Origin: Flavobacterium sp. JAD_PAG50586_2
GTDB taxonomy: Bacteria; Bacteroidota; Bacteroidia; Flavobacteriales; Flavobacteriaceae
DNA: 64,000 nucleotides
NCBI GenBank assembly: GCA_023213215.1
Contig: CP096136.1
Span: 1,798,001-1,862,000 of the forward strand
Direction of reading: 5' to 3'
Shown here: positions 1 through 64,000 of the stretch, one piece after another
Layout: each line of letters begins with the position of its first letter
How positions within the stretch are numbered: position 1 is the stretch's first letter
The notes under the pieces: generated by a model
Told to the model about the DNA's origin: nothing
Databases searched by the model: none
The model's input: only the letters and a program-made list of their open reading frames with translations
Program-made: the position numbers and the translations under genes

Positions 1-258
1 AATGCCCTAAATATTGGTTCAAACGAAATCAATAATCTGAGAGTTTATCCAAATCCAACGAAAAATATCATTCATATAAGTTGTGATGAATTGATTACAG
101 GTTATAAAATATGTAATATTAGCGGTCAGAAATTGCAGGAAATGAAAACGAACTTCAATGAAGAAAATATTGATATTTCTAATTACGCGAACGGGATTTA
201 TTTTATTACTATCCAGGCAAATGATAAGAATAAGGTTGTGAAAATAATCAAGGAATAA
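1..258 (+). CDS. C-terminal part of a T9SS-sorted secreted protein (partial)
   Basis: The reading frame is open from the first base to the TAA at 256-258, so only the last 85 residues of the protein are visible. They have the look of a type A T9SS sorting domain: a VYPNPTKN motif near the start, a central ISGQKLQEM strand, then an ANGIYFITI segment and a lysine-rich end (KVVKIIKE). Such domains carry proteins across the outer membrane through the type IX system and are then removed. The catalytic or adhesive part lies upstream of the window, so no function can be given. mtgA starts 3 bases after the stop codon, which suggests they are co-transcribed, though the functions need not be related. 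Confidence 0.85.
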   Translation, partial: NALNIGSNEINNLRVYPNPTKNIIHISCDELITGYKICNISGQKLQEMKTNFNEENIDISNYANGIYFITIQANDKNKVVKIIKE

Positions 259-261
259 ATA

Positions 262-942
262 ATGATAAGGAAAATTTTTCGGTGGATTTGGAAAGCCATG
301 CTTTGGTTTTTTGGGCTGTCTATTTTATCGGTAATTATATTCAAATGGGTCCCGGTTCCGTTTACGCCCTTAATGATCACCAGGATTATTGAGTTTAAGC
401 TTGACGGAAAAGATGCTATTTTCAGCCACGATTGGGAGTCAATAGAAAATATTTCTCCCAACCTTCAGAAAGCCGTAATCGCAAGCGAAGATGGAAATTT
501 CCTAAAGCATAGCGGTTTTGATTTTAAGGCCATGCAAAAAGCCTATAAAAATAACAGCAAAGGTAAAAAGCTAAAAGGAGGAAGCACCATTTCCCAGCAA
601 ACTGCAAAAAATGTTTTCCTTTGGCAGGGCAGAAGTTATCTGCGCAAAGGGCTTGAGGCTTATTTTACGGTTTTGATTGAATTAATCTGGGGTAAGGAAC
701 GCATCATGGAAGTTTACCTTAATAGCATAGAAATGGGCAACGGGGTTTATGGAGCGCAGCAAGCATCACGACATTGGTACAGCACAACCGCTAAAGAGCT
801 CACACCTCGGGAAGCTGCCGGAATTGCTGCGATTTTACCAAACCCGAGAAAGTTTAAAGCTTCAAATTCATCCTCTTACATCAATAAAAGAAAAGAAAAA
901 ATCATGCGGGGTATGAGGCATATCGGAAAACTGGAGTATTAA
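262..942 (+). CDS. mtgA: Monofunctional biosynthetic peptidoglycan transglycosylase
   Basis: This enzyme polymerises lipid II into glycan strands at the outer face of the inner membrane. It has 226 residues, the usual size for MtgA. An N-terminal membrane anchor (about residues 12-32) is followed by a single GT51 domain with the family's motifs: the catalytic-glutamate region ASEDGNFLKHSGFDF, GGSTISQQTAKN, GKERIMEVYLNSIEMG and the AAILPNPRKF end. There is no transpeptidase domain, which separates it from the bifunctional PBP at the other end of the window. The ATG chosen gives a full anchor and follows the upstream stop by 3 bases. A strong hairpin terminator follows directly. Confidence 0.95.
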   Translation: MIRKIFRWIWKAMLWFFGLSILSVIIFKWVPVPFTPLMITRIIEFKLDGKDAIFSHDWESIENISPNLQKAVIASEDGNFLKHSGFDFKAMQKAYKNNSKGKKLKGGSTISQQTAKNVFLWQGRSYLRKGLEAYFTVLIELIWGKERIMEVYLNSIEMGNGVYGAQQASRHWYSTTAKELTPREAAGIAAILPNPRKFKASNSSSYINKRKEKIMRGMRHIGKLEY

Positions 943-976
943 AAAAGCCGTCCTCAATAATAAGAAGCGGCTTTTT
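941..976 (+). terminator. Intrinsic terminator after mtgA
   Basis: AAAAAGCCG and CGGCTTTTT form a stem with a T run on the 3' side. It begins at the mtgA stop codon. The A run on the other side lets it also serve the convergent DoxX gene. Confidence 0.8.
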
Positions 977-997
977 CATTGGTTAAGGTTTAACTCT

Positions 998-1378
998 TTA
1001 ATAAAACAAAGGCTTGTATTGCGGCCAGTGTTTGAAGATTAATATTCCGTTGAAAACTACAATTACCAGCGCGATGGATAATCCAGGAATGTCTAAAAAC
1101 AAATGGAAAAGCAGGATATTAATAGAAATTGGAGCCAACAATATTAAGGCAAAAGCTACCCATTTTTTCAGTAATAACATTATTCCAATAATAACTTCAA
1201 AAAAACCTACAACGGGAAAAATATAACCAGTGGCTCCAAGTGAATACATAAATTTTCCGGCTTCGGTATTCATGTCGGGCTGATCCATTGGAATAAAATG
1301 ATGAATCATATTTGCGCCAAAAATCACCAGGGCCAATCCTAAAACTATTCTAACGATTTTAGTAAACAATGAGTTCAT
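998..1378 (-). CDS. DoxX family membrane protein
   Basis: This is a 126-residue protein with four predicted membrane segments (about residues 5-25, 50-68, 74-92 and 98-116), matching the size and topology of the DoxX family. The family includes small integral membrane proteins linked in some bacteria to quinone or thiol redox reactions, but the role of this member cannot be read from the sequence. Recognisable features are the N-terminal RIVLGLALVIFGANMIHHF and the central FFEVIIGIMLLL helix. It is monocistronic, convergent with mtgA and divergent from the AIM24-like gene, with 179 bases of AT-rich intergenic DNA upstream. Confidence 0.75.
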   Translation of the reverse strand: MNSLFTKIVRIVLGLALVIFGANMIHHFIPMDQPDMNTEAGKFMYSLGATGYIFPVVGFFEVIIGIMLLLKKWVAFALILLAPISINILLFHLFLDIPGLSIALVIVVFNGILIFKHWPQYKPLFY

Positions 1379-1557
1379 AAGTGTAGATTTAAATTGTTAA
1401 TATGGTAAAAATAGTATTAAAAATTTAATGATTTCTTATAATACAAATCAAATTATTAACAGATTATTGTTGTTTACTATATTTTTCCAAATTCTAATTG
1501 GCACTGTAACTTTTTTCGAATAATTTTACTAATTACAAAACTTAAAAACAAAGCACA

Positions 1558-2358
1558 ATGCAAGCACATGAAATAGATTACCAGATATATGGCGAGGAAA
1601 TGCAATATGTAGAAATAGAACTCGATCCGCAGGAAATTGTTGTAGCCGAAGCCGGAAGTTTTATGATGATGGATAACGGAATCAAAATGGAAACCATTTT
1701 TGGAGACGGTTCTCAACAACAATCAGGTTTGTTCGACAAATTACTTTCTGCCGGAAAGAGGGTTTTGACTGGAGAAAGCCTTTTTATGACAGCCTATATC
1801 AATCAGAACAATAACAAAAGCAAAGTCTGTTTTGCTTCTCCTTATCCAGGTAAAATCCTTCCAATAGATTTGACTCAATTTCATGGTAAATTTATTTGCC
1901 AGAAAGATGCTTTCCTTTGCGCTGCCAAAGGTGTGTCGGTTGGAATTGAGTTTTCCAAAAAATTAGGCAGAGGGCTTTTTGGAGGTGAAGGATTCATTAT
2001 GCAAAAGCTTGAAGGTGATGGAATGGCTTTTGTACATTCTGGCGGTACTTTGGCAAAAAAGGAATTGGCTTCAGGCGAAGTCCTAAAAGTGGATACCGGT
2101 TGCATTGTTGGTTTTACCAAGGATGTTGATTATGATATCGAATTCATTGGCGGAATTAAAAACTCTATTTTTGGAGGAGAAGGCTTGTTTTATGCTACAC
2201 TTCGTGGACCTGGAACTGTGTATGTACAATCGCTTCCGTTTAGCCGTTTGGCAGACAGGATTATAGCTTCCGCACCAAGAAATGGCGGAAACAGTAGAGA
2301 AGAAGGAAGCCTGCTCGGCGGATTGGGAAGAATGATTGACGGTGATAATAGATTCTAA
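1558..2358 (+). CDS. TIGR00266 / AIM24 family protein
   Basis: This 266-residue protein matches the AIM24 (TIGR00266) family, which is widespread in bacteria and related to a yeast mitochondrial protein. The family has a duplicated beta-sandwich fold and no established biochemical activity in bacteria. Visible signatures are the early [14 protein letters not shown] segment, glycine-rich turns such as [10 protein letters not shown] and [17 protein letters not shown], and the C-terminal [13 protein letters not shown]. There is no signal peptide, so it is probably cytoplasmic. It stands alone between divergent and convergent neighbours and is followed by a strong terminator. The family call is firm; the function is unknown. 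Confidence 0.88.
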
Positions 2359-2360
2359 AT

Positions 2361-2387
2361 AAAAAAGCGGCCTGAGCCGCTTTTTTT
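2361..2387. terminator. Bidirectional terminator between AIM24-like gene and lipoprotein gene
   Basis: AAAAAAGCGGC-ctga-GCCGCTTTTTT is a perfect stem with an A run on one side and a T run on the other. It overlaps the stop codon of the convergent lipoprotein gene, so it can end both transcripts. Confidence 0.85.
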
Positions 2388-2952
2388 AATTAATTATAAT
2401 TGGATATGTAACCTGAGCATCAGTTGCTCCACCAGCATTTGTAATATCTCCACCAGTTACTCCCGAAGCCGATTTATTAGGTAAATGCCTTAATGTGATG
2501 GTTAAATTACCAGAACCCGCATTTCCTGTTAAAAGCGAAAATTGAAGCCCAATTGGTTTTCCATTTGCATCGGTATCGTTATAGGTAAAGGTACCTAAAG
2601 CACTTGGCGCTTGAAAAAATAACTGATGGTCAACACCTTCTTCAAGTATTTCTGTAGTAATGTTATCAATAGGATCGGCGGTTTCGTTCAAGAAAGAAAC
2701 CGTGCCGGAGTAAGTTGTATTTGCAGATAAATTGCCAGAGACTGTTATTACAGGCGCATTAGGTCCATCTCCGTCTAAGTCTCTTGAACTAAGAGTAATT
2801 ACATTGACTCCATTCGTTAATGTAGCGGTAACCGTAGTTATCACTTCTTCTTCATTTACAGGATTATCATCATTACTACACGATGAAAAAGTTATTGCAG
2901 TAATAGCTAAAATAAAGAATTTTGTTTTGTTTAAATATTGTAATGTTTTCAT
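2386..2952 (-). CDS. Hypothetical lipoprotein, last gene of the TonB receptor unit
   Basis: This 188-residue protein has a lipoprotein signal peptide ending in ITFSSC, with the lipidated cysteine at about residue 25, followed by an acidic linker typical of surface or periplasmic Bacteroidota lipoproteins (SNDDNPVNEEE). The rest is beta-rich and I do not recognise a named domain with certainty. It starts 11 bases after the TonB-dependent receptor stop codon and is on the same strand, so it is almost certainly co-transcribed with it. Small lipoproteins in this position often help capture the substrate or hold the receptor plug, but that is inference. No cysteine or histidine cluster is visible in it. 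Confidence 0.75.
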   Translation of the reverse strand: MKTLQYLNKTKFFILAITAITFSSCSNDDNPVNEEEVITTVTATLTNGVNVITLSSRDLDGDGPNAPVITVSGNLSANTTYSGTVSFLNETADPIDNITTEILEEGVDHQLFFQAPSALGTFTYNDTDANGKPIGLQFSLLTGNAGSGNLTITLRHLPNKSASGVTGGDITNAGGATDAQVTYPIIIN

Positions 2953-2963
2953 TTTTTTAAATT

Positions 2964-5342
2964 TTAATAGTTAATTTTTATTTGTAATTGAAAGTTTCTA
3001 CCCACTTCGTCTACATAAAAGCGTTGACGGTTAAGGTAATCTCTGTATTTGGTGTCCATCAGGTTATAAACACTGAATCCCAAAGTAGCAGAGGTATTTT
3101 TAGAGGTTAGAAATTTGACCTCTGAGTTAAAATGCAATAAATGATATGCAGATGGCGCAGTACTGATATCAACAACTACAGGAGACAAATTTCCATCAAC
3201 GATGATATTGGTTGTGAAGTTATTGTTTGGAAATTGAGCTTGTCTTAAAACCCATTCACTCTGTAATTCTAAATTCAAATTGTTCCATTCTTTTTTGTGG
3301 AATTGAATTCGGTTATTGATGTTTAAAGGCGGCATGTCAATTAAGGCATCGTCGTGGCTGATGTCTTTTCCTTTTACATAAGAAATGAACAGGCGATGTT
3401 GCCATTGTTCAGAAATTTTCCATTCGGAGTCAAAGTCTATTCCGGTCAGTAATGCATTGGTCTGCCTGTATTCCCAAACGGGAAAAGCGCCGCGAATGGT
3501 CGTTTCGAATCCGGTAGGAGAGAGATAAATATAGTCTTCGATATAATTCAAAAATGGATTTATACTCACTTTAAAATTTCGCCACTTTTTCTGTAAAGAC
3601 GAATTCACTTTATTTGACTTTTCCTTTTCCAATCTTAAATCTCCCAGTTCAATCATACCGCTTGAATGGTGAAGGCCATCACTAAAAAACTCCGATGGAT
3701 TTGGATTCCTGACGGCACGGCTTACATTTAAATACCACTCATAACTTTTTCCAAATGAATATTGAGTTCCAATGCTGGCCGAAAGGTTATGAAAAGAGAA
3801 CTTCGGTTTGGTATACCATTGATTGCCGGCATCAGAAATAATGAAGTGGTCATATTGAGGGCTATAGTTTCTCTCCTCCCATCGGGATTTTAGATAATAC
3901 TTAGTGGCTTCAATAGTAGAAAAATCATATCGTAATCCGCCTTCTACCGAAAAATTTTCAGTAATGTGGTTGTCTACAACAGCATACATTCCGGCATCAA
4001 ACTTATTGTAGCTTGGAATCAAAGGTCTGACACCCGTATTAGGATTTGCCGAATTGTTTTGGAATGAACCCGTCACTCCGGATTTGAAATCCCAGGTATC
4101 CAAACTTCTTTTATAATCTAAGTTTAGCGTATGGGTCATTAAGTTTAAATCTAATGCAGGTCTCTTATCAGAAACCCCGGTCCTCAAATCAAATTCCTTG
4201 CGGTTGTTGAATTGGAATGCATATTGAAGTGCCAGGCTTTCTCCTTCTTTCTTGTAATAATTGTAATTAATTTTCGCCAAATGATGCTGTACCTTTTGCT
4301 TTGGATTGTTTATAGAATAAGTAAAATCATTGATAGCAGAAGGAATTTGATTGTTGATGGAATTATACAAGTCGTTTACATTTCCGATATGAGAAGCACT
4401 TAAGATTCCTATAGTTGCAGAATACAAGCTGTAATTTGCCGAAAAATCATAGTTTTTACCCATATACTTCACATCACCCGAAAAATTCGCCTCCCGATTC
4501 CCTGTATTTGACAACATGTAATCTGGAGACTGCCGGTCTCCAAAATATTTAAAGCTACCTTGGACATTCCAGCTCCAATCGCAAAAATTCCCTTTGTGTA
4601 AACTGGAACTTATAGTACCTCCACGACCATTGGACTCCATGGTCATAATGGTTTTTCCAAAAAGGGTATCATTTTTAATGCTGTAAGGTTCAATCACAAC
4701 GATACCACCAATTGCATCACCCCCATATTGCAAACCGGAAGCTCCCTTAAGAACAGTAATTTTACCGGCCGAATTCACATCAAAGTTGGGTGCATGTTCC
4801 ATTCCCCATTGCTGGTCTTCCAATTTAACATTGTTGTTGTAAATAGGAACACGACTGCTGTGTAATCCATTGATAACCGGCTTAACAATAGTACTGCCGC
4901 TCTTTAAAATAGAGACACCGGATACTTCTTTCAGAAGGTTGCCCAGTGATTGGCTACTGTATTTTTCTATAGTTTTCTCTTTGATTTTTTGCTCAACAAC
5001 AGAATGATTGAAATAGTTGTCTTTGTGTTTTACAACAACTTCTTCCAATGCTTCCTTTTTGGGGTGCATTACAAAATTTATCTCGAGATTTCCGGTAACG
5101 GCAATCAAGGTGTCAATAGGTTTATACCCAAGATACGTAATCAAGACTTTAGCAGGGCCATTGGCGACATTACGAATTTCGTAATAACCGTCTTTGTTGC
5201 TGTTGTCAGATTTAGAACCAATGTGGATATGGCATTTTTCTAATGCCTCTTTAGTATCTCCTATGATTCTCCCACTTATTGTATTTTGACTATAGTTTAT
5301 ACCAAAACACAACAAGCAAAAAAACAAACTGATTTTTTGCAT
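2964..5342 (-). CDS. TonB-dependent outer-membrane receptor
   Basis: This is a 792-residue receptor for active uptake across the outer membrane. In order it has a signal peptide (MQKISLFFCLLCFGINYSQN), a carboxypeptidase-regulatory-like beta-sandwich (about 22-105, common in Bacteroidota receptors), a plug domain (about 125-225, with LLKEVSGVSILKSGST and VLKGASGLQYGGDAIGG), and a beta-barrel ending in an aromatic C-terminal strand (NFQLQIKINY). I chose the internal ATG at 5342 because it opens directly on the signal peptide; an earlier ATG would add eight charged residues. It sits between a His-rich small protein gene and a lipoprotein gene. That context, with its histidines, suggests a metal ion or metal complex as the substrate, perhaps zinc, but the receptor sequence alone does not show it. 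Confidence 0.9.
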   Translation of the reverse strand: MQKISLFFCLLCFGINYSQNTISGRIIGDTKEALEKCHIHIGSKSDNSNKDGYYEIRNVANGPAKVLITYLGYKPIDTLIAVTGNLEINFVMHPKKEALEEVVVKHKDNYFNHSVVEQKIKEKTIEKYSSQSLGNLLKEVSGVSILKSGSTIVKPVINGLHSSRVPIYNNNVKLEDQQWGMEHAPNFDVNSAGKITVLKGASGLQYGGDAIGGIVVIEPYSIKNDTLFGKTIMTMESNGRGGTISSSLHKGNFCDWSWNVQGSFKYFGDRQSPDYMLSNTGNREANFSGDVKYMGKNYDFSANYSLYSATIGILSASHIGNVNDLYNSINNQIPSAINDFTYSINNPKQKVQHHLAKINYNYYKKEGESLALQYAFQFNNRKEFDLRTGVSDKRPALDLNLMTHTLNLDYKRSLDTWDFKSGVTGSFQNNSANPNTGVRPLIPSYNKFDAGMYAVVDNHITENFSVEGGLRYDFSTIEATKYYLKSRWEERNYSPQYDHFIISDAGNQWYTKPKFSFHNLSASIGTQYSFGKSYEWYLNVSRAVRNPNPSEFFSDGLHHSSGMIELGDLRLEKEKSNKVNSSLQKKWRNFKVSINPFLNYIEDYIYLSPTGFETTIRGAFPVWEYRQTNALLTGIDFDSEWKISEQWQHRLFISYVKGKDISHDDALIDMPPLNINNRIQFHKKEWNNLNLELQSEWVLRQAQFPNNNFTTNIIVDGNLSPVVVDISTAPSAYHLLHFNSEVKFLTSKNTSATLGFSVYNLMDTKYRDYLNRQRFYVDEVGRNFQLQIKINY

Positions 5343-5380
5343 TTTAATTTTTTTGTTTAATACCAATTTAGGTCTAAGGC

Positions 5381-5723
5381 TTAAACAAAAGGCGGTCCGC
5401 GAAGAGAAAATAAAGCTCCTTTAAAAGATTTTTGAGCTTCCTTTGAACCAAGGATGGGTGTTTTGGAGTTAATTTCAATTTTTTCAAATGAGAAAACTTT
5501 GAATTGTGATTTAGTATAGTTGCTAAAGGCAAATTCACAAACAAAACATTTTTCTAAACCATCGTGTCCATGATGCAGTTCGGTATGGTGGTGATAAATG
5601 TGGTGGCATTTTTTCTGAAAACTGTTCTGCCAAATGCTCAATAGAGTGAATAGATTGCGATACTATTGCGAACAATATCATCAATCCCATCAAAGCATTG
5701 GATAAAAGCAGTTTTCTTTTCAT
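5381..5723 (-). CDS. Small His-rich membrane-anchored or secreted protein (frameshifted)
   Basis: Two overlapping frames join into one 113-residue protein if the run of six T (A on the coding strand) at 5609-5614 is read as five. The N-terminus has a hydrophobic segment (LLLSNALMGLMILFAIVSQS) and then HSIEHLAEQF. The joined middle part is dense in histidine (CHHIYHHHTELHHGHDG) and leads into CFVCEFAF, a CxxC pair. The C-terminus ends LRGPPFV. Small proteins with this layout (hydrophobic start, His/Cys centre, RGPP end) occur upstream of TonB receptors in flavobacteria, as I recall. A metal-binding or metal-sensing role is likely but unproven. It is the first gene of the unit. This is the only frameshift in the window that needs a base removed rather than added. 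Confidence 0.7.
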
Positions 5724-5728
5724 CGCTA

Positions 5729-5743
5729 CAAATGTAAAACATT
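5729..5743 (-). promoter_or_regulatory. -7 element with overlapping palindrome upstream of the His-rich gene
   Basis: On the minus strand TACATTTG (5729-5736) fits the Bacteroidota -7 consensus TAnnTTTG. It overlaps the palindrome AATGT-aaa-ACATT (5731-5743), which is where a repressor of a metal-uptake unit would be expected to bind. I found no convincing -33 TTG at the right distance. Confidence 0.4.
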
Positions 5744-5821
5744 GTCAAAGAAAATACGTCCCATTTTAACAAACTTTAATATTTTTAAAACATGACGAAC
5801 TTATGGGATGGGAATCGTGAA

Positions 5822-6810
5822 CTATACTAGTTTATTGGCAACCAGATATTCAGCAATCTGCACCGTATTTGTAGCAGCACCTTTTCTTAAATTATCAGCC
5901 ACAATCCACATGTTTAGCGAGTTGGGCTGGCTTTCATCGCGGCGTATCCTTCCAACGAAAACATCATCTTTTCCTTGGGCATACAACGGCATCGGATAAG
6001 TGTAGGTGTCATTATTATCCTGAACGGTAACACCCTGGGTGTGATGTAAAATGTTACGTACTTCATTTACATCAAAGTCATTGGAAAACTCAACATTTAC
6101 AGCTTCACTATGGCCGCCAACTACCGGAATCCTAATAGCTGTTGCGGTAACCGCTATCGATTTATCGCCAATAATTTTTGGGTTTCGCGAACCAGTTTCA
6201 TTTCTTCCTTGGTGTATCCGTTTTCTTCAAAACTGTCGCATTGTGGAATTGCATTGCGGTGTATTTGGTATTTATAAGCCATTTCACCTTTTATTCCGGC
6301 ATATTCATTTTCTAATTGCTGAACGGCTTTCACTCCGGTTCCTGTGATAGATTGGTAAGTGGAAACGATTACGCGCTTGATGTTGTATTTTTTGTGCAAT
6401 GGTGCCAAAACCATAACCATTTGTATGGTTGAACAGTTTGGATTAGCAATGATTTTATCTTCTTTGGTCAATTCGGAGGCATTGATTTCGGGAACTACCA
6501 ATTTTTTAGTTGGATCCATTCTCCAGGCAGATGAATTATCAATTACGGTTGTTCCTGCTGCTGCAAATTTTGGAGCCCAGGCTAAAGAAGTTTCACCACC
6601 AGCTGAAAACAAAGCAATATCCGCTTTCATATCCACTGCTGTCTGTAAACCAACGACTTTATACTTTTTGCCTTTGAATTCGATTTCCTTTCCAACCGAT
6701 TTCTCGGAAGCTACAGGGATTAATTCCGTTACGGGAAAATTTCTTTCAGCCAAAACCTGAAGCATAACTTCACCAACCATTCCGGTTGCACCTACAACAG
6801 CAACTTTCAT
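5822..6810 (-). CDS. asd: Aspartate-semialdehyde dehydrogenase (frameshifted)
   Basis: The enzyme reduces aspartyl phosphate to aspartate semialdehyde, on the route to lysine, diaminopimelate, threonine and methionine. The N-terminal 215 residues carry the NADP-binding GATGMVG motif, the active-site cysteine in NPNCSTIQMV (Cys126) and the SITGTGVKAVQQL segment. The rest, from GDKSIAVTATAIRIPVV through the conserved GGHSEAVN to the end at NKLV, is in another frame. Reading the five T at 6175-6179 as six joins them into a normal 329-residue enzyme. The gene should be essential because peptidoglycan needs diaminopimelate, so a real knockout is unlikely. Aspartate kinase, the step before it, is encoded elsewhere in this window (37.4 kb). 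Confidence 0.9.
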
Positions 6811-6918
6811 ATTTATATTTTTATTGATTTATAATTTTTGAATTACAAAAGTATATAGAAATTAGAAGAAAGAAGAAAGAACAAAGGAAAAAGAGTGTGA
6901 TGGACAGTTGGTGTTCTC

Positions 6919-6985
6919 GTTAGCCCCGATGGGAGCGGCATCCTTTTTCTTTGACAAAAGAAAAAGATATAGCGGACAGCGGGAG
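6919..6985 (+). repeat. Dispersed intergenic element, copy 1
   Basis: It starts TTAGCCCCGAT, continues GGGAGCGGCATCC, has an internal hairpin made of CTTTTTCTTT and AAAGAAAAAG around a GACA loop, and ends ATAGCGGACAGCGGGA. Copies 2-4 at 34395, 43961 and 61175 share the ends but not the hairpin sequence. It lies in the 347-base gap between asd and mscL, downstream of neither gene's 3' end. Confidence 0.8.
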
Positions 6986-7027
6986 GATTTATCCTAAAAC
7001 GGATAATGTTGTGCTACTAATTCGACT

Positions 7028-7092
7028 GCGCAATTTTTTTAGGCGCAATTTTTTTTGCGCACTTATTTTTTGCGCATCTATTTTTTGCTCGT
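7028..7092. repeat. 15-bp imperfect tandem repeat
   Basis: Four units of 14-15 bases follow each other: GCGCAATTTTTTTAG, GCGCAATTTTTTTT, GCGCACTTATTTTTT, GCGCATCTATTTTTT. A partial fifth begins GCTCG. The first unit is preceded by TTCGACT, so TTCGACTGCGC matches part of the other repeat family seen at 18429. No coding potential is visible. Confidence 0.75.
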
Positions 7093-7104
7093 GCTTTTAA
7101 AAAG

Positions 7105-7133
7105 AAAAACCGCCCCAATTAAGGAGCGGTTAA
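7105..7133 (-). terminator. Intrinsic terminator after mscL
   Basis: On the minus strand, AACCGCTCC-ttaatt-GGGGCGGTT is followed by a T-rich tract. It lies about 25 bases past the restored mscL stop codon. Confidence 0.75.
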
Positions 7134-7157
7134 ATTAGAATATATAATGTAGCGGTA

Positions 7158-7534
7158 TTATTTTTTTAATAAATCACGAATCTGCATAAGCAATTCTTCC
7201 TGAGTTGGTCCGGCTGGAGCAGCAGGTGCAGCTTCTTCTTTTTCTTCATGCTGTTAATGGCTTTTACCATGATGAAAATAACAAAGGCAATAACAAGGAA
7301 GCTAATCACTGCCGCCAGGAATTTTCCGTAAAGAATTCCCCCTTCGGTTTTTAAATCGGCTAAGTTTTCAACGTGTGCTGCTTTTAAGGCCGGGTTTAAT
7401 AATGCCGGAGTAATCACATCGGCTACTAGTGAATTTACAATAGCGCCAAATGCTGCTCCGATAATAACTCCAACAGCCAAATCCATTGCGTTTCCTTTTG
7501 CAATAAACTCTTTAAATTCTGATACCATTCCCAT
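7158..7534 (-). CDS. mscL: Large-conductance mechanosensitive channel (frameshifted at the C-terminus)
   Basis: MscL opens under membrane tension to release solutes during osmotic downshock. The N-terminal amphipathic helix and first membrane helix ([20 protein letters not shown]), the periplasmic loop and the second helix ([23 protein letters not shown]) are intact. After MKKK the frame shifts; if the five T at 7239-7243 are read as six, the C-terminus becomes the usual cytoplasmic tail: acidic and Ala/Pro-rich, then [15 protein letters not shown] and a stop at 7158. The restored protein has 125 residues, a normal length. The gene is monocistronic with its own terminator. Confidence 0.92.
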
Positions 7535-7606
7535 AATTGTTTCGATTTTAATTGGTTAGTGATACTAAATTAGTTAAAATTTTAACATTTCAAATTAAAT
7601 TTAAAA

Positions 7607-10050
7607 TTATTCCCTAAAAAACACCCTTTTGACCCTTTGCGAAATACTGGTCAGAATTTCATAAGGAATGGTATTTAGCTGTTTAGCCATAAAATTGACC
7701 GTTGGATTTTCGCCAAAAATAATGACTGTATTACCTTCTTTGCAATCAATATGGGTTACGTCAACCATCAGCATATCCATACAAACGCTGCCTACAATTT
7801 TAGCTTGTTTTCCGTTAATAACAACGTAACCAACGCCATTGCCCCAACTTCTGCTGATGCCGTCTGCGTAGCCAATAGGAATGGTTGCGATTTTTGTAGT
7901 GGATTCGGACATGAATCTTCTGCCGTAACCCACACTTTCTCCGGCATCGATAGTTCGTATTTGTGAAATAACCGATTTTAAAGTCCCTACAACCTGAAGT
8001 TCTTTTTGTTCTTCGGCATCATTTGAAATTCCGTATAATCCAATGCCTAAGCGGACCATATCATATTGTGCATCGCCATAATTAGTGATTCCCGAAGTAT
8101 TTAAGATGTGGCGGATTGGCTTTATATTAAGTTCTGTAATCAATCGGGAAGAAAGTTTTTCAAACAGTGCAATTTGTTCTTTGGCAAAGGCATCGTGTTT
8201 AAGATCATCGCTGGTTGCCATGTGAGAAAGAATGCTTTTAATCTGAACGGTTTCGTTTCCTTTTAGGGTTCGGATTAAATCTTCCAGGTTTTCTTCTTCA
8301 AAACCTAAACGATGCATTCCAGTATCGATTTTTATGTGGATTGGAAAGTTCTTGAGTTTTTTTGTTCAGCAATCTTTAGAAATGCCTTTAATCCTTTGAT
8401 AGAATAAATTTCGGGTTCTAAATTATACTGGATGATGGCTGCAAAACTCGTTGTCTCTGGATTTAAAACCATGATCGGGACAGAAATCCCGGCGTTTTTA
8501 AGTGAAATTCCTTCATCGGCGAAAGCCACACCCAAATAATCTACCTTGTGGTGTTCGAGCAGATTGGCAATTTCAAAACCACCATTCCCATAACTGAAAG
8601 CTTTGACCATCACCATCATTTTGGTTTTTGGCTTCAGCTTCGATTTGAAAAAATTCAGGTTATGGCTTATCGCGTTAAGATTGATTTCCAGAACGGTTTC
8701 ATGTGTTTTTTCTTCAAGGATTGAAACGATTTCCTCGAAATGGAAATCACGCGCGCCTTTAATTAAAATGGTCTCATTTTCGAAATTCAGTTTTTCAAAA
8801 GCAACGGTAAATTCGGCTACGTTTTTAAACGTCACGCTATTGATAAACTTCTTTTTATATTGTGAAATCGTTTCGCCAATGCCAATGACACGGCTAATCT
8901 TATTTGAGATTATCAATTGCGAAACTTGGGAATAAAGCTCTTCATTATTTAACCCACTTTGAAAAATATCTGAAAGGATAAGCGTTTTCTTTTTGTGCTG
9001 TTTCTGATTTTCCAGGAAATCCAAGGCAATCTTCAGTGATTGAAAATCGGAGCTGTAACTATCATCGATAATTGTTGAATTATTGATGCCGTTTTTGACT
9101 TTCAGCCGCATTTCTACTGGATACAACTGCGACATTCTCGTTTGGATGACTTTGTGGCTGTAACCAAAATAAAGCATTACCATCATGCAATGAATGGCAT
9201 TTTCAACCGATGCCTGATCCTGGAATGGAATCGTAACCGGAAACGTGTCTTCCCTATAAGTAATGTGTAATTCAGTTAGTTCTCCTGTATTTTTCTTTGT
9301 AATGTAAACGTCTGCGCTCTTATCGTCGGAACACCAACTGAATGTTTTAATTTTTGGATTGACAAAGGCAGTGATGCTTTTATTTTTATGCAAAATCAAT
9401 ACGTTTACCGAACTAAAAAGCTTTAGTTTCTCCTTTATTTTTTCGGCAGCGCTTGAAAATCCTTCATCGTGGGCTGAACCAATATTAGATAGAATACCAA
9501 TCGTTGGCTGAATGATTTTTTGGAGTTTTTCCATTTCATGAGGCATCGAAATTCCAGCCTCGAAAATGCCGAGATTGTGTTTTTCATTGATACCCAAAAT
9601 AGAAAGCGGCACACCAACTTGGGAATTATAACTTTTTGGGCTTCGTATGATATTAAAATCCGGGCTTAAAAGGAAATTTAGCCATTCCTTTATTATTGTT
9701 TTCCCGTTGCTTCCGGTAATTCCGATAATTGGAAAATCAAACTGGCTGCGATAAAACGAGGCGAATTTCTGTAAGGCATCAAGCGTATTATCAACTAAAA
9801 GGAAATTAGCTTTATCTTCGAGATTTTTCGAAATTTTGGTCACAACAAAATGCTGAACACCTTTCCCAATAAGTTCTTCTATGTAAATATGCCCGTCGTG
9901 ATTAGGTCCGGAAAGCGCAAAAAACAAAGTGTTCTTGTCGTTTTGAAACGAACGGCTGTCAATAGAAATAGAGCTAATTAATGCAGTATCATCATTCCCA
10001 AACCAATTGGCTTTGATGATGGGAACAATATTTTTTAGGGTTAGTTTCAA
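7607..10050 (-). CDS. Bifunctional MurF ligase / alanine racemase (frameshifted)
   Basis: This fusion is typical of Bacteroidota: a UDP-MurNAc-tripeptide D-Ala-D-Ala ligase followed by a PLP-dependent alanine racemase, so one protein makes D-alanine and consumes its dipeptide. The MurF part (about residues 1-440) shows the P-loop GITGSNGKT, PKSYNSQVGVPLSIL and DSYSSDFQSL. The racemase part begins near INLNAISHNLNFFKSKL and has the PLP-lysine motif MVMVKAFSYGNGG. The frame breaks in the racemase after IAEQK; reading the seven T at 8357-8363 as eight restores the link to IKIDTGMHRLGFEEE and the remaining barrel and C-terminal domain (GESVGYGRRF, GYADGISRSWGNG, GSVCMDMLMVDVT). Total 814 residues, as expected. 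tdk lies 12 bases upstream on the same strand. Confidence 0.92.
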
Positions 10051-10062
10051 TTTTTTTGGGAT

Positions 10063-10686
10063 TTATTCTCGTTCTTCAGAAAGATGCTCCGGATCTTTTA
10101 CAATCATATTTTGGCGTAAGGCATTATAATAAGCGGCACGGCTAAGCGGTTCATATTCTTCAGTTTCTCCGAGCATGACTAATTTATCATTGTCATTTTT
10201 TCTAAAACTGTAATGGGCTAAATTTCCGGTTCGGGTACAAACGGCATGTACTTTGGTTACATATTCTGCAGTTGCCATCAGCGCTGGCATTGGTCCGAAA
10301 GGATTTCCTTTAAAATCCATATCCAAACCTGCGACAATTACACGTATTCCGGAATTGGCAAGGTCATTACAAACTGCTACGATTTCGTCATCAAAAAATT
10401 GCGCTTCGTCAATACCAACAACATCACAGCCTTGTGCTAAAATCCGAATATTCGCAGCAGCAGGAACCGGCGTAGAACGGATTTCGTTTTTATTGTGCGA
10501 AACTACCATCTCTTCGTCGTAACGCGTATCGATCGATGGCTTGAAAATTTCCACTTTTTGCTTAGCAAATTGCGCCCTTTTCAACCGACGGATCAGTTCT
10601 TCGGTTTTACCCGAAAACATCGAACCGCAGATGACTTCGATCCAACCAAATTGTTCTTTGTGATTTACTGTATTTTCGAGAAACAT
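10063..10686 (-). CDS. tdk: Thymidine kinase
   Basis: The enzyme phosphorylates thymidine to dTMP in the salvage pathway. Of 207 residues, the Walker A loop is [15 protein letters not shown], the Walker B/lid segment is [10 protein letters not shown], and the substrate loop is [15 protein letters not shown]. Type II thymidine kinases usually have four zinc-binding cysteines; here the lasso region reads [17 protein letters not shown] with one cysteine only, so structural zinc is probably not bound. I chose the ATG at 10686 because it opens on the usual [19 protein letters not shown] start. It precedes murF-alr on the same strand with a 12-base gap and probably shares its transcript. Confidence 0.93.
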
Positions 10687-10787
10687 TTTGTATTTTTCCT
10701 GCGCTAAAGATGAATAGTTTTTATTACTTTGTAACAGAAACAAAAATATTAAAAAAGACGACCTTATTCCATAATATTTTCAAACTT

Positions 10788-11810
10788 ATGAAAAAAAGAT
10801 TAGAAGCCGAATTAATCAGCATTGCACACCGGATTTTAAAACTGAAAAACAAATCGGAGGTTGACCAATTGTATAAGGAAACGCAAAAGTTATACGATAC
10901 GCTTGCTGTTTTAAAGTTTTATCAGGACAATTTCGAGTCGGTAAAATCAGATGTAACTGAAGCTGTTTTGGAAGAAAAACTCGAGCAATCTAATCAAACC
11001 GTTTCAGAGCCAGAACCAAAAGTTGAAATAAAAGAAGAAATTGCTGAACCCGTTGCTGAGGTAGAAGAAATTGAAAGTGCTGACAAAGAAGCGGCAAGTG
11101 AACCTGAAATTGAAGAAGAAGCTGAAGCCGAATCAGAAGAAGAAATAGTCGTTTCAGAAAAACCGGAAGACACAGTTGAGGAAGACCCGAGCGAAAGCGA
11201 ACAGGCGAAGCAATTGGAAGAACCAGCTTTGACAGAAGATTCAGAGGATACTGAGCAAGAAGAAGCTTCCGAAGAGGAATTGGTATCGGAAGAAAAACCT
11301 TTATTTGAACCCATTTTTGAATTAGAAGAGGAAGAAGAAGTTGAAGAGGAAAAGGTCAATGAGGTGAAAACCGTTGAAAAACTGGAAGATCATATTGGAA
11401 GATATGCAGACCCTGTTTTTGTAAAGCCAAATGACGTTACGTTATTCCCAACTGACTCGAGCGATAGCGAACTGGCGAAGCAAACTACAACGGAAATCCC
11501 TGCAGAAACAAGGGAGGAAATCATAACTGCCATTACGCCAGTCGAAGTGCCTAAAACAGCCGCTATGAGTGACGCGATGTCCAAATCAATTGCCATCGGA
11601 TTGAATGACAGAATAGGTTTTGTAAAACATCTTTTCAACGACAGCAATGAAGACTTTAACCGTGTAATTTCACAGTTGAATACTTTCGATACGTTTGAAG
11701 AAGCCAAAACCTTTATAAATGAAATGGTTATTCCGGATTATAACTATTGGGTTGGCGAAGAAGAGTATATCGAACGTTTTATGGCTATTGTGGAGAAAAA
11801 ATTCCAATAA
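10788..11810 (+). CDS. Acidic hypothetical protein with a long Glu-rich linker
   Basis: This 340-residue protein has no signal peptide. Residues 1-60 are helical and basic (MKKRLEAELISIAHRILKLK), residues about 65-230 form a low-complexity stretch rich in Glu, Ser, Val and Ala, and the last 75 residues form a folded-looking conserved end (IGLNDRIGFVKHLF, SQLNTFDTFEEAKTFINEM, WVGEEEYIERFMAIVEKKF). Similar proteins occur next to rsmI in flavobacteria as I recall; no function is known to me. The ATG at 10788 is preferred because the two longer options begin with a non-conserved sequence. The rsmI start codon follows its stop directly, so translation of the two is probably coupled. Confidence 0.75.
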   Translation: MKKRLEAELISIAHRILKLKNKSEVDQLYKETQKLYDTLAVLKFYQDNFESVKSDVTEAVLEEKLEQSNQTVSEPEPKVEIKEEIAEPVAEVEEIESADKEAASEPEIEEEAEAESEEEIVVSEKPEDTVEEDPSESEQAKQLEEPALTEDSEDTEQEEASEEELVSEEKPLFEPIFELEEEEEVEEEKVNEVKTVEKLEDHIGRYADPVFVKPNDVTLFPTDSSDSELAKQTTTEIPAETREEIITAITPVEVPKTAAMSDAMSKSIAIGLNDRIGFVKHLFNDSNEDFNRVISQLNTFDTFEEAKTFINEMVIPDYNYWVGEEEYIERFMAIVEKKFQ

Positions 11811-12488
11811 ATGGCCAAACTTTACATAGTTCCCACGCCAATTGGCAATCTTGAAGACATGACTTTCAGAGCCATTAAGGTTTTGAAAGAAGTCGATTTG
11901 ATTTTGGCCGAAGACACCAGGACTAGCGGTAAACTGCTGAAGCATTTTGAGATTTCCACACACATGCACAGCCATCACATGCACAACGAACACAAAACCG
12001 TTGAAAACCTGATTAAGCGTATGCAGGCTGGAGAAAATATTGCACTCATTTCAGACGCTGGAACTCCGGCAATTTCAGATCCTGGATTTTTACTGACGCG
12101 TGCCTGTGTTGAAAATAATATTGAAGTCGATTGTCTTCCTGGCGCCACCGCTTTTGTCCCGGCTTTAGTGAATAGCGGTTTGCCCAATGACCGGTTCGTT
12201 TTTGAAGGTTTCCTACCCGAAAAGAAAGGACGACAAACCCGATATTTAGCATTAGCCGAAGAAAACCGAACCATGATTTTCTATGTTTCGCCTCATAAAT
12301 TGGTAAAAACCTTAGCGGAATTTGTACAGTATTTTGGAGCTGACAGGTCCGTTTCGGTTTCCAGGGAATTATCGAAACTACACGAAGAAACGATACGCGG
12401 AACAGCAGAAGAGGTTTTAAAACATTTCGAAGCGAAGCCTCCAAAAGGGGAAATTGTAGCTGTGGTTGGTGGGAAATCCTTAAAATAA
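11811..12488 (+). CDS. rsmI: 16S rRNA (cytidine-1402-2'-O)-methyltransferase
   Basis: RsmI adds a 2'-O-methyl group to C1402 in the ribosomal P site. The tetrapyrrole-methylase fold is clear: VPTPIGNLEDMTFRAI at the start, LAEDTRTSGKLLKHF, ALISDAGTPAISDPG and VDCLPGATAFVPALVNSGL, which build the SAM site, and a late SRELSKLHEE motif. At 225 residues it lacks the C-terminal extension of the E. coli protein; short forms like this are common in Bacteroidota. The ATG abuts the stop codon of the acidic protein, and the peroxidase gene follows after 4 bases, so the three form one operon. Confidence 0.94.
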   Translation: MAKLYIVPTPIGNLEDMTFRAIKVLKEVDLILAEDTRTSGKLLKHFEISTHMHSHHMHNEHKTVENLIKRMQAGENIALISDAGTPAISDPGFLLTRACVENNIEVDCLPGATAFVPALVNSGLPNDRFVFEGFLPEKKGRQTRYLALAEENRTMIFYVSPHKLVKTLAEFVQYFGADRSVSVSRELSKLHEETIRGTAEEVLKHFEAKPPKGEIVAVVGGKSLK

Positions 12489-12492
12489 AATC

Positions 12493-13677
12493 ATGAAAAA
12501 AGCCTTTGTTTTAGGTCTCCTTCTAATTTTCTTCATCTCTTGTTCAGATGACGCTAAATACGTGCCTATAAACAACACGGTAAAAGTTATTAACCTTCCG
12601 GAAACGCCTTATGATTATGTCAACTTAAATTTGCCACCTCATTTTTTAACAAATGACGGAGGAGCATTTCCCAGTTCTGTCAACGGAATTGATAATAACC
12701 CAAGCTCAAATCCGGTTACTGATGCCGGAGCTACTCTCGGAAGGGTGCTTTTTTACGATGTTAACTTAAGCCAGAATAAAACAGTGGCATGTGGCAGTTG
12801 CCACCGACAGGATTTAGCCTTTAGTGATTCGCCTGTAAAAAGTTTAGGATTTCTTCTGGTTCCAACACGAAGGCATTCAATATCTCTAGTAAACCAACGC
12901 TATTACTCCAGAGGACGCTTCTTTTGGGATGAGCGCGCAGCCACTTTAGAGGATCAGGTTTTACAACCCATACTTGATGTACATGAAATGGGATTAACGG
13001 CCAATGAGATTACACAGAAGGTAGCAGCGCGGCCATTTTACAGTCCGTTGTTTCAGGCTGCATTTGGAACAGGGATGATTTCCAATGAAAGGATAGCCGA
13101 TGCCTTGTCGCAATTTATAAGAAGCATCGTCAGCAGCCAAAGCCGTTATGATACCGGAAGAGCTCAGGTAGCCAACAGGCAGATGCCGTTTCCGAATTTT
13201 ACTGCCGAAGAAAATCAAGGCAAAACGCTTTTCATGAAACCAGTTAATGAAGGTGGAGCAGGGTGTTTTCAATGCCATGCCACTGAAGCTTTTGTAAGTG
13301 TCAATTCGGGACCAAAGAACAACGGATTGGATTTGACATCAACGAATGACTTTGGCGCTTTTGAAACTTTTCCAGCCATTACTGATTTTAAAGGAGCATT
13401 CAAAATCCCGACTTTGAAAAACATTGCCTTAACAGCGCCTTACATGCACGATGGTCGTTTTCAAACCTTGCAGCAGGTTATAGAACATTATAACAGTGGT
13501 GTAAAAAATCATCCAAATCTGTCACCACAATTGAAAGATATAAACGGGAATCCGCAACATCTGAATTTGACTGCTGAACAAAAAGCGGCGTTATTTTCTT
13601 TCTTGAGAACGCTTACGGATGAAAATATCATCCAAAACCAAAAATGGAGCGATCCGTTTATCAATCAGCATCTTTAA
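12493..13677 (+). CDS. Di-haem cytochrome c peroxidase family lipoprotein
   Basis: This 394-residue protein belongs to the CcpA/MauG family, which reduces hydrogen peroxide in the periplasm using two c-type haems. A lipoprotein signal ends at FFISC (about residue 17). The first haem site is ACGSCH (about residue 97), the second is GCFQCH (about residue 257), and the C-terminal part has the usual TAPYMHDGRFQTLQQVIEHYNSG segment, split here as TAPYMHDGRF and QTLQQVIEHYNSG. As a lipoprotein it would be anchored to a membrane. It is the last gene of the rsmI operon. Whether it is a true peroxidase or a MauG-like oxidase of another protein cannot be told from the sequence. Confidence 0.9.
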   Translation: MKKAFVLGLLLIFFISCSDDAKYVPINNTVKVINLPETPYDYVNLNLPPHFLTNDGGAFPSSVNGIDNNPSSNPVTDAGATLGRVLFYDVNLSQNKTVACGSCHRQDLAFSDSPVKSLGFLLVPTRRHSISLVNQRYYSRGRFFWDERAATLEDQVLQPILDVHEMGLTANEITQKVAARPFYSPLFQAAFGTGMISNERIADALSQFIRSIVSSQSRYDTGRAQVANRQMPFPNFTAEENQGKTLFMKPVNEGGAGCFQCHATEAFVSVNSGPKNNGLDLTSTNDFGAFETFPAITDFKGAFKIPTLKNIALTAPYMHDGRFQTLQQVIEHYNSGVKNHPNLSPQLKDINGNPQHLNLTAEQKAALFSFLRTLTDENIIQNQKWSDPFINQHL

Positions 13678-13723
13678 AGAGAAGCAAGAGACAAGACAAT
13701 TCGAAGAATAAATTTTTTTTCTT

Positions 13724-15356
13724 TTATCTATTTTCTTTTTCAACTTCCAAATCCACAAACGAGAATGAATTTCCGCTGAACAAGCCTTTGTCTGAAAGCT
13801 TCAAATCAGGAATTACCAATAAGGCCATAAAGGAAAGCGTCATGAAAGGTGCTTTTAGGTTACTGCCTAATTGTTTAGCCATCGCGTCGATTTCCTGATA
13901 CGCTTTTCCGGTTTCCCATCCATCCTTGTCGCTCATGATTCCGGCAACTGGAAGCGCCAATGATTTTGATTCCAAACCATTTACCGCACAAACACCACCT
14001 TTGTTTTCAATCAAAATGTTGACTGCTTTACAGATTTCCTCGTCAGAAGTTCCAACCACAACTATGTTATGGCAATCATGCGCCACAGAGCTTGCAATCG
14101 CACCGCTTTTTAATCCAAAGTTTTTGATGAAGGCAATCGCAGGCTTAGCGTCCTGATACCGATTAACTACAGCCATTTTTAGTATGTCGTTTTCTGTGTC
14201 AGAGATGATTTTCCCGTTTTCTATCTTTGGTTTTTGATGGATTTCGTTGGTGATTAATTGCCCTTCCAAGGCTTCAATTACCCTGATTTTTTCGGCTGAG
14301 CCAGCAATTTCAAAGTCTTTGATTTCTTTTTGGACGTATTGAAATTATTCGGTTTTTCAAAGGCGATGTGTTTTACAAAAGACTTTCCGTTTTCGGCAAC
14401 CAATTCACCATCGATGTAGGTTTGAAGTACTTTAAAATCGGTTAAATCTTCAACCACAATAAAATCGGCAGCGTCATTTTTTTGCAATAAACCAATGTTC
14501 ATTTTGTAATGCTTCACCGGATTAATGCATGCCATCTGCAGTATTTTAAACAGATCAAATCCTTTCGCAACAGCTCTTGCACAAAGCAGATTAATATGTC
14601 CGACAATCAAATCATCAGGATGCTTGTCATCGGAACAGAACATCATATTTTCAAAATTATCAGGCAACAAATCGATTAAGGCTTCAAAATTTTTCGCAGC
14701 ACTTCCTTCACGAATAAGTACTTTCATACCTAATGATAGTTTTTCAGCACCTTCATCGTAAGTAAAACATTCGTGGTCGGTTGAAATTCCGGCAGCAATA
14801 TATTTTTTAATGGGTTCGCCACCCAATCCCGGCGCATGGCCATCCACAGGTTTATTGTAATGTTTCGCCCAGGCAATCTTTTTCAGGACTTCTTCATCAT
14901 CGAATAAAACGCCAGGATAATTCATCATTTCAGACAAATAATAAATATCAGGAGAAGCCATCAGTTCCTTAATCTGATCCGAATCAATTACAGCACCAGC
15001 CGTTTCAAAAAGGTTGCAGGAACACACGATGGAGCTCCAAAATGAAACTTCAATGGCACTTGCTTTCCGTTTTCAATCATATAATGAACACCGTCTTTTC
15101 CGAGCACGTTGGCAATTTCGTGTGGATCCGAAATCGTTCCGACAGTTCCGTGAAGGACAGCTATTTTTGCAAATTCGGATGGAACCAGCATCGAGCTTTC
15201 TATATGGATGTGAGCATCAACAAACCCGGGAAGAATATAATTTTTTACACTATGTTCTTTCTCCATTATGGAAGTAATCTTTCCGTTTTCAACAGTAATT
15301 TCTCCCGAATATATCCTGCGGTTTGGAATATCGACAATCTGGCCCTGAATCTGCAT
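13724..15356 (-). CDS. ade: Adenine deaminase (two frameshifts)
   Basis: The enzyme converts adenine to hypoxanthine for purine salvage. Three frames in series cover one protein of 544 residues. The N-terminal part has the metal site [14 protein letters not shown]; the central part has [30 protein letters not shown] and [15 protein letters not shown]; the C-terminal part has [29 protein letters not shown] and the end [22 protein letters not shown]. The first break is at the five A at 15007-15011 (one base missing, giving SCVPAT then [11 protein letters not shown]). The second is at the five T at 14327-14331 (one missing, giving [16 protein letters not shown]). Two independent errors in one gene could also mean a true pseudogene, but neighbours show the same kind of error. 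Confidence 0.85.
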
Positions 15357-15452
15357 TTTATAAAATTTTAGTAAATCAAAAATAACGAATATAACGAGGT
15401 TTTATCTATAAATTAGAAACAAAAACTATATCATTTTTTCTAAGCTTTCGCG

Positions 15453-15460
15453 TATTTTTG
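15453..15460 (+). promoter_or_regulatory. Probable -7 element for recJ
   Basis: TATTTTTG fits the Bacteroidota -7 consensus and lies 46 bases before the recJ start. A clear -33 TTG is missing. Confidence 0.4.
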
Positions 15461-15506
15461 TCTACAACCATTTAGAATTCAAAATTCAAAATTTATAATA
15501 AAAAAA

Positions 15507-17194
15507 ATGCGCTGGACACTCAAACCAAAACCAGATTCCCACAAAGTTAACCATTTGGCTGACCTATTAAAGGTAGACAATCTCATTGCTACGCTTTTGG
15601 TACAGCGCGGAATTGAAACGTTTGAACAGGCTCGCGAGTTTTTCCGTCCCAGTTTGGATGATTTGCACAATCCCTATCTGATGAAAGACATGGATAAAGC
15701 GGTTTTTCGAATTGAAACGGCGATTGTAAACGGCGAAAATATTTTGGTTTTTGGCGATTATGATGTCGATGGAACCACTGCTGTTTCTCTGGTTTCGTCT
15801 TATCTCAAAAGTTATTATCCGAATGTGGCGACTTATATTCCCGACCGTTATGATGAAGGTTACGGAATTTCGTTTAAGGGAATTGACTATGCCGATGACA
15901 ATGGAATTTCACTAATTATTGCTTTGGATTGCGGCATCAAATCGATTGATCACATTGCTTACGCGAACGAAAGAAACATCGATTTTATTATTTGTGATCA
16001 CCATCGTCCGGGCGAAAAATTGCCTGATGCTGTTGCGATTCTCGATCCCAAAAGGGAAGATTGCCATTATCCGTATGACGAATTATGTGGTTGTGGAATT
16101 GGCTTCAAATTGATTCAGGCTTTGGCCCAAAATAACGGGCAAACGATTGATGACTTGTTAATTTACCTCGATTTAGTGGCGACAGCAATCGCTGCGGATA
16201 TTGTTCCGATGACTGGTGAAAACAGGATTTTGGCGAAATTCGGGTTAGATGTTATCAATAAAAATCCACGTCCGGGAATTAAGGCTTTGATCCAAAACGT
16301 AAAGAAAAAACACTCACGATTACAGATGTCGTATTTATTATCGCACCAAGAATTAATGCGGCAGGCAGAATAAAGCATGGAAATGAAGCGGTCGCTTTGC
16401 TAACCGAATATGACTTAGATCAGGCGGAACAATTTGCTTCCGAAATAGAACAGCACAACTCTGACCGAAAGGATTTAGACAAACAAATTACCATTGAAGC
16501 ACTGGATCAAATTGAGATCAATAATGAGCAGGATGGTTTTACTTCTGTTGTTTATAGCGAAAACTGGCACAAAGGCGTTATTGGCATTGTGGCTTCCCGA
16601 TTGATAGAAACCTATTACAGGCCAACAATAGTTTTCACCAAAAGCGGTGACAAACTGGCTGCATCGGCGCGTTCCGTGAAGGATTTTGATATTTATAATG
16701 CTCTCGAAGCCAGTTCAGAACATTTAGAACAATTTGGAGGCCATATGTATGCCGCAGGAATGACATTGAAGGAAGAGAATTACCTAAACTTTAAAAAGGC
16801 CTTTGAAAAAGTAGTTTCAGAAACGATTCCTCCCGATTTATTGACTCCTGAAATTTCAATTGATGCCGAAATTGACCTTACAGATATCAATGAGAAATTA
16901 GTGCGGCTGTTGAACCAGTTCGAACCTTTCGGGCCACAGAATATGACACCCGTTTTTATTTCGAAAAATCTAAAAGACACCGGTTATGCTAAGCAATTAG
17001 GGCAAAAGGAAGAACATTTAAAATTATTTGTAAAACAAAATAATTCCGAAGGTTTTGGAGCGATAGGTTTTGGATTAGGAAACAAATTAGAATTGGTAAA
17101 AAGCCAAAATTCCTTTGAAGCTGTTTATTGCATTGATGAAAACGAATTTAATGGGAATGTAACTGTGCAGTTGAGGTTGAAGGATATTAGGTAA
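15507..17194 (+). CDS. recJ: Single-stranded-DNA-specific exonuclease RecJ (frameshifted)
   Basis: RecJ degrades single-stranded DNA 5' to 3' in mismatch repair and recombination. The DHH-family motifs are present: VFGDYDVDGTTA (motif I), LIIALDCGIKS, CDHHRPGE (motif III, DHH) and the CGCGIGFKLIQAL segment. The frame breaks after NVKKK; reading the six A at 16305-16310 as seven gives TLTITDVVFIIAPRINAAGRI and rejoins the second half (GVIGIVASRLIETYYRPTIV, ARSVKDFDIYNAL, the DHHA1 motif EQFGGHMYAAGMTL). The restored length of 562 residues is normal. It is monocistronic and convergent with the next gene. Confidence 0.92.
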
Positions 17195-17204
17195 TCAGGC
17201 AACA

Positions 17205-17633
17205 TCAGGGTTCTTGATGGAATTCAATAGTATTTGATTTATCGGAAGATAACTTTTTGCCCACCAACTTCCCATCTGAAAAGGACAGAGGTTCAAATCC
17301 GTTAAAATCTTTTATGTGAATTTGTTTGTTGACGGTATACCATTCATAGGTCTGTTCAGAACTTTTCTCCACTTCTTTTTGGACTTGGCTTGACTTACAA
17401 TCGGCTTCAGAATTGAAGGAAACGGTTACGGTATTTTTGTCAAATTTCAGCGAACAGTAGGTGTAAATCATGCATTTGCCACCATATTCAGTTTTTGTTT
17501 TTACTGTGCTATATAAAGCTGAAAAGGTTTTTCCTTTTAATTTTTTCTGTGAAAAAGACGGAAAAGAAAGTAACAACATCAAAATAGTGATTGTTGTAAC
17601 AGGCAATAGTTTATAAAGGCTCTTATTCATCAT
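17205..17633 (-). CDS. Hypothetical secreted protein
   Basis: This protein of about 142 residues has a signal peptide (LLPVTTITILMLLLSFPSFSQ) and a beta-rich remainder with two cysteines about 10 residues apart (CMIYTYCSLKF) and a third at DCKSSQ. I do not recognise a family. It starts 22 bases downstream of the lpxH stop on the same strand, so it may be read from the lpxH transcript. Two ATGs in a row allow a start at 17633 or 17630. Confidence 0.6.
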   Translation of the reverse strand: MMNKSLYKLLPVTTITILMLLLSFPSFSQKKLKGKTFSALYSTVKTKTEYGGKCMIYTYCSLKFDKNTVTVSFNSEADCKSSQVQKEVEKSSEQTYEWYTVNKQIHIKDFNGFEPLSFSDGKLVGKKLSSDKSNTIEFHQEP

Positions 17634-17655
17634 ATTTAAATTAGAAAATGGAAAG

Positions 17656-18408
17656 CTAATATTCTTTCAACTCAAACTTTTCTCCGTCAAAAACACCATA
17701 AGTGAAATAGCCAATCCAATCGCCTAAATTGACATATTCAGCGTTTTCGCCAACCTTTAAAACCATTGGCAAATGACGGTGACCGAAAATGAGATAGTTG
17801 TAATGTTTGGTTTCGAGCTTGCGTTTTGAATATTGCACCAGCCATTCGTTTTCCTCGCCAAGGTATTTCACATCTGCATCGCCTGAAATCAGTTTGTTTT
17901 TTACTGAAAGGTATTGTGCCAGTTTAACACCAATATCGGGATGAAGCCAACGATAAAGCCATTTCGAAAACGGATTGGTAAACACTTTTTTCATACGTTT
18001 ATAACCTTTGTCGCCTGGACCTTTTCCGTCACCATGTCCAATCAGAAATGTTTTTCCGTTGAACTCATATTCCTGATTATCGTGAAATACCGGAATATTA
18101 AGCTCTTTCTGAAAGTAATCATCCATCCATAAATCGTGGTTGCCTACAAAGAAATAGATTGGGATTCCGCTGTCACGGATTTCGGCTAACTTTCCAAGCA
18201 CTCTGACAAAACCTTTTGGAACAACCGTTTTATATTCAAACCAAAAATCGAATAAATCACCGAGAAGGAATATGGCGTCGGCATCTTTTTTTACTTCGTC
18301 CAGCCAGGCAACAAACTTTTGCTCACGCGGGAAACTGGCTTCGGGCGTTGGTGCACCAAAGTGTTGATCGGAAGCAAAATATATTTTTTTATTGGGAGAA
18401 ATGGTCAT
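17656..18408 (-). CDS. lpxH: UDP-2,3-diacylglucosamine diphosphatase
   Basis: LpxH hydrolyses UDP-2,3-diacylglucosamine to lipid X, the fourth step of lipid A synthesis, at the cytoplasmic side of the inner membrane. The calcineurin-like metal sites are all seen in its 250 residues: ASDQHFGAPTPEA, LLGDLFDFWFEY, FVGNHDLWM, LIGHGDGKGPGDKGYKRMK and IFGHRHLPM. The first motif reads SDQHFG rather than the SDLHL of proteobacteria, as is usual in Bacteroidota. It lies between a repeat copy and the small secreted protein gene. Confidence 0.92.
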   Translation of the reverse strand: MTISPNKKIYFASDQHFGAPTPEASFPREQKFVAWLDEVKKDADAIFLLGDLFDFWFEYKTVVPKGFVRVLGKLAEIRDSGIPIYFFVGNHDLWMDDYFQKELNIPVFHDNQEYEFNGKTFLIGHGDGKGPGDKGYKRMKKVFTNPFSKWLYRWLHPDIGVKLAQYLSVKNKLISGDADVKYLGEENEWLVQYSKRKLETKHYNYLIFGHRHLPMVLKVGENAEYVNLGDWIGYFTYGVFDGEKFELKEY

Positions 18409-18428
18409 TAGAAATTTTAGTTTAAAAG

Positions 18429-18455
18429 CACTTCGACTGCGCTCAGTGTGACAAT
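18429..18455 (-). repeat. Dispersed repeat CACCCTGAGCGCAGTCGAAGGG family, copy 1
   Basis: On the minus strand this reads GTCACACTGAGCGCAGTCGAAGTG. Its core TGAGCGCAGTCGAAG is identical to the copies at 48968 and 63658. It fills the gap between queD and lpxH, adjoining the queD stop codon. Confidence 0.8.
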
Positions 18456-18904
18456 TTAATTATCTGAAGCATACCATTCTGCAAAAGAAGTATCCGTTTC
18501 CTGTAATTTCAGCGAATGCAATTTGACAGTTTCCGGCAGGCGGTTTTTGATTTTCTGTGCAAAATCAGTAACCATATTTTCACTTGTTGGCTGATAATCT
18601 ACCAAAATCACATGATGTCCTCGGTTTTTTAGCTCGGTAGCCAATTCAACGTGCGGTGTGTTTTTATTGAAGACAGTTGCATGGTCAAAAATATCAACGA
18701 TTTCTTCCTTAACGATTTTTTTAAATCTGAAAAGTCTATTACCATTCCAAATTTTACATTCGAGTTATCCGAAATCGGCTGACCGATAACCGTTACCGAA
18801 AGTTTATAGCTGTGCCCATGAACATTTTTGCATTTGCCATCATAGCCATATAGTGCATGTCCGGTTTCGAAAGAGAATTGTTTGGTGATTCTGATGTTAC
18901 TCAT
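18456..18904 (-). CDS. queD: 6-carboxytetrahydropterin synthase (frameshifted)
   Basis: QueD makes 6-carboxytetrahydropterin from dihydroneopterin triphosphate, the first committed step to queuosine and 7-deazapurines. The N-terminal part shows the zinc-binding histidines and catalytic cysteine: FSFETGHALYGYDGKCKNVHGHSYKL. The frame breaks after DFSDLKK; reading the seven T at 18716-18722 as eight gives IVKEEIVDIFDHATVFNKNT and joins to VELATELKNRGHHVILVDYQ and PTSENM. The restored length is 149 residues, normal for the family. Its start overlaps the stop of the upstream small membrane protein gene by 8 bases, so the two are translated from one mRNA. Confidence 0.9.
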
Positions 18905-19115
18905 TAAAGAAATTTTTACACTGCAAATTTACTAAATAAATGTTATAGGTCGTTTTGTCTTTTTTTGGCACGGTAATAATGAGATAGGCAACTCCTATTA
19001 GTAGAGCAAAGGGAAGCACATAACCAATCCAGACGCCAATCATATAGCCATCGTTAGGTGCATTCTTTATTTTTTCATCGATGTTGGCTTGCTGTAGTAA
19101 CAAAATTAATTTCAT
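18897..19115 (-). CDS. Small membrane protein of unknown function
   Basis: A 72-residue protein with one strong membrane segment (WIGYVLPFALLIGVAYLIITV, about residues 29-49) between a polar N-terminal third and a basic C-terminus. No family is recognised. It overlaps the start of queD and begins 3 bases after the enoyl-CoA hydratase-family stop, so the three genes form one unit on the minus strand. Given the error rate here, the last 20 residues may be in the wrong frame, but I cannot show it. Confidence 0.55.
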   Translation of the reverse strand: MKLILLLQQANIDEKIKNAPNDGYMIGVWIGYVLPFALLIGVAYLIITVPKKDKTTYNIYLVNLQCKNFFNE

Positions 19116-19118
19116 ACG

Positions 19119-19880
19119 TTATTTTTTAAATTGGCTTAACGCTTCTTTCGTAAAATCGGAAAGAACTAATTTTCCTGAGATGGCTGCTCTTTCGTATAAT
19201 AGTTTGTCCCAGTTTTCGGTGCCTTCCCAAAAGACCTTCTTCATTTCTGCTAAGGCTTCGGGGTTATAGGATGCCAATTTTTCAGCAAGATGTTGCGTTG
19301 CTTCATTAACTTCCGCCATGCTATCGAAAAGATCGGCGTACAATCCTTTGGCTACTGCCCAATCTGCAGTTTGCCAGATGGTAGGCTGCAACGACATTTC
19401 GGCCATAGCGTTTTTGCCAATTTTTCTCGAAACTGCCGGTTCAATCACAAACGGGCCAATTCCAATCGCAATTTCGGATAATTTGACAGCGGCATCCTGA
19501 TAGGCAAAAGCAAAATCACAGGCAGAAATCAAACCAACTCCGCCACCAACAGCTTTTCCCTGAACTTTTCCTATAATGATTTTCGGGCATTGACGCATTG
19601 CATTAATTACATCGGCAAAGCCAGAGAAGAATTTTTTCCCATCCTTTAAATTGGTAATCGAAAGCAATTCGTCGAAAGAAGCTCCGGCACAAAAGGTTTT
19701 CCCCTCGCTTTGCAGCACAACGACATTCACTTCAGGATTGGAGGAAATCCCATTTAGTTCCGAAGTCAGTTTTTGTAATAAGCTACTTGGAAACGAATTG
19801 CTTGCCGGATGACTAAAAGTAATTGTCGCGATTTTAGCTTGAATGTCTATGGTAATGTCGCCTAGTTCAGAAGTGGTCAT
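19119..19880 (-). CDS. Enoyl-CoA hydratase/isomerase family protein
   Basis: This 253-residue crotonase-fold protein carries the oxyanion-hole segments CAGASFDELLSI and GKAVGGGVGLISACDFAFA and the IGIGPFVIEPAVSRKIG region. These are the usual CoA-ester binding features. The exact reaction (hydration, isomerisation or decarboxylation) cannot be told; the usual acidic catalytic pair of true hydratases is not clearly conserved. I used the ATG at 19880 (MTTSELGDITIDIQ) because the longer option adds a non-conserved basic sequence. It heads the unit with the small membrane protein and queD, with a terminator of the preceding gene just upstream. Confidence 0.85.
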   Translation of the reverse strand: MTTSELGDITIDIQAKIATITFSHPASNSFPSSLLQKLTSELNGISSNPEVNVVVLQSEGKTFCAGASFDELLSITNLKDGKKFFSGFADVINAMRQCPKIIIGKVQGKAVGGGVGLISACDFAFAYQDAAVKLSEIAIGIGPFVIEPAVSRKIGKNAMAEMSLQPTIWQTADWAVAKGLYADLFDSMAEVNEATQHLAEKLASYNPEALAEMKKVFWEGTENWDKLLYERAAISGKLVLSDFTKEALSQFKK

Positions 19881-19911
19881 AACTTTTTTTATTGGTAGTA
19901 CAAATTTACAT

Positions 19912-19944
19912 AAAAAAGAAGGCTGCCTTTTGGGCAACCTTTTA
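19912..19944 (-). terminator. Intrinsic terminator after the Omp28-like lipoprotein gene
   Basis: On the minus strand AAGGTTGCC-caaaa-GGCAGCCTT, a nearly perfect stem with one G-T pair, is followed by CTTTTTT. It lies 17 bases past the lipoprotein stop codon at 19961. Confidence 0.8.
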
Positions 19945-19960
19945 ATTTTTCTTTTCCTGA

Positions 19961-20790
19961 TTATGGATTCTGCTCAAACGACTGATTTTCATTTTTTTCA
20001 GCGGCTCTGGCATTTAAGGCCAAATTATCAGCATTGACGATCATCGCTACAAAACTGATGTTTTCGGGATTTAAAAAGTTAGCCGGAATTGGGAATGAGA
20101 ACGATTTGGTAATCGTTTGTCCCGCAGTGGTGCTTTCGGTAATTGGATCACCAAGCAAATCAGTTATTTCTTTTCTTAACACATGATTGTGCTCATAACC
20201 TTGTACTGGATTTACATTTCCATAGTAGGAAGTATAATTTACCTGATTACGGATTAGGTGATTTTCAAGTGCGTAGACTACAAGCTTTAAGCCTGTATAG
20301 TTTTGGGCAAATTTCATGTTAACATCAAGGTTTACGGTTCCGTTTACCACTGTTGATGACATTGCAATTCCCAATCCGGCATTGTTTCCGGTCAGCGCTT
20401 TTGCTTGTGCAAGGTTAGAGGGTTCCGGAGAGGTCCATACAATAGTTCGATTTAATCGGGATTGCGGCAATTCTAAATCGGAATTTGGCATAATCATATC
20501 CTTCAAAGGTTGAAAGCCTGCAAAATGATAAGGATCATTACCATTGTGAATCGCAATCGTGACTACTTTATCTGACTGTTCAACCATCTGGTCGATAGCA
20601 TAGGCTACACGCGTACAGTTTCCACACCAGGTTCCGGTGTAATCTTCAATTAAAACTCTTTTTTGAAATAACCCGAAACCGGAGGTGCTGTTTCAGTATC
20701 ATCCGGAATATTTTCAATTACTTTCGTATCGCTACAGGAATAGAGTGTGATTAATGTTAAAAGAGAAAGGAGGGCTTTTATTCTTTTCAT
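19961..20790 (-). CDS. Omp28-related outer-membrane lipoprotein with thioredoxin-like motif (frameshifted)
   Basis: Two frames join into a 276-residue protein if the six T at 20659-20664 are read as seven. The N-terminus is a lipoprotein signal (LLTLITLYSC, cysteine 19). The restored junction gives VLIEDYTGTWCGNCTRVAY, a WCxxC redox-type motif at about residues 55-59, followed by a beta-rich Omp28-type domain. Proteins of this family are surface or periplasmic lipoproteins; their redox role is not established. It is divergent from the TlpA-like gene, which also has a WCxxC motif, with 93 bases between them, so the two may be jointly regulated. I chose the start at 20790 because it opens on the lipoprotein signal. 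Confidence 0.82.
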
Positions 20791-20883
20791 TTCAAATTTG
20801 AATTTAAGGAACAGCAAAATAAATAAAAAAACTTTAATCTTAAGCATATTATTTCTTTATTTGTACAAACAAACTAAACTAAT

Positions 20884-21363
20884 ATGAAGAACCTACTTAT
20901 TGCACTGTTATTCCTTACAGGATTTACTGCAATTTCTCAAAAGCAAATGCCAAATGTTTCATTGTCAGATATTGAAGGCGTAAAAAAATCAGTTGTTACA
21001 GATTTCATGGAAAAGGATAAAATCTATATTTTCTCTTTTTGGGCTACCTGGTGCACGCCTTGCATTGCCGAACTTGATGAAATGAACGACTTACAGGAAG
21101 AATGGAAAAAAGCATTGCCAATCGAAATAATTGCCATTGCTACGGATGATTCCAGGACACAAAAAAGAATTAAGCCATTGGTAAACGGAAAAGGCTGGGA
21201 ATATAAAGTTTTGTTAGACACCAACCAGGAACTGAAAAGAGCTTTAGGCATTGTTAATATTCCTTACACGGTCGTAGTGAAAAATGGCGTTATAGCTTAT
21301 ATTCAGAATGGATATGTTCCGGGAAGCGAAAGTGAGTTGTTTGAAAAACTTAAGACGCTTTAA
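20884..21363 (+). CDS. TlpA-like thioredoxin-family protein
   Basis: A 159-residue protein with a signal peptide (MKNLLIALLFLTGFTAISQ) and one thioredoxin-like domain. The active site is SFWATWCTPCIAELDEM (Cys57 and Cys60), followed by the cis-proline loop GIVNIPYTVVV. Proteins of this type act as thiol reductases or carriers in the periplasm, for example in cytochrome c maturation or repair of exported proteins. Its partner here is not known. It ends 3 bases before the DUF6029-like gene, so the two are co-transcribed. Confidence 0.92.
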   Translation: MKNLLIALLFLTGFTAISQKQMPNVSLSDIEGVKKSVVTDFMEKDKIYIFSFWATWCTPCIAELDEMNDLQEEWKKALPIEIIAIATDDSRTQKRIKPLVNGKGWEYKVLLDTNQELKRALGIVNIPYTVVVKNGVIAYIQNGYVPGSESELFEKLKTL

Positions 21364-21366
21364 CCG

Positions 21367-23052
21367 ATGAAGAGCATTATTTTAGTCGGACTTTTCGTTG
21401 CATCAACATTAACTTACGGTCAGGAAAAAGAAAAGGATAACGGTACTGTTTCGGGTGGATTTGAATCAAATGCCCAATGGTATTTAAACGATAAAGGGCT
21501 TTTGGATGAATTTTATAATCCTGTTGTTCACCCTGAAAACCCAGTACGATCCAATAATTATCTGTTTGTAAACTACAAAATAAAGAACTGGAGTTTTGGT
21601 ATACAAGGAGAAGCTTATGCTCAGGAAGCGCTTTTGAATTACAATCCAAAATATAAAGACGCGAATGTTGCAACTTATTTTGCCCAATTTAAAAACGATA
21701 AGATAGATGTGACGGCTGGTTATTTCTACGAGCAGTTTGGAAGCGGTTTGTTATTAAGAAGCTGGGAAGACAGGGCTTTGGGAATCAACAATGCCTTGAG
21801 AGGTCTTCGCGTTATTTACAAACCTGCAAAATATTTTACCATAAAAACGCTTTACGGACAACAGCGTACAGGATTTGATGTTTCGGAAGGGAAAATCTAT
21901 GGAACTGATTTAGAGCTGTCTCTTTCTGATATTTTTAAGTTTGAAAAAGATGAATTGTCATTTGGACTTACTTATGTAGGTAGAGATGAACAAACAGACA
22001 TTGTTGATCCTAAGTTTAACAGATTGACGAATGCCTTTGCCGGGCGTTTGAACTATGCCCACGATTCGTTTTATCTTTCAACCGAATTTGATTACAAGTC
22101 AAAAGATGCAGTAGTTCAGGTTAGGAATCAAATCGATAATAACCTTATCAAAACTGGAAATGCATTATTGCTTAATCTGGGCTATTCTAAAAAGGGATTT
22201 GGTGTTGATGCTACTTTCAGAAGATTGGAGAATATGAGTTTCTATTCGGAGCGTATTGCTAAAGGAAATCAGTTCAACGATATGATCATGAATTATGTGC
22301 CAAGTTTGACCAAACAACATCATTTTAATTTAGCTAACATTTATGTGTATCAGGCTCAGCCAAACGTAATCATTAATGATGTCAATTTAGTAAAGGCCGG
22401 AGAAATTGGCGGTCAGATAGATTTGTTTTACAACTTTAAGAAAGGAAGTCCTATAGGAGGAAAATATGGAACTAAGGTTGCCGTAAACTATTCTGAATAT
22501 CACGGCTTGGGAGGAGAATTCTACATCTTCTCGCCTCAGGATTACCATGCCGATTTTATAGGTTTTGGCCAAAAATACTTTTCGGATGCTAATATAGAAA
22601 TCACAAAAAAATTCAACGATAAATGGCTGACTGGCTTTAGTTTCATTCATCAGTATTACAATAAAAAATACATTGAAGAGACTTATGGCGAAGTTAACAC
22701 CAATATTTTAGGGGCAGAAGCAACTTATAAATTTAGTGCCAGTAAATCAGTTCGGGTGCAGGCAGAACATCTGTGGGCTGATAGTGACAAGAAGAACTGG
22801 GCTGCATTATTAGCCGAATTCAATTTGAGCACTAAATATACAGTATACCTATCTGACATGTATAACTATGGAAATGATGATGCCAAATTACGCCACCATT
22901 ATTACAGTATTGGAAATGCTTATAGGTATAAATCAACACGAATAGCTTTAGCTTACGGAAGACAAAGAGGAGGTTTGGTTTGTGTTGGAGGTGTTTGCCG
23001 TTTTGTTCCGGAAAGCACAGGAATTTCACTTTCCCTCAATACAAGTTTTTAA
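21367..23052 (+). CDS. DUF6029-like predicted outer-membrane protein
   Basis: The protein has 561 residues, a signal peptide (ILVGLFVASTLTYG, cleavage near residue 19) and a long series of amphipathic beta-strands ending in an aromatic residue (SLSLNTSF), as in an outer-membrane barrel. The N-terminal segment VSGGFESNAQWYLND is typical of the family I know as DUF6029. Two cysteines lie near the end (LVCVGGVCRF, a CxxxxC pair) and could be a substrate for the adjacent thioredoxin-like protein; that is inference. It follows the tlpA-like gene after 3 bases and ends in a strong terminator. Confidence 0.82.
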   Translation: MKSIILVGLFVASTLTYGQEKEKDNGTVSGGFESNAQWYLNDKGLLDEFYNPVVHPENPVRSNNYLFVNYKIKNWSFGIQGEAYAQEALLNYNPKYKDANVATYFAQFKNDKIDVTAGYFYEQFGSGLLLRSWEDRALGINNALRGLRVIYKPAKYFTIKTLYGQQRTGFDVSEGKIYGTDLELSLSDIFKFEKDELSFGLTYVGRDEQTDIVDPKFNRLTNAFAGRLNYAHDSFYLSTEFDYKSKDAVVQVRNQIDNNLIKTGNALLLNLGYSKKGFGVDATFRRLENMSFYSERIAKGNQFNDMIMNYVPSLTKQHHFNLANIYVYQAQPNVIINDVNLVKAGEIGGQIDLFYNFKKGSPIGGKYGTKVAVNYSEYHGLGGEFYIFSPQDYHADFIGFGQKYFSDANIEITKKFNDKWLTGFSFIHQYYNKKYIEETYGEVNTNILGAEATYKFSASKSVRVQAEHLWADSDKKNWAALLAEFNLSTKYTVYLSDMYNYGNDDAKLRHHYYSIGNAYRYKSTRIALAYGRQRGGLVCVGGVCRFVPESTGISLSLNTSF

Positions 23053-23066
23053 TAAAAGATATCCAT

Positions 23067-23100
23067 AAAAAAAGCCCCATCAATTTGATGGGGCTTTTTT
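23067..23100. terminator. Bidirectional terminator
   Basis: AAAAAAAGCCCCATCAA-TTTGATGGGGCTTTTTT is a near-perfect stem with A and T tracts on either side. It ends the DUF6029-like transcript and probably also the convergent T9SS gene at 23119. Confidence 0.9.
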
Positions 23101-23118
23101 AGTATAGTGAAGTTTTTG

Positions 23119-23865
23119 TTACTTCTTAATAATCTTTAAGGCTGCCTTTTTGCCCTCTTGGTTGGTGAAGTTCAAAATATAAACAGCAGCATTTAAATTG
23201 GACACATCCACAGTATTATATCCGGAGATATAGTTTACTGATGTAACCATTTTTCCGTTGATATCGTAAAGTTCTGCAGTTCCATTAGAAGTAGCATCAA
23301 ACTCAAATTGTGACTTTACCAATGTTGATGTCACATTGATTCCGGCAGTTTCAAGAGCATTGGATGCAAGGCCTAAGGCTGCGTATCTGTAGGTAATTGT
23401 TATAGAGTTACCAAATTCACCTCCAAAATTGTCGACCATATAAAATTTCAACACATACTCAACGGTACCATTTCCGTTAGTACCAGGATTGTTGTTGATG
23501 AAGTGATCAAAATTGCCGTTTTGTCCATTGGCAGGTACAACAGAATTTCCGCTGGCAGGATAGGCGTTACCAACTGTAATAGATCCGATGCAAATAGGAT
23601 CAATACAAAACTGAACGTTGTTTCCGTCAGCATTAGTCATACTGATAAGCCTCATCTTTACATTGATGGCATTAGCAGAACTGTTATAGATTTTCAATCC
23701 CAAATAAGCAGGATCTGATGATGATGCCGTTTCAGGATCACCCAATGTTGAAAAAGTGAAAACGTCTCCATTCAAAATAGGCGTTCCATCAAGTTTTTTC
23801 ATTGTCATTTGTGAAAACGACAAAACCGAATAAAAACAGGCGATGACAACAATTATTTTTTTCAT
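23119..23865 (-). CDS. T9SS type A sorting-domain protein, small
   Basis: A 248-residue exported protein with a signal peptide (IIVVIACFYSVLSFSQ), a beta-rich domain of about 150 residues, and a C-terminal T9SS sorting domain (FEFDATSNGTAELYDINGK, NAAVYILNFTNQEGKK, ending KIIKK). The central part has the wording of an immunoglobulin-like or Calx-beta-type domain but I cannot name it. Two cysteines (FCIDPICIG) lie close together. It lies just downstream of, and on the same strand as, the larger T9SS Omp28 protein, with a 27-base gap, so they are probably one operon. Confidence 0.85.
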   Translation of the reverse strand: MKKIIVVIACFYSVLSFSQMTMKKLDGTPILNGDVFTFSTLGDPETASSSDPAYLGLKIYNSSANAINVKMRLISMTNADGNNVQFCIDPICIGSITVGNAYPASGNSVVPANGQNGNFDHFINNNPGTNGNGTVEYVLKFYMVDNFGGEFGNSITITYRYAALGLASNALETAGINVTSTLVKSQFEFDATSNGTAELYDINGKMVTSVNYISGYNTVDVSNLNAAVYILNFTNQEGKKAALKIIKK

Positions 23866-23892
23866 AATGATTAAGTATTGTAGGTTATTAAA

Positions 23893-25779
23893 TTATTTTA
23901 CTAATAAATGTTTGCTGTAAGAAGTAGTTCCTGTAGCAATATTTACTATATATTCTCCTTTTGCGATTCCTTTGATTGGCAATGAGAATGTTTCATTATC
24001 TGAAACCTCTCTTTTGTCGCTTTGGATTACTCTTCCTAGCATGTCATAGATGGTAATCGAATAGCTGCCCCCTTTAAGGTTGCTGATATTGATATACTCA
24101 CTTGCAGGATTCGGATAGATGTCGAAAGTAGTAGCTGCGTTTTGGTTCACGGCAAGCGTTGCAAGTTCCACTGATTTTGCATTTACAACTTCTCCATTAT
24201 CCTGGTCAATTAAAAGAATTACAGCATGCATATCGGCAATTGTGCTTGTTGCAGGTACTGTATAATTAAAAGTATAACTTATTGTTTGTCCATCAGTAAT
24301 GGAAGTAGGAACAGAACCAGCCTGTCCGTTATAACCTCCTAATAAAGCTCTTCCAACATGGTCATACACCATTTGGGATGCAGGCACAGGATTTGGCAGG
24401 GATTCGTAACCGCCCATAGGACCGTTATCACCACCTGCATAGTAGTTAGTTTGACTATATGCTGCAGAAGTACCGGTAACGTCATCTTCTGAAATCACAA
24501 CTGCTAATCTGTAGTTTGCATTAGAAAAAACAGTTCTAAAAGTGGCATCAGCATTAATGGTAACCTGGTTGCCACTAACACCACCGCTTGCAGCTAAACT
24601 AACAGGTACAGTTAATAATTTTCTTGTATTTAAATTGCTAACCATATCAGCCTGGCTAACATCAGCACCTTTAACAGATCTGTCTACATTCATTCCGGGA
24701 AAGCCGGGAAGAGCCGCTCCAGCATTATATTCATCAAGTTGCATAAGGTCTTTGCCATTATAATTATGAACTGCTACACCAATAAATTCATTTGGATAAG
24801 TTGCCTGCATATAAGCCATAGCGAGAGCTCCTCTTGGACACCATCCACACCAAGTACCCGTTCCTTCTTCAAAAAATACTTTTTTAGGTGAGGCCTGGCT
24901 TACCGTATTAAATTTTGCGTTTCCGGTGTTATTGGCAGGAACAGGATCTACAGCCCCGTTAACAGCTGTTATGCTTAAAGCTAAATTCTTATCAACAACA
25001 GTAGCATAGTTTACAGGAGTTGGATGGTTTACTGTGGTGGTTGCACCTACAGCAATATTTCTATTTACAGTCATAGAATGATCAGTTCCGTCATTCCAGT
25101 TGATTGTTAAATTGGTAATTGCATTTAGCCCTACATTTTTAACCGTAAAGGTTAAAGTGTTGTTTGTGTTTTGTAAACTATATCTTTTCAGTTTAGCCGA
25201 GACCAATTGAACATCATTATTGGCTACACTTTTTACTACTACGTTGTCAATCAATATAAAATATTCATCTGGCGACTCATAGTGTCTGAATGATATATAT
25301 ATTGTTTGCCCTAAAAAAGAACTAATGTTAACAGACTTGTTAGTATAGGTAGTATTTGTAGGTGTTACTGTTAAAACAGGTGTTGCGGCGTTTATCACAG
25401 CTGGGTCATTAGATGTTGTAACATACACAGAGTATTTATCCGGTTCAGCCGGATCACCTAATAAATGATCAAAAAATAAGTACATATTTGACTCGGCTGT
25501 TGCGCCCGTTAAATCTATGGCAGGCGAAGTAACAAGATTGTCAGGGTCTAATGCTCCACTGGCTTGTGTCCAGGAAAATGACATTAAAGATCCTGGTACT
25601 GCAGAAGCATTAACGCCTGAGGCATTTAAAACACTCCAATTGTTACCATCTCCGTCAGTATCATTAACGGTCCAACCGCTTAAACCTCCTGATTGAAAAT
25701 TTTCTGAGTAATAAGTGGTTTGTGCAAAACCGAAAAAAGAACAAAAAAACAAAGTAAGTAGTAGTGTAGTTTTTTTCAT
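23893..25779 (-). CDS. T9SS-exported Omp28-type protein with CGWC motif
   Basis: The protein has 628 residues. A signal peptide (LLLTLFFCSFFGFAQ) is followed by a cleaved-adhesin/choice-of-anchor domain (about 25-185), a beta-sandwich segment on which the Omp28 domain sits (about 190-290), a thioredoxin-like site EEGTGTWCGWCPRGALAM (Cys311 and Cys314), and a C-terminal T9SS sorting domain (FDIYPNPASEYINISNL to SKHLLVK). The TWCGWC motif matches the one in the Omp28 lipoprotein at 20 kb. It would be displayed at the cell surface or secreted, an unusual place for a CxxC redox site, because there is no obvious thiol donor outside the outer membrane. It is the first gene of the pair with the 248-residue T9SS protein. 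Confidence 0.9.
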   Translation of the reverse strand: MKKTTLLLTLFFCSFFGFAQTTYYSENFQSGGLSGWTVNDTDGDGNNWSVLNASGVNASAVPGSLMSFSWTQASGALDPDNLVTSPAIDLTGATAESNMYLFFDHLLGDPAEPDKYSVYVTTSNDPAVINAATPVLTVTPTNTTYTNKSVNISSFLGQTIYISFRHYESPDEYFILIDNVVVKSVANNDVQLVSAKLKRYSLQNTNNTLTFTVKNVGLNAITNLTINWNDGTDHSMTVNRNIAVGATTTVNHPTPVNYATVVDKNLALSITAVNGAVDPVPANNTGNAKFNTVSQASPKKVFFEEGTGTWCGWCPRGALAMAYMQATYPNEFIGVAVHNYNGKDLMQLDEYNAGAALPGFPGMNVDRSVKGADVSQADMVSNLNTRKLLTVPVSLAASGGVSGNQVTINADATFRTVFSNANYRLAVVISEDDVTGTSAAYSQTNYYAGGDNGPMGGYESLPNPVPASQMVYDHVGRALLGGYNGQAGSVPTSITDGQTISYTFNYTVPATSTIADMHAVILLIDQDNGEVVNAKSVELATLAVNQNAATTFDIYPNPASEYINISNLKGGSYSITIYDMLGRVIQSDKREVSDNETFSLPIKGIAKGEYIVNIATGTTSYSKHLLVK

Positions 25780-25893
25780 TGATAAAGTTTAGTTTGTGTT
25801 AAAAAAATGTAAAATAAAAAATAAATGCAATTATACAAAAAAAATAATTCTAATTGATTGCATTACAAGGATTTATTTAAGCGTTATTTTTTT

Positions 25894-25922
25894 TTGTAAT
25901 CACAGCAAAAAGTATATATTTG
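25894..25922 (+). promoter_or_regulatory. Promoter of tRNA-Ala
   Basis: A -33 TTG at 25894-25896 and a -7 TATATTTG at 25915-25922 are separated by 18 bases, a textbook Bacteroidota pair. The tRNA begins 12 bases past the -7 element. Confidence 0.75.
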
Positions 25923-25934
25923 CGAACTATTATT

Positions 25935-26008
25935 GGGGGATTAGCTCATTTGGCTAGAGCGCTTGCCTGGCAGGCAAGAGGTGGTCGGTTCGAATCCGAT
26001 ATTCTCCA
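25935..26008 (+). tRNA. tRNA-Ala (GGC)
   Basis: The 74-base gene folds into the cloverleaf: acceptor GGGGGAT with ATTCTCC (two G-T pairs), D-arm GCTC/GAGC, anticodon stem CTTGC/GCAAG around the loop CTGGCAG with anticodon GGC, and T-arm TCGG/CCGA with the TTCGAAT loop. The discriminator base is A; the encoded end reads ACA, so CCA is added after transcription. The T9SS M43 gene follows on the other strand. Alanine tRNAs can be integration targets, but no integrase or duplicated 3' end is visible in the next 4 kb. Confidence 0.95.
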
Positions 26009-26010
26009 CA

Positions 26011-26042
26011 AAAGTCCCAAGTTATTGGGGCTTTTTTATTTT
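26011..26042 (+). terminator. Intrinsic terminator after tRNA-Ala
   Basis: AGTCCCAA-gtta-TTGGGGCT followed by TTTTTTATTTTT. The same stem type is found at 63701-63729. Confidence 0.8.
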
Positions 26043-26083
26043 TAATAGCTAAACATTTCTCAGCAATTTTGGATACGTTTTAT

Positions 26084-26121
26084 AAAAAAAGCCTGAAATT
26101 TAGTGATTTCAGGCTTTTTAA
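26084..26121. terminator. Intrinsic terminator after the M43 protease gene
   Basis: AAAAAGCCTGAAAT-ttagtg-ATTTCAGGCTTTTT forms a long stem with A and T tracts, so it can act on the minus-strand gene ending at 26135 and as a backstop for the tRNA. Confidence 0.85.
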
Positions 26122-26134
26122 TAAAGCTGTTAAT

Positions 26135-29100
26135 TTAATCTTTTACAATTTTTAAACTTGAGTTAAGGTCTTTACCTGACAATTTTAAAAGATAAACCCC
26201 TTTTTGCAAATTACTTAAATCAATAGTTTTGGCTGAATCAAATAAAACTTGATTTTCTTTGTAGACAACCCTTCCATTTAAGTCCAAAACTTTAACGCTT
26301 ACTTTGTCATTAAAATTCTTTATGTTAACTGTAAACAGTCCTTTTGAAGGATTTGGAGAAACAGTTATTTCATTAGTAGAAATGCTTGCAGTCTTTGGTG
26401 CAAATCCGATTAACCTACTGCAAACGACTTCTGAAGAACTATCAAGAATGTTAATTTGCACTCCAGTAATTGTTCTCCCAAATTTAGGTATGTTACAGTT
26501 AGAAGTCGTGTAAAAAGCAGTAGCATTACTATATATGAAAATATACTTTAAACTTAAATTTTGACAAAAAGGATCAGTATTGTTATTTACTGCACAAGTT
26601 TGAGGAAATGTAGTAACCTTTGTAAAACCAGCTAAACAATCGCATTGACAAGATGAAGTTATCGTTTGTGTTACACTTGAGGAGCAACCACTGGAATTTG
26701 TTAACGTTAAGGTTATTTGACCTGGCAATGAAGTCCAGGTTATATTTGCGGTTGCTGATTTTGCTCCTGTAAATGAACTATATGTTCCTCCTGTAACCGT
26801 CCATAACGCTGTATGTCCCAAAGGAATAGTTGTTGTGTTGGTTGTTGTGCTGGTTTCAGTAACACAGGCATAAGTACTTCCCGATATTACAGGTGTTGAT
26901 GGTGCTGATTGTTGGGTAATATTAACTGAAGCAGAACCTGAACATCCCGATGCGTTAGTAATAGTCGCAGTAAGCGTTCCCGGAGAAGCCCAAGTTACTT
27001 CTACGCTTGACTGGTTGTTTAAGCCAACAATAGTACCTGTTCCTGAAACACTCCAGACAACAGTCTGTCCCGTTAATAAGGTAACAGAATTATTAGTATT
27101 TCTGTGGCCTGACCCTACAGGACAAATAGAAGTGCCTCCTGCAATAACAGGAACCGGATTAGCTATAACAAGAGGAATGTTTGCTAAAGCCGTATTGGTT
27201 GAACTCTTCAAATATATAGTGTAGCTTCCTGTTGATGGGAATGTATATGTGATTTGAGTTCCTGAACCAGTAAAAATAATGGCAGAACTACTGTTTCTGA
27301 TTTCCCAATTAAATGTAGTACCGCAGGCATTGGCAACAAATTTATAGGCAAGACAGCTGCTAGGATAACTACTGATAGATGCTGTTGTAGGAAAAGCCGT
27401 TGCTGTTTTGGCGTTGATAAAGTTAGGTAATGCATTATATACCTCGGTATTGGTTATCAGACCATCAACTGTATAATTACAGGCATTTGGATTATCTGTA
27501 CTGGCTAATGTATTCGGATTATGGACTATGCCTAATCTATTTTTATTCCTTATGCATTGATATAATTTATTGTCTGGACCAATTTGAATCTCTGATGTGT
27601 TTCCATAATTCGACGCAACAGTGACCCTGCTGTTTATTATGTTGCTCGAATTCATATTGTATTGATACAAATAAATAGTATCAGGCGATTCATGTCTATT
27701 TGGGCCTGAATCCATATACAATAATTTTGAGTCTGGGCTAAAACAAGCACCACTGCATTTTGGTAAAGTAACCGTATTACTTATTGTTCCATTAAATTTA
27801 TTAAAATCAAATAAATAACTATTATTAAGGTAGTGATAATTAACATATAACAATTTATTGCCGTCAGGTGAAATTTTCAATGAAGATCTCCAATCGAAAA
27901 GGGGATCTGGTGATGTTGGCATAAGGAAAGTACTGCTTACAACTGCTAAGCCCGAAGTTGTTAAGGAATAGATGACAATGTATTTGCCTGTACTCGACTT
28001 TAATGTGGTAAAAATCCAATATCCGCCGGTACATCTTTCCATAGCAATTACGCCTTCGCCTCCTAAAACTGCCCCGTTATTACCGGTATTGAATCCAGCT
28101 GGAATAGTTATCGGAACATTGACAGAAGGAGCCATGCTTACAATTCCCCCACTAACATTGACTAAACTATATCTGAAACCATTTAAACCGGCTGAACCTG
28201 TACCGCTGTAATTGGAATCGATTGTGAAAATGTAATACTGGATTGAATTTGCAGGATTTGGTAGAATCAGGACTCCTGACTTAGAATTGCCACTTCCGGT
28301 TAAAGCAGTAGAATTGACAGGTGCGTTAATGGAATCTTTCCACACATACCGCCCATTTGTATAAAACAAAACTCCGCCAGATGAATTATTTACCATTGCA
28401 CAGGATTCATCAAACGTAACGGCCTGAGGAAAGGTTTTGTTTGTTGCAATTGGCACACCCGTACTAAAACTCATAGAATTATTTGTTGAAAAATACCAGG
28501 TGCTTTCCTGTCCCGATATACCGGAACAATTCGTGATGAAAATTCTAGCAAGATAAGTTGCTGAATTTGTTCCATCTGAAACAGTTAGGGAAACTGTATA
28601 TGGTGAATTTGCCGCAGAAGTAAACGAGTGGGTAGGCGTTGTTGCTAATGATTGGTTAGAGGCACCGGAAGCAGTATCACCAAAATCCCATGAATAGGTT
28701 AGTGAAGTAGAATTTAAAAGAGGTGTAAAGGTAATTGAATTACCCGCAAAACAAGAATAATAGGTACTTGGGGTAAATTTAGCGGTGATCGTATTTGGAT
28801 TGATACACGTTACTCCGGTATATATTAAGTTCTCATCTGAAATCAACTCACGGCGGGCAAAGTTTACTGCATCATACATCCTCCATTTTTGCCCTAAAGT
28901 GAAACTTGTAACGCAATTATCATTGCCATAATCCATATAATTATTAATCAAATCTGGAAAGTTAGGAGATTCGGAACAGGAGTTGGTTCCTGTTGTACAG
29001 CTAAAGTTAGCAGCTGCTACAGGAGGTGTATCACAAACCCTGTCACCTGCACTTAAGCAATTAGAACCCGTCATTCCTGCACATCCTCCTTCAAAAGTAT

Positions 29101-29794
29101 GATACAATCCTAGATAATGACCCACTTCGTGTACCAAAGTTTTTCCTAAATTATAGTTTGGCCTTAAATTAGCATTGCCATTGCCAAATGTATCATAGCG
29201 CATCACTATGCCATCAAAGACAGGCGAGGTATTTGGAAACATTGAATATCCTAAAATACCGCTTGAAGTTCCATTAATGCTATTAACAACCCAAATCCTT
29301 AAGTACTGGGATCTGGTTATGGTTGGATGTATAGCGTCTAGTAACGATTGCCATCCACTTGCATTAGCAGTATGATCTGTTGCTGTTGTATTATAGTGAA
29401 TGATTCCTGGTGTATTCTGAATAGCCCAAGCGGGAGTAACAATTGGATTTGCACCTGTTTTAGTTGCCAGGCAAAAGCTTATGCCATAAGCACTGTAATA
29501 ATTGTTCAAGGCTACTAGCTGATCTAACACCTGACTGTCATTTATGTTTGCGCCACCTCCAAGAGCTTGGTTGTTATGGAGGATATTAATTTGAACCGGA
29601 ATCGTAATTGAAGGAACAATATCCGTTTTCAATGAAATACGATCGGCCAAATAACTGTCTAGGTTATCAATCTTGATTTTAACATCAGGATCAGTGTTAA
29701 TTAAGTCGGTAGTTACCTGGTCGGTAAAACAGGGTGTCTGAGAATGAACCGTCAGTCCCAAAAACATTAAAAGTAAAATAAAGATTTTTTTCAT
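26135..29794 (-). CDS. T9SS-exported M43 family zinc metalloprotease with PKD domain
   Basis: A 1,219-residue secreted protein. After a signal peptide (FILLLMFLGLTVHSQ) comes a pappalysin-type (M43) protease domain of about 300 residues with the zinc motif HEVGHYLGLYH (222-232) and the trailing GDRVCDTPPV segment. A PKD-type domain follows (about 340-425, with SLTYSWDFGDTASG), then a beta-propeller-like central region of about 400 residues with KISPDGNKLLYV-type repeats, then immunoglobulin-like Cys-containing repeats, and a T9SS sorting domain (NEITVSPNPSKGLFTVN, ending KIVKD). It would hydrolyse proteins outside the cell for nutrition or attachment. It is monocistronic. The region after the catalytic domain is AT-rich and low in complexity, as in other flavobacterial surface proteins. 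Confidence 0.9.
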   Translation of the reverse strand: MKKIFILLLMFLGLTVHSQTPCFTDQVTTDLINTDPDVKIKIDNLDSYLADRISLKTDIVPSITIPVQINILHNNQALGGGANINDSQVLDQLVALNNYYSAYGISFCLATKTGANPIVTPAWAIQNTPGIIHYNTTATDHTANASGWQSLLDAIHPTITRSQYLRIWVVNSINGTSSGILGYSMFPNTSPVFDGIVMRYDTFGNGNANLRPNYNLGKTLVHEVGHYLGLYHTFEGGCAGMTGSNCLSAGDRVCDTPPVAAANFSCTTGTNSCSESPNFPDLINNYMDYGNDNCVTSFTLGQKWRMYDAVNFARRELISDENLIYTGVTCINPNTITAKFTPSTYYSCFAGNSITFTPLLNSTSLTYSWDFGDTASGASNQSLATTPTHSFTSAANSPYTVSLTVSDGTNSATYLARIFITNCSGISGQESTWYFSTNNSMSFSTGVPIATNKTFPQAVTFDESCAMVNNSSGGVLFYTNGRYVWKDSINAPVNSTALTGSGNSKSGVLILPNPANSIQYYIFTIDSNYSGTGSAGLNGFRYSLVNVSGGIVSMAPSVNVPITIPAGFNTGNNGAVLGGEGVIAMERCTGGYWIFTTLKSSTGKYIVIYSLTTSGLAVVSSTFLMPTSPDPLFDWRSSLKISPDGNKLLYVNYHYLNNSYLFDFNKFNGTISNTVTLPKCSGACFSPDSKLLYMDSGPNRHESPDTIYLYQYNMNSSNIINSRVTVASNYGNTSEIQIGPDNKLYQCIRNKNRLGIVHNPNTLASTDNPNACNYTVDGLITNTEVYNALPNFINAKTATAFPTTASISSYPSSCLAYKFVANACGTTFNWEIRNSSSAIIFTGSGTQITYTFPSTGSYTIYLKSSTNTALANIPLVIANPVPVIAGGTSICPVGSGHRNTNNSVTLLTGQTVVWSVSGTGTIVGLNNQSSVEVTWASPGTLTATITNASGCSGSASVNITQQSAPSTPVISGSTYACVTETSTTTNTTTIPLGHTALWTVTGGTYSSFTGAKSATANITWTSLPGQITLTLTNSSGCSSSVTQTITSSCQCDCLAGFTKVTTFPQTCAVNNNTDPFCQNLSLKYIFIYSNATAFYTTSNCNIPKFGRTITGVQINILDSSSEVVCSRLIGFAPKTASISTNEITVSPNPSKGLFTVNIKNFNDKVSVKVLDLNGRVVYKENQVLFDSAKTIDLSNLQKGVYLLKLSGKDLNSSLKIVKD

Positions 29795-29923
29795 AATTAA
29801 AATTTTGAAGTTTAGTCCTATAAAAATAATCAGGTTATTCCATTTTCTTACATTTTTTATTTTTTTTATTCTCGAAAGATTTTAATACTTTTACAGTCCC
29901 ACTATTATTTTTCACTCACACAA

Positions 29924-29951
29924 AAGGCGTCTCATTAAAACGAGACGCCTT
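29924..29951. terminator. Orphan hairpin with 10-bp stem
   Basis: AAGGCGTCTC-attaaaac-GAGACGCCTT is a perfect 10-bp stem with an 8-base loop but no T run after it on the plus strand, where ATTCG follows. No gene lies in the 383 bases between the M43 start (29794) and the DUF3109 stop (30178), so its role is unclear. It may be a relic of a terminator. Confidence 0.5.
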
Positions 29952-30064
29952 ATTCGTTAAAGGCTTTTATACAATTAGAAATTCCTACAAAAATCAATAA
30001 CTAACAAATCATTATTTTATAAGAATTTACATCCAAACAATACTTAAAGTTTGATAGGGGTTTT

Positions 30065-30125
30065 GTTCGGGTTTCGTTCGTAATTTGTTCGCAAATGTTT
30101 TTCAAAAAAAATAGGTCCTGCGAAC
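30065..30125. repeat. Phased GTTCG boxes in an empty gap
   Basis: Three consecutive 11-base units read GTTCGGGTTTC, GTTCGTAATTT and GTTCGCAAATG (30065-30097). The last box, GTTCGCA, is matched by an inverted copy TGCGAAC at 30119-30125. Spacing of one helical turn suggests protein binding on one face of DNA. The remainder of this 383-base gap contains no gene. Confidence 0.6.
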
Positions 30126-30177
30126 ATGGTATGAAGCAAGGTTAAGCAAGATGGAATTCTTACAAAAAAATAAGGTG

Positions 30178-30750
30178 TTATTTTTCTCTTTTCAACTCAT
30201 CGGCGACTTTCTCCAACTCGGCATACCAGTCTTCGCCAAATTTTCGAATTAAGGCTTCCTTCACAAATTTATATACGGGAACTTCAAGTTCTTTCCCCAA
30301 CGAACATGCCGGATTGCATATATCCCAACGGTCGTAATTCACAGCGGCAAATTCGGTAAAATCCTTTACGCGGATGGGATACAGATGACAGGAAACAGGT
30401 TTTTTCCAGTCAATAATTCCCTGATTATAAGCTTGCTCAATTCCGCACAATGCCGTTTTTCCATCAAAAATTACATACGCACAGTCTTTGTTGTCAATCA
30501 GTGGCGTTTCCAAATCCTGATCTGTCCCAACAACCCAGGTTCCCAATCGTTCGATGGCTTCTATTCCTTCCTTGCGAAGAAACGGTTTTACTTTTGGATA
30601 GATTTGTTCCAGGATTTGAGTTTCCTCTTTGGTCAATGGCGCACCGGCATCTCCGTCTACGCAACAGGCACCATGGCAGGCCGAAAGATTACAGACGAAA
30701 TCTTTTTCGAGAATATCTTCAGAAACGATGGTTTTGCCTAATTGAAACAT
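30178..30750 (-). CDS. DUF3109 family protein
   Basis: A 190-residue protein of the DUF3109 family, with a cysteine-rich centre that suggests a metal or iron-sulphur site: [20 protein letters not shown] near the start, [21 protein letters not shown], then [12 protein letters not shown] and [11 protein letters not shown]. The family is related to CxxxCxxCC (YkgJ-type) zinc or iron binding proteins. No function is established. It is monocistronic and shares an 86-base gap with the divergent marC-like gene. Confidence 0.88.
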
Positions 30751-30836
30751 GATATATTTATGATTTAGAGCCGCAAAGGTAAAATCAAAAGCGGTTATAA
30801 ACGATTAAAAAGCTAATTTTGTAAAAAATTTAAGGA

Positions 30837-31412
30837 ATGAATTTCGATTTTAGAGAGATAGCTACAACTACGATGGTGCTTTTTGCGGTAATTGATATCG
30901 TTGGAAGTATTCCCGTAATTATTGGTTTGCGGGCTAAATTTGGGCATATCCAATCGGAAAAAGCTTCGTTAGTTTCGGCCGGAATTATGATCGCGTTTCT
31001 TTTTGTTGGAGAAGAAATCCTTAAGCTAATTGGGATCGATGCTAATTCATTTGCTGTAGCCGGGTCATTTGTGCTCTTCTTTTTAGCCTTGGAAATGATA
31101 CTTGGAATCCGATTGTATAAAGATGAAAAAGCAACATCAGCTTCCATCGTACCCATCGCATTTCCGTTGGTTGCTGGGGCAGGCACAATGACAACATTAC
31201 TTTCACTGCGTGCCGAATTTCAGTCGATAAATATTATTGTGGCGATAGTCCTGAATATTATCCTGGTTTATTTAGTATTAAAATCATCTGCCAAAATTGA
31301 GAAAATGCTTGGAGAAAATGGACTAAGCATCATCAGAAAGGTATTTGGTGTAGTGCTTTTAGCCATTGCTGTTAAATTATTTGCAGCGAATGTTAAAGGC
31401 TTATTTGCATAA
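30837..31412 (+). CDS. MarC family integral membrane protein
   Basis: A 191-residue protein with six predicted membrane helices, of the MarC/NAAT family. The start FDFREIATTTMVLFAVIDIVG, the middle LVAGAGTMTTLLSL and the end VFGVVLLAIAVKLFAANVKG are typical. Early claims of a multiple antibiotic resistance role for MarC were not upheld; the substrate is unknown. A plausible -7 element TAATTTTG lies at 30814-30821, 16 bases before the start. Confidence 0.9.
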   Translation: MNFDFREIATTTMVLFAVIDIVGSIPVIIGLRAKFGHIQSEKASLVSAGIMIAFLFVGEEILKLIGIDANSFAVAGSFVLFFLALEMILGIRLYKDEKATSASIVPIAFPLVAGAGTMTTLLSLRAEFQSINIIVAIVLNIILVYLVLKSSAKIEKMLGENGLSIIRKVFGVVLLAIAVKLFAANVKGLFA

Positions 31413-31432
31413 GACAAATTTTAGTATTTTTG
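31405..31432 (+). promoter_or_regulatory. Promoter of the 65-residue membrane protein gene
   Basis: A -33 TTG (31405-31407) and a -7 TATTTTTG (31425-31432) are spaced by 17 bases. The -33 lies inside the end of the marC-like gene. The start codon follows after 17 bases. Confidence 0.65.
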
Positions 31433-31449
31433 TCCTCTAAATACATTCC

Positions 31450-31647
31450 ATGAAAATTTTCACTACAATATTAATGGTTATCGCGCTGGGGCTAATTATC
31501 TTTAATTTGACATTACTAGACTTTAGCAAACCATTTGAAGGTGATAGTATGGTGGCCCTTATTGGAATTGGTGCCGCTTTCTGTGCTATTCTCATCCTTT
31601 TGATTTTTAGGATGTCTAAAAAAATCGAAGAGAAACTTAAAAACTAA
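31450..31647 (+). CDS. Small two-helix membrane protein
   Basis: A 65-residue protein with two hydrophobic segments (MKIFTTILMVIALGLIIFNLT and ALIGIGAAFCAILILLIF) and a lysine-rich end (RMSKKIEEKLKN) on the cytoplasmic side. No family is recognised. It ends 4 bases before the FAD-dependent protein gene and has its own promoter, so the two are an operon. Confidence 0.65.
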   Translation: MKIFTTILMVIALGLIIFNLTLLDFSKPFEGDSMVALIGIGAAFCAILILLIFRMSKKIEEKLKN

Positions 31648-31651
31648 ATCC

Positions 31652-32260
31652 ATGTTTGATGTTTTAATATTTGGCGGAGGCGTTTCGGGAATGTCGTGTG
31701 CCTTAGTGTTGGGTTCTGCCTACAAAAAAGCTTTTGTACAGGATAAGAAAATCGGAATTATCACGCATCAAAAAACATCAAATCTTCAGGAAGCTATATT
31801 TTACAATGCTTACGGAATCCCAGCCGGAAAATTAGGTTCGGAATTATTGACCGAAAGCACCGAGAATTTACAGAACCTGTATCCGCACATCGAGCAAATC
31901 GAAAATGAAAAGGTTATGAAAATTTCCGGAGAATATCCCGCTTTTACGGTTACTACCAATAGAAATTCCTATCATACAAAAATCATAGTTGTTGCCATTG
32001 GTTACACAAATACCTTTGACATTGAAGGCTTGAACCAATACATAGAGCCCCACAAAAAAGCAATTGTTGAAAAGCAAAGAATCCAACTTAAAAACGAAGA
32101 TCACAAAGTCGCAGAAGGAATATACGTGGTGGGAACTTTAGCGGGTTGGAGAAGCCAATTAGCCATTGCTGCCGGAAGTGGCGCCGCAGTTGCAACAGAT
32201 ATCCTAACACTTTGGAACAATGGCATTTCCTCACAAAGCCATGATTCTATAAAAAAGTAG
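31652..32260 (+). CDS. FAD-dependent oxidoreductase, short thioredoxin-reductase-like form
   Basis: A 202-residue protein with an FAD-binding Rossmann start (DVLIFGGGVSGMSCALVLGSA) and the C-terminal FAD motif GIYVVGTLAGWRSQLAIAAGSGAAVATDI. The middle NAD(P)-binding domain and CxxC of thioredoxin reductases are missing, so this is a single FAD domain of about half the usual size. It probably reads as an FAD-binding partner or oxidoreductase of unknown substrate. Its stop at 32260 abuts the convergent ctpA-like gene, with no spacer. Confidence 0.75.
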   Translation: MFDVLIFGGGVSGMSCALVLGSAYKKAFVQDKKIGIITHQKTSNLQEAIFYNAYGIPAGKLGSELLTESTENLQNLYPHIEQIENEKVMKISGEYPAFTVTTNRNSYHTKIIVVAIGYTNTFDIEGLNQYIEPHKKAIVEKQRIQLKNEDHKVAEGIYVVGTLAGWRSQLAIAAGSGAAVATDILTLWNNGISSQSHDSIKK

Positions 32261-33829
32261 TTATTTCAATACCGCTTTTATCATTGCATCATCCTTTAAA
32301 ATGACAGTGTAGTATTGGCTTTCACCAAATAATTGCCGGGCCAGTTCAGCAGTAAGGTATTTTTGGACCAGCTTCTTGTTATCGGCTAATTTCAAATCAA
32401 GCCCTGTGCTTTTAAGATAGCTTTCAAATTTCGGCACATAACTGAAATCATTTTGCATCTTAGTTAATAACTCAGCAAATTTCAATCCTTTGTATTTCTG
32501 GCGGTCTTTGTCTAACTGCTCAAAGACAAAATGGCCAACCAGTCCGGAACTTAGAATGTAAGCCAGGCTTTCTTCTCCTTTTTTGACTTCTAACGGCACA
32601 AATATATCCGGAACAATTCCACCGCCGCCATAAACAATCCTTCCTTTTTTAGTCTTGAATTTTAACGAATCGGCGACTTTTATTTTGTCTTTTCCATAAA
32701 GTTCTCCGCTTTCAAAGCGGCTTTCGAAGTCATGGCTATAATCATCCCCTTTGCCTTTAGTGTAAGGTTTTTGGATTGAACGTCCGCTTGGCGTGTAATA
32801 TCTTGAAATCGTTAAGCGGACAGCAGAACCATCATCAAAATCCATTTCGCGTTGTACCAATCCTTTGCCAAATGAACGTCGGCCAACAATAGTTCCGCGA
32901 TCATTATCCTGAATGGCACCAGCCAGAATTTCACTTGCAGAAGCAGAGTTCTCATCGATCAAGACAAATAGCCTTCCGGTTTCGAAAATACCCTCTTCTG
33001 TAGCGTAGGTTTTGTCGATAGTGCCTTTTCTGTTTTTGGTAAAAACAACCAACTCTTTGTCTTTGAGGAATTCGTCGGCAATGGACACGGCTCTTTCTAA
33101 ATAGCCACCACCATTGTCACGAAGGTCAATAATTAAAGTAGTCATTCCCTGTTTCTTCAGCTTTTCCAATCCAATCCTGAATTCGTCGTAAGTATTCTCG
33201 GCAAAACGATTGATTTTGATGTAGCCGGAAGTTTTATTCAGCATTACGTAAGTGTCGACGCTTTTAATCGGAACCACTTCGCGCGTTACTGTGATGTTGA
33301 GTTTTTTGTTGGCGCTTTTTCGGTAAACAACCAAATTAACTTGTGTGCCTTCTTCTCCTTTCAATTTGTTAAACAAACTATCAGTTGGCAGTTTGCGTCC
33401 AAAAAGTTTGGATTTGCCGGCATAAAGAATCCTGTCTCCTGAAAGAATTCCAGCTTTTGCGGCCGGGCCATTTTCTAAAGGTTTTACAACAGTGACCGTA
33501 TCGTTATACATATAGAAGTTGACGCCAATGCCTACAAAATTACCCTTCATGATTTCGGCTTCAGAAGATTGTTCGCTTGGAGGAAGATACACCGAATGCG
33601 GGTCAAGATTAGACAAAATGCTGTTTACGGTCATATCCACTATAGAATCTGAATTGACATCGTCGACATATTCATCGTTGATAAAATCAATGAGGCGTTC
33701 TATTTTAACCTTTCGTGCGTTTTGTTTGGATAGGGTGCGTTTCGGAAAATTAATCATACCGCCAATGACAACTCCCATTGCAACGCAGGAAAAGAGAAGT
33801 ATTGGTAAGTATTTATCCGTTGCTTTCAT
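32261..33829 (-). CDS. S41 family C-terminal processing protease
   Basis: A 522-residue CtpA/Prc-type serine protease. The order is an N-terminal membrane anchor or signal (LLFSCVAMGVVIGGMI), a PDZ domain (about 100-185, with SGDRILYAGKS), and the S41 domain with DLRDNGGGYLERAVSIADEF, the catalytic serine in ENSASASEI, and the catalytic lysine in RRSFGKGLVQ. Such enzymes trim or degrade envelope proteins from their C-termini. The 51 bases between it and the dCMP deaminase gene upstream contain a palindromic repeat, so they may still be one transcript. Confidence 0.92.
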   Translation of the reverse strand: MKATDKYLPILLFSCVAMGVVIGGMINFPKRTLSKQNARKVKIERLIDFINDEYVDDVNSDSIVDMTVNSILSNLDPHSVYLPPSEQSSEAEIMKGNFVGIGVNFYMYNDTVTVVKPLENGPAAKAGILSGDRILYAGKSKLFGRKLPTDSLFNKLKGEEGTQVNLVVYRKSANKKLNITVTREVVPIKSVDTYVMLNKTSGYIKINRFAENTYDEFRIGLEKLKKQGMTTLIIDLRDNGGGYLERAVSIADEFLKDKELVVFTKNRKGTIDKTYATEEGIFETGRLFVLIDENSASASEILAGAIQDNDRGTIVGRRSFGKGLVQREMDFDDGSAVRLTISRYYTPSGRSIQKPYTKGKGDDYSHDFESRFESGELYGKDKIKVADSLKFKTKKGRIVYGGGGIVPDIFVPLEVKKGEESLAYILSSGLVGHFVFEQLDKDRQKYKGLKFAELLTKMQNDFSYVPKFESYLKSTGLDLKLADNKKLVQKYLTAELARQLFGESQYYTVILKDDAMIKAVLK

Positions 33830-33836
33830 TTATGCT

Positions 33837-33861
33837 TTATCCTGAACTAGTTTCAGGATCT
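33837..33861. repeat. Palindromic intergenic repeat
   Basis: ATCCTGAACTAGTTTCAGGAT is nearly palindromic (ATCCTGAA/TTTCAGGAT with a CTAG-like centre). Related sequences (ATCCTGAAACAAGTTCAGGAT) are common between genes in this group, as I recall. Confidence 0.5.
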
Positions 33862-33881
33862 TTTCTTTGTATCTATTTCAG

Positions 33882-34310
33882 TTAGCCTAAATCAGTAATT
33901 TGAGTAACACTAACGCCAGCTTTTTCTAAAAAGGCCAAACCGGTATTGTCGTGGTAGCCATTTTGGTAAACCACTCTTTTTATTCCAGACTGATGGATAA
34001 GTTTGCTGCATTCCTTGCAAGGCGAAAGCGTGATGTATAAAGTAGCATTTTCACAGGTTTGTGTAGAACGCGCTACCTTTGAAATGGCATTGGCTTCGGC
34101 GTGGAGCACGTACCATTTGGTTAGGCCTTCTTCATCTTCACAACAGTTTTCAAAACCGGAAGGTGTTCCGTTATAACCATCTGAAATTATCATTCGGTCA
34201 CGCACAATAATCGCTCCCACTTGTTTGCGTTTGCAGTAGGAAAGTTTGCTCCATTCGGTGGCAATCCGCAGGTAAGCTATGTCGTATTTATGTTGTTTTT
34301 GGTCTTTCAT
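33882..34310 (-). CDS. dCMP deaminase family protein
   Basis: A 142-residue zinc-dependent deaminase that would convert dCMP to dUMP for dTTP synthesis. The zinc site is WYVLHAEANAISKVA (His and catalytic Glu) with TLSPCKECSKLIHQSGI (two cysteines). An additional cluster, CKRKQVGAIIVRDRM with GYNGTPSGFENCCEDE, fits the dCMP deaminase/ComEB group rather than plain cytidine deaminase. It is on the same strand as the CtpA-type protease gene, 52 bases away. Confidence 0.92.
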   Translation of the reverse strand: MKDQKQHKYDIAYLRIATEWSKLSYCKRKQVGAIIVRDRMIISDGYNGTPSGFENCCEDEEGLTKWYVLHAEANAISKVARSTQTCENATLYITLSPCKECSKLIHQSGIKRVVYQNGYHDNTGLAFLEKAGVSVTQITDLG

Positions 34311-34394
34311 TTATTCAGAACTTGTTTATTTCGTCTGTTCGCTTTGCTGGGTCAGAATCTTTACTAAGATTCCAAAATGTTAATGGTTTTTCCT

Positions 34395-34441
34395 TTAGCC
34401 CCGATCGCAGCGGCACCGAAGTAGAGCGTAGAGCGGGATTA
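34395..34441 (+). repeat. Dispersed intergenic element, copy 2 (short form)
   Basis: TTTAGCCCCGATCGCAGCGGCACC, then the short centre GAAGTAG, then AGCGTAGAGCGGGATT. It shares both ends with copies 1, 3 and 4 but lacks most of the central hairpin. It lies between the dCMP deaminase start and the HupE-like stop. Confidence 0.7.
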
Positions 34442-34495
34442 AGGATAGCAAATATACCCAAACCTTTGGCTCAAAAAAACAATTTTAAGAAACAA

Positions 34496-35089
34496 TTATC
34501 TGGTCCAGATTTCACTTCGGATAATCATCGGAATAAGCACACCTGCGACGAATGCGGAAACGATTAGAATCCAATCACGCTTAGTAAATTTTAATAAGGT
34601 CTGAACGACGTACGCCAGCAATAAGGCTGCTGTAATGGCTATAATTTGCGACACTGCAAAACCTAAGGCTGATTCAAAAAGCGGCAATAATTTATCGGTT
34701 GGTTTGCCAGGAACGACTGTGTTGAAGTAGTTGGAAAAACCCAGACCATGTATGAGCCCGAATAAGGAAGCTACGATGGCAATGAAAGTAATGCTGTCTT
34801 TTTTGCCCGATTTTCCGGTAGAAATGATATTGAATAAGGCAACGATAAGCACCATAACCGGAACTATGAAGGCGATGGTATTACTCTTGATCGTGATGAC
34901 ATTAAAGACAGAAAGCATGAGTGCCAATGTATGTCCGGCAACAAATAATCCTATGAGTATCAGGATTTTTTTCCATGCCTTAAATTCATAAGGAACGGTC
35001 AGTGCCAAAAGGAATAAAATATCAGTATAGGCGTTAAAGTTCCACAAGTGTTTTAATCCAATTGTGAAGTATATCCAGAAATCTGACAT
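34496..35089 (-). CDS. HupE/UreJ family membrane protein
   Basis: A 197-residue protein with six or seven predicted membrane helices. Typical segments are SDFWIYFTIGLKHLWNFNAY near the start, FVAGHTLALMLSVF and SLFGLIHGLGFSNYF, which hold conserved histidines. HupE/UreJ proteins are nickel or metal transporters in some bacteria, but many of these members in Bacteroidota have no nearby hydrogenase or urease genes, as here. Metal binding is possible from the histidines; the substrate is unknown. It is monocistronic and divergent from the TerB-like gene. Confidence 0.85.
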   Translation of the reverse strand: MSDFWIYFTIGLKHLWNFNAYTDILFLLALTVPYEFKAWKKILILIGLFVAGHTLALMLSVFNVITIKSNTIAFIVPVMVLIVALFNIISTGKSGKKDSITFIAIVASLFGLIHGLGFSNYFNTVVPGKPTDKLLPLFESALGFAVSQIIAITAALLLAYVVQTLLKFTKRDWILIVSAFVAGVLIPMIIRSEIWTR

Positions 35090-35207
35090 AGCATTAGGTT
35101 ATTTAGGAACGTAAACTTACAATTTATTTTGTTCGGCGGAAAAAAATAAATCCGAAAATCGATTAAAAACATTTTGATTTGCATTTCGGAAAAACGTTAA
35201 ATTAAAT

Positions 35208-35215
35208 TATATTTG
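35208..35215 (+). promoter_or_regulatory. -7 element for the TerB-like gene
   Basis: TATATTTG fits the -7 consensus and lies 20 bases before the start codon. The best upstream TTG is 26 bases away, longer than usual. Confidence 0.5.
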
Positions 35216-35235
35216 CACCTTAAAACAACAACAAT

Positions 35236-35667
35236 ATGTCATTTTCAGATTTATTTGATAGCGAATTTAAAAGTAGAAATAAAGCTCATTTCTCAGCCAT
35301 TGTACGTGTTGCCATTGCAGATGGTGATCTGACCAAAGAAGAAAAAGAGTTCCTGGACAAACTGGCGGTTCGTTTAGAGATTTCGACAGCAGAGTACGAA
35401 GAGATTTTAGAGAACCCGACCAAATATCCAATCAATCCACCTTACCTGCACACACAACGTTTAGAGCGTTTATATGATTTATCAAGAATGGTATACGTAG
35501 ATCATGTTCTTGGGCCAAAGCAGAAGGAAGTTTTAATCAAGTTTGCTCTGGCACTTGGATTTACGCCAGGAAACGTTCCTTTCATTGTTGACAAAGCTAT
35601 GTCGTTATTGGTATTGAACGTTGATTTGGATACATTTGTGTATGAGATGACGCATATGAATAAATAG
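35236..35667 (+). CDS. TerB family protein
   Basis: A 143-residue all-helical protein of the tellurite-resistance TerB (DjlA N-terminal-like) family. It has AIVRVAIADGDLTKEEKEF near the start, an Asp/Glu-rich loop of the metal-binding type, and VDHVLGPKQKEVLIKFA in the second half. There are no other ter genes near it, so a tellurite role is not supported; single TerB proteins of this kind are common in Bacteroidota, function unknown. A promoter and a terminator enclose it, so it is transcribed alone. Confidence 0.9.
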   Translation: MSFSDLFDSEFKSRNKAHFSAIVRVAIADGDLTKEEKEFLDKLAVRLEISTAEYEEILENPTKYPINPPYLHTQRLERLYDLSRMVYVDHVLGPKQKEVLIKFALALGFTPGNVPFIVDKAMSLLVLNVDLDTFVYEMTHMNK

Positions 35668-35703
35668 AGTCAAGACCGCTTTGCTTAAAGAAGCAAGAAA
35701 AAG

Positions 35704-35740
35704 AAAAGGCAGGAAAGTATAGAACTTCCTGCCTTTTTAT
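35704..35740 (+). terminator. Intrinsic terminator after the TerB-like gene
   Basis: AAAGGCAGGAA and TTCCTGCCTTT form a stem around GTATAGAAC-like loop bases, followed by TTAT. It can also act for the minus-strand fbp gene. Confidence 0.8.
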
Positions 35741-35750
35741 ATTTATGTAT

Positions 35751-35787
35751 TCTTGCTGCGCAGCGATCTTGTTTCTTGCTTCTTTCC
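35751..35787 (-). repeat. GAAGCAAGA-type repeat
   Basis: Read on the minus strand this is GAAGCAAGAAACAAGATCGC followed by TGCGCAGCAAGA. Shorter relatives lie at 13679-13698, 35672-35692 and 37376-37395. It abuts the fbp stop codon. Confidence 0.5.
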
Positions 35788-35788
35788 T

Positions 35789-36796
35789 CTATTTGTACTT
35801 CGCCATAAAAGACTCCGCTTTCTCCACCATATTATAGCTTCCACAGAAGAATGGTACTCTTTGATGCAACTCAGTTGGTTGGATTTCCATGATCCTTCCT
35901 AAACCATCTGAAGCTTTTCCGCCTGCCTGTTCGGCAATAAAGGCCATAGGGTTACATTCATATAAAAGACGCAGTTTTCCGTTTGGAGATTTTGCACTCG
36001 TTGGGTAAATATAAATTCCGCCCTTAATCATATTTCTATGAATATCGGAAACCAAACTTCCTATGTAACGGGAAGTATATGGCCTGTCGCCTTCTTCGAG
36101 CTGGCAGTATTTGATATAATCCTTAACACCTTGCGGAAAATGCACATAATTTCCTTCGTTGATAGAATAGATATTTCCATCTTGAGAAAACTGCATGTTC
36201 GGATGAGATAAGTAAAATGTTCCAATCGCCGGATTCAATGTAAAACCGTTGACTCCGTGACCTGTTGTATACACCAACATGGTTGAGGTTCCGTAAACCA
36301 CATATCCGGCAGCAACCTGAGCCGTTCCTGGTTGCAGGAAATCTTCAAGCGTAACCGGAGTTCCAACAGCTGTAATCCTTCTGAAAACAGAAAAAATAGT
36401 GCCTACGGGAACGTTCACATCAATATTGGAAGAGCCATCTAAAGGATCCATCAGCACTACATATTTGTTGTTGTGTCCTTTGTCCAATCCCTGAACGGTT
36501 ATGAATTCATCGTTTTCCTCCGAGGCAATTCCGCATACAATTTCACGATTGATAAGTGTCTGGATAAAAACCTCATTGGCATACACATCGAGTTTTTGCT
36601 GGTCTTCACCTTGAATGTTTTGTTCGCCTGCGGCTCCGATTATGTCTACCAGGCCAGCTTTGTTTACCTTGTAATTTACCACTTTGGCGGCAAGTCGTAT
36701 GGCGTTGATGATTTTGGATAATTCTCCTGTAGAATAGTTGTGGTCCTTTTGCTTTTCGATGATAAATTCACCTAATGTACTGTTGCGTTGTTCCAT
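35789..36796 (-). CDS. fbp: Class I fructose-1,6-bisphosphatase
   Basis: The enzyme dephosphorylates fructose 1,6-bisphosphate in gluconeogenesis. The 335-residue protein shows ASEENDEFI, the metal-binding motif [54 protein letters not shown] and [17 protein letters not shown] use the ATG at 36796 ([12 protein letters not shown]); a longer upstream ATG gives a start with no family resemblance and overlaps the divergent GNAT gene. The divergent arrangement leaves 106 bases for both promoters. Confidence 0.95.
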
Positions 36797-36902
36797 TACG
36801 AAATCGTTGTAGTTGTTTGTGCAAATATCGATAAATTCGGGAAAGAAAAATGTATTTCGGAAAGAAATTAATAATTGTATTTTTGCTTCAAAATTGACAC
36901 CC

Positions 36903-37376
36903 ATGAACATCCGTAAAGGAGAAAAAAAAGACATGAAAGCTGTTCTCGAATTGATTCAGGAATTGGCCACTTTTGAAAAAGAACCCGATGCTGTTGTGGT
37001 GACTGTCGCCGATTTAGAGCGTGACGGTTTTGGGGATAATCCATTGTTTCATACTTTCGTAGCCGAGGTTGATGGCAGGATTGTTGGCACCGCGTTGTAC
37101 TATTACCGTTATTCAACCTGGAAAGGCAAAACAATCCATCTGGAAGACTTGATCGTGAAAGAAGAAATGCGTGGTTCAGGTTTAGGCTTTGCTTTATATT
37201 CGAAAATCATTGAACAGGGGAAAATTGACAATGTGCGAAGGATAGAATGGGCAGTTTTGGATTGGAATACACCGGCCATTGATTTTTATATCAAATCGGG
37301 TGCAAAAGTATTGGATGACTGGCGCGTGGCACAAATGGATGAAAACGGGATAAAGGAATTTTTAAATAGACAATAG
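36903..37376 (+). CDS. GNAT family N-acetyltransferase
   Basis: A 157-residue GNAT acetyltransferase. The acetyl-CoA site is [20 protein letters not shown], in motif A; the end [15 protein letters not shown] is the usual motif B. The resemblance is to diamine (spermidine/spermine-like) N-acetyltransferases. Its start was set at the ATG preceded by a probable -7 element TATTTTTG (36878-36885), 17 bases upstream. The lysC gene follows after 47 bases. Confidence 0.88.
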
Positions 37377-37423
37377 AAGCAAGACCCTATGCTGTAAGAA
37401 ATAAGAAGTTAAAATTAATAGTG

Positions 37424-38683
37424 ATGAGGATATTTAAATTTGGTGGAGCATCAGTTAAAGATGCCAATGGTATAAAAAATGTATTCAGTGTTTTACAGCA
37501 GGTAGGCCATGAAGACACGCTTCTGGTAATTTCAGCAATGGGAAAAACAACTAATGCACTTGAAATCGTAATCAAGAATTATTTTGATAAATCTAACGAA
37601 CTCCATGCTTCCCTGCAGGATGTTAGAAAATACCATAACCAGATTTTGTTGGATTTATTTGATGACGAAGAACAGGAACACGAAGTTTTTTATGCTGTGA
37701 ACAGCCATTTTGCTGATTTGGAATATTTCTTACGAAGCAACAAATCGCCTAATTATAACTTTGTTTACGATCAGGTGGTAAGTTTTGGTGAGATCGTTTC
37801 AACCACAATTGTCAGTCATTATTTCAATTATGCGGGATTAAAAAACAATTGGATTGATGTCCGTAACTTCATCAAAACCGATAATAATTACCGCGATGCC
37901 GATGTGGATTGGGAAAAAACCCAACAGTTCATTTCAAAAGGAATCAGGAAAAAAGCGCTCAATATCACTCAGGGATTTTTGGGTTCGGATGAGAATAATT
38001 TCACTACAACATTAGGTCGTGAAGGTTCGGATTATACCGCAGCAATTTTTGCTTATTGCCTGAATGCGGAAAGTGTTACCATATGGAAAGACGTTCCCGG
38101 AGTCTTGAATGCCGATCCAAGATATTTTGAAAATGCTATTTTGCTGAACCAAATTTCGTACCGCGAGGCGATTGAGCTGGCTTTTTACGGAGCTTCTGTA
38201 ATCCACCCAAAAACATTGCAGCCTTTACAGAAAAAGGAAATTCCGTTATACGTAAAATCATTTGTCAATCCGCTTTTGCCGGGCACAAGTGTTTCGAAAG
38301 GGAAGGATTTGGAGCCAAAAACTCCGTGCTTCATTGTAAAAAAAGACCAATTACTGCTTTCCTTGTCGTCGATAGATTTCTCTTTTATAATGGAAGAAAA
38401 CATCAGCGAGATTTTCGCTTTATTGCATCAATACAAATTAAAAACCAGCCTGATCCAGAATTCGGCCATCAGTTTCTCGGTTTGCATTGAAGATAAATTC
38501 GGGAATTTCAATGAAGTGAAAAACATACTTTCGAAGAAATTTAAAGTTTCCTACAATGAGAATGTATCGTTATTTACCATCAGGCATTTTGATGAAAAAG
38601 CAGCCCAAATGGTCGAAAAAGACAAAAACGTTTTGGTAAAACAAATCTCAAGAGAAACGATGCAGATTGTGACTAAAGAGTAA
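37424..38683 (+). CDS. lysC: Aspartate kinase
   Basis: The enzyme phosphorylates aspartate, the first step toward lysine, threonine and methionine. It has 419 residues: N-terminal kinase start FKFGGASVKDANGIKNV, DQVVSFGEIVSTTIV, a central GREGSDYTAAIFAYCLNAES and DVPGVLNADPR substrate site, and a C-terminal regulatory half (about 310-419) with two ACT-like regions, which suggests feedback control. I chose the ATG at 37424; a GTG three bases earlier is possible. asd, the next enzyme, is at 6 kb in this window. Confidence 0.92.
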   Translation: MRIFKFGGASVKDANGIKNVFSVLQQVGHEDTLLVISAMGKTTNALEIVIKNYFDKSNELHASLQDVRKYHNQILLDLFDDEEQEHEVFYAVNSHFADLEYFLRSNKSPNYNFVYDQVVSFGEIVSTTIVSHYFNYAGLKNNWIDVRNFIKTDNNYRDADVDWEKTQQFISKGIRKKALNITQGFLGSDENNFTTTLGREGSDYTAAIFAYCLNAESVTIWKDVPGVLNADPRYFENAILLNQISYREAIELAFYGASVIHPKTLQPLQKKEIPLYVKSFVNPLLPGTSVSKGKDLEPKTPCFIVKKDQLLLSLSSIDFSFIMEENISEIFALLHQYKLKTSLIQNSAISFSVCIEDKFGNFNEVKNILSKKFKVSYNENVSLFTIRHFDEKAAQMVEKDKNVLVKQISRETMQIVTKE

Positions 38684-38725
38684 CTTTGGTATACTCAAAA
38701 CCGCTTTTTTACGTTTATACTATGT

Positions 38726-41700
38726 ATGCTGAAAAAACTCTTTTTACTATTGGTCCTTTTTGGTTTTTCCAGAGTTTCGGCTCAGGAAATCAAATCGTTA
38801 TATCAAAATAAAAAGGTTGCGGTTTCCAATGATACCATTGCTATTGAAAAAGTAAGCATTAGTCCAAGTTTCTTTAAGCTACAGACTTCAGAGGGTACGG
38901 AAATAGATGCCAGTTTTTACAAAATCGATTTCAAAACAGGGAAGCTGGTTTTCAAAAATGGATTTACGTCACAAGATAGTTTAACGGTTCGCTACTTCCG
39001 ATATCCCGAACAGCTCACTAAAACCTACAGCATTTACGATCAGGACAGAGTAGTTGCCAATGATGGTGGTTTGTATAAAGTAAGCCGTTCCGTCAAAAAA
39101 TTTGTTCCGTTTGAAGGCTTGAATACTTCAGGAAGTATTACACGAGGCGTTACGATTGGCAACAATCAGAATGCATCGGTAACTTCGAATCTGGATTTAC
39201 AGATTACCGGAAAGATTTCGGATAAGGTTTCGCTTCGGGCTTCGATTCAGGATTCCAATATTCCGCTGCAGGATGGCGGTTATTCGCAAAAGCTGGATGA
39301 ATTCGATCAAATTTTCATTGAGTTGTTTACCGATAAATGGAACATCCGCGCAGGAGATTTATTCCTCGAAAACCGACAATCCCGTTTCCTGAATTTCAAC
39401 AAAAAAGTTCAGGGACTTTCCACACATTTTACTTTCGGTGGCGAACAAAATAAGACCGATATTTTTGCTTCAGCTGCTTTAGTCCGTGGGCAATATGCCA
39501 AGAGTTCATTCGTTGGTCAGGAAGGAAACCAAGGGCCGTATAAGCTTCGCGGCAATAATGGTGAGTTGTATGTGTTAGTGATTTCGGGTTCGGAAAGGGT
39601 TTACGTGAATGGAATCCTGCGTAAGCGTGGCGAAAGCAATGATTATGTTATCGATTATAATGCCGGGGAAATTACGTTTACTTCTCTATTTCCGATAACC
39701 TCTGAAATGCGGATTGTCATCGAATACCAATATTCCGACAGGAATTATACCCGTTTTGTTACTTATGCCGGAGCCAATCACGAAGCTAAAAAATGGAGCT
39801 TGGGCGGTTATCTGTATTCGGAAAATGATGTAAAAAACCAACCTCTGCAACAAAGTTTATCTCCGGAACAGGCTGCAATCCTTAGCAATGCCGGCGATAA
39901 TCAGAGCTTAATGAATGCGCCTTCCGCTTATTTGGATTCGTATTCGGAAAATAAAGTGCTATACAAAAAAATCGTTGTCAACAGTGTGGAAGCTTTTGAG
40001 TATTCCAATAATGCTGATGACGAATTATACAATGTGAAATTCACTTTGGTAGGCAATAATCTGGGAAATTACATACTGACCAATTCGTCTGCAATTGGGA
40101 AAATTTATCAGTATGTTGAACCGCTTGCCGGAATTCCACAAGGAAATTATGAACCTATAACGCGGTTGATTGCACCTACAAAAATTCAGATTGCTACTGT
40201 TTTGGGAAAATACAATCCGAGCGAAAAAACGGTAGTTGATTTTGAAGTCGGCATCAGCAATAATGATTTAAATTTATTTTCGTCATTGGATGATTCGAAT
40301 AATAAAGGTGTTGCGGGAAAGCTGAATTTTAAGCAGCGGTTAATGACCAAAAAATGGCAGATTGACGCCTTCGGAAATTATCAGTACGTGCAGGAAAATT
40401 TTAGGACTATTGAGCGTTTGTTCAACATTGAGTTCAACCGTGACTGGAATTTAACCACTTTAGAAGGAAACCAAAGCCTGATAATTAATGGTTTGGATTT
40501 TATCCTGCCGGAAAAAGGAAAGCTGACCTATCAATTTGAAAAGCTGGATTTCTCCAAAAGTTTCTCGGGAAACCGTCATATCCTGAATGGTTTTTTAACC
40601 TCAAAAACTGGAATATTTTGCAGAATTCCAGTTATCTGAAAAGCGATGGCAACTATGCCAATTCCACCTTTATCAGAAACAGCAGCAATGTTCGATACAA
40701 CTTTAAAAAGAACTGGATTGGCAGCAGCCTACGGTTGGAGAACAACAAAGAAAGACTCGTGGCGACCAATCAATTATCGGCTTTGAGCCAAAGGTTTACA
40801 GAATACGGCGCCTTCGTAGGACGCGGTGACAGCACTAAGGTTTTTGTCGAATTGGGCTATCTGCAGCGTTTGAATGACAGTTTGCAGAATGGTGTTTTGG
40901 AAAGGGTTAATACATCACAATCTTATTATCTGAAATCAAAATTATTGCAAACCAAAACACGGGATTTGTCTTTGTTTGTCAATTACAGGAACCTGAAATA
41001 TGTTGATGCATCGCGACAAAATGAGCCTTCGTTAAATTCGAGGTTGTTGTATAACGATCAATATTTCAATCAATTGATGCAGGTTACGACTGCTTACGAA
41101 ACCACTTCAGGAACAATTGCACAACAGGAATTTACCTATCTTGAGGTAGAAGCCGGGCAAGGCGTTTACACCTGGATTGATTATAATGGTAACGGAATTC
41201 AGGAACTTCAGGAATTTGAAGTGGCTCCATTTCCCGATCAGGCGAAGTATGTCAGGGTGTTTTTACCGAACCAGATTTTTGTAAAAACGCATCAGAATAA
41301 ATTTTCGCAATCGCTTACGCTGAATCCGGGACGATGGCAGAATGCAACAGGCTTCAGGAAATTCCTGTCCCATTTTTATAACCAGACTTCTTTTTTAATA
41401 GAAAGAAAGGTAAAGCGCAACGGCGATAACTTTGATTTGAATCCGTTTTCAACTTCCGATGAAAATATGCTGGGACTAAACACCAGCTTTAGGACCAGTT
41501 TATTCTATAATAGAGGAAAACAGAAGCATTCGTTAACCGGAACTTTTATTGCCAATCAGTTAAAGGCATTGCTTTCTGTTGGATCTCAGGAAAGTATCAA
41601 TAGGGCACTTCAATTGCAGTATGCCCATTTACTGAAAAAGACCTGGCTTTTCTCCTTGGGAACAGAATTGGCCAAAGCGGATTTACTTTCCGAAAACTAC

Positions 41701-42120
41701 AGCAGCAAGAATTTTGAAGTGAGAAGTTATCAGGCCAATCCCAAAATTTCTTATTTGTTCAACAAAAATGCAAGCTGGGATCTATTTTATGAATATCAGG
41801 CTAAAAACAACCTGGTTGGAAACTCTGAAAAACTACTTCAAAACCGATTTGGGACTTCCTTTTCCTATGCCAGTGAAAAGAAGTTTACAGCTAATGGCGA
41901 ATTTTCATTGTATCAGAATAAATTTGAAGGCGATGCGCAATCTCCCGTAGCTTTTCAGATGCTGGAAGGACTGCAGTCTGGGAGAAATATGACATGGAGA
42001 TTACTGCTGCAAAAGAACCTAACACAGTTTTTAGATATCAATATTAATTACCAGGGAAGAAAAACGGAGACCAGTCAGACAATCCACACAGGTAATGTGC
42101 AATTGAGGGCATATTTTTAA
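38726..42120 (+). CDS. Large predicted outer-membrane protein (frameshifted)
   Basis: Two frames join into a 1,131-residue protein when the six T at 40591-40596 are read as seven (restoring HILNGFFNLKNWNILQ then NSSYLKSDG). A signal peptide (LFLLLVLFGFSRVSAQ) is followed by an N-terminal part with recurring motifs: GVTIGNNQNASVTSNLDLQI, ASIQDSNIPLQDGGYSQK, LYVLVISGSERVYVNG, and DYVIDYNAGEITFTS. The C-terminal 600 residues are rich in alternating aromatic/polar residues and end in an aromatic strand (QLRAYF), as in a large beta-barrel. As I recall, part of the N-terminal half resembles segments of SprA, the T9SS outer-membrane channel, but at half its length. No function is established. It is monocistronic as far as I can see. 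Confidence 0.7.
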
Positions 42121-42181
42121 GCAGAATATTTTTTGCTTTGAAAAAATTACTAATTTTAAGTTCAATTAAAAATCTAAACTC

Positions 42182-42616
42182 ATGAAGAAAATCATTTTAT
42201 TATGCCTGGTATTTGTGTTCTCAAATACATTCTATGCTCAAACTGCAACGGAGAAAAAAGCCAAAACGGAAAAGAAAACCACGACAACCACGACAACCAA
42301 ACTCAAAAAAGATGGAACTCCCGACAAGCGCTACAAAACAGAATCTAAAGTTGTCTTAAAAAAGGACGGAACAGTTGACAAACGTTATAAAAGCACAAGT
42401 ACTACAGTAACCACAACAAAGGCAAAAGCTAAGAAGTTGACTGAGGCTGAGGAAAAAGAGGACATGAAGGAAACCGCAGCTTCTAAATCAGAAGAAAAGA
42501 AAGTAAAGGATAAAGCAACTGGTTCCTATAAAGGGAAAAAAGTATTCACCGGACCAAGAGGCGGTAAATATTACATCAACAAAAATGGAAACAAAACCTA
42601 TATCGACAGAGACTGA
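42182..42616 (+). CDS. Secreted basic protein with PBCV-type basic adaptor motif
   Basis: A 144-residue protein with a signal peptide (IILLCLVFVFSNTFYAQ), a very lysine- and threonine-rich middle (repeats LKKDGTPDKRYKT and LKKDGTVDKRYKS, each with KDG and DKRYK), and a C-terminal KVFTGPRGGKYYINKNGNK that matches the short PBCV-specific basic adaptor domain. The function of this domain is unknown; it occurs at the ends of viral and bacterial proteins and is thought to bind nucleic acid or protein. Isolated gene with a strong terminator. Confidence 0.75.
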   Translation: MKKIILLCLVFVFSNTFYAQTATEKKAKTEKKTTTTTTTKLKKDGTPDKRYKTESKVVLKKDGTVDKRYKSTSTTVTTTKAKAKKLTEAEEKEDMKETAASKSEEKKVKDKATGSYKGKKVFTGPRGGKYYINKNGNKTYIDRD

Positions 42617-42640
42617 TAACGATAAATTTCCAACAACTTT

Positions 42641-42677
42641 AAATGCAGTTTTTCTAATCGGGAAACTGCATTTTTTT
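42641..42677 (+). terminator. Intrinsic terminator after the basic adaptor gene
   Basis: AAATGCAGTTT and AAACTGCATTT form a stem, followed by a T run of seven. It starts 25 bases past the stop codon. Confidence 0.85.
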
Positions 42678-42863
42678 ATGGTCTGAAAAGGCGGTTTTCA
42701 GAATGTTTAAAATGTTAAAATTTAAGCGAAGGAAAATTCCTAGTCGTCTCTGTTTTAGGGCGTTTTCAAAATTTTTATATTTATAATTTATTAAAAATCA
42801 AATAGTTGTATGTTTTTCAAAAATCGTTCAAAATCGAGGATAATGTTAAAAACTAGAGCTTAT

Positions 42864-42872
42864 TGTGAATAA
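42864..42872 (-). promoter_or_regulatory. Possible DnaA box upstream of nrdB
   Basis: TTATTCACA on the minus strand matches the DnaA box consensus TTATnCACA. It lies about 85 bases before nrdB in a 339-base gene-free stretch that I otherwise find featureless. DnaA control of ribonucleotide reductase genes is known in E. coli. A single box is weak evidence. Confidence 0.35.
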
Positions 42873-42955
42873 GTTTAGCTTCCATTTTCCGTTTGGTTTG
42901 CCAATCTTTGTAACAGACAGAATTTAATACAAATCACCCAAAAATATAATCCAAA

Positions 42956-43932
42956 ATGGCTGCCATAGAACCAATTTTACAAGAAAATAAAAACCGATTC
43001 GTGATTTTCCCAATAAAGCATCATGACATCTGGGATTGGTACAAAAAATGGAAGCCAGTTTCTGGACTGCTGAGGAAATCGATTTGCATCAGGATTTGTC
43101 GGATTGGAATAACAAACTGAATGATGACGAAAAGTACTTTGTCAAACATATTTTGGCATTTTTTGCTGCTTCAGACGGAATTGTAAATGAAAACCTGGCC
43201 GAGAATTTCGTAAACGAAGTACAATATCCGGAAGCCAAATTTTTCTACGGTTTCCAGATTATGATGGAAAACATCCACAGTGAAACCTATTCGCTGTTAA
43301 TTGATACTTACGTAAAGGATGAAGCCGAAAAAGCACAGCTTTTCAATGCGTTGGAAGTATTTCCTGCGATTAAGAAAAAAGCGGATTGGGCTTTAAAATG
43401 GATTGGTTCTGATTCATTTGCCGAAAGATTGATTGCTTTTGCTGCTGTCGAAGGAATCTTCTTCTCAGGAGCCTTCTGTTCGATTTACTGGTTGAAAAAA
43501 CGTGGCTTGATGCCCGGATTGACATTCTCAAACGAGTTGATCTCCCGTGATGAAGGCGTTCACTGCGATTTTGCTGTGCATTTACACAACCATCACTTGG
43601 TTAACAAAGTGTCAAAATCCAGAATTACAGAAATTATTACCGATGCCTTAAATATCGAGCGTGAGTTTATTACCGAGTCACTTCCTGTGAGTTTAATCGG
43701 TATGAACGCTACCCTGATGACACAATATTTAGAATTTGTTGCTGATAGATTATTGGTGGAATTAGGTTGTAAAAGAGTCTACAACTCAACCAACCCATTC
43801 GATTTTATGGACATGATTTCGTTACAGGGAAAAACTAATTTCTTCGAAAAACGTGTGGCTGAATACCAAAAAGCAGGTGTAATGAACACCGATTCAGAAT
43901 CAGGAAAAATCAGCTTCGACGCCGATTTTTAA
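42956..43932 (+). CDS. nrdB: Ribonucleoside-diphosphate reductase beta subunit (frameshifted)
   Basis: The small subunit of class I ribonucleotide reductase holds the di-iron centre and radical. It starts [20 protein letters not shown] and then breaks after WYKK; reading the six A at 43043-43048 as seven joins it to [20 protein letters not shown]. The metal ligands lie in segments such as [11 protein letters not shown] (D/E), [14 protein letters not shown] (E, H) and [11 protein letters not shown] (E, H), and the C-terminal tail [10 protein letters not shown] is the usual alpha-binding end. The restored length is 325 residues. nrdA follows 207 bases downstream, with one dispersed repeat between. 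Confidence 0.94.
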
Positions 43933-43960
43933 AATATATTGCTTTTAAATCAGGGTAAAT

Positions 43961-44033
43961 CTAGCCCAGATTGGAGTGGCATCCTTTTATCTCGTTTGCA
44001 AAACGAGATAAAAGATAGAACGGAAAGCTGGAA
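43961..44033 (+). repeat. Dispersed intergenic element, copy 3 (between nrdB and nrdA)
   Basis: CTAGCCCAGAT-TGGAGTGGCATCC, a hairpin TTATCTCG-TTTGCAAA-CGAGATAA, then AAGATAGAACGGAAAGCTGGA. The ends match the other copies. The hairpin stem is perfect, so it would form strongly in the nrdBA transcript. Confidence 0.75.
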
Positions 44034-44139
44034 ACAGCTCCTAAAAAAGAGACTGAACTTTATTAAATCAGTAAAAAACCTTAACAAATAACCAGAAAAT
44101 AGGTAAAGGGATTTTCTATTTTCAAAAACTGACAAGCTT

Positions 44140-46560
44140 ATGTATGTAGTAAAAAGAGATGGCCACAAAGAGCCGGTAATGTTCGACAAAATCACGGACA
44201 GAATTAAAAAATTATGTTACGGATTAAACGATTTAGTGGATGCTGTAAAAGTAACCATGAGAGTAATCGAAGGATTGTATGACGGTGTAACTACATCAGA
44301 ACTTGACAACTTAGCAGCAGAAACTGCCGCTTCCATGACTATTGCCCATCCAGATTATGCACAATTAGCAGCTCGTATTGCTATTTCCAATTTGCATAAA
44401 AACACTAATAAATCCTTCTCGGAAACCATGAAAGAAATGTACTTTTATGTAAATCCAAGAACGAACCAAAAAGCACCATTATTGTCTGATGAAGTGCACG
44501 AAGCGATTCAGGCTAACGCAGAATTTTTAAATTCACATATCATTTACAACCGTGATTTCAATTATGATTACTTTGGTTTCAAAACTTTAGAGCGTTCGTA
44601 TTTGCTAAAAATAAACGGAAAAATTGTAGAGCGTCCACAACACATGTTAATGCGAGTTGCTGTTGGAATCCACTTAAACGACATGGAATCTGTAATAGAA
44701 ACTTACGACTTAATGTCGAAAAAGTTCTTTACGCATGCCACTCCAACCCTGTTCAACGCCGGAACACCAAAACCGCAAATGTCTTCGTGTTTCTTATTGA
44801 CAATGAAAGACGATAGCATCGACGGAATTTACGATACACTTAAACAAACAGCAAGAATCTCGCAATCAGCGGGTGGAATTGGATTGTCAATCCACAACGT
44901 TCGTGCGACAGGTTCCTATATTCGTGGTACCAACGGAACTTCAAACGGAATTGTTCCGATGTTGAGGGTTTTCAATGATACCGCGCGTTATGTAGACCAA
45001 GGTGGCGGAAAGCGTAAAGGAAGTTTCGCCATTTACTTAGAAACCTGGCATGCTGATATTTTCGAATTTTTGGATCTGAAAAAGAACACCGGAAAAGAGG
45101 AAATGCGTGCAAGGGATTTGTTCTTTGCGATGTGGACTTCTGATTTGTTTATGAAACGTGTGCAGGAAGATTCAACATGGACGTTGATGTGTCCAAACGA
45201 ATGTCCTGGATTGTGTGATGTTTATGGAGACGAATTTGAAGTGTTATATACATCTTACGAAGCTCAGAACAAAGGAAGAAAAACGATCAAGGCTCGTGAG
45301 CTTTGGGAAAAAATCCTCGAATCACAGATTGAAACCGGAACACCTTACATGTTGTATAAAGATGCAGCAAACAGAAAGTCAAACCAAAAGAATTTGGGAA
45401 CTATCCGTTCGTCCAATCTTTGTACGGAAATCATGGAGTATACCGCTCCGGATGAAGTTGCAGTATGTAACCTGGCTTCGATTTCATTGCCGATGTTTGT
45501 AGAGAACGGTGAATTCAACCACCAATTACTATACAACGTAACAAAACGTGTAACCCGTAACCTAAACAAGGTTATTGATAGAAATTACTATCCGGTTCCG
45601 GAAGCGGAAAACTCAAACATGCGCCACCGTCCAGTTGGATTGGGAGTTCAAGGTTTGGCCGATGCTTTTATCTTGCTGAGAATGCCATTCACCAGCGACG
45701 AAGCTAAAAAACTGAACCAGGAGATTTTTGAAACCATGTATTTCGCTGCCTGTACTGCTTCTATGGAAGAAGCAAAAGTGGAAGGACCATATTCTTCTTA
45801 TGAAGGTTCGCCAATTTCACAGGGAGAATTCCAGCACAATCTTTGGAATATAAAGGATGAGGAATTGTCAGGCCGTTGGGACTGGGGTGCTTTGAGAGAA
45901 GACATAAAGAAACACGGAATCCGTAACTCGTTGTTAATGGCACCGATGCCTACCGCTTCGACCTCACAGATTTTAGGAAATAACGAAGCCTTCGAACCGT
46001 ATACTTCCAACATCTATACCCGTCGTGTATTGTCTGGAGAATTCATCGTAGTGAACAAACATTTACTGGAAGACTTAGTAAATCGTGGACTATGGACCGA
46101 AGACTTGAAACAACAATTGATGCGTAACAATGGATCTGTACAGGATTTGGATATTCCACAAGACTTGAAGGAACTATACAAAACCGTTTGGGAAATGTCT
46201 ATGAAAGACATTATCGACATGTCGCGCCACAGAGGCTATTTCATCGACCAATCGCAATCATTGAACCTGTTCATGCAGGATGCCAACTATGCGAAACTAA
46301 CGTCGATGCACTTCTATGCATGGCAAAGTGGCTTAAAAACCGGAATGTACTATTTGAGAACTAAATCAGCAGTTGATGCTATTAAGTTCACATTGAACAA
46401 CGATAAAAAAGCAGAACCAACTGCACAGGTTGCAGAACCGGTAGCCGTTGAGGTTGTTGCACCAACAGAAAACGGTGAAATGACCGCAGAAGATTTTGCC
46501 GCAATGGTAGAAAGAGCCAGAAACGCTGGTCCGGATGATTGTGAAATGTGTGGTTCTTAA
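44140..46560 (+). CDS. nrdA: Ribonucleoside-diphosphate reductase alpha subunit
   Basis: The 806-residue catalytic subunit of class I ribonucleotide reductase. An ATP-cone regulatory domain occupies the start (about 2-95; [20 protein letters not shown]). The barrel carries [20 protein letters not shown] (first active-site Cys), [32 protein letters not shown] with the thiyl-radical cysteine, and the late [19 protein letters not shown]. The C-terminal CEMCGS gives the two cysteines that pass electrons to the active site. A long acidic linker separates this end from the barrel. A strong terminator follows. Confidence 0.97.
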
Positions 46561-46571
46561 TAGATATAAAT

Positions 46572-46605
46572 AAAAAAAGCTTCAATTGCAGTTGAAGCTT
46601 TTTTT
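46572..46605 (+). terminator. Intrinsic terminator after nrdA
   Basis: AAAAAAAGCTTCAA-ttgcag-TTGAAGCTTTTTTT is a long perfect stem with A and T tracts. Confidence 0.9.
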
Positions 46606-46730
46606 AAGAATGTAGATAATATAACAGTAGTTCTATTCTACAGCCAAATAGTTATTAACTTGACAAGCAAATATAACATAATTTGGTAAAAAAAGAACTT
46701 CTATAGTATAAATTTCCAAATACACACAAA

Positions 46731-46850
46731 ATGGGTACGAAGAAATCAACAACAGTTGGATACAGAAGCGCAGTAACAGGCAGATACGTTAAGCCGAGCT
46801 ATGCTGCAAGTCATCCAAGAACTACTGTTAGTATCACTAAAAAGAAGTAG
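46731..46850 (+). CDS. Small basic protein of 39 residues (YRSAVTGRYV family)
   Basis: This 39-residue open frame (MGTKKSTTVGYRSAVTGRYV to TTVSITKKK, stop TAG) is basic and has a central motif GYRSAVTGRYVKPSYAASHP. It matches a family of very small proteins that I have seen in proteobacteria and mobile regions (motif YRSxxTGRYV, then HPxTTV); the function is unknown. A -33-like TTGAC lies about 60 bases upstream. It lies directly upstream of dinD in the same orientation, 63 bases away. A gene this small is easily missed by automatic annotation. Confidence 0.7.
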   Translation: MGTKKSTTVGYRSAVTGRYVKPSYAASHPRTTVSITKKK

Positions 46851-46913
46851 TTTAAATTCAAGGGAGTTAGTAATAACTCCCTTTTTTAAATAAATTATAT
46901 TAATATTAAGTAT

Positions 46914-47755
46914 ATGAAGAATGAATTAATTAAGAGTTTGACAAATGATTTTGAAGATCATTCACAAACAACAGATAACGGAATTGAATTTTGGTTTGCA
47001 AGGGATATCCAACATCTATTAGGCTATTCAGAATGGAGAAATTTTAACAAAGTAATATTAAAGGCGAAAACTTCATGTGAAGCTTCTGGAAATCTTGTTT
47101 CCGACCATTTTGTTGATGTCAACAAAATGGTCACTATAGGTTCAGGAACAGATAGGGAAATAGACGATGTAATGTTAACAAGATATGCATGTTATTTAAT
47201 AGCTCAAAATGGAGATCCAAGAAAAGAAGAAATAGCTTTTGCGCAAAATTATTTTGCAATACAAACTAGAAAATTTGAAATAATTGCCAAAAGGATAGAC
47301 GATTGGGAAAGATTAAATGCAAGACAAAAATTAACTTTGTCTGAAAAAGAACTCTCTGAACTTATTTATGAGAAAACGGGTAACGATAAAAATTTTGGTA
47401 TAATTAGAAGTAAGGGAGACCAAGCACTTTTTGGTGGCAAGAATACTAGTCAAATGAAAAAAGACTAGGAATTCCAGATAACAGACCTTTAGCAGATTTT
47501 TTACCAACGATAATTATCAAAGCAAAAGATTTTGCTACCGAAATAACAGTATATAATACAAAAGGGAAAGGATTAGCAAGTGAAACTTCTATTTCAAATG
47601 AGCATGTGAAAAATAATAAAGGTGTTAGAAAATTATTATTGGAGAGAGAAATAGTTCCGGAAAATGTTCCTGCAGAAGAGGATATCAAAAAATTAGAAAG
47701 AAGGGTTAATTCTGAGACTAATAATTTGAGTAAAAACCCTGATAAATTATCGTAA
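46914..47755 (+). CDS. dinD: DNA-damage-inducible protein D, DinD (frameshifted)
   Basis: Two frames join into a 280-residue DinD protein when the six A at 47457-47462 are read as seven. The N-terminal half has the BRO-N-like domain: WFARDIQHLLGYSEWRNFNK, RYACYLIAQNGDPRKEEIAF and TRKFEIIAKRIDDWERLNAR. After the shift, KRLGIPDNRPLADFLPTIII and AKDFATEITVYNTKGKGLAS follow, typical of the C-terminal half. E. coli DinD binds RecA and limits its action, and is induced by DNA damage; in phage-like contexts the same domain acts as an antirepressor. There is no LexA box I can point to. The gene and its short neighbour are more AT-rich than the genes around them, which suggests horizontal arrival. Confidence 0.85.
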
Positions 47756-47768
47756 TTAAAAACAAACT

Positions 47769-47992
47769 ATGTCAAAAGAAAAAAAGGAGTGTATACAGGA
47801 ATCATCGATAAGGATAACGACGGCAATTATTTCTGCGGCGAATACCTCTTGGATTATAAGTATACCGAAGCTAGTTTTAAGATTGGAGACGAAATCAATA
47901 TCAAAACGGTCATTGCGAATCCAAGCGATAAAAGCTTTAATAAATACCCAAAGAAGTCACGAAATTTCTTTTTGGCCAACCAAAAGGAATAG
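47769..47992 (+). CDS. Small hypothetical protein (frameshifted)
   Basis: The start ATGTCAAAAGAA and the second part GVYTGIIDKDNDGNYFCGEY are in different frames; reading the seven A at 47779-47785 as eight gives one 74-residue protein ending RNFFLANQKE. The DKDNDGNYF segment resembles an EF-hand-like or beta-hairpin turn, but this may be chance. No family recognised. It begins 13 bases after the dinD stop, and the RDD gene starts 4 bases after its stop, so all are on one transcript. Confidence 0.6.
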
Positions 47993-47996
47993 CAGC

Positions 47997-48485
47997 ATGG
48001 AACAAAACAATCGAAAGCAATTCGAAGTCACCGAAGAGATTTTTGCCAAATTGGGGCAAAGATTCCTAAATTGGCTAGTGGATACCACGATACTCATCGT
48101 ACTGGTTTTAATTCTAATGATGGTAATCGACAGTATTGCAAAGTCCTACGGGAACAAACAATTAATGCCGTATCTGTTGCTTAACCCCATCGGGCAATAT
48201 ACGTTTGTGACTATCGTTCGATTGGCGTATTACATCTCTTTCGAAACCTTATTCGCCCAAAGCATTGGTAAAATGGTGACTAAAACGATGGTAGTTGAAA
48301 AAAACGGAGAACGCCCAAGCCATGAAGTGATTTTGATCCGCAGTTTATGCCGATTGATCCCGCTTTACGAATTGTCATTTTTGCTAAATCCAACCCGAGG
48401 ATGGCATGATATGATTTCCAAAACCTATGTTGTAGATAAAAGAGAATTAGAAGCAAGAAAACAATCGTTTCATCCTTCGAAATAA
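47997..48485 (+). CDS. RDD family membrane protein
   Basis: A 162-residue protein with an RDD domain: GQRFLNWLVDTTILIVLVLI is the first transmembrane helix, followed by a second (about residues 69-92) and the conserved QSIGKMVTKTMVV segment. RDD proteins occur in many bacteria; some help sodium or proton transport, and most have no known role. The ATG at 47997 is preferred because it gives a sensible N-terminus; the frame is also open upstream, but there it runs through the small protein above in another frame and has no family likeness. GNAT gene follows after 7 bases. Confidence 0.82.
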   Translation: MEQNNRKQFEVTEEIFAKLGQRFLNWLVDTTILIVLVLILMMVIDSIAKSYGNKQLMPYLLLNPIGQYTFVTIVRLAYYISFETLFAQSIGKMVTKTMVVEKNGERPSHEVILIRSLCRLIPLYELSFLLNPTRGWHDMISKTYVVDKRELEARKQSFHPSK

Positions 48486-48492
48486 TACTGTC

Positions 48493-48941
48493 ATGATTAC
48501 GCTAACAAGAACCACTTCAGATAATCCCGATTTTAAAAGGTTGACACAGCTTTTTGACGATTATTTGGTGGATATTGATGGCGATGAAAAAGACTTTTTG
48601 CCCAGTATAACCAAATTTACCTGGATCACGTCATCGTGTATTATGAAAACGGTATCGGCTTAGGCTGTGGCGCGTTTAAGGAATACCAACCCAAAATGGC
48701 CGAAATCAAAAGAATGTTTGTGATGCCGGAAGCAAGAGGCAAAGGAATTGCAGTAGCCATTTTAAACGAACTGGAAGCCTGGGCAGCAGTATCCGGTTAC
48801 GAGTCCACGCTTTTGGAAACGTCGGTCAAACTGGAAAGTGCCATAGCATTATATAAAAAATCAGGTTATCAAACTATAGAAAATTATGGACAATATGTTG
48901 GAGTGGAAAGCAGTGTCTGTATGAGGAAAAATATAAATTAA
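48493..48941 (+). CDS. GNAT family N-acetyltransferase (frameshifted)
   Basis: Starts MITLTRTTSDNPDFKRLTQL and breaks after the run of five T at 48595-48599. Reading six T joins it to AQYNQIYLDHVIVYYENG, then the acetyl-CoA segment IKRMFVMPEARGKGIAVAIL and LESAIALYKKSGYQTIENYG. The restored protein has 149 residues, as expected for a GNAT enzyme. The substrate is not known. The gene is the last of the dinD-RDD-GNAT run. Confidence 0.8.
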
Positions 48942-48967
48942 AATGTACTTTTAATAAAGTAAATTGT

Positions 48968-48990
48968 CACCCTGAGCGCAGTCGAAGGGC
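48968..48990 (+). repeat. Dispersed repeat CACCCTGAGCGCAGTCGAAGGG, copy 2
   Basis: The sequence CACCCTGAGCGCAGTCGAAGGGC is identical over 22 bases to the copy at 63659 and nearly so to that at 18429. It lies between the GNAT gene and dgt. Confidence 0.8.
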
Positions 48991-49020
48991 GTATATCTAA
49001 TATTTAAAATTTAATATTCA

Positions 49021-50355
49021 ATGAACTGGGAACAACTATTATCCTTAAAACGCCAGGGCGACACCAGTAAACGTTTACGCATCGAAGAAGCTGATACCCG
49101 TTTGGGCTTTGAAGTCGATTATGACCGTATTATCTTCTCGTCGGCGTTCCGAAGCTTGCAGGATAAAACACAGGTTATCCCAATGTCTAAAACCGATTTT
49201 GTCCACACAAGATTGACACACAGTTTAGAAGTTTCGGTTGTGGGCCGATCAATAGGGAGACTAGTCGGAAAGAAAATCATTGAAAAATATCCGCATTTAA
49301 AAGAAATCCACGGATTTCATATGAATGATTTCGGAGCTATTGTAGCTGCTGCAGCTTTAGCACACGATATCGGAAATCCACCTTTCGGGCATTCGGGTGA
49401 AAAGGCGATTGGCGAATATTTCGCTATCGGAAAAGGACAGCAATACAAAGAGCATTTAACGGATAAGCAATGGCAGGATTTAATCGATTTTGAAGGCAAT
49501 GCCAACGGATTTTCAGTTTTAACGAGTTCGCGTCCCGGAATTAAGGGCGGACTCCGTTTGTCTTATGCTACTCTTGGTGCTTTCACAAAATATCCAAAAG
49601 AAAGCCTTCCGAAAAAGCCCACTAAAAACATCGCTGATAAAAAATATGGTTTCTTTCAATCCGATAAGGAATTCTTTCAGGAAGTAGCTCAGGAATTGGG
49701 GATGATCTCCAACAAATCCGGAAATGATATCGGTTACGAACGCCATCCGCTGGCCTTTTTGGTCGAAGCTGCCGATGATATCTGTTATACGATAATCGAC
49801 TTTGAAGACGGAATCAATCTTGGTTTGGTCTCTGAAGATTTCGCATTGGAATACCTAATTAAATTGGTTAAGGATACTATTGATACGGCTAAATATCAAA
49901 CACTAACTACCAAGGAAGACCGAATCAGTTACTTACGTGCCCTCGCGATTGGAAACCTTATCAACGATGCGGTAAAGGTTTTTATCGAAAACGAGGAAGC
50001 TATTTTAAAAGGAGAATTCCATTTTGCCTTAACGGATAAAAGCAAGTACAAAGCCCAGATGGACGACATCATCAAACTGAGCGTAAAGAACATCTACCAA
50101 AGCCGTGAAGTAATTGAAAAAGAACTTTCAGGATATCAGATTATCAATAATTTACTCGATAAATTCATCACGGCCTACAACAACAGCCACGAAGGTAAAG
50201 CTACCAATTACGACAAATTATTGCTAAAGATCCTGCCGGAAAAACACCATCTGGAAAAGGAAAGCCTCTACGACCGTCTGCTCCATATCTGCCATTTTAT
50301 CTCGATGCTGACCGATGGAAAAGCGGTGTTGTACAATAAAATTGTAACAGCTTAG
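49021..50355 (+). CDS. dgt: Deoxyguanosinetriphosphate triphosphohydrolase family protein
   Basis: A 444-residue HD-domain enzyme that removes triphosphate from dGTP or other dNTPs and so lowers dNTP pools. It starts MNWEQLLSLKRQGDTSKR and has RIIFSSAFRSLQDKTQVIPM (substrate site), THSLEVSVVGRSIGR (the first histidine of the HD site), AAALAHDIGNPPFGHSGEKA (HD) and ADDICYTIIDFEDGINLG (last Asp). It follows a repeat and precedes an 18-bp palindrome. A large palindrome so close to its 3' end may be relevant to the next gene rather than to this one. Confidence 0.93.
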   Translation: MNWEQLLSLKRQGDTSKRLRIEEADTRLGFEVDYDRIIFSSAFRSLQDKTQVIPMSKTDFVHTRLTHSLEVSVVGRSIGRLVGKKIIEKYPHLKEIHGFHMNDFGAIVAAAALAHDIGNPPFGHSGEKAIGEYFAIGKGQQYKEHLTDKQWQDLIDFEGNANGFSVLTSSRPGIKGGLRLSYATLGAFTKYPKESLPKKPTKNIADKKYGFFQSDKEFFQEVAQELGMISNKSGNDIGYERHPLAFLVEAADDICYTIIDFEDGINLGLVSEDFALEYLIKLVKDTIDTAKYQTLTTKEDRISYLRALAIGNLINDAVKVFIENEEAILKGEFHFALTDKSKYKAQMDDIIKLSVKNIYQSREVIEKELSGYQIINNLLDKFITAYNNSHEGKATNYDKLLLKILPEKHHLEKESLYDRLLHICHFISMLTDGKAVLYNKIVTA

Positions 50356-50367
50356 GTATTTTTCGCC

Positions 50368-50385
50368 CTTAAAGTGCACTTTAAG
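50368..50385. promoter_or_regulatory. Perfect 18-bp palindrome
   Basis: CTTAAAGTGCACTTTAAG reads the same on both strands. It begins 13 bases after the dgt stop and 83 bases before the M36 protease start. Without a T run it is not a terminator; its size and position suit a dimeric regulator's operator. Confidence 0.5.
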
Positions 50386-50468
50386 TGAACAAATAGTAAT
50401 TGAAAAACTATTGACAGTATTTCGTTTAAAATAAAATACTATGTTTGTTTTAAAAATTTTGCTATCAA

Positions 50469-53059
50469 ATGAAAAAGGCTTTACTGTTTATTGCATTTCT
50501 ATTTCCGCTATTTTTATTTTCTCAGCGGGAAAACATTCTGATTCAGGAGTATCTAAATTCCAATCAGGCCAAATTAGGATTAGCTCCTTCGGATATCAAA
50601 GGCTGGATTGTAGAAAGTAAGGCCACATCCAAAAGTACCGGTATCAATAATTACTACATCAGGCAACGAAGCAACGAAATTGAAATTTACGGCGCAGTAT
50701 CAAATGTTTGGATAAAAAACAATCAGGTAATCCAAATCGGGAATAGGTTTGTCAAAAATGCCAACCAGAAAGCAAATGCAGTAAATCCACAACTTTCGGT
50801 TTTACAGGCACTGTCATTGGTAAAGACCAAACTGGAAATCAACGATTCTTTTGCAAATACAATCCTTAACGCTACCAATGCCAAGACTTTTATTTTATCG
50901 AATGTTCCTAACGGAAGAAAAATAAAAGCGAAATTAGTCTATCAACCCAAAGGTAGTCAGCTACTATTGGCCTGGCATTTCGAAATTCATGTGCCAAGCC
51001 ACAACCATGTGTGGAATGTTAGGATTAATGCTTTAGACGGCAGTATCATTGAGCAAAAGGACAAAATAATTTCCTGTCATATCGCAAAGGAAGAAGAGGA
51101 AACCCATAACAATTTCTTTTTTTACAAATCGGGATACAAACAAAACAGTGCTTTAACAGAAGTATTGGCAGGCTCTTATCGCGTACTTCCCTACAATATT
51201 GAAAGCCCAAACCATGGACCAAGGCAATTGATTGTGTCTCCGGCAGATGCGTTGGCTTCCCTTTTGGATGGCATGATACGGATGGTATTGCAGGTGCTGA
51301 TGAAACGATTACCGCTGGCAATAATGTGTATGCCTTTGAAGATACTACTGATAGCGATTTTGGTGAAAGTCCCGACGGAGGTGAAAGCCTTGCTTTTGAT
51401 TTTCCGTATAGCGGGATAAATGATGATGCCTTCAACTCGGTAAATGCGGCTACTACCAATTTATTTTACATGAATAATAGTATTCACGATATTTTTTTCC
51501 ATTACGGATTCGATGAGGAGAACGGTAATTTTCAGCTAAATAATTATAGTGGACTTGGTGATGGATTTGATGGTGTTGTTGCGCAATCCCAAGATGGAGG
51601 AGGAATCAACAATGCCAATTTTTATACACCAACTGATGGAGAAAGCGGTTTTATGCAAATGTATCTCTGGAACAGGAAGCCAGTCGGAAACCTAATTACA
51701 GTTACCAGTCCGCCATCATTCGCCGGGAATTACCAGGCTTATGAAAGCACCTCAATTCCAAATACACTGAGACTACCAATAGCACCAAGCTTTGTGTCGG
51801 GTGAGTTGATAAAGGTCATAGACGACACCGATGATACAACAGATGGCTGCGGAACCATCCTGAATGCTGGCCAAGTCAATGGTAATATTGCGATGATTAA
51901 AAGAGGTTCCTGCAGCACTAATGAGAAGATGTTCGCTGCAGAAAGTGCCGGAGCAGTAGCTGTAATTGTTTATACCGATTTACCGGGAAATTTCGTGGTT
52001 GGAGGATTTGTTGAGGATGATATTACGATTCCGGTCATTTCTGTTAAAAAAGAGGTGGCCGATTTATTGCTAAACCAAATGGTAAGCGGTCCTGTTGAGG
52101 TAAATTTGAGTTCTCCTGTGAGTGACTTTGTGAATGTTGATGGCGATTTTGACAACTTGATAATAACCCATGAATATGGGCACGGAATCTCAAACCGATT
52201 GACAGGAGGAAGATTCAATACCGATTGTTTGGATAATAATGAACAAATGGGTGAAGGCTGGTCGGATTGGTTTGGACTTATGCTACAGTTAAAGGCGGGT
52301 GATAATGGGGCACAACGCAGAGGAGTAGGAACATTTGCCATCAATCAGCCAACGAATGACGTTGGAATCAGAAGTTATCCCTATTCAACAGACATGACAG
52401 TAAATCCATTTACTTTTGCCGATACCAATACACTAATTAGGCCTCACGGCACAGGCTCTGTATGGGCAACAATGCTTTGGGATTTGACATGGGCCTATAT
52501 CAACAAATACGGATTCAATCCGAACATTTATTCCGGAAACGGAGGAAACAATAAAGTCATGCAGCTTGTTATTGATGCACTGAAATTACAGCCGTGTTTG
52601 CCTTCATTCGTAGAAGGAAGGGATGCCATCATTGCGGCTGACCAGGCCATAACAGGTGGTCAGGATTTTTGTATGATTTGGGAGGTTTTTGCCCGAAGGG
52701 GTTTAGGGCTAAGCGCCAGTTCAGGAGATGGTGATTCCACCACAGATCAAATTGAAGGATTTGATGTGCCGGCTCCAGGTCCAGTTTGCACACTCGGTAT
52801 TGATTATAACATGAACGATGACTTGATTTCGGTTTATCCAAATCCATCCAGTGGAAATTTTAACATCAGGATTAACGCTTTTAGTGGTAAGATAAATTAT
52901 CAGTTATTTGATCTAAACGGAAGAATAATAATCGAGAAGTTCAATGTCGATTGCAACAACGAAGCACAAGTAAACCTTGTTGGAGTACAAACGGGAATCT
53001 ATCTGATTAAAATCAACGCAGATAATCTTAGCACAACTAAAAAAATAATGGTTAAATAG
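50469..53059 (+). CDS. T9SS-exported M36 (fungalysin-like) metalloprotease (frameshifted)
   Basis: Two frames join into an 863-residue secreted protease when one base is added at CCCTTTT (51259-51265), restoring SPFGWHDTDG. In order: signal peptide (LFIAFLFPLFLFSQ), an FTP-type propeptide (about 30-230), the M36 metalloprotease domain with the zinc motif IITHEYGHGISNRL, an inserted protease-associated (PA) domain with MIKRGSCSTNEKMFAAESAG, and a T9SS sorting domain (ISVYPNPSSGNFNIRINAFS, ending KKIMVK). The enzyme would degrade proteins outside the cell. Two of the three T9SS proteases in this window are of different families (M43 and M36). Confidence 0.88.
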
Positions 53060-53062
53060 AGT

Positions 53063-54865
53063 TTAATCTTCGTCCGTTTCTTCTTCCTCAAGAAGACCAG
53101 AGAAAAGAGATTTCAGTCCGTCAACATCGATGTTGCAGAATTGCTGCAGTTCGTCAACAGTGCCGTGTTCGATAAAATAATCGGGTACACCACAAAGGAA
53201 AATTTCATTAACGTAATCATTTTTAGCAGAAAATTCTAGCACTGCACTACCAAACCCACCAGTTGTAACACCATCTTCAACCGTAATTATCGTCGAGAAT
53301 TTATCGCAGATTTTATGCAGTTTCTTTTCGTCCAAAGGTTTTACGAAGCCAAAATGATAGTGGGCAAAGTGTTTTTCTTCGTCTTCAATTTCGTTAAGTG
53401 CCTGAATTACATTTTCGCCAATAGTTCCGGTAGATAGAACAGCAACATTTTTCCCTTTTTTAAGTTTTTGGGCTTTCCCAATTTCAATTTTCTGGAAGTC
53501 GGTTGGGAATTTCCAATCCGCATTTTTCCCGCGGCCACGAGGATAACGAATCGCTATGGGATGTTTTAATCCTAATGAAGCGGTGTATAAGATATTCTGT
53601 AATTCCAATTCATCCTTCGGCGCATGGATAATCATATTGGGAATGCATCGCAGGTAGGCCAAATCGAAAACACCGTGATGCGTAGCGCCGTCTTCCCCAA
53701 CCAATCCGGCTCTGTCCAAACAGAAAATGACAGGTAAGTTCTGCAAGGCAACATCATGGATTACCTGATCGTAAGCCCGTTGTAAAAAAGTGGAATAGAT
53801 GTTGCAGAAAACTACCATTCCCTGAGTTACCATTCCGGCCGAAAGCGTTACCGCGTGCTGCTCGGCAATCCCAACATCAAAAGCCCTTTTTGGAAAAGCA
53901 TCCATCATAAACTTCATCGAACTTCCTGATGGCATGGCTGGAGTTATTCCAATAATTTTCGGATTGTTCCTTGCCAGTTCAACCAATGTCAGTCCAAAAA
54001 CATCCTGGAATTTAGGAGGTAAATTTTCCGTAGAGGATTTAATCAATTCTCCCGTTGCTGCATCAAATTTGCCTGGCGCATGGTATTTTACCTGATCTTC
54101 CTCAGCTTGCTGTAAACCTTTGCCTTTTGTGGTTATGATATGTAAAAACTTAGGTCCTTTTACTTTTTTCAGTCGTTCTAACTCTTTAATCAATCCTTCC
54201 AGATCATGACCGTCAATCGGACCTGAATAATTAAAGTTCAGCGACTTAATCATGTTGTTCTGCTTGGGGTTCTTCCCTTCCTTAACAGCCGTCAGATAGT
54301 TTTTCAAAGCACCAACACTTGGGTCAATTCCAATCGCATTATCATTAAGGATCACGAGCAAATCAGCATCGGTTACTCCGGCATGATTCAAGCCTTCGAA
54401 AGCCATTCCACTGGCAATGGAGGCATCACCAATAACGGCAATGTGGTGTTTGTTTTCGCCTTTCAACTGGGACGCAATCGCCATTCCCAAAGCAGCAGAA
54501 ATGGAGGTTGATGAATGTCCAACGCCAAAAGTATCGTAAACGCTTTCGCTACGGCGGGGAAAACCCGAAATTCCTCCAAGCTGACGGTTTGTATCGAATT
54601 TCTTCCTTCTTTCGGTTAGGATTTTGTGTCCATAAGCCTGATGCCCAACATCCCAAACTAGTAAATCATTGGGTGTGTCAAAAACATAGTGCAATGCAAT
54701 CGTCAATTCAACTACGCCAAGGGAAGCACCAAGATGGCCTTCCTTTACTGAAACAATATCTATAATAAAATCACGCAGTTCCTTTGCCAGTTGAGGCAGT
54801 TGCGAAACATCTAATTTTCGTAAATCAGTAGGATTGTTGATATGGTCGAGCAATTTTTTGGACAT
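53063..54865 (-). CDS. dxs: 1-deoxy-D-xylulose-5-phosphate synthase
   Basis: Dxs condenses pyruvate with glyceraldehyde 3-phosphate, the first step of the MEP isoprenoid pathway. The 600-residue enzyme shows VWDVGHQAYGHKILTERR, GHSSTSISAALGMAIA, IGDASIASGMAFEGLNHAG and ILNDNAIGIDPSVGALKNYL (thiamine site), the IDGHDLEGLI and FLHIITTKGKG segments, and FDVGIAEQHAVTLSAGM and GEDGATHHGVFDLAYLR in the transketolase half. I use the ATG at 54865 (MSKKLLDHINNPTDLRKL); the longer frame reads back into tadA on the other strand. The C-terminal end is acidic (LLEEEETDED). Confidence 0.95.
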   Translation of the reverse strand: MSKKLLDHINNPTDLRKLDVSQLPQLAKELRDFIIDIVSVKEGHLGASLGVVELTIALHYVFDTPNDLLVWDVGHQAYGHKILTERRKKFDTNRQLGGISGFPRRSESVYDTFGVGHSSTSISAALGMAIASQLKGENKHHIAVIGDASIASGMAFEGLNHAGVTDADLLVILNDNAIGIDPSVGALKNYLTAVKEGKNPKQNNMIKSLNFNYSGPIDGHDLEGLIKELERLKKVKGPKFLHIITTKGKGLQQAEEDQVKYHAPGKFDAATGELIKSSTENLPPKFQDVFGLTLVELARNNPKIIGITPAMPSGSSMKFMMDAFPKRAFDVGIAEQHAVTLSAGMVTQGMVVFCNIYSTFLQRAYDQVIHDVALQNLPVIFCLDRAGLVGEDGATHHGVFDLAYLRCIPNMIIHAPKDELELQNILYTASLGLKHPIAIRYPRGRGKNADWKFPTDFQKIEIGKAQKLKKGKNVAVLSTGTIGENVIQALNEIEDEEKHFAHYHFGFVKPLDEKKLHKICDKFSTIITVEDGVTTGGFGSAVLEFSAKNDYVNEIFLCGVPDYFIEHGTVDELQQFCNIDVDGLKSLFSGLLEEEETDED

Positions 54866-54869
54866 GAGG

Positions 54870-54898
54870 CAAATGTACGAATTGAAATTGTATTTTTG
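54870..54898. promoter_or_regulatory. Compact divergent promoter pair for dxs and tadA
   Basis: On the minus strand TACATTTG (54870-54877) is a -7 for dxs and on the plus strand TATTTTTG (54891-54898) is a -7 for tadA. They lie 4-5 bases from the two start codons, so both transcripts would begin at or near the initiation codon (leaderless). No -33 TTG at normal spacing is seen for either. Confidence 0.5.
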
Positions 54899-54902
54899 TT
54901 TT

Positions 54903-55345
54903 ATGGAAAACCCTTTTACCGACGAGTATTTTATGAAGAAAGCCTTGCAGGAAGCAGAAGTTGCTTTTGAAAAAGGAGAAGTTCCGGTCGGTGCCGTGAT
55001 TGTCATCGACAATAAAATCATCGCCCGAACGCATAATCTTTCGGAAATGCTAAATGATGTTACGGCTCATGCCGAAATGCAGGCCATTACTTCAGCAGCA
55101 AATTTCATTGGCGGAAAATACCTGAAAGGATGTACCCTTTACGTCACTTTGGAACCCTGCCAAATGTGCGCCGGTGCATTATATTGGAGCCAGATTTCAA
55201 AAATAGTTTTTGGAGCTTCAGATGAACAGCGTGGATTTGAAAATTTAGGGACAACCATTCATCCTAAAACTCAAGTTGTAAAAGGCGTTTTAGCCAACGA
55301 ATGTGCGGCTTTAATGCTAAGTTTTTTGCGCAGAGAAGGAAATGA
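54903..55345 (+). CDS. tadA: tRNA-specific adenosine deaminase (frameshifted near the end)
   Basis: TadA changes adenosine 34 in tRNA-Arg(ACG) to inosine. The N-terminal MENPFTDEYFMKKALQEAEV, the zinc and catalytic segment THNLSEMLNDVTAHAEMQAI, and TLEPCQMCAGALYWSQI with two cysteines are normal. The frame given by the sequence runs on past the usual end into a basic, hydrophobic tail. If the six T at 55322-55327 are read as seven, the C-terminus becomes SFFAQRRK and stops at 55345, as in relatives. The restored length is 147 residues. It is divergent from dxs with only 37 bases between start codons. Confidence 0.88.
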
Positions 55346-55474
55346 TTTTACAGGAAAAATATTCCTAAAAATTATTTTTTTTAGGATATAATAATTTGAT
55401 ACATTTATCGTTATATAGCTAATTGAGGAAATCCCTCGAGGAAATAAGTTCTAACAAATAATTCATTTACATCC

Positions 55475-58400
55475 ATGAAAACCAACAAGATTTTCGGCTT
55501 GTTTGTTGCAATCTTTTTATTGCAATCCTGTACTAAAAAATCGGCTTCCGATTTTGATTCAGATCCTTCTCTTTTCAAAGATTACATTACAGGATTTTCA
55601 TCTGGTTTCGTCTCGGTCAGTTCCGATTTCAGGGTGCAGCTTGCATTCAATAAAAGTGACTGGAAACCCAATCAGGAGTTGGATGATGATTTATTTGATA
55701 TTTCCCCAAGAGTCAGTGGAAAAGTCATAGCACTTTCCAACAACACCATTGCTTTCATTCCAAAGGAAAAGCTGGATCAGAATACGCTGTATCAGATTAC
55801 ATTACATCTTTCCCAAATCACTAATAAAGTTCCAAAGGAATTAGCGGATTTTAATTTTTCTGTAAAGACCATCAAGCAGGATTTCCTTGTCAATACACAC
55901 GACCTGCAATCCTATAGCAAAGATTGGTACTACCTTAACGGAACATTGAAAACCGCAGACAATCTTAGCTTTGAAGATGCCAAAAAGATTATAGAAGCTA
56001 CTCAGGACAACAAGGATTTAAAGATAAAATTTGACAAAGCGCTCAGCACAAAAACAGAATTCAAATTCATGATTGACAGCATTCAGCGCTTTGACAATGA
56101 TACCAAAATAAACATTGCCTGGGATGGCGACGATGTGGATATCGATCAAAAAGGAAGCGTTGAGTTTCCGATTCCCGGAAAAAATCAATTTAAGGTATTG
56201 ACTATTCAGGTTGGAGATGCAAACAACCAATCGGTTCTGATTAACTTTTCAGATCCATTAAAAAAAGACCAGGATTTCAAAGGATTGGTATCAATAGAAA
56301 ATACCAATAACCTTAAATTTTCCACCATGGGGAACGTGCTTAAGGTCTTTTACGACAAAGAACTGACCAGCGCAATTGATAAAGGTGCTTCCAATGAAGT
56401 TGTTGAAGTTGGCGCGGTTGAAGCTGTTGACACTACAGCAGTAGCAGTAGATACAGCAGCTACAGCCGAAGTGACACCCACTGAAGTTGTCGCAGCTATC
56501 GAGCAATCGTTTTCCGGAAGCAGATTGGTAGAAGTTTTTCAAGGTGTTGAAAGCATCGATGGTTATAAAATGAAAAACAATTATTCAGAAAAATTGTTGT
56601 TCGACCAGATAAAACCAGGTGTAAAACTGATAAAAAGCGGAACAATCCTACCAAGTTCCAATAATCTGAAAATCAATTTTGAAGCAGCAAACCTGAATGC
56701 TGTTGATGTAAAGGTGTATAAAATCTACAAAGACAACATCATGCAGTTTCTGCAGGATAACGAAATCAACGGTACAAGAAACCTGAGAAATGTTAGTCAG
56801 GCAATCGCCAAAACCAAAATTGAATTAAAACAGAATAACCTACTCGATTATACCCGTTGGAATACGTATGCCCTTGATATTTCCAAACTGATAAAACCAG
56901 AGCCCGGAGCCATTTACCGCGTGGAGTTCTCCTATAAAAAGAAATATTCCCTTTATAAATGCACCACAGCTACTGATAACGACAACAACGAGAGTGAAGA
57001 AGAGGAAGAAGTAGACGAGAACGACGTAAATTATAGCGGGGACAATTACGATTATTATTATGAACGCGATTACGAATGGAGGGAAAGTGAAGACCCATGC
57101 ACCGACTATTATTTTTACAATACTCGAATTGGAACTAACGTTTTAGCTTCCGACATAGGCGTGATTGCCAAACGAGGAACCGATAAATCGATCGTAATTG
57201 CCGTTAGCGATATTGTAACTACTGACGCCATTTCGGGAGCAAGAGTTGATTTGTATAATTTCCAACAGCAAAAAATCGCTTCTTCAACAACAGATAGTGA
57301 TGGTATTTCATCATTCCAATTAGAAAAATATGCCTATTTCGCCATTGTTACCGATGGAAATCAAAGTACTTATGTCAAATTAGACGATGAACTCTCTTTG
57401 TCGGTCAGTAATTTTGATGTTTCAGGAGAAACTTTACAAAAAGGATTAAAGGGATATTTATATGGCGAACGAGGTGTTTGGCGTCCAGGAGACACTATGT
57501 ATCTGTCTTTTATCTTAAATGACAATGCCAATAAATTACCGGATTCACATCCTGTAAAGCTGAAACTGAATGATCCACACGGGAAAACTGTTTATCAATC
57601 GGTTCAAAAACTCAATAAGCTCAATCATTACAAATTCATTGTGCCAACTCAGGATAGCGCTCCAACTGGGAATTGGGAAGCTGTAGTAAGCATTGGTGGT
57701 GCCCGTTTTTATAAAAGCATCAAGGTCGAAACCATTAAGCCAAACCGACTAAAAATCAAGAACAGTTTCAATGACCCAATTCTTTCTGCGAGCAAAAACA
57801 ACGTCAATAATATTCAGGTTTTATGGCTTCATGGTGCTGTTGGTAAAGATTTAAAAACTGAAGTCCAGGCCAAATTCTTCCAACAGGTAACGACATTTAA
57901 AGGTTATGACAAATATACTTTCGATGATCCAACCCGAAGTTTCTCTACCGAAGAAGTGAATATTTTCTCAGGCAAAGTCGATGCAAACGGTCGTGCCTCC
58001 ATTTCGATAAAACCAACCATTCAGGGTCAGGCTCCGGGAATGCTGCGTGCTGCTTTCATTACGAAGGTTTATGAAAACGGAGGTGATGTCAGTACAGATG
58101 TGGCTTCAACTACCTATTCTCCATACAAAACTTACGTTGGAGTAAAATCGCCAGAGCCGAATAAATACGGCATGATCGAAACCGGAAGGAACAATCGTTT
58201 CGACATAGTAACGGTAGGCGAAAATGGAAAACCAAAATCAGTTCGAAATTTAGAAGTTAGGGTTTACAAACTGGAATCACGTTGGTGGTGGGATGCTTCC
58301 AATGATGATCTGTCGAATTACAATACGGCTAACTCTACGATTGCCTATAAAAATTTCGTGGTCAGTACTGATTATTCCGGAAAGGCAAATATTTCATTTA

Positions 58401-61135
58401 ACGTCAGAGATGAAGAATGGGGTAATTACCTAATCCGTGTTTCCGACCCAACAGACGGACATGCTACAGGGACGAAAGTTTATATCGATATGCCTTATTG
58501 GTCAGCAAAATCCAGAAATGCAGATGGAGAATCGGCTACGATGCTGAAATTCTCTACCGATAAAACCAATTATAATGTTGGTGACAAAGCGAAGATATTC
58601 TTCCCGTCAAGCGAAGGAGGAAGAGCATTGATTTCTATTGAGAACGGAACGAAAGTCTTAAAAACGCTTTGGGCCAAAACCAAAAAAGGAGAAACTACGG
58701 TAGAAATGCCAATCACCTGCGATATGGCGCCGAATGTATATATCAATATTTCGCTTTTACAACCGCACGCATCCACCAAAAACGATTCGCCAATCCGAAT
58801 GTATGGCATCGTTCCAATTGAAGTCGTTGACAAGAATACGGTTCTGGAACCACAACTTTCAATGCCTGATGTACTTCGTCCAGAGCAAACGGTGAATGTG
58901 AAAGTCTCTGAAAAACGAGGCAAAAAAATGACCTACACGATTGCGGTCGTAGATGAAGGCTTATTGGATTTAACGCGTTTCAAAACCCCAAATGCCTGGG
59001 ATAATTTCTACACCCGTGAAGCACTCGGTGTACGAACTTGGGATATTTATGACGATGTGATTGGTGCTTATGGTGGAAAGGTAAATCAGGTTTTCAGCAT
59101 TGGTGGTGACGCTGATTCCGGTGGCGGAAAAGCCAAAAAAGCCAATCGCTTCAAACCGGTTGTACTTTATTATGGTCCGTTTGAATTAGGCAAAGGCGAA
59201 ACAAAAAGCACTAAGATTACTTTGCCAAAATATATTGGTTCAGTACGAACAATGGTCGTAGCTGCGGATGCGGAAACCAGTGCTTACGGAATGGCAGAAA
59301 AGGCAACGCAGGTCCGAAGTCCGTTAATGGTTTTGGCTTCTTTGCCAAGGAAAATTTCGCCTTCGGAGAAAGTAACCATTCCGGTAACCTTATTTGCCAC
59401 TGAGAAGCAAATCAAAAATGTAACGCTTCAGATTAAGTCAAATGACAAAGTAAAAATAGTCGGAAGTGCGACTCAAAAAGTAACGTTCACCGAACCTGAC
59501 GAGAAAATGGCTTATTTCAATCTGGAAGTTGGAGCCACAACTGGAATAGGTAAAATCGATATCATCGCAACTTCAGGAAAAGAGAAATCAACTTACTCTG
59601 TTGAGATTGATGTGACGAATCCAAATCCGGTAACGAATGCTTATTCCGATATTGTCATCGAACCGAATTCCTCCAAAACGATTACCTGGAAAACATTCGG
59701 CGTTAGCGGAAGCAACAAAGCCAGCATGGAAGTTTCATCAGTACCAACAGTCGATTTTGGACGAAGGTTGAACTATCTGATTCAGTATCCTCACGGTTGC
59801 TTAGAACAAACAACTTCATCAGTTTTCCCTCAATTGTACCTTACAGATGTAATGGATTTGGACGCCGTTCGAAAACAAAACATCCAGAAAAATGTCACCG
59901 CCGGAATTCAAAAACTAAGTAATTTCCAAGTGGCAAACGGCGGATTCTCTTATTGGCCGGGTGATTCCGAAGCAGACGACTGGGGAAGTTCTTATGCGGG
60001 TCATTTCCTTATTGAAGCTGAGAAAAAAGGATACGTCCTTCCAATAAGTTTCAAATCAAAATGGATTGCCTACCAACAAAAAATGTCGAAACAATGGCGT
60101 TTCGAAAAGCAATACTATAACGATTTGGCGCAGGCTTACCGATTGTATACACTGGCACTGGCCGGTTCAGCGGATTTGGCATCAATGAACAGATTGCGTG
60201 AAACCGTAGGCATTTCTAATGAAAGTAAACTGCGGTTGGCAGCGACTTATGCATTGGTAAAACAAAACGCCGCAGGTTTGGCATTGTTGTCAAAATCAGT
60301 AATTGACGAGAATTATAACGAAAGCTATTATTACTATTATTATGGTTCTCCCGACAGAAACCGGGCTATGGCATTAGAAACCTTGATTCTATTGGGACAA
60401 AAACAGAAAGCTTTTGCGATGGCAACCAAATTAGCCAAAAACATGTCAAGTGACAAATGGATGAGCACGCAGACAACGGCTTATGGCTTATATGCAATGT
60501 CAAAATTTGCCAAGTCTAACGGAAGCAAAGGCGTTTCTGTCCAATACGTAAATGGTGGAAAAAACCAAGTTATCAATACAGTCAAAACCGTTTCACAAAG
60601 AGATTTAGTGATAAAAAACGGAGGCAATTCGATTACAATCAAGAACAATAAAAATAATACGCTTTTTGTTCGTGTTCTAAATAGCGGAATTTTACCTGTT
60701 GGAAGCGAAAAGGTTGTGCAGAATAATTTATCAGCAAGTGTAGTTTTTAAAGACCGAAAAGGGAAAGCTATTTCAGTTACCAAAATTGCCCAGGGAACTG
60801 AATTCTATGCTGAAGTTACGTTAACCAATCGCAAAAATGAGTGGATTGACAATATTGCCTTATCACAAATCCTGCCTTCCGGTTTCGAAATTGTAAACAC
60901 ACGCTATACCGATTTTGGTGATGCCACGAGCAATATTGCTGATTATATAGACATCCGCGATGACCGCGCCAATTACTATTTCAATCTGAAAGCAAATGAA
61001 ACACGAAAATTCAAAATGCTGCTGAACGCCTCATATCTGGGCAAATATTACCTTCCGGGTGTGCAATGCGAAGCCATGTATGACAACGACTTTTTGGCAA
61101 GAACCAAAGGGCAGTGGGTTGAAGTGGTAAAATAA
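55475..61135 (+). CDS. Giant alpha-2-macroglobulin family lipoprotein
   Basis: A 1,886-residue bacterial alpha-2-macroglobulin. A lipoprotein signal ends at LLQSCTKK (cysteine about 19). Macroglobulin-like domains fill the first 1,300 residues (for example GYLYGERGVWRPGDTMYLSF near 660 and RPEQTVNVKV near 1130), and the thioester domain has YPHGCLEQTTSS with Cys1442 and Gln1445. Helical repeats follow (GGFSYWPGDSEADDWGSSYA), then the receptor-like end. The thioester lets the protein trap and covalently hold proteases, protecting the envelope. Unusual here is a very acidic and aromatic insert at about residues 505-550 (DNDNNESEEEEEVDEND and YYYERDYEWRES). The gene for PBP1C follows after 133 bases; the pairing of these two is widespread in bacteria. 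Confidence 0.93.
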   Translation: MKTNKIFGLFVAIFLLQSCTKKSASDFDSDPSLFKDYITGFSSGFVSVSSDFRVQLAFNKSDWKPNQELDDDLFDISPRVSGKVIALSNNTIAFIPKEKLDQNTLYQITLHLSQITNKVPKELADFNFSVKTIKQDFLVNTHDLQSYSKDWYYLNGTLKTADNLSFEDAKKIIEATQDNKDLKIKFDKALSTKTEFKFMIDSIQRFDNDTKINIAWDGDDVDIDQKGSVEFPIPGKNQFKVLTIQVGDANNQSVLINFSDPLKKDQDFKGLVSIENTNNLKFSTMGNVLKVFYDKELTSAIDKGASNEVVEVGAVEAVDTTAVAVDTAATAEVTPTEVVAAIEQSFSGSRLVEVFQGVESIDGYKMKNNYSEKLLFDQIKPGVKLIKSGTILPSSNNLKINFEAANLNAVDVKVYKIYKDNIMQFLQDNEINGTRNLRNVSQAIAKTKIELKQNNLLDYTRWNTYALDISKLIKPEPGAIYRVEFSYKKKYSLYKCTTATDNDNNESEEEEEVDENDVNYSGDNYDYYYERDYEWRESEDPCTDYYFYNTRIGTNVLASDIGVIAKRGTDKSIVIAVSDIVTTDAISGARVDLYNFQQQKIASSTTDSDGISSFQLEKYAYFAIVTDGNQSTYVKLDDELSLSVSNFDVSGETLQKGLKGYLYGERGVWRPGDTMYLSFILNDNANKLPDSHPVKLKLNDPHGKTVYQSVQKLNKLNHYKFIVPTQDSAPTGNWEAVVSIGGARFYKSIKVETIKPNRLKIKNSFNDPILSASKNNVNNIQVLWLHGAVGKDLKTEVQAKFFQQVTTFKGYDKYTFDDPTRSFSTEEVNIFSGKVDANGRASISIKPTIQGQAPGMLRAAFITKVYENGGDVSTDVASTTYSPYKTYVGVKSPEPNKYGMIETGRNNRFDIVTVGENGKPKSVRNLEVRVYKLESRWWWDASNDDLSNYNTANSTIAYKNFVVSTDYSGKANISFNVRDEEWGNYLIRVSDPTDGHATGTKVYIDMPYWSAKSRNADGESATMLKFSTDKTNYNVGDKAKIFFPSSEGGRALISIENGTKVLKTLWAKTKKGETTVEMPITCDMAPNVYINISLLQPHASTKNDSPIRMYGIVPIEVVDKNTVLEPQLSMPDVLRPEQTVNVKVSEKRGKKMTYTIAVVDEGLLDLTRFKTPNAWDNFYTREALGVRTWDIYDDVIGAYGGKVNQVFSIGGDADSGGGKAKKANRFKPVVLYYGPFELGKGETKSTKITLPKYIGSVRTMVVAADAETSAYGMAEKATQVRSPLMVLASLPRKISPSEKVTIPVTLFATEKQIKNVTLQIKSNDKVKIVGSATQKVTFTEPDEKMAYFNLEVGATTGIGKIDIIATSGKEKSTYSVEIDVTNPNPVTNAYSDIVIEPNSSKTITWKTFGVSGSNKASMEVSSVPTVDFGRRLNYLIQYPHGCLEQTTSSVFPQLYLTDVMDLDAVRKQNIQKNVTAGIQKLSNFQVANGGFSYWPGDSEADDWGSSYAGHFLIEAEKKGYVLPISFKSKWIAYQQKMSKQWRFEKQYYNDLAQAYRLYTLALAGSADLASMNRLRETVGISNESKLRLAATYALVKQNAAGLALLSKSVIDENYNESYYYYYYGSPDRNRAMALETLILLGQKQKAFAMATKLAKNMSSDKWMSTQTTAYGLYAMSKFAKSNGSKGVSVQYVNGGKNQVINTVKTVSQRDLVIKNGGNSITIKNNKNNTLFVRVLNSGILPVGSEKVVQNNLSASVVFKDRKGKAISVTKIAQGTEFYAEVTLTNRKNEWIDNIALSQILPSGFEIVNTRYTDFGDATSNIADYIDIRDDRANYYFNLKANETRKFKMLLNASYLGKYYLPGVQCEAMYDNDFLARTKGQWVEVVK

Positions 61136-61141
61136 AGAATT

Positions 61142-61244
61142 AGGAGCGAGTGGTTCGGGAATTATCAGGAATGGCAATTCCCGCTCTTCGCTCCAATTTT
61201 TTTGTAAACAAAAAAGATTTCCACTACGATCGGGGCTAATTAGT
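61142..61244 (-). repeat. Dispersed intergenic element, copy 4 (reverse), inside a larger inverted repeat
   Basis: Read on the minus strand it runs TTAGCCCCGATCGTAGTGGA, a hairpin CTTTTTTGTTTACAAAAAA, then TTGGAGCGAAGAGCGGGAATTG. A second inverted repeat is added here on the plus strand: GGAGCGA-gtggttc-GGGAATT (61143-61163) against AATTCCC-gctctt-CGCTCC (61176-61194). It fills the whole space between the alpha-2-macroglobulin gene and pbpC. Confidence 0.75.
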
Positions 61245-61268
61245 AATCTATTTTGAATTTTTGTAATC

Positions 61269-63644
61269 GTGAAAGCTAAACTGAAAACGTTAGGACAACG
61301 CTTCATTAACTATATCAAACGCAACCCAAAGAAATCGGCAGTTGTCTTTGTTCTTTTGATTGTTTACTACTTTTCATTGCCACGCACGCTTTTTGAAGAA
61401 CCATACTCCACTGTCATAGAAAGCAGTGATGGCGAGTTATTGGCGGCCAAAATTGCACGCGACGGACAATGGCGCTTTCCCGCAAAGGACAGCATTCCCG
61501 ATAAGTTTAAGAAATGCATTGTCTACTTTGAAGATGAACATTTTTACCAGCATTTCGGATTCAATCCGGTAGCGATGGTAAAAGCGATTAAGGAAAACAG
61601 CAAAGCAGGAAAAGTCGTTCGTGGCGGAAGTACCTTAACTCAACAGGTTATCCGTTTGTCACGCAAAAATAAAAAACGGACTTATTTCGAGAAAATTGTC
61701 GAAATGATTCTGGCAACACGTTTGGAATTCCGTCATTCGAAAGAAAAAATCCTTGAGTTGTATGCTGCACATGCTCCCTTTGGTGGAAATGTTGTAGGTC
61801 TCGAAATGGCTTCCTGGCGTTATTTTGGCGTGCAGTCACATCAGTTATCCTGGGCAGAAAGCGCAACTTTAGCCGTATTGCCCAATGCTCCGAGCCTGAT
61901 TTATCCTGGAAAAAACCAGCAGAAGCTGTTGCGGAAAAGAAACGCATTGCTGTTAAAATTATATAACGAAAAAATCATCGATAAGCTAACGTATCAATTG
62001 TCTATAACTGAACCATTACCGCAAAAGCCGTATACGGTTCCTCAGATAGCGCCGCATTTATTACAACGTGTAGCAAAAACGAACGAAGGCGAACGCATCA
62101 AAACTACGATAGATATTTCGCTTCAGAATCGGGTCAACCAAATCACAAGGCAATATTACAATCAATACAAACAAAACGAAGTACATAATTTAGCGGTGAT
62201 TGTGATTGATATCCAAAACCGGAACATCATCAGCTATGTTGGGAATTCGCCAACCGATAAAAACCACGACAAAGATGTAGATATTATTTCGGCACCGCGA
62301 AGTACAGGGAGTATCTTAAAGCCATTGCTGTTTGCTTCGATGTTAGATGAAGGTGAGCTTTTGCCAAATACATTAGTGGCCGATATCCCAACACAGATTT
62401 CAGGGTATACGCCCGAGAATTTCAATCGTTCCTTTGATGGCGCGGTTCCGGCTCAGCGTGCCTTGTCGCGTTCGTTGAATATTCCGGCAGTATTGATGCT
62501 TCAGGAACATGGCGTGAATAACTTTTATGAGCTGATGCAGAAATTCAAACTCAGGAACATCAACAAACACCCCGATCATTATGGACTGTCCCTGATTTTG
62601 GGTGGCGCCGAAAGTAATCTTTGGGATTTGTGCCGAACGTATGCAAATTTGTCTTCAACGGTAAATTATTTCAATGCTTCCGATGGAAAATACAGGACTA
62701 AGGAATTTGCCGAACTGAATTATGTGCAAGGGTTTGAGCAGGATTATGGAGATACGAGTTTTCAGAAAACAATACTCGGTGCAGGTTCTGTTTATCTGAC
62801 CTATAATGCCATGAAAGAAGTCAATCGTCCCGAAGGCGATGAAGCCTGGAAATTTTATGATTCGTCTTTAGAACTGGCCTGGAAAACCGGAACCAGTTTC
62901 GGAAACCGCGACGCCTGGGCCATCGGAACCAACTCGAGATATGTTGTTGGTGTCTGGGTCGGAAATGCAAACGGAGAAGGAAGGCCAGAGTTGACCGGAG
63001 TTGGAAGCGCGGCCCCAATTTTATTCGATGTTTTCAATTTACTGCCAAGAAAGAAGTGGTTCCAAACGCCTTTAAACGATTTGGTTTACGCTGATATTTG
63101 TTCGTTAAGCGGACATTTGGCGCAGGATGATTGTCCAAAAACAAAACAATTGATTAACCGAAAAGGAATGAAAACTTCGGTGTGTGCTTATCATAAATTG
63201 GTACATCTGGATGCTTCGGAACAATTTCGCGTTAACAGCAGCTGTGAAGACGTAGACAATATTGTAACCAAAAGATGGTTCGTACTACCGCCCGTAATGG
63301 AATGGTATTATAAAAGCCTGCATATCGACTACAAACCCTTGCCGCCTTTCCGCGAAGACTGCCAACAAACACAGCAAATGGCTATGGATTTTATCTATCC
63401 GAAAGCCAACAGCAAAATCTATTTGGCTAAGGATTTCAATAGCAAAGTGCAGCCTGTAATCCTAAAAGTGGCACATTCCAATAAGGAAGCCAAACTCTAT
63501 TGGTATGTCGATAATGTCTACAAAGGCACAACACAGACTTTTCATGAAATGCAGATAGAAGCCGAAACGGGTATTCATTACATCACGGTTGAAGATGAAT
63601 ATGGAAATGATATTAGGAGAAGGGTTGAGATAATTAAGGATTAA
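61269..63644 (+). CDS. pbpC: Penicillin-binding protein 1C
   Basis: A 791-residue bifunctional peptidoglycan synthase. The start is GTG (reading VKAKLKTLGQRFINYIKRNP) with a membrane anchor at about 20-40. The GT51 domain has FEDEHFYQHFGFNPVAM and VVRGGSTLTQQVIRLSRK. The transpeptidase has the SxxK motif STGSILK (Ser348, Lys351), the SRSLNIPAVLMLQ segment and the KTG motif (539-541) in WKTGTSFGNRDAWAIG. A BiPBP-type domain follows at the C-terminus (about 700-791). It is the partner of the alpha-2-macroglobulin gene, which lies upstream. PBP1C in E. coli is a minor synthase; the pairing suggests wall repair linked to protease defence. Confidence 0.95.
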   Translation: MKAKLKTLGQRFINYIKRNPKKSAVVFVLLIVYYFSLPRTLFEEPYSTVIESSDGELLAAKIARDGQWRFPAKDSIPDKFKKCIVYFEDEHFYQHFGFNPVAMVKAIKENSKAGKVVRGGSTLTQQVIRLSRKNKKRTYFEKIVEMILATRLEFRHSKEKILELYAAHAPFGGNVVGLEMASWRYFGVQSHQLSWAESATLAVLPNAPSLIYPGKNQQKLLRKRNALLLKLYNEKIIDKLTYQLSITEPLPQKPYTVPQIAPHLLQRVAKTNEGERIKTTIDISLQNRVNQITRQYYNQYKQNEVHNLAVIVIDIQNRNIISYVGNSPTDKNHDKDVDIISAPRSTGSILKPLLFASMLDEGELLPNTLVADIPTQISGYTPENFNRSFDGAVPAQRALSRSLNIPAVLMLQEHGVNNFYELMQKFKLRNINKHPDHYGLSLILGGAESNLWDLCRTYANLSSTVNYFNASDGKYRTKEFAELNYVQGFEQDYGDTSFQKTILGAGSVYLTYNAMKEVNRPEGDEAWKFYDSSLELAWKTGTSFGNRDAWAIGTNSRYVVGVWVGNANGEGRPELTGVGSAAPILFDVFNLLPRKKWFQTPLNDLVYADICSLSGHLAQDDCPKTKQLINRKGMKTSVCAYHKLVHLDASEQFRVNSSCEDVDNIVTKRWFVLPPVMEWYYKSLHIDYKPLPPFREDCQQTQQMAMDFIYPKANSKIYLAKDFNSKVQPVILKVAHSNKEAKLYWYVDNVYKGTTQTFHEMQIEAETGIHYITVEDEYGNDIRRRVEIIKD

Positions 63645-63657
63645 TACCGTGATATCG

Positions 63658-63684
63658 CCACCCTGAGCGCAGTCGAAGGGTCTC
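63658..63684 (+). repeat. Dispersed repeat CACCCTGAGCGCAGTCGAAGGG, copy 3
   Basis: CCACCCTGAGCGCAGTCGAAGGGTCTC, sharing 22 bases exactly with the copy at 48968. It lies 14 bases past the pbpC stop codon. Confidence 0.8.
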
Positions 63685-63700
63685 ATTACTTAAAAACAAA

Positions 63701-63729
63701 AGTCCCGAGTCATCGGGGCTTCTTTTTTA
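63701..63729 (+). terminator. Intrinsic terminator after pbpC
   Basis: AGTCCCGA-gtca-TCGGGGCT followed by TCTTTTTTAT. The stem is the same type as the one after tRNA-Ala at 26011. Confidence 0.8.
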
Positions 63730-64000
63730 TAAATATTTTTTTAATATAACTTCTTTTAACGTAGGTATTTCAGCAATTTGTTTTTCTAAATTAGTTATTT
63801 TAAAACCGATTTTTTGTATTAAAGTTTTGGTTGGCATTTCTTTTGGGTTTTGACAAAATATAATTAAAAAAATGTAATCCGTATACATGGAAATATTTTT
63901 CACGAAAGTAGCTAACAATTTATTTGAGCCATAAATTCGACTTCCCAAAAATAATTCCCCACAGGAATAAAGTTTTACCCAAAACATTTTGTAAGATAAA
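63727..64000 (-). CDS. C-terminal part of a hypothetical protein (partial)
   Basis: An open frame runs from the window edge to a TAA at 63727-63729. The visible part has about 90 residues and could begin at an internal ATG (63987) or further upstream beyond the window. It contains SMYTDYIFLIIFCQNPKEMP and ends KITNLEKQIAEIPTLKEVILKKYL, a predicted helix. I do not recognise the family. Confidence 0.4.
   Translation of the reverse strand, partial: LSYKMFWVKLYSCGELFLGSRIYGSNKLLATFVKNISMYTDYIFLIIFCQNPKEMPTKTLIQKIGFKITNLEKQIAEIPTLKEVILKKYL

Follow-up and report, generated by a model that had tools for sequence, protein, structure and literature searches.

How might a thioredoxin on the bacterial surface, beyond the outer membrane, be returned to its reduced form? 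We found no account in the literature of the source of re-reduction for surface thioredoxins such as HBP35. A gene cluster in Flavobacterium sp. JAD_PAG50586_2 offers a candidate answer. The cluster lies in the stretch analyzed here, referred to as the window (64,000 nucleotides; contig CP096136.1, positions 1,798,001 to 1,862,000 of the forward strand; coordinates below count from its first nucleotide). From the gene module observed, we infer a flow of electrons in a thiol-disulfide relay from DsbD to TlpA, then to the outer-membrane barrel DUF6029, and finally to surface Omp28 proteins, a proposal to which we give about an even chance.

The initial annotation described four genes at this locus (an Omp28 lipoprotein, a TlpA-like thioredoxin, a DUF6029 outer-membrane beta-barrel, and an Omp28 protein exported by the type IX secretion system [T9SS]), and all four were found there by their reading frames and Pfam matches. 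That set was a real cluster but too small, as a further T9SS-tailed gene on the minus strand (23119 to 23865; Por_Secre_tail, 32.7 bits versus a cut-off of 27; function unassigned) had been missed between DUF6029 and the T9SS Omp28 gene. The TlpA-like gene (20884 to 21363, plus strand) encodes a signal peptide and the motif ATWCTPC. Its product falls in the AhpC-TSA/Redoxin group of thioredoxins, with a fold score above the cut-off (AhpC-TSA, 61.8 bits versus 26) together with a WCxPC motif; it reached none of the NCBIfam equivalogs ResA, DsbE, and TlpA (best score, 61.9 bits versus a cut-off of 170). A family profile searched against the Flavobacterium genome gave 11 TlpA-like matches, among which the window protein, itself one row of that profile, stood far ahead (212 bits versus 64 for the next). 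The DUF6029 gene (21367 to 23052, plus strand) matches PF19494 over profile positions 1 to 538 of 538 (689 bits versus a cut-off of 27; E = 4.7e-207) and carries a C-x4-C pair, C539 and C544, within CVGGVC (residues 539 to 544; codons at 22981 to 22998, plus strand). The T9SS-exported Omp28 protein (23893 to 25779, minus strand) combines a Cleaved_Adhesin/choice-of-anchor J region, TGTWCGWC, an Omp28 domain (61.7 bits versus 34.9), and a T9SS tail (Por_Secre_tail, 52.5 bits versus 27). The genome encodes the T9SS translocon protein SprA, recognized by an SprA_N match, which together with the Por_Secre_tail domain identifies this protein as T9SS cargo. Scans for promoters and terminators yielded nothing informative (17 promoter-like sites versus 11.5 expected; SD, 3.5).

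The Omp28 lipoprotein gene (minus strand, ATG at 20790 and stop at 19961) had been taken as a single open frame and turned out to be split. The signal peptide and lipobox (LYSC) do not share a frame with the part that starts at TGTWCGNC, and the break is at a run of A residues at about 20661 to 20666. This frameshift is likely an assembly indel, because two genes at a distance of 3 to 7 kb, recJ and ade, are likewise broken (into two and three frames, respectively) and because 29 aligned homologues of the lipoprotein were each taken as a single open frame. A programmed frameshift was judged less likely. The lipoprotein scored 104.5 bits against Pfam Omp28 (PF11551; cut-off, 34.9), and its in-frame part scored 65.6 bits against the NCBIfam Omp28 lipoprotein NF033782, below the curated cut-off of 150. 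The architecture is that of a thioredoxin-like CxxC domain plus a beta domain. A model of the in-frame part, from KRVLIEDYTG on, had a pLDDT of 96.2, and its nearest PDB fold was HBP35 (5y1a; Z of 23.4, rmsd of 2.2 over 209 residues). The predicted fold of the window Omp28 thus resembles that of HBP35.

Do these genes keep together in other Bacteroidota, a question that the initial annotation had raised? TlpA, DUF6029, and Omp28 genes were found together across both the order and the phylum. DUF6029 is present in 80 of 296 sampled Bacteroidota genomes, and our phylum set comprises 70 DUF6029 loci from 69 of these 80 matching genomes. A TlpA gene lies no more than 2.5 kb upstream of DUF6029 in 61 of the 70 loci, and in 29 of 30 and 10 of 10 loci in two other sets; at one further phylum locus, TlpA is fused to DUF6029. 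The order-level survey found DUF6029 in 75 of 148 genomes, 74 of which also encode Omp28, and 12 loci were read from the 18 matches of a family-level search. The fusion, a single TlpA-DUF6029 protein with one signal peptide, is present in both genomes of one genus (two species; 67% identical). TlpA-like and DUF6029 genes are a phylum-wide pair in Bacteroidota, fused in this one genus, and the linkage counts confirm that the cluster is real and beyond chance. The same linkage and fusion speak against a chance neighborhood, and likewise against a function of DUF6029 as a Wzi-like porin for polysaccharide export; we strongly disfavor both. Some Wzi-type barrels encoded near export genes do resemble DUF6029 by HHpred, according to a portion of the report describing them (PMC9603273), but no polysaccharide gene is among the nine most frequent other neighbors. 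As annotated in the 80 named loci of our DUF6029 alignment, these nine are all housekeeping or T9SS genes, the neighbor clusters being aldehyde dehydrogenase, aminotransferase, RsmG/GidB, ApaG, fatty-acid desaturase, a T9SS plug-domain protein, NqrA, and Trk-type genes.

The CVGGVC pair, a passing remark in the initial annotation, is the most telling feature of the cluster. A C-x4-C pair about 20 residues before the C terminus of DUF6029 was present in 68 of the 70 phylum loci, the other two being broken genes, and in every locus of further sets (30/30, 10/10, and 12/12). The median pairwise identity of DUF6029 in the phylum set is 21%. The 188-row DUF6029 alignment includes the 80 named loci, which were not counted here because they had been found partly with a pattern containing CVGGVC; its unbiased part is the 69-row phylum subset.

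Such a pair could also serve the barrel alone. Under the main rival to a relay, TlpA would just form, reduce, or isomerize the barrel's own disulfide during assembly, the cysteines would be structural from then on, and the Omp28 proteins would be a separate matter. A single client pair beside an oxidoreductase gene, in near-perfect pairing, speaks for dedicated maturation, and the conserved disulfides of barrels such as LptD need Dsb proteins. A structural disulfide handled by a general oxidoreductase would also permit barrels that retain the cysteine pair with no TlpA gene within 2.5 kb upstream, as we observed in 7 of the 70 phylum loci and in one named locus. However, a permanent fusion of TlpA to the barrel would be odd for a folding helper, and maturation leaves unexplained why thioredoxins bearing surface signals are co-encoded and why redoxins can take their place. 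We consider this rival rather unlikely. For the relay, the natural fusion suggests that TlpA may dock in the mouth or the lumen of the barrel.

Modeling of DUF6029 gave a barrel of roughly 24 strands in which CVGGVC is on the hairpin joining the last two strands. This hairpin would be the last extracellular loop, provided that the C terminus is periplasmic, and it is among the least certain stretches of the model (hairpin pLDDT below 50). Searched against PDB chains, the DUF6029 profile had no match up to an E value of 1. The nearest folds to the model were substrate channels and ushers, with MtrB at Foldseek rank 4; because these are generic large barrels, no functional class was assigned to DUF6029 from them. 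Might the barrel then be a redox-gated or redox-coupled channel? DUF6029 would in that case import or export a small molecule (heme, a metal, or a thiol compound), which would be reduced or bound by the thioredoxins on either side, with the cysteine pair as gate or cargo binder. Beyond the channel-like folds, a TonB receptor with a CxxC motif adjoins the DUF6029 loci of the redoxin type described below, and only those. HBP35, the nearest structural relative of Omp28, binds hemin, but the same passages of that study state that binding is independent of its CxxC (PMC2907840). Among the annotated recurrent neighbors in the named loci, the Trk-type genes (12 of 80 loci each) are the sole transport genes, with no transporter for metal, heme, or thiols. 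On balance, a channel of this kind seems improbable. We rejected a multiheme conduit, since at least three CxxCH motifs occurred in only 1 of 2,138 predicted proteins of the DUF6029 loci examined.

What lies on the surface side of the pair? TlpA-DUF6029 is co-encoded with thioredoxin-fold proteins of surface type, usually an Omp28 lipoprotein, a T9SS Omp28 protein, or both, and in one family with redoxins. An acidic surface-export signal was present in 38 of 62 Omp28 lipoproteins versus 25 of 61 other lipobox proteins from the same loci, a mild enrichment in a count whose lipobox pattern admitted a few doubtful rows. The CxxC of the T9SS Omp28 protein, whose conservation the initial annotation had proposed to check, was invariant among 20 aligned proteins, and this result and the linkage both favor the initial annotation. 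The CxxC count covered Omp28 proteins of at least 240 amino acids with E values no higher than 1e-8. Among the cluster members, the T9SS Omp28 protein has the least constant linkage, with confirmation in 17 of the 80 named loci; these loci encode 44 long Omp28 proteins, and the scan covered 19. The small T9SS-tailed protein had 21 BLASTP relatives and was present in 20 of the 80 named loci, including all 17 with a confirmed T9SS Omp28. The initial annotation had also highlighted TGTWCG. Partner proteins carry GHxCxNC, GINCxYC, SATCGPC, and others, and because their CxxC contexts vary so widely, TGTWCG delimits no group and was dropped as a lineage mark. Omp28 was absent within 3 kb at 20 of the 70 phylum loci; the search for a substitute covered 11 of these, which have redoxins instead. 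There, in a single distant family, the Omp28 pair is replaced by a small redoxin together with a T9SS-tailed one, and all 11 long redoxins carry a T9SS tail.

In the proposed relay, cytoplasmic thioredoxin would supply electrons to the inner-membrane protein DsbD, which would pass them to TlpA. The candidate donor is the one DsbD-type gene in the genome (DsbD_TM; E = 4.2e-27), which is unlinked to the cluster. TlpA would be positioned at or inside the barrel's periplasmic mouth, and the cysteine pair of the barrel would take electrons from TlpA and hand them to the Omp28 or redoxin proteins outside; these would then reduce disulfides or other oxidized targets at the cell surface. The most specific part, that DUF6029 is an outer-membrane thiol conduit with TlpA docked in its mouth or lumen and with the C-x4-C hairpin passing electrons to surface thioredoxins of the Omp28/HBP35 type or to redoxins, we put forward tentatively, as somewhat short of an even prospect. 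It would give DUF6029, a domain of unknown function, a role. A cysteine-bearing barrel paired with, or fused to, a periplasmic thioredoxin is a concrete and testable answer to how surface thioredoxins are re-reduced.

How does this module compare with known systems? Searches on DUF6029, Omp28, and redox/T9SS, run on full text with most subscription journals outside their scope, gave no paper that described a TlpA-DUF6029-Omp28 module in its title or the start of its abstract. Porphyromonas gingivalis HBP35 shares the two-part fold of the window Omp28 model and the CxxC. It is exported to the surface by a C-terminal T9SS signal and has proven thioredoxin activity, acting in vitro as a reductase when given dithiothreitol, with both cysteines required for insulin reduction; it differs in its sequence family name and its bound hemin, and the passages concerned mention no TlpA or DUF6029 partner (PMC2907840). 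Protein 00502 of P. clara is likewise Omp28 related, T9SS exported, and surface anchored, and its phenotype is trypsin recruitment and autolysis; the word thioredoxin does not appear in the main text of that report, and the passages concerned name no TlpA or DUF6029 partner (PMC9477747).

On the periplasmic side, the likeness is to DsbD/TlpA/ResA relays, with an inner-membrane donor in the genome and a window TlpA of the AhpC-TSA/Redoxin group with WCxPC. To our knowledge, known relays of this kind lead no farther than the periplasm or cytochrome maturation, whereas the partner here is an outer-membrane barrel. LptD-LptE combines a large barrel, disulfides in the barrel protein, and a partner in the lumen, the place proposed here for TlpA; the two systems have no sequence match. 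In MtrCAB, a large barrel is flanked by periplasmic and surface redox proteins, which are multiheme cytochromes. The window cluster has the same layout with thioredoxin folds in their place, and the match to the MtrB fold is one that large barrels share in general. If the relay is real, it would be the first thiol relay that we know of to cross an outer membrane, a counterpart of MtrCAB that works without heme and supplies the surface thioredoxins of Bacteroidota with their missing source of power.

The four genes that the initial annotation had read as a thiol-redox path were all confirmed at their positions. The gene for the TlpA-like periplasmic thioredoxin (TlpA; 20884-21363, plus strand) stands 3 nt from that of the beta-barrel DUF6029 (21367-23052, same strand), and an Omp28 lipoprotein gene diverges from TlpA, its ATG (20790) preceding the start of TlpA by 93 nt. 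Downstream of DUF6029, on the minus strand, lie a small T9SS-tailed protein (23119-23865) and the T9SS-exported Omp28 protein (23893-25779). An M43 metalloprotease with PKD domains and a T9SS tail (26135-29794) adjoins the cluster. The Omp28 lipoprotein gene carries a frameshift near 20661-20666 in the assembly. Since recJ and ade, at most 7 kb away, are also broken (2 and 3 open frames; 13724-17194), we treated it as a probable assembly error; the splits in the three genes suggest indel errors in this single-contig genome (3.81 Mb, completeness 94.6%).

Do these genes keep together elsewhere? Among 148 genomes of the order, 75 had DUF6029, 79 had Omp28, and 74 had both (Fisher p 8e-35, from hand-tallied counts uncorrected for relatedness); in the phylum, DUF6029 was found in 80 of 296 genomes. 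The closest barrels among named genomes come from Flavobacterium and Flavobacteriaceae. Distribution inside the window's genus is patchy, with matches in two of its listed genomes (one of these a distant match) and none in 15 others. We read the DNA around DUF6029 at 30 order loci (L003-L032), 10 further order loci (L183-L192), 70 phylum-search loci (L113-L182), and 12 loci, 10 of which were new, from an additional family search. TlpA was present within 2.5 kb upstream of DUF6029 in 29/30 order loci (the single miss is a contig edge), 10/10 further order loci, and 61/70 phylum loci, and it adjoined or was fused to DUF6029 in 12/12 family-search loci. The remaining phylum loci comprise one fusion, one with only 158 nt upstream, and seven without TlpA in that range; in 5 of the 61, TlpA was divergent, not in line. 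Omp28 lay within 3 kb of DUF6029 in 29/30 and 10/10 order loci and 50/70 phylum loci.

Another 80 loci, from named genomes, served for gene order only because the pattern that found them contained CVGGVC. TlpA was present in 77 (two of the three misses are contig edges), its gap to DUF6029 had a median of 11 nt and was at most 100 nt in 69/76, and Omp28 was divergent within 600 nt of TlpA in 63/76. As an internal control, the commonest neighbor cluster after Omp28 and TlpA was a housekeeping gene (23/80). A T9SS Omp28 was confirmed in 17/80 loci; the small T9SS-tailed protein had relatives in 20/80, and one accompanied the confirmed T9SS Omp28 in 17/17. A T9SS plug-domain protein formed a neighbor cluster in 16/80.

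The barrel carries a C-x4-C pair at about -23/-18 from the C terminus (C539/C544 in the window) in 30/30 and 10/10 order loci, 68/70 phylum loci, and 12/12 family-search loci. Of the two loci lacking it, L137 has a split frame and L138 a truncated gene. The middle residues vary (CVGGVC, CTSGIC, CSNGVC, CTNGVC), and both cysteines are kept even in homologues that match only at E about 1e-9. In an alignment of 69 phylum barrels with a median pairwise identity of 21%, C544 was present in 100% of rows and C539 in 98.6%, placing them among about ten near-invariant columns, the others being Gly, Pro, Glu, and one Gln. No further Cys column exceeded 20% in the full 188-row alignment. The partners keep their CxxC as well, in 176/177 TlpA proteins and 192/194 Omp28 proteins of at least 240 aa; the exceptions arise because N makes residues unreadable. 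The Cys pair is also kept at eight loci with no TlpA within 2.5 kb upstream (L115, L118, L121, L123, L129, L161, L166, and L112).

By our reading of the DSSP line, the DUF6029 model (pLDDT 76.7) contains about 24 strands. In fold it comes closest to ushers and large channels: FimD (3ohn) gave Z 18.1 with rmsd 4.1 over 384, AlgE and OprD-type barrels were tied with it within 1 Z, and MtrB was Foldseek rank 4. The Cys pair sits in a hairpin that connects strand 524-533 to the final strand, 550-560, and which, if the C terminus is periplasmic, would be the last extracellular loop of the model, in a region with pLDDT <50. For the Omp28 model (pLDDT 96.2), the best match by far was HBP35 of Porphyromonas gingivalis (Z 23.4 versus 16.7 for the next). 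HBP35 reduces insulin, an activity that requires both of its cysteines, and a modified form of it is found on the P. gingivalis cell surface (PMC2907840). Both window Omp28 proteins match the NCBIfam Omp28-related selenoprotein family below its cut-off, and a redox role would be consistent with relatives that contain selenocysteine.

TlpA and DUF6029 form a single protein in both genomes seen of one genus (two species; L119:4518-6530 and L196:1495-3528). The two fusion proteins, encoded by open frames of 671 and 678 residues, share 67% identity across 673 residues. They begin with TlpA's signal peptide and contain both ATWCVPC and CVGGVC; no second signal peptide was seen by eye. Pfam assigns AhpC-TSA to 21-140 and DUF6029 to 158-667; with so short a linker, TlpA would sit at the periplasmic mouth of the barrel.

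A distant family (f37) has two redoxins in place of the Omp28 pair: TlpA and DUF6029 are accompanied by a small one of the GxxCPHCR type and by another that bears a T9SS tail. The tail was found on 11/11 long redoxins scanned (L171, L173-L182), and the small partner was seen in 9/11 redoxin-type loci, with a clear lipobox by pattern in 6/9. Two of these loci also had a weak Omp28-type match (ADWCTYC) 2 kb off. Two different thioredoxin-fold families thus occupy the same pair of positions, a substitution that would be difficult to account for if they had no thiol function in common. Redoxin-type modules are followed downstream by a TonB-receptor-type gene whose product contains a CxxC (QVDCAVCG or similar; L177:1346-3535, with relatives in L173, L176, and L178). 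Separately, the DUF6029 of one genome of the window's genus (L172:3764-6317) differs strongly from the window type; it has CNAGIC, is accompanied by TlpA and by a small protein whose CxxC reads GNTCPSCK, and may have arrived by horizontal transfer.

We propose that electrons would pass from the cytoplasm through DsbD, whose gene is present in the genome, to TlpA, which would contact the loop bearing the Cys pair of DUF6029; the pair would then reduce Omp28/HBP35-type or redoxin proteins at the surface, and these in turn oxidized surface targets. The Omp28 lipoproteins would presumably be surface displayed; the acidic export signal described for surface lipoproteins (PMC5080379) is only mildly enriched in them. 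The main rival explanation is that TlpA merely sets the disulfide of the barrel during assembly. The fusion, the presence of thioredoxins on both sides, and the replacement of these thioredoxins favor the proposed relay over such an assembly role.

Every family of the module is already known by name. In the literature searched, a single paper mentions DUF6029, to which it matches polysaccharide porins by HHpred (PMC9603273), and another describes a T9SS-exported Omp28 protein linked to a trypsin phenotype (PMC9477747); the literature searched contained no description of the combination of TlpA, DUF6029, and a surface thioredoxin. Export of thioredoxins by T9SS is already known from HBP35. We regard the module as a variation on thiol relays; should it span the outer membrane in the proposed way, it would represent a separate kind.
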